Of a stretch of DNA of 7,910 nt, positions 1-7,910 are shown piece by piece. The DNA is from Thermoplasmata archaeon (GTDB taxonomy: Archaea; Thermoplasmatota; Thermoplasmata; Thermoplasmatales; Thermoplasmataceae). The translations under genes and the position numbers were made by a program. The stretch is taken from positions 1-7,910 of the forward strand of contig JAKAUD010000228.1 of the NCBI GenBank assembly GCA_021827885.1, written 5' to 3'. The notes beneath the pieces were generated by a model. The model saw only the letters and a program-made list of their open reading frames with translations. It did not search any database and was not told the origin of the DNA. The first letter of the stretch is position 1. Each line of letters starts with the position of its first letter.

Positions 1-797
1 TCGCTATCTATTTCGTTATCTAAATATATCTGACTCTCTTGCTTATTTAGGGCGATTATGTTATCATATGATAACAATATTAAAACTGACGAAGCCATGA
101 CCATCTCATAAATGATCTGACTGGATGGTTTAAAGATAGAATTGTTTTTAAAAAGATCTAGTTTGTCATGGACTTCCTTTATGAAAAGGAGCCTCCTTGT
201 CTTAATTTTTCTGTAAAAATCCCTTTTTGTGCTATCTGAGTTTATAACTTCATTGAGCTTTAACTGCATAAGTGCTTCCACTACGATGTTTTTCTCGGGA
301 GTTACCATAAATGCATCATTGTCGTATCCATCCCTATAATTTTTCAATAAAGATAGATAATCTTTATTGGTCTCAAAGGTTTCCAAAACCTTAATTAGAT
401 TATTCATCAAGTTTTCATCTATGAACTTAATAGTTTTTGACTTATCTATGAAGGAAAGAAGGATTAGGATTTCAATCTTATCTAATATATCTTTCAACGC
501 CACATTATCCGGGGTATTTTCGCCTAATTTATTATTCAGCAATTGGTTAAGTTCGTTCAATGATTCCTTTATGGATCTTGAATTTGTGAAGTCGTCAATA
601 ATTTTTTCCAGCGTACTAAAGCGAACGCTACCTTTTAGTTTTTTATTCTCATGAGATAAAAAAGCAAACGTTTTCAGCAAAACAATACTCTTAGGCAAAA
701 GCACTGTATCGCCTATTTTTCCTCCATTTTCTTGATTTAGAAGGAATTTCACCTGGCTTATTATCTGGTGCTCATAGGTGAGATCATCTATATCCAT
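1..797 (-). CDS. Unrecognised helical protein downstream of pAgo, candidate partner or effector (C-terminus cut by window edge)
   Basis: An open frame of 265 codons runs from the ATG at 797-795 to the left edge without a stop, so the C-terminus is missing. I do not recognise the family. The visible part is rich in Leu, Ile, Lys, Asn and Asp and looks mostly alpha-helical, with amphipathic stretches around residues 60-115 and 125-155. A basic cluster (KIKTRR, residues 197-202) follows. The most hydrophobic stretch is residues 232-250 (VMASSVLILLSYDNIIAL), which could be a buried helix or a weak membrane segment. No zinc cysteines, nuclease, TIR, Sir2 or ATPase motif is visible. It lies 61 bases downstream of the pAgo gene on the same strand, with a possible TATA-like element of its own, so it may be co-transcribed or separately boosted. 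A role as pAgo partner is inferred from position only. Low GC matches the pAgo gene. Confidence 0.75.
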   Translation of the reverse strand, partial: MDIDDLTYEHQIISQVKFLLNQENGGKIGDTVLLPKSIVLLKTFAFLSHENKKLKGSVRFSTLEKIIDDFTNSRSIKESLNELNQLLNNKLGENTPDNVALKDILDKIEILILLSFIDKSKTIKFIDENLMNNLIKVLETFETNKDYLSLLKNYRDGYDNDAFMVTPEKNIVVEALMQLKLNEVINSDSTKRDFYRKIKTRRLLFIKEVHDKLDLFKNNSIFKPSSQIIYEMVMASSVLILLSYDNIIALNKQESQIYLDNEIDS

Positions 798-823
798 CTA
801 CTTACAAATGATAACTCTTGGTA

Positions 824-833
824 CTTTAATAAA
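824..833 (-). promoter_or_regulatory. Possible TATA box for the gene starting at 797
   Basis: Read on the minus strand this is TTTATTAAAG, centred about 32 bases ahead of the ATG at 797. That would put transcription start about 5 bases before the start codon, as in nearly leaderless archaeal mRNAs. The region is AT-rich throughout, so a chance match is possible. The gene could equally be read from the upstream pAgo transcript. Confidence 0.35.
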
Positions 834-858
834 TTTGCCTATTTATAAATGTTTATAT

Positions 859-2490
859 TTAAATGAGATAATTGATATTGAAGCTTCCCTGGACTGATGT
901 TAGAAATGTTATATTTTTTTCCTTCAAAGAAACAGGTTCTATTTTTGTTATATGTTTAATAGAGTGTACTCTATAAATTCTTTTCTTAGAGAGCCATACT
1001 ACATTCTTAATATCGTTCTCAGAGATGTCTTCATCTTCTGGATAAAGTATACTTACGTATGTGCTGAACAACTGTGGATAAAGTGATTGTTCTGTTGCGA
1101 CCTTTATGACTGCCATATTTTTTCCTATTACTTTATACGGTATTTTGAGTTCCCTTTCCGTGTTATATAAGAAATTATCAGCAAATCCCAGCATTCTTGT
1201 GCTTATATAGTATACCCTGTTAATTAATATTCCTTCGTTTTTAAGAGTGTCTATTAGTTTCATCATACTCTTTCTGTTGATCTCTTTCGTTACAACTATA
1301 TTGAAATAGAAAGGATCCATTTGGTTATCACTGACTGTTGTATTGCCTTTTTTGATAAATTTGCCCGCCTCCTCCACATCAAATATATTAAAATAATTCC
1401 TTCCTGAAAATACGTTAATGTTTTCTGTGCTTGTCAAAGTTTCAATCATGTAATCTATATTTTCAGACATTATGTAGGAAACCGTAAACAGTTTTCTGTA
1501 TTTTCTATCCGATTCGTTTAAAATAGAGTCTGCGTCAATGTAGATGAATCCTGCTATTTTTTCATTGACAAAGTGATCTGGGCTAAGGTACAGGTCATGA
1601 GTTTGCGTTTTTTTATAAATCTCCATTAAAACCATATTAAAGGCATATGAACTGGAAACTTTTCCATTTAGAATAGTACCATCTATTTTAATATGTTGGA
1701 ATGGGAGTCCATGGTTAAGAAAATATTCCTTTGAATCCATGTAGAACTGATTATCGCTATTCCTTATTAAAATTACATTAATGATATTTCTATTTTTATT
1801 TGGTGAATTTGGAATGGAAGTATAATTATAAGCATTATAATTCTCATTTACATTTGAACCATAGGCTTCTAACTTTCTAATGAACAAATTAGCTGACGAG
1901 TTTTTATCGCTTATAGTATTAGTAAGATCAACCACTCTAAAAGAAAAGGGCTTAATTTCAGCTATTTTATTCAAAATCATATTTATATTATTTGAGAAAT
2001 CTTCGTAAGTGATCGCATTCTGGTTAAAATTTACTAACCACTTGTTCGTATCTATTTTATTTTCATTACTATATGAAAAAGCATAAAAATTGATGTCCTT
2101 TCCACCGACGCTTAATTGCATGGACATCCCTAATTTCACTTTGATGGTTTCAATGTCATTTGTTGCAATTGCTCTTACTTCGTAACCCTTCATGTATCTA
2201 TATATGCTCGGATTTCTAAATATGGGTCTGAATGAAATGAAAAGTTTCTTCAAATTTCCTATCTTTTTTTCATTGAGTATTATCCTCCAATGGATATTCG
2301 TATTTATTGAAATATCGATATAGTTTTCCTTAAGGCTCTTTCCGTATTTATTCGTGACAACAACTGTTTCAGCCTTGATACCTTTCGATTGAAAATAATT
2401 TAGTAAGTTAATGTATATTTCTCTTCTATTTATCTTGTGATTATGTTCAAGATCATCAGAGATATATAGCGTTGCAAAGTCATCAGGCAT
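859..2490 (-). CDS. Prokaryotic Argonaute (MID-PIWI, PAZ not apparent), probably catalytically inactive
   Basis: A 543-residue pAgo. Residues 238-300 match the MID domain of A. fulgidus Ago as I remember it: Y250, K254, Q265 and K293 align with the four residues that bind the guide 5' phosphate (Y123, K127, Q137, K163), around a shared GLPFQ/SIPSQ turn. The PIWI domain begins near residue 310 (IAGFIYIDADS). D319 sits where the first catalytic Asp lies, but the second Asp position reads VVTKEIN (K402/E403). The C-terminal block WLSKK then EPVSL (499-522) parallels AfAgo YLSKMNW and LPVTV, with no Asp or His at the last catalytic position. The protein ends in a hydrophobic residue, as pAgos do. 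It is therefore probably a guide binder without slicing. Residues 1 to about 175 are unassigned. The ATG at 2490 is preferred over the GTG at 2499 because GAGGTG lies 6 bases ahead of it. It follows the SWIM gene by 39 bases. Short or truncated long-B pAgo cannot be decided by eye. Confidence 0.85.
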   Translation of the reverse strand: MPDDFATLYISDDLEHNHKINRREIYINLLNYFQSKGIKAETVVVTNKYGKSLKENYIDISINTNIHWRIILNEKKIGNLKKLFISFRPIFRNPSIYRYMKGYEVRAIATNDIETIKVKLGMSMQLSVGGKDINFYAFSYSNENKIDTNKWLVNFNQNAITYEDFSNNINMILNKIAEIKPFSFRVVDLTNTISDKNSSANLFIRKLEAYGSNVNENYNAYNYTSIPNSPNKNRNIINVILIRNSDNQFYMDSKEYFLNHGLPFQHIKIDGTILNGKVSSSYAFNMVLMEIYKKTQTHDLYLSPDHFVNEKIAGFIYIDADSILNESDRKYRKLFTVSYIMSENIDYMIETLTSTENINVFSGRNYFNIFDVEEAGKFIKKGNTTVSDNQMDPFYFNIVVTKEINRKSMMKLIDTLKNEGILINRVYYISTRMLGFADNFLYNTERELKIPYKVIGKNMAVIKVATEQSLYPQLFSTYVSILYPEDEDISENDIKNVVWLSKKRIYRVHSIKHITKIEPVSLKEKNITFLTSVQGSFNINYLI

Positions 2491-2496
2491 TTTCAG

Positions 2497-2502
2497 CACC
2501 TC
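2497..2502 (-). promoter_or_regulatory. Shine-Dalgarno site deciding the pAgo start
   Basis: On the minus strand GAGGTG matches the core of the archaeal anti-SD complement and lies 6 bases before the ATG at 2490. The upstream in-frame GTG at 2499 falls inside this site, so it is an unlikely start. An internal ribosome site here also fits translation of pAgo from a polycistronic mRNA. Confidence 0.6.
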
Positions 2503-2529
2503 TTATGAGAATTCTATTTCTATTTACAA

Positions 2530-2889
2530 TCATTCTAATCTCACTCCGCAATGCTTACAGAATATTGCATCGGATTCATTGCTTGTATGGCAATTCACGC
2601 AAACTTTTGCCTTCTCTTTATAGTGCATCATCATCTTCTGGACATGCGGATATGTCCATGCTGCCTTCACATGCCAGCAGTCATATGAATCGTCATGTTC
2701 GCACCACAGCCTGAATTCCCCATTTCCGTTCCTCTTCACATAGATGTTGAATATCCTTGAAGGCTTGCCTGGCCTGACTTCCTCTACTGTGATGTGATCG
2801 TCCATTACATTGATGTGGAACAGAAGATTGAGATGCTTTGCCATCTCTGCCTCTTCATCTGTCATTGTGAGTTCTCTCCATTTATTCAT
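2530..2889 (-). CDS. Small SWIM-like zinc-finger plus zinc-ribbon protein, first gene of the pAgo operon
   Basis: A 119-residue protein with two likely zinc sites. C63-x-H65 and C71-x-H73 (WCEH then DCWHV) resemble a SWIM finger with His in place of the second Cys. SWIM fingers are known from SWI2/SNF2 helicases, MuDR transposases and small archaeal proteins, where they bind DNA or protein. The C-terminus is a zinc ribbon, C97-x2-C100 and C111-x2-C114 (FCKHCG). I do not recognise a specific family. The ATG at 2889 is chosen because it lies just behind a TATA-like box. An in-frame TTG at 2898 and an ATG at 2865 (GGAGAG 9 bases upstream of the latter) are alternatives. The stop is 39 bases from the pAgo ATG on the same strand, which suggests an operon. 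GC near 44% is far above the pAgo gene, so it may be a resident gene beside an acquired one. Its role with pAgo is unproven. Confidence 0.75.
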   Translation of the reverse strand: MNKWRELTMTDEEAEMAKHLNLLFHINVMDDHITVEEVRPGKPSRIFNIYVKRNGNGEFRLWCEHDDSYDCWHVKAAWTYPHVQKMMMHYKEKAKVCVNCHTSNESDAIFCKHCGVRLE

Positions 2890-2914
2890 TATTATCAATC
2901 TCTTTTATTTTTTG

Positions 2915-2932
2915 ACAATATATATATTTTTC
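2915..2932 (-). promoter_or_regulatory. Probable TATA box of the SWIM/pAgo operon
   Basis: On the minus strand an AATATATATATTG tract is centred near 2922, about 33 bases ahead of the ATG at 2889. Start of transcription would be near 2896, giving a leader of about 7 bases. No comparably placed box was found in the 39 bases before the pAgo gene, which supports one shared transcript. Confidence 0.5.
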
Positions 2933-3076
2933 AAGGCATCGCATAATTTATGTTCCTCTATTGAATCATGCTACTGCGGAGAAGTAAATTAAGATTTGTA
3001 ACAGCCAATGAAAGCAGAGTTTACTTAAATCTTTGCTTAATTTTTTGGCTCCATAGTTTGTTTTCTCCAAGAAGGG
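2933..3076. other. Divergent intergenic region between the pAgo operon and the restriction operon
   Basis: About 145 bases lie between the outward-facing TATA elements. No good small ORF with a start signal is seen. The heptamers AAGTAAA (2982-2988) and AAGATTT (2991-2997) recur as reverse complements at 3020-3026 and 3027-3033, but not in nested order, so they do not form one clean hairpin. They could be regulator half-sites or chance in AT-rich DNA. Confidence 0.4.
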
Positions 3077-3084
3077 TATTTATA
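3077..3084 (+). promoter_or_regulatory. TATA box of the zinc-ribbon / Type IIG operon
   Basis: TATTTATA is centred about 26 bases before the ATG at 3106, the archaeal spacing for a transcript that begins at or beside the start codon. This placement supports the 53-residue reading of the next gene and argues against the longer in-frame start at 2968, which lies upstream of the promoter. Confidence 0.6.
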
Positions 3085-3105
3085 CCATGTTCTTATAATT
3101 TGAAC

Positions 3106-3267
3106 ATGATTTGCCCATCCTGTAAAAATGAAAGCCAACTGAACTTTCTAAACCAGTGGGGTTTTGCACAATTCACAGTTAAGAGGTTTGAATGCACGAA
3201 TTGTAAGGAGAGATTCAATTCTTATGAACAAAAAGGGGAGATAAAATTCACTATACCTCGTTATTAG
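3106..3267 (+). CDS. 53-residue zinc-ribbon protein preceding the Type IIG enzyme
   Basis: A very small protein with one treble-clef or zinc-ribbon site: C3-x2-C6 (CPSC) and C30-x2-C33 (CTNC), separated by 23 residues containing an aromatic stretch (FLNQWGF). A basic and aromatic tail follows (KERFNSYEQKG). Such ribbons commonly bind nucleic acid or act as transcription factors, but I cannot name the family. The frame is open upstream to an ATG at 2968. That part (Leu, Arg, Ser rich, no conserved look) is unlikely to be coding, because the TATA box places transcription start near 3106. The stop is 15 bases before the Type IIG start, so the two are almost certainly co-transcribed. A role as transcriptional controller of the restriction gene, like a C protein, is possible, though C proteins are helix-turn-helix. 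A structural partner is the alternative. Confidence 0.75.
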   Translation: MICPSCKNESQLNFLNQWGFAQFTVKRFECTNCKERFNSYEQKGEIKFTIPRY

Positions 3268-3282
3268 TAGGAAAGTGATTGC

Positions 3283-6200
3283 ATGGTTCAAACTTCGTTT
3301 AGAGTAAAGGAAGATAAAATCGAAGACCAGACACTGAACGCGTTTCGGGATTTTTTATTTAATCAGTTCAAAGAGCTTGTTTTAGAAATACCTGACCGAG
3401 TCAGACTTCAGGAGATTATTAGGGGACGCACATTAATGCGAGATGATCTGCGACACAGAACCAAACCTGAGGATGCAACAGAAGATATCCTCATTACCCC
3501 CATTTTAGAATTCTTGGGTTATAAGCAGAATGTATCGTACTTTAGGAGGACGGGTTCCAATTCGGGACAGAGCAGAAAGGAATGTGACTATACTTTATTT
3601 GTAGATCAAGAAAAAATTTTGGTTGAATCAGAACCTTTGGGAAAAAATCTTTTCAAGGTTGGTGTCGGTGTCAAACAGTTAGCTGGTTATCTGGACATCC
3701 GGTCATTTAACTCTGAGATTGGGATTGCCACTAATGGCCTCAACTGGGTGCTGGTAAAGTATAATGTTGAGAAATTTGGCGTTGATGTTATCGATCAGAT
3801 TGATCTTCTTTCTTTTTTACAGGAATTTCTTGGAACAAAACCACTAGATAACACTTCAGCTATCTTGGAGAATTTCTACAGGACCTTCTCGAAGCAATTC
3901 ATTGTTGAAACAGCAAAAGAATTGGAAATAACTTTAGATATTTCCAAGAAAAATGTAAGTAGAAAATTTTATAATGACTATATAAAGTTAGTTTTCGGGG
4001 TTGAAAATAACGGGGAACACTCTTACTGCCTCATAGACGGAATCCAAGGGAGCGGACTTACCGAGGTTCAGAAGCGGAAATTCGCAATAACACTGATGAA
4101 TAGATTGATTTTCATTAAGTTCCTTGAGGATCGAGTACTTACAAGAAACAATTTGCTAAAAGACCTCTTGGACAATTACAATAGCCTTAAGGAAAAGGAA
4201 AACACTCTGAACTTTTATGACACCTATCTAAAAAAGCTTTTTTATAAAGTATTCAATACAAGTATAATCAAAAGGGATTATGAGGTATCTAACTCTCCTT
4301 TTTTTTCAGATTTGCCGTATCTTAACGGTGGTCTCTTTAGGGAGAGCTTCCAAAACGAAGGAAATATTAGGGTTGAAGACGACATATTGATCAAAATCAT
4401 TAATAGTCTACTACTGGGGTATAGCTTTAGTATAATTTCTCAAAAAGCGACTGAGTATTCATCAGAGACTGAGAATATTCTTGATCCCGATATTTTAGGT
4501 TATGTTTTCGAGAAAACTATCAATTTTTTAACGTCTCCAGGAGATAATGCTAGAAAGCAGAAAGGTGCTTACTATACACCAGAGCAAATCACTAATCATA
4601 TGTCAGAGAAGGCCATATTTTATAAAATTTTAGAGAAAATAAAGGAAGGGCTATCAGATTCAAATTGGACTGAATCTGACATATCGAAGTTGAGTACTAT
4701 TGCCGAAGTAGCAACAATGAACAATATGCATGAAGGAACAGCAAAGAACATTCTAAAGAGGATTGATGAATTGAAAGTGGTTGATCCGGCTTGTGGTAGT
4801 GGACATTTCTTAACAGCCGCCTTAAAACTTATTGTTTACATTAGAAAAACCATCGCAGAGAAAGCCGGTTTATCCGTTGACTTGTATGAGCTTAAAAGAA
4901 GTACAATTAGCCTTAACCTTTACGGGATAGATATTGAAGAACCTGCTGTAGAAATAGCTAAGTTAAGACTTTGGTTATCACTTATTGAAGAGGTTGATTC
5001 TGAAAATGTGAATTCTATAAAGACACTTCCCAATATTGAATACAACATAATCTTGGGTGATAGCTTAATAGGCTGGAATGGTGAGTCACTTATTCAAGGA
5101 ACATTGGGTGAAATTAGGGATGAAAGATTAATTGGAATTTTCGAAGGCTTAGAAGTTTACTTTGCTGATGATCCAATCGGGTGTTCCCGTCTAGATAAAG
5201 TAAAAGAACATTTGTTTAAGGAGCATCCCAAGGTTAAAGACCTAACAATTGCTTACTCTAATTTAAAGCAAATGTACATTATAGAGCAAGGAGAAAGGGC
5301 GGTAATCATTAAAAGGATATTAGAAACAATTAGGGCTAAGATTTATGCTTTTATCAACCCTATTTTTGAAGAATATATTAACAGAACCTATTTTAATCCG
5401 GTTAGATCGAACCCTAACAGGCCAAAATTCAGAGTGAATAATGGGATTCACTGGACTCTAGATTTTACTGAGGTATTTGATAATGGGGGTTTTGATGTTG
5501 TGATTGGCAATCCTCCTTATGGATTCAAATTTGAGCAGATTAATAGAGATTATCTTAGAGCGAGATTCGTGAGCAGCTCAGAGAATGGAAACTCTGCAAT
5601 GATGTTTATCGAAAGAGCCTTGGAACTTTTAAAAGAAAATGGCTACCTTTGCTTTATAGTTCCAAAATCCCTTGCTTTTGCTCAGGTTTGGGAAGAAGGA
5701 AGAAGAATTGTTGTGGAACACCTTAGTTGGACTATAGATGTGAGTAAGGCATTTCTAGATGTTAAGCTAGAACAGATGATTATCGGCTTGTTGAAAAACA
5801 GTCATTGCCTCACCTACGAGAACGAGAGAATAGATTCGCATGCTGTAGTGACTCTCGAAAAAGAAGTGCTGGAAAAAACTGGGACTATCTTATTTAGTGG
5901 TTCTAAGGATGAAATTAATATTCTCAAAAAGATGAATGCTTCAGGACGTTACTTTCGAGACATATCGACTACTAGGAGAGGACTCCCCCTTCAATCCTTT
6001 TTAACAGATTCTAAAACAAATTTTCCTGTAGTGATGGGTAGAAATATTTCCCAATACAGAATAGAAACACCCGGTCAGTATTTACCCAATGACACAATTA
6101 AAGACCAAAATCCGGAGGTCTTAGATTTTCTCAAAAACGCCAAGGTAGTTTCACAAAGAATAGTTGCACATATTCAGAACCCTGTTCCACATTTGGTAAT

Positions 6201-6606
6201 AATGAGTGCAGTTAATGAAAAAGGTCTCCTCACTATTGATACGGTTGAAAATACGATGATTACAAATAACCAGTATTCGGCATATTTCTTGGTGGCATTG
6301 CTCAATTCAAAAATTGTCGCGTGGTATTGTTATAGATTTGTGTTTTCTAATGCGATAAGGTCTATGGACCTCGATGGTTATTACATTGGAAAAATCCCTT
6401 TACCTTCTAGCAATAAATTCATAAAGGAAATAAATAGTTTCATTGAAGAAAATCAAGAGATTTTTGAAGCTTATGGTCTAACCACTATATCAGATGAAAA
6501 AATAAATAAGAAAATTATAGAAATTGAGAAACTTATTGGCAAAGCGTATGGTCTTTCAGAAAAGGAAATTGAATTTGTGAACATTGAAAGGCTTTCATTG
6601 ACATAA
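3283..6606 (+). CDS. Type IIG-like restriction-modification enzyme (nuclease, N6-adenine methylase and specificity in one chain)
   Basis: A 1107-residue single-chain enzyme. The N-terminal 160 residues look like an HsdR-type PD-(D/E)XK nuclease: E67, D102 (ECDYTLF), E115-S-E117 and the Q132-LAG-Y136 motif, then a TNGLNW-like strand. ESE replaces the usual ExK, as BamHI also does with ExE. A helical linker spans about 165-420. The methylase has GAYYTP (428-433, motif X), DPACGSG (501-507, AdoMet-binding motif I) and NPPY (743-746, catalytic motif IV), the gamma-class order for N6-adenine. The C-terminal part, from about 890, has LLNSK (1006-1010) and GKIPLP (1036-1041), as in TaqI-like or Eco57I-like target recognition domains. 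It would methylate host sites and cut unmodified DNA. The start has AGTGAT 4 bases before it, and a zinc-ribbon gene precedes it by 15 bases. BREX PglX is the main alternative, but the nuclease domain and lack of other brx genes argue against it. No recognition site can be read from the sequence. Confidence 0.9.
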   Translation: MVQTSFRVKEDKIEDQTLNAFRDFLFNQFKELVLEIPDRVRLQEIIRGRTLMRDDLRHRTKPEDATEDILITPILEFLGYKQNVSYFRRTGSNSGQSRKECDYTLFVDQEKILVESEPLGKNLFKVGVGVKQLAGYLDIRSFNSEIGIATNGLNWVLVKYNVEKFGVDVIDQIDLLSFLQEFLGTKPLDNTSAILENFYRTFSKQFIVETAKELEITLDISKKNVSRKFYNDYIKLVFGVENNGEHSYCLIDGIQGSGLTEVQKRKFAITLMNRLIFIKFLEDRVLTRNNLLKDLLDNYNSLKEKENTLNFYDTYLKKLFYKVFNTSIIKRDYEVSNSPFFSDLPYLNGGLFRESFQNEGNIRVEDDILIKIINSLLLGYSFSIISQKATEYSSETENILDPDILGYVFEKTINFLTSPGDNARKQKGAYYTPEQITNHMSEKAIFYKILEKIKEGLSDSNWTESDISKLSTIAEVATMNNMHEGTAKNILKRIDELKVVDPACGSGHFLTAALKLIVYIRKTIAEKAGLSVDLYELKRSTISLNLYGIDIEEPAVEIAKLRLWLSLIEEVDSENVNSIKTLPNIEYNIILGDSLIGWNGESLIQGTLGEIRDERLIGIFEGLEVYFADDPIGCSRLDKVKEHLFKEHPKVKDLTIAYSNLKQMYIIEQGERAVIIKRILETIRAKIYAFINPIFEEYINRTYFNPVRSNPNRPKFRVNNGIHWTLDFTEVFDNGGFDVVIGNPPYGFKFEQINRDYLRARFVSSSENGNSAMMFIERALELLKENGYLCFIVPKSLAFAQVWEEGRRIVVEHLSWTIDVSKAFLDVKLEQMIIGLLKNSHCLTYENERIDSHAVVTLEKEVLEKTGTILFSGSKDEINILKKMNASGRYFRDISTTRRGLPLQSFLTDSKTNFPVVMGRNISQYRIETPGQYLPNDTIKDQNPEVLDFLKNAKVVSQRIVAHIQNPVPHLVIMSAVNEKGLLTIDTVENTMITNNQYSAYFLVALLNSKIVAWYCYRFVFSNAIRSMDLDGYYIGKIPLPSSNKFIKEINSFIEENQEIFEAYGLTTISDEKINKKIIEIEKLIGKAYGLSEKEIEFVNIERLSLT

Positions 6607-6668
6607 CCTTAAAACTTTCCTGCAGATGAGAATTCAAAAAAAATTGAAAGTTGAATAATCTAAGGTTA
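6604..6668. repeat. Imperfect inverted repeat just after the restriction gene
   Basis: TAACCTTA (6604-6611) and AACTTTC (6613-6619) pair with GAAAGTT (6646-6652) and TAAGGTTA (6661-6668). This forms a two-part stem with a 1-base gap on one side, an 8-base bulge on the other and a loop of 26 bases. It begins at the stop codon. It might act as an mRNA 3' hairpin or mark a boundary of the acquired segment. The pairing is AU-rich and could be weak. Confidence 0.4.
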
Positions 6669-6718
6669 GTCTTTTAGGCACAATCACTTAACGAATTAGT
6701 ATTTTCTCTCATTTACTC

Positions 6719-6728
6719 ATTTTTTTCC
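6719..6728 (+). terminator. Possible T-run terminator of the restriction operon
   Basis: Seven consecutive T (6720-6726), with more T-rich sequence on both sides, lie about 115 bases after the restriction stop. Archaeal RNA polymerase stops at such runs without needing a hairpin. It immediately precedes a TATA box for the next operon. The length is modest, so confidence is limited. Confidence 0.35.
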
Positions 6729-6734
6729 TTTATA
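6729..6734 (+). promoter_or_regulatory. TATA box for the small ORF / radical SAM operon
   Basis: TTTATA is centred about 27 bases ahead of the ATG at 6758, the exact spacing for leaderless archaeal transcription. This is the main support for treating the 50-codon frame at 6758 as real. Confidence 0.5.
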
Positions 6735-6757
6735 GAAACATTTTAGGGATTCCGGGC

Positions 6758-6910
6758 ATGAACGGAAATATGGCACAAACAAATAAACTGAAATATACAG
6801 ATGAACGAAAGCGGAATCAAATCGAATCAGAGCAGATGAAATCATGCGAGGTCATAAACCGGCAATGCACTTCACACAGATCTAATGGAAAGGAAGGAAT
6901 GAAAGTATGA
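6758..6910 (+). CDS. Hypothetical 50-residue protein, translationally coupled to the next ORF
   Basis: A short, strongly hydrophilic frame rich in Lys, Arg, Glu, Gln and Asn, with two Cys (residues 29 and 36) that do not form a recognisable zinc motif. It has no similarity I can name. Support comes from context: a TATA box 27 bases before the ATG, and an ATGA overlap of its stop with the start of the next ORF at 6907, a common archaeal coupling arrangement. An internal ATG at 6770 would give 46 residues. The residue mix (for example an RKRNQ stretch beside Ser and Thr rich parts) does not look strongly conserved, so it might be a leader ORF or a non-coding leader. Confidence 0.4.
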   Translation: MNGNMAQTNKLKYTDERKRNQIESEQMKSCEVINRQCTSHRSNGKEGMKV

Positions 6911-7071
6911 ATAAGTTTGACCTGGAATTCCTGAACGGATATATCAAAAGCAGCTTGAGACTTGCAAGGAAGATAAAGAATGCTAAATCACTGGAGGAAG
7001 CAAAGAATTTTGCTTTTCAAATTGAAGAAAGGGCAATGCAGAAATTGGAAGAGACTATGGGAGATCTCTGA
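6907..7071 (+). CDS. Hypothetical 54-residue helical protein
   Basis: The frame starts with MNKFDLEFLNGY and is predicted by eye to be two amphipathic helices (about residues 5-27 and 28-50), with alternating hydrophobic and charged residues (LARKIKNAKSLEEAKNFAF). The codon choice and higher GC match the downstream radical SAM gene. It overlaps the preceding ORF by ATGA, has GGAAGGA about 10 bases upstream, and ends 38 bases before the radical SAM start. It may be a small partner or a regulator of translation for that gene. I do not recognise a family. Confidence 0.6.
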   Translation: MNKFDLEFLNGYIKSSLRLARKIKNAKSLEEAKNFAFQIEERAMQKLEETMGDL

Positions 7072-7109
7072 TGCAATGGGAAAAGCTATAAGGACTTGAT
7101 GACATATGT

Positions 7110-7910
7110 ATGACAATAATGGCCATGATTAAAACCGAAATGATCGAATCCGATAGAGAAAAGAATAGAATGGCAGCCTTGAAGGCGTGGGAAACAATAA
7201 GACGACAGAAAATTGAAAAAATCAAAGCTGAAAACGAGAGCATTGATGACTATTTCTTCGATCCTGATATGAGGAAAGTTGCCTTTGGAACCTATAGGAT
7301 AAATCCTCCGCTTATCAAACCATCAAAACTTACCTGGGTTGAGAAGGGCGGTGTTGGCAAAGAACTATCTGACGGGTGGTCCCTAAATTTTGCAGTTGGA
7401 TGCACCCACGCATGCAGATTCTGCTATGTTGACAGCATAAACAAGAGGTATGGGAACAAAAGAGCTGGCCCTCTTGTCAACAGGGCATGGGGTAATTATT
7501 TCTACACCCCCGAAAACATTGATGAGGCAATTGAGAAAACCAACTGGAAGAAATGGGAAGGCATTGAAGTGATGATGTCTTCAACACACGATGCATATCT
7601 TCCTCAGCTTGCACCAGTTACAAGGAGAATTATAAAGGCTGCACTTGAAAATGGAGTTAAGCTTTGTGTTCAGACAAGATCTCCCCTTGTAAAGAAGGAT
7701 TTTGACATTTATTCAAAATTCAAGGATCAGGTAAGAATACAGGTTTCCGTCGCAACAATGAATCATGAGCTTTCAAGGCTTATGGAGCCAAGGGTAGCAG
7801 GACCAGAAGCAAGGATTGAGATAATCAGAGAGGCAAAAAGGCTTGGTCTCAAAGCCGGTATAATTATAGCCCCTGTGATGCCGCCATTGAAGATTAGACC
7901 CTACCCTTCA
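7110..7910 (+). CDS. Radical SAM protein of the SplB/COG1533 type (C-terminus cut by window edge)
   Basis: 267 codons are visible with no stop before the right edge. The CxxxCxxC cluster motif that binds the 4Fe-4S centre is C98, C102, C105 in GCTHACRFCYV, preceded by a SLNFAVGC strand. This layout, with GC-H-C-FCY and a following SINKRYG stretch, is typical of the SPL-like radical SAM family (COG1533). Family members include spore photoproduct lyase and many archaeal proteins of unknown substrate. The visible barrel continues with MMSSTHDAYLP, LCVQTRSP and QVSVATMN strands and RLMEPRVAGPEARIE, also as in COG1533. The N-terminal 40 residues are charged and helical, and of uncertain use. The start at 7110 is the first ATG after an in-frame stop. 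ATGs at 7119, 7125 and 7140 are possible. It is probably a resident chromosomal gene, not part of the defence island. The substrate cannot be told. Confidence 0.88.
   Translation, partial: MTIMAMIKTEMIESDREKNRMAALKAWETIRRQKIEKIKAENESIDDYFFDPDMRKVAFGTYRINPPLIKPSKLTWVEKGGVGKELSDGWSLNFAVGCTHACRFCYVDSINKRYGNKRAGPLVNRAWGNYFYTPENIDEAIEKTNWKKWEGIEVMMSSTHDAYLPQLAPVTRRIIKAALENGVKLCVQTRSPLVKKDFDIYSKFKDQVRIQVSVATMNHELSRLMEPRVAGPEARIEIIREAKRLGLKAGIIIAPVMPPLKIRPYPS

Follow-up and report, generated by a model that had tools for sequence, protein, structure and literature searches.

In Sulfolobus islandicus, SiAgo acts together with a separate protein, Aga1, and the membrane effector of this system is likewise encoded by a gene of its own, as described in PMC10954474. 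The same source presents an operon of Archaeoglobus fulgidus (AfAgo-N/AfAgo/Af1317) that combines a PAZ-less N-L1-L2 protein of 250 aa with an inactive MID-PIWI protein and, downstream, Af1317, in which a conserved alpha-helical domain is joined to another domain, for instance a transmembrane (TM) one (PMC10954474). Long-B Argonautes, both split and single-chain, are reported to be encoded upstream of alpha-helical proteins fused to TM, TIR, HEPN or nuclease parts, and others of this group upstream of a Sir2-like protein (PMC10954474). In the bacterial BPAM systems, the gene for a long inactive Argonaute is located upstream of, and directly adjacent to, the gene for a TM protein; according to the experiments described for EaBPAM, viability falls when the Argonaute and the full-length TM protein are both present, killing does not need an extra plasmid, and no direct interaction between the two proteins was detected (PMC10620215). 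In these accounts, the step from recognition to the membrane protein is left open for both AfAgo and BPAM (PMC10954474, PMC10620215). The guide pocket is described as typically of the YK type in long-B Argonautes and of the HK or RK type in short ones (PMC6299218).

The window analyzed here, i.e., a whole stretch of 7,910 nt from contig JAKAUD010000228.1 of assembly GCA_021827885.1 (Thermoplasmata archaeon, Thermoplasmataceae), encodes a protein with a predicted Argonaute fold followed by a candidate membrane effector. The features of the window are as follows.

2530-2898, minus strand: zinc-ribbon protein gene (122 aa), the next gene upstream of the Argonaute
859-2499, minus strand: Argonaute-fold ORF, 546 aa (from the ORF list, relatives, the structural model and PDB fold matches)
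2074-2499, minus strand: predicted N lobe, corresponding to N-L1-L2, residues 1 to ~142; boundary approximate, from fold alignments and model secondary structure
862-2073, minus strand: predicted MID-PIWI, residues ~143-546
1609-1743, minus strand: putative guide 5'-end pocket residues Y253, K257, Q268 and K296/K297, from conservation and the published motif
1534-1536, minus strand: D322, PIWI tetrad position 1
1285-1287, minus strand: K405, second catalytic position, where the fourth PIWI strand ends; assigned by the order of strands in the model
862-864, minus strand: invariant C-terminal Ile, I546
3-797, minus strand: third ORF, the candidate membrane effector gene; first 265 codons, running off the window end
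plus strand: small zinc-ribbon ORF
3283-6606, plus strand: type IIG restriction-methylase (Eco57I/TaqI_C), adjoining the Argonaute region
7110-7910 and onward, plus strand: radical SAM gene in the flank of the window

The Argonaute ORF would yield 546 aa from a GTG at 2499 or 543 aa from an ATG at 2490, the second start being in agreement with most relatives; AfAgo is 427 aa long. Judged by the fold of its predicted structure, the product is a member of the Argonaute superfamily: in one comparison with the PDB, 47 of the 50 matches listed, and in another fold search all 50 listed, are Argonaute, Piwi or pAgo complexes, among them the SiAgo structures 9lgw and 8znj. Long Argonautes align with the model from residue 2-6 onward, the SiAgo chain only from residue 143, and there is no PAZ domain. 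The sequence-only reading of a diverged Argonaute is thus borne out across the chain; it had expected structural hits to MID-PIWI (~180-543), and the Argonaute matches did appear but show a single chain with a reduced N lobe rather than MID-PIWI only.

The same reading had anticipated that an ordinary search could miss this protein, which is what we observed. Searches against Pfam and PADLOC gave no rows at E<=1, NCBIfam a single unrelated row far below its cut-off (E 0.026), and PHROGs no significant match; sequence or profile searches of the PDB gave no row up to E 10 in two cases and chance-level rows in two others (best E 1.2 and 0.15), and hhalign comparisons with two other archaeal Argonautes showed no alignable similarity (E 0.12 and 0.26). 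Recognition by the Piwi model of Pfam or by a curated Argonaute model is an annotation criterion rather than a strictly defining one, and because the fold agrees, we read its lack here as a limit of sensitivity; the Pfam Piwi model itself has three matches, in two of 378 genomes of the phylum. The family is rare, being found in 1/389 genomes of the phylum in an even draw and in 1/61 relatives with a single-sequence query. Among viral contigs, the single sequence and two profiles returned 2, 90 and 42 stretches fitting a pattern, none of which encodes a relative, and a search of plasmids with the distant relative at locus L004 found none either.

Conservation was assessed in a 16-row alignment (the window, 13 clusters and loci L002 and L004) with identity down to 22%, from which we left out the cluster representing the window itself (P0001), P0010, which by eye is near-identical to L002, and the fragments P0014 and P0016. 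The published pocket motif is given as Y/R, K, Q, K, with Y463, K467, Q478 and K506 in RsAgo (PMC6299218). Y253 and Q268 are each present in 16/16 rows, position 257 is K in 12 rows and R in 4, K296 is found in 15 rows and K297 in all 16, L004 retaining K297 alone of the two. Judging from this pattern, K297 instead of K296 may be the fourth residue of the pocket, although the RsAgo spacing favors K296. A chance occurrence of the motif was rejected given its conservation down to 22% identity. In AfAgo, the C-terminal carboxylate contributes to binding of the metal at the 5' end of the guide; by analogy, the carboxylate of I546, conserved in 16/16 rows, is a possible metal/5'-phosphate ligand.

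The canonical PIWI tetrad is broken throughout the alignment. D322, a recognizable tetrad remnant, is present in 15 rows and is S in L004; E353, which may be a leftover Glu finger, is present in all 16. Positions 2 and 4 were assigned by strand order and sequence motif, without coordinate superposition: at position 2 (405), K is found in 12 rows and R in 4, directly preceded by T404 in 16/16, and at position 4, i.e., N529 of an EPV-x5-N motif compared by eye with the PVT motif of the L008 Argonaute, N is found in 14 rows, S in one and K in one. The invariably basic residue at 405 points to a conserved replacement of the second catalytic Asp and not to drift, and it perhaps contacts nucleic acid; cutting activity has probably been lost, as far as the residues indicate. 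With its numbering shifted by three, the sequence-only reading had named an intact pocket of Y250, K254, Q265 and K293 and a degraded catalytic site. The pocket holds with the reservation that its fourth residue may be K294 in that numbering; the degraded site, the loss of the second Asp at K402 and a last position that is neither Asp nor His are borne out by these assignments, and the claim that at most D319 is kept stands except that E353 possibly is kept as well.

A complete copy of the membrane protein (cluster P0018, 355 aa) is 99% identical over the 265 residues encoded in the window. Its model, for which 8/10 rows of the effector alignment were used, has a C-terminal TM hairpin (helices 302-324 and 329-351) and a conserved helical part of ~240 residues, modeled with fair confidence; a simple scan, which can skip a close second segment, identifies two C-terminal TM segments in 8/10 effectors and one in 2/10 including P0018. 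Searching the PDB with the effector profile returned a single chance-level row (E 1.8). In 3/3 distinct loci read, the Argonaute gene is followed on the same strand by the TM gene, with gaps of 61 (from the Argonaute stop codon to the effector ORF start in the window), 35 (L002, a close locus from a Thermoplasmata MAG) and 41 bases (L004), whereas the upstream gene is different in each. For 3/8 effector clusters, the longest contig is equal in size to that of an Argonaute cluster (3477, 3866 and 7017), which is not so for the other five. The two genes are found in the same 2/117 genomes of the order, G039 and G432 (the latter with the coordinates of L002), both of which were already rows of the query alignments. 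Across six Argonaute-effector pairs (the window with P0018, the three pairs with equal contig sizes, L002 and L004), the identity matrices correlate with r 0.97, a value reached by 2/720 permutations; without L004, r is 0.78, reached by 2/120. The adjacent TM-protein gene is thus a candidate for the partner that the sequence-only reading predicted, and we infer that the Argonaute signals to it. One more distant effector relative carries the name of a Thermoplasmatales archaeon.

The distant system at L004 (4392-7384, genome G039) has 22% Argonaute identity and a 407-aa TM protein, and by eye integrase-like, DNA-methylase-like and nuclease-like ORFs lie nearby. Clusters P0026-P0029, with proteins of 378-407 aa, hint at a second subfamily of effectors.

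Compared with the described systems, this locus resembles SiAgo-Aga1-Aga2 in having an archaeal Argonaute of matching structure and a separate membrane effector gene, but the N lobe, separate there, is within one chain here, and the sequence has no match to PDB chains. By description, it shares with the AfAgo operon the PAZ-less N part, the inactive MID-PIWI and the downstream helical protein (337 aa in Af1317, 355 aa here), with two chains there in place of one of ~543 aa. A split Argonaute was rejected, as the N lobe is in the same chain and the upstream gene encodes the 122-aa zinc-ribbon protein. The BPAM arrangement of an inactive Argonaute gene followed by a TM gene recurs in 3/3 loci, although BPAM is bacterial and the present family is archaeal, with no significant PADLOC or NCBIfam match. 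Tetrad loss, the YK pocket (Y253 and K257 in the window) and the downstream TM partner are common to this Argonaute and BPAM-kind long-B Argonautes, a likeness judged by features. SPARTA, SPARSA and SPARDA are similar in their inactive PIWI, partner-driven response and fold matches, but have an HK/RK pocket and APAZ, either as a chain of its own or fused, whereas here Tyr comes first and there is one chain; with Y253 in all rows and no HK/RK pocket, a short pAgo was rejected. A short pAgo does occur at L008 (273-3486, genome G381), with best PDB sequence matches including SPARDA Argonautes and, by eye, a 587-aa ORF upstream and an OLD-like ATPase ORF downstream.

We propose, with a probability of about 0.7, that the locus is a two-gene abortive-infection defense system in which a catalytically dead Argonaute senses the invader and a membrane effector responds. 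The Argonaute fold across the chain, the conserved pocket, the broken tetrad and the adjacent, co-varying TM gene are supported by computation. A broken PIWI with a kept pocket implies binding without cutting, so that the output is probably the partner, and the neighbors of long-B Argonautes together with the viability loss in EaBPAM favor guide-directed sensing, membrane attack and abortive infection. The guide chemistry, target, sensing, activation and membrane damage we infer as follows. The compact single-chain, PAZ-less Argonaute would bind a 5'-phosphorylated short guide in the MID pocket and pair it with invading nucleic acid; PIWI being unable to cut, target binding would alter the shape of the Argonaute, which would activate the helical domain and C-terminal membrane helix pair of the next gene's protein, and the activated effector would damage the host membrane, leading to cell death or arrest.

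A kept pocket and a broken tetrad would suit any non-cutting Argonaute, and the C-terminal TM helices could serve as an anchor, so that the Argonaute itself might, by binding the invader's DNA or transcripts, silence it or block its replication, with the membrane protein merely anchoring the complex at the membrane. We consider this improbable, given that the conserved helical part exceeds an anchor's needs and that cell death by EaBPAM is described as requiring both the Argonaute and the full-length TM protein (PMC10620215). Far less credible still is an active or differently catalytic nuclease with an unusual site formed by E353, D322 and other residues: the conservation of these two speaks for it, but the second position is K/R and the fourth N, S or K in every row, and the most distant relative has lost D322 while retaining the pocket and the effector gene.

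That the two genes are unrelated passengers of a defense island, the Argonaute having another partner or none, is very unlikely in our estimate. Only three distinct loci were read, their upstream genes vary, and 5/8 effector clusters have no counterpart of equal size among the longest contigs of Argonaute clusters; nevertheless, order, strand and small gap are constant in all three loci down to 22% Argonaute identity, three further pairs have contigs of equal size, and the identities co-vary.

We file the proposed sensor-effector pair as a variant of inactive-Argonaute/membrane-effector systems; no description of such a system in Thermoplasmatales was found among the open-licence papers searched. 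More tentatively, it is conceivable that these proteins form a separate, unrecognized lineage of minimal single-chain Argonautes (~540 aa, N lobe ~140) of Thermoplasmatales and relatives with its own effector family, representing either the unsplit ancestor of the SiAgo/AfAgo split systems or a convergent reduction, in which K/R at the second catalytic Asp would act in target sensing. The locus indicates that dead Argonautes with membrane effectors reach archaea where profile libraries miss them, and given the lack of significant Pfam, PADLOC, NCBIfam and PHROGs matches, Argonaute defense is probably under-counted. The compact single chain offers a handy subject for asking how a dead Argonaute passes target recognition to a separate membrane protein.

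The setting also favors the proposed defense system. Restriction genes neighbor these Argonaute systems, namely the type IIG gene in the window and, by eye, ORFs resembling type I restriction-modification and DNA adenine methylase genes at L002. The GC content is 29-32% over 1-2500 versus 41-42% at 7001-7750, the radical SAM end. The flank is 94% identical in DNA to the nearest genome compared (G001, over 6940-7910) and 83% to its congener G003 (6699-7885), and in these drafts (88% and 86% complete) neither the DNA of 1-2500 nor the Argonaute, third ORF or restriction gene has a DNA match. This setting suggests a defense island within an archaeal chromosome. No empty insertion site was seen, the G001 contig beginning at window position 6940 and that of G003 ending 495 bases past the shared flank; the window has no Rfam family and no repeat array, with weak scattered pairs only.

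Four places in G003 carry DNA that is 72-90% identical to parts of 2512-2874, so the zinc-ribbon gene at 2530-2898 is repeated and perhaps mobile or island-associated. The radical SAM protein (window 7110-7910, plus strand; L025:2861-4853) matches PA0069 and mobile-pair families below the cut-off, and its neighbor in G003 is a TcmP three-Cys-motif partner, with TIGR04474 over the cut-off.
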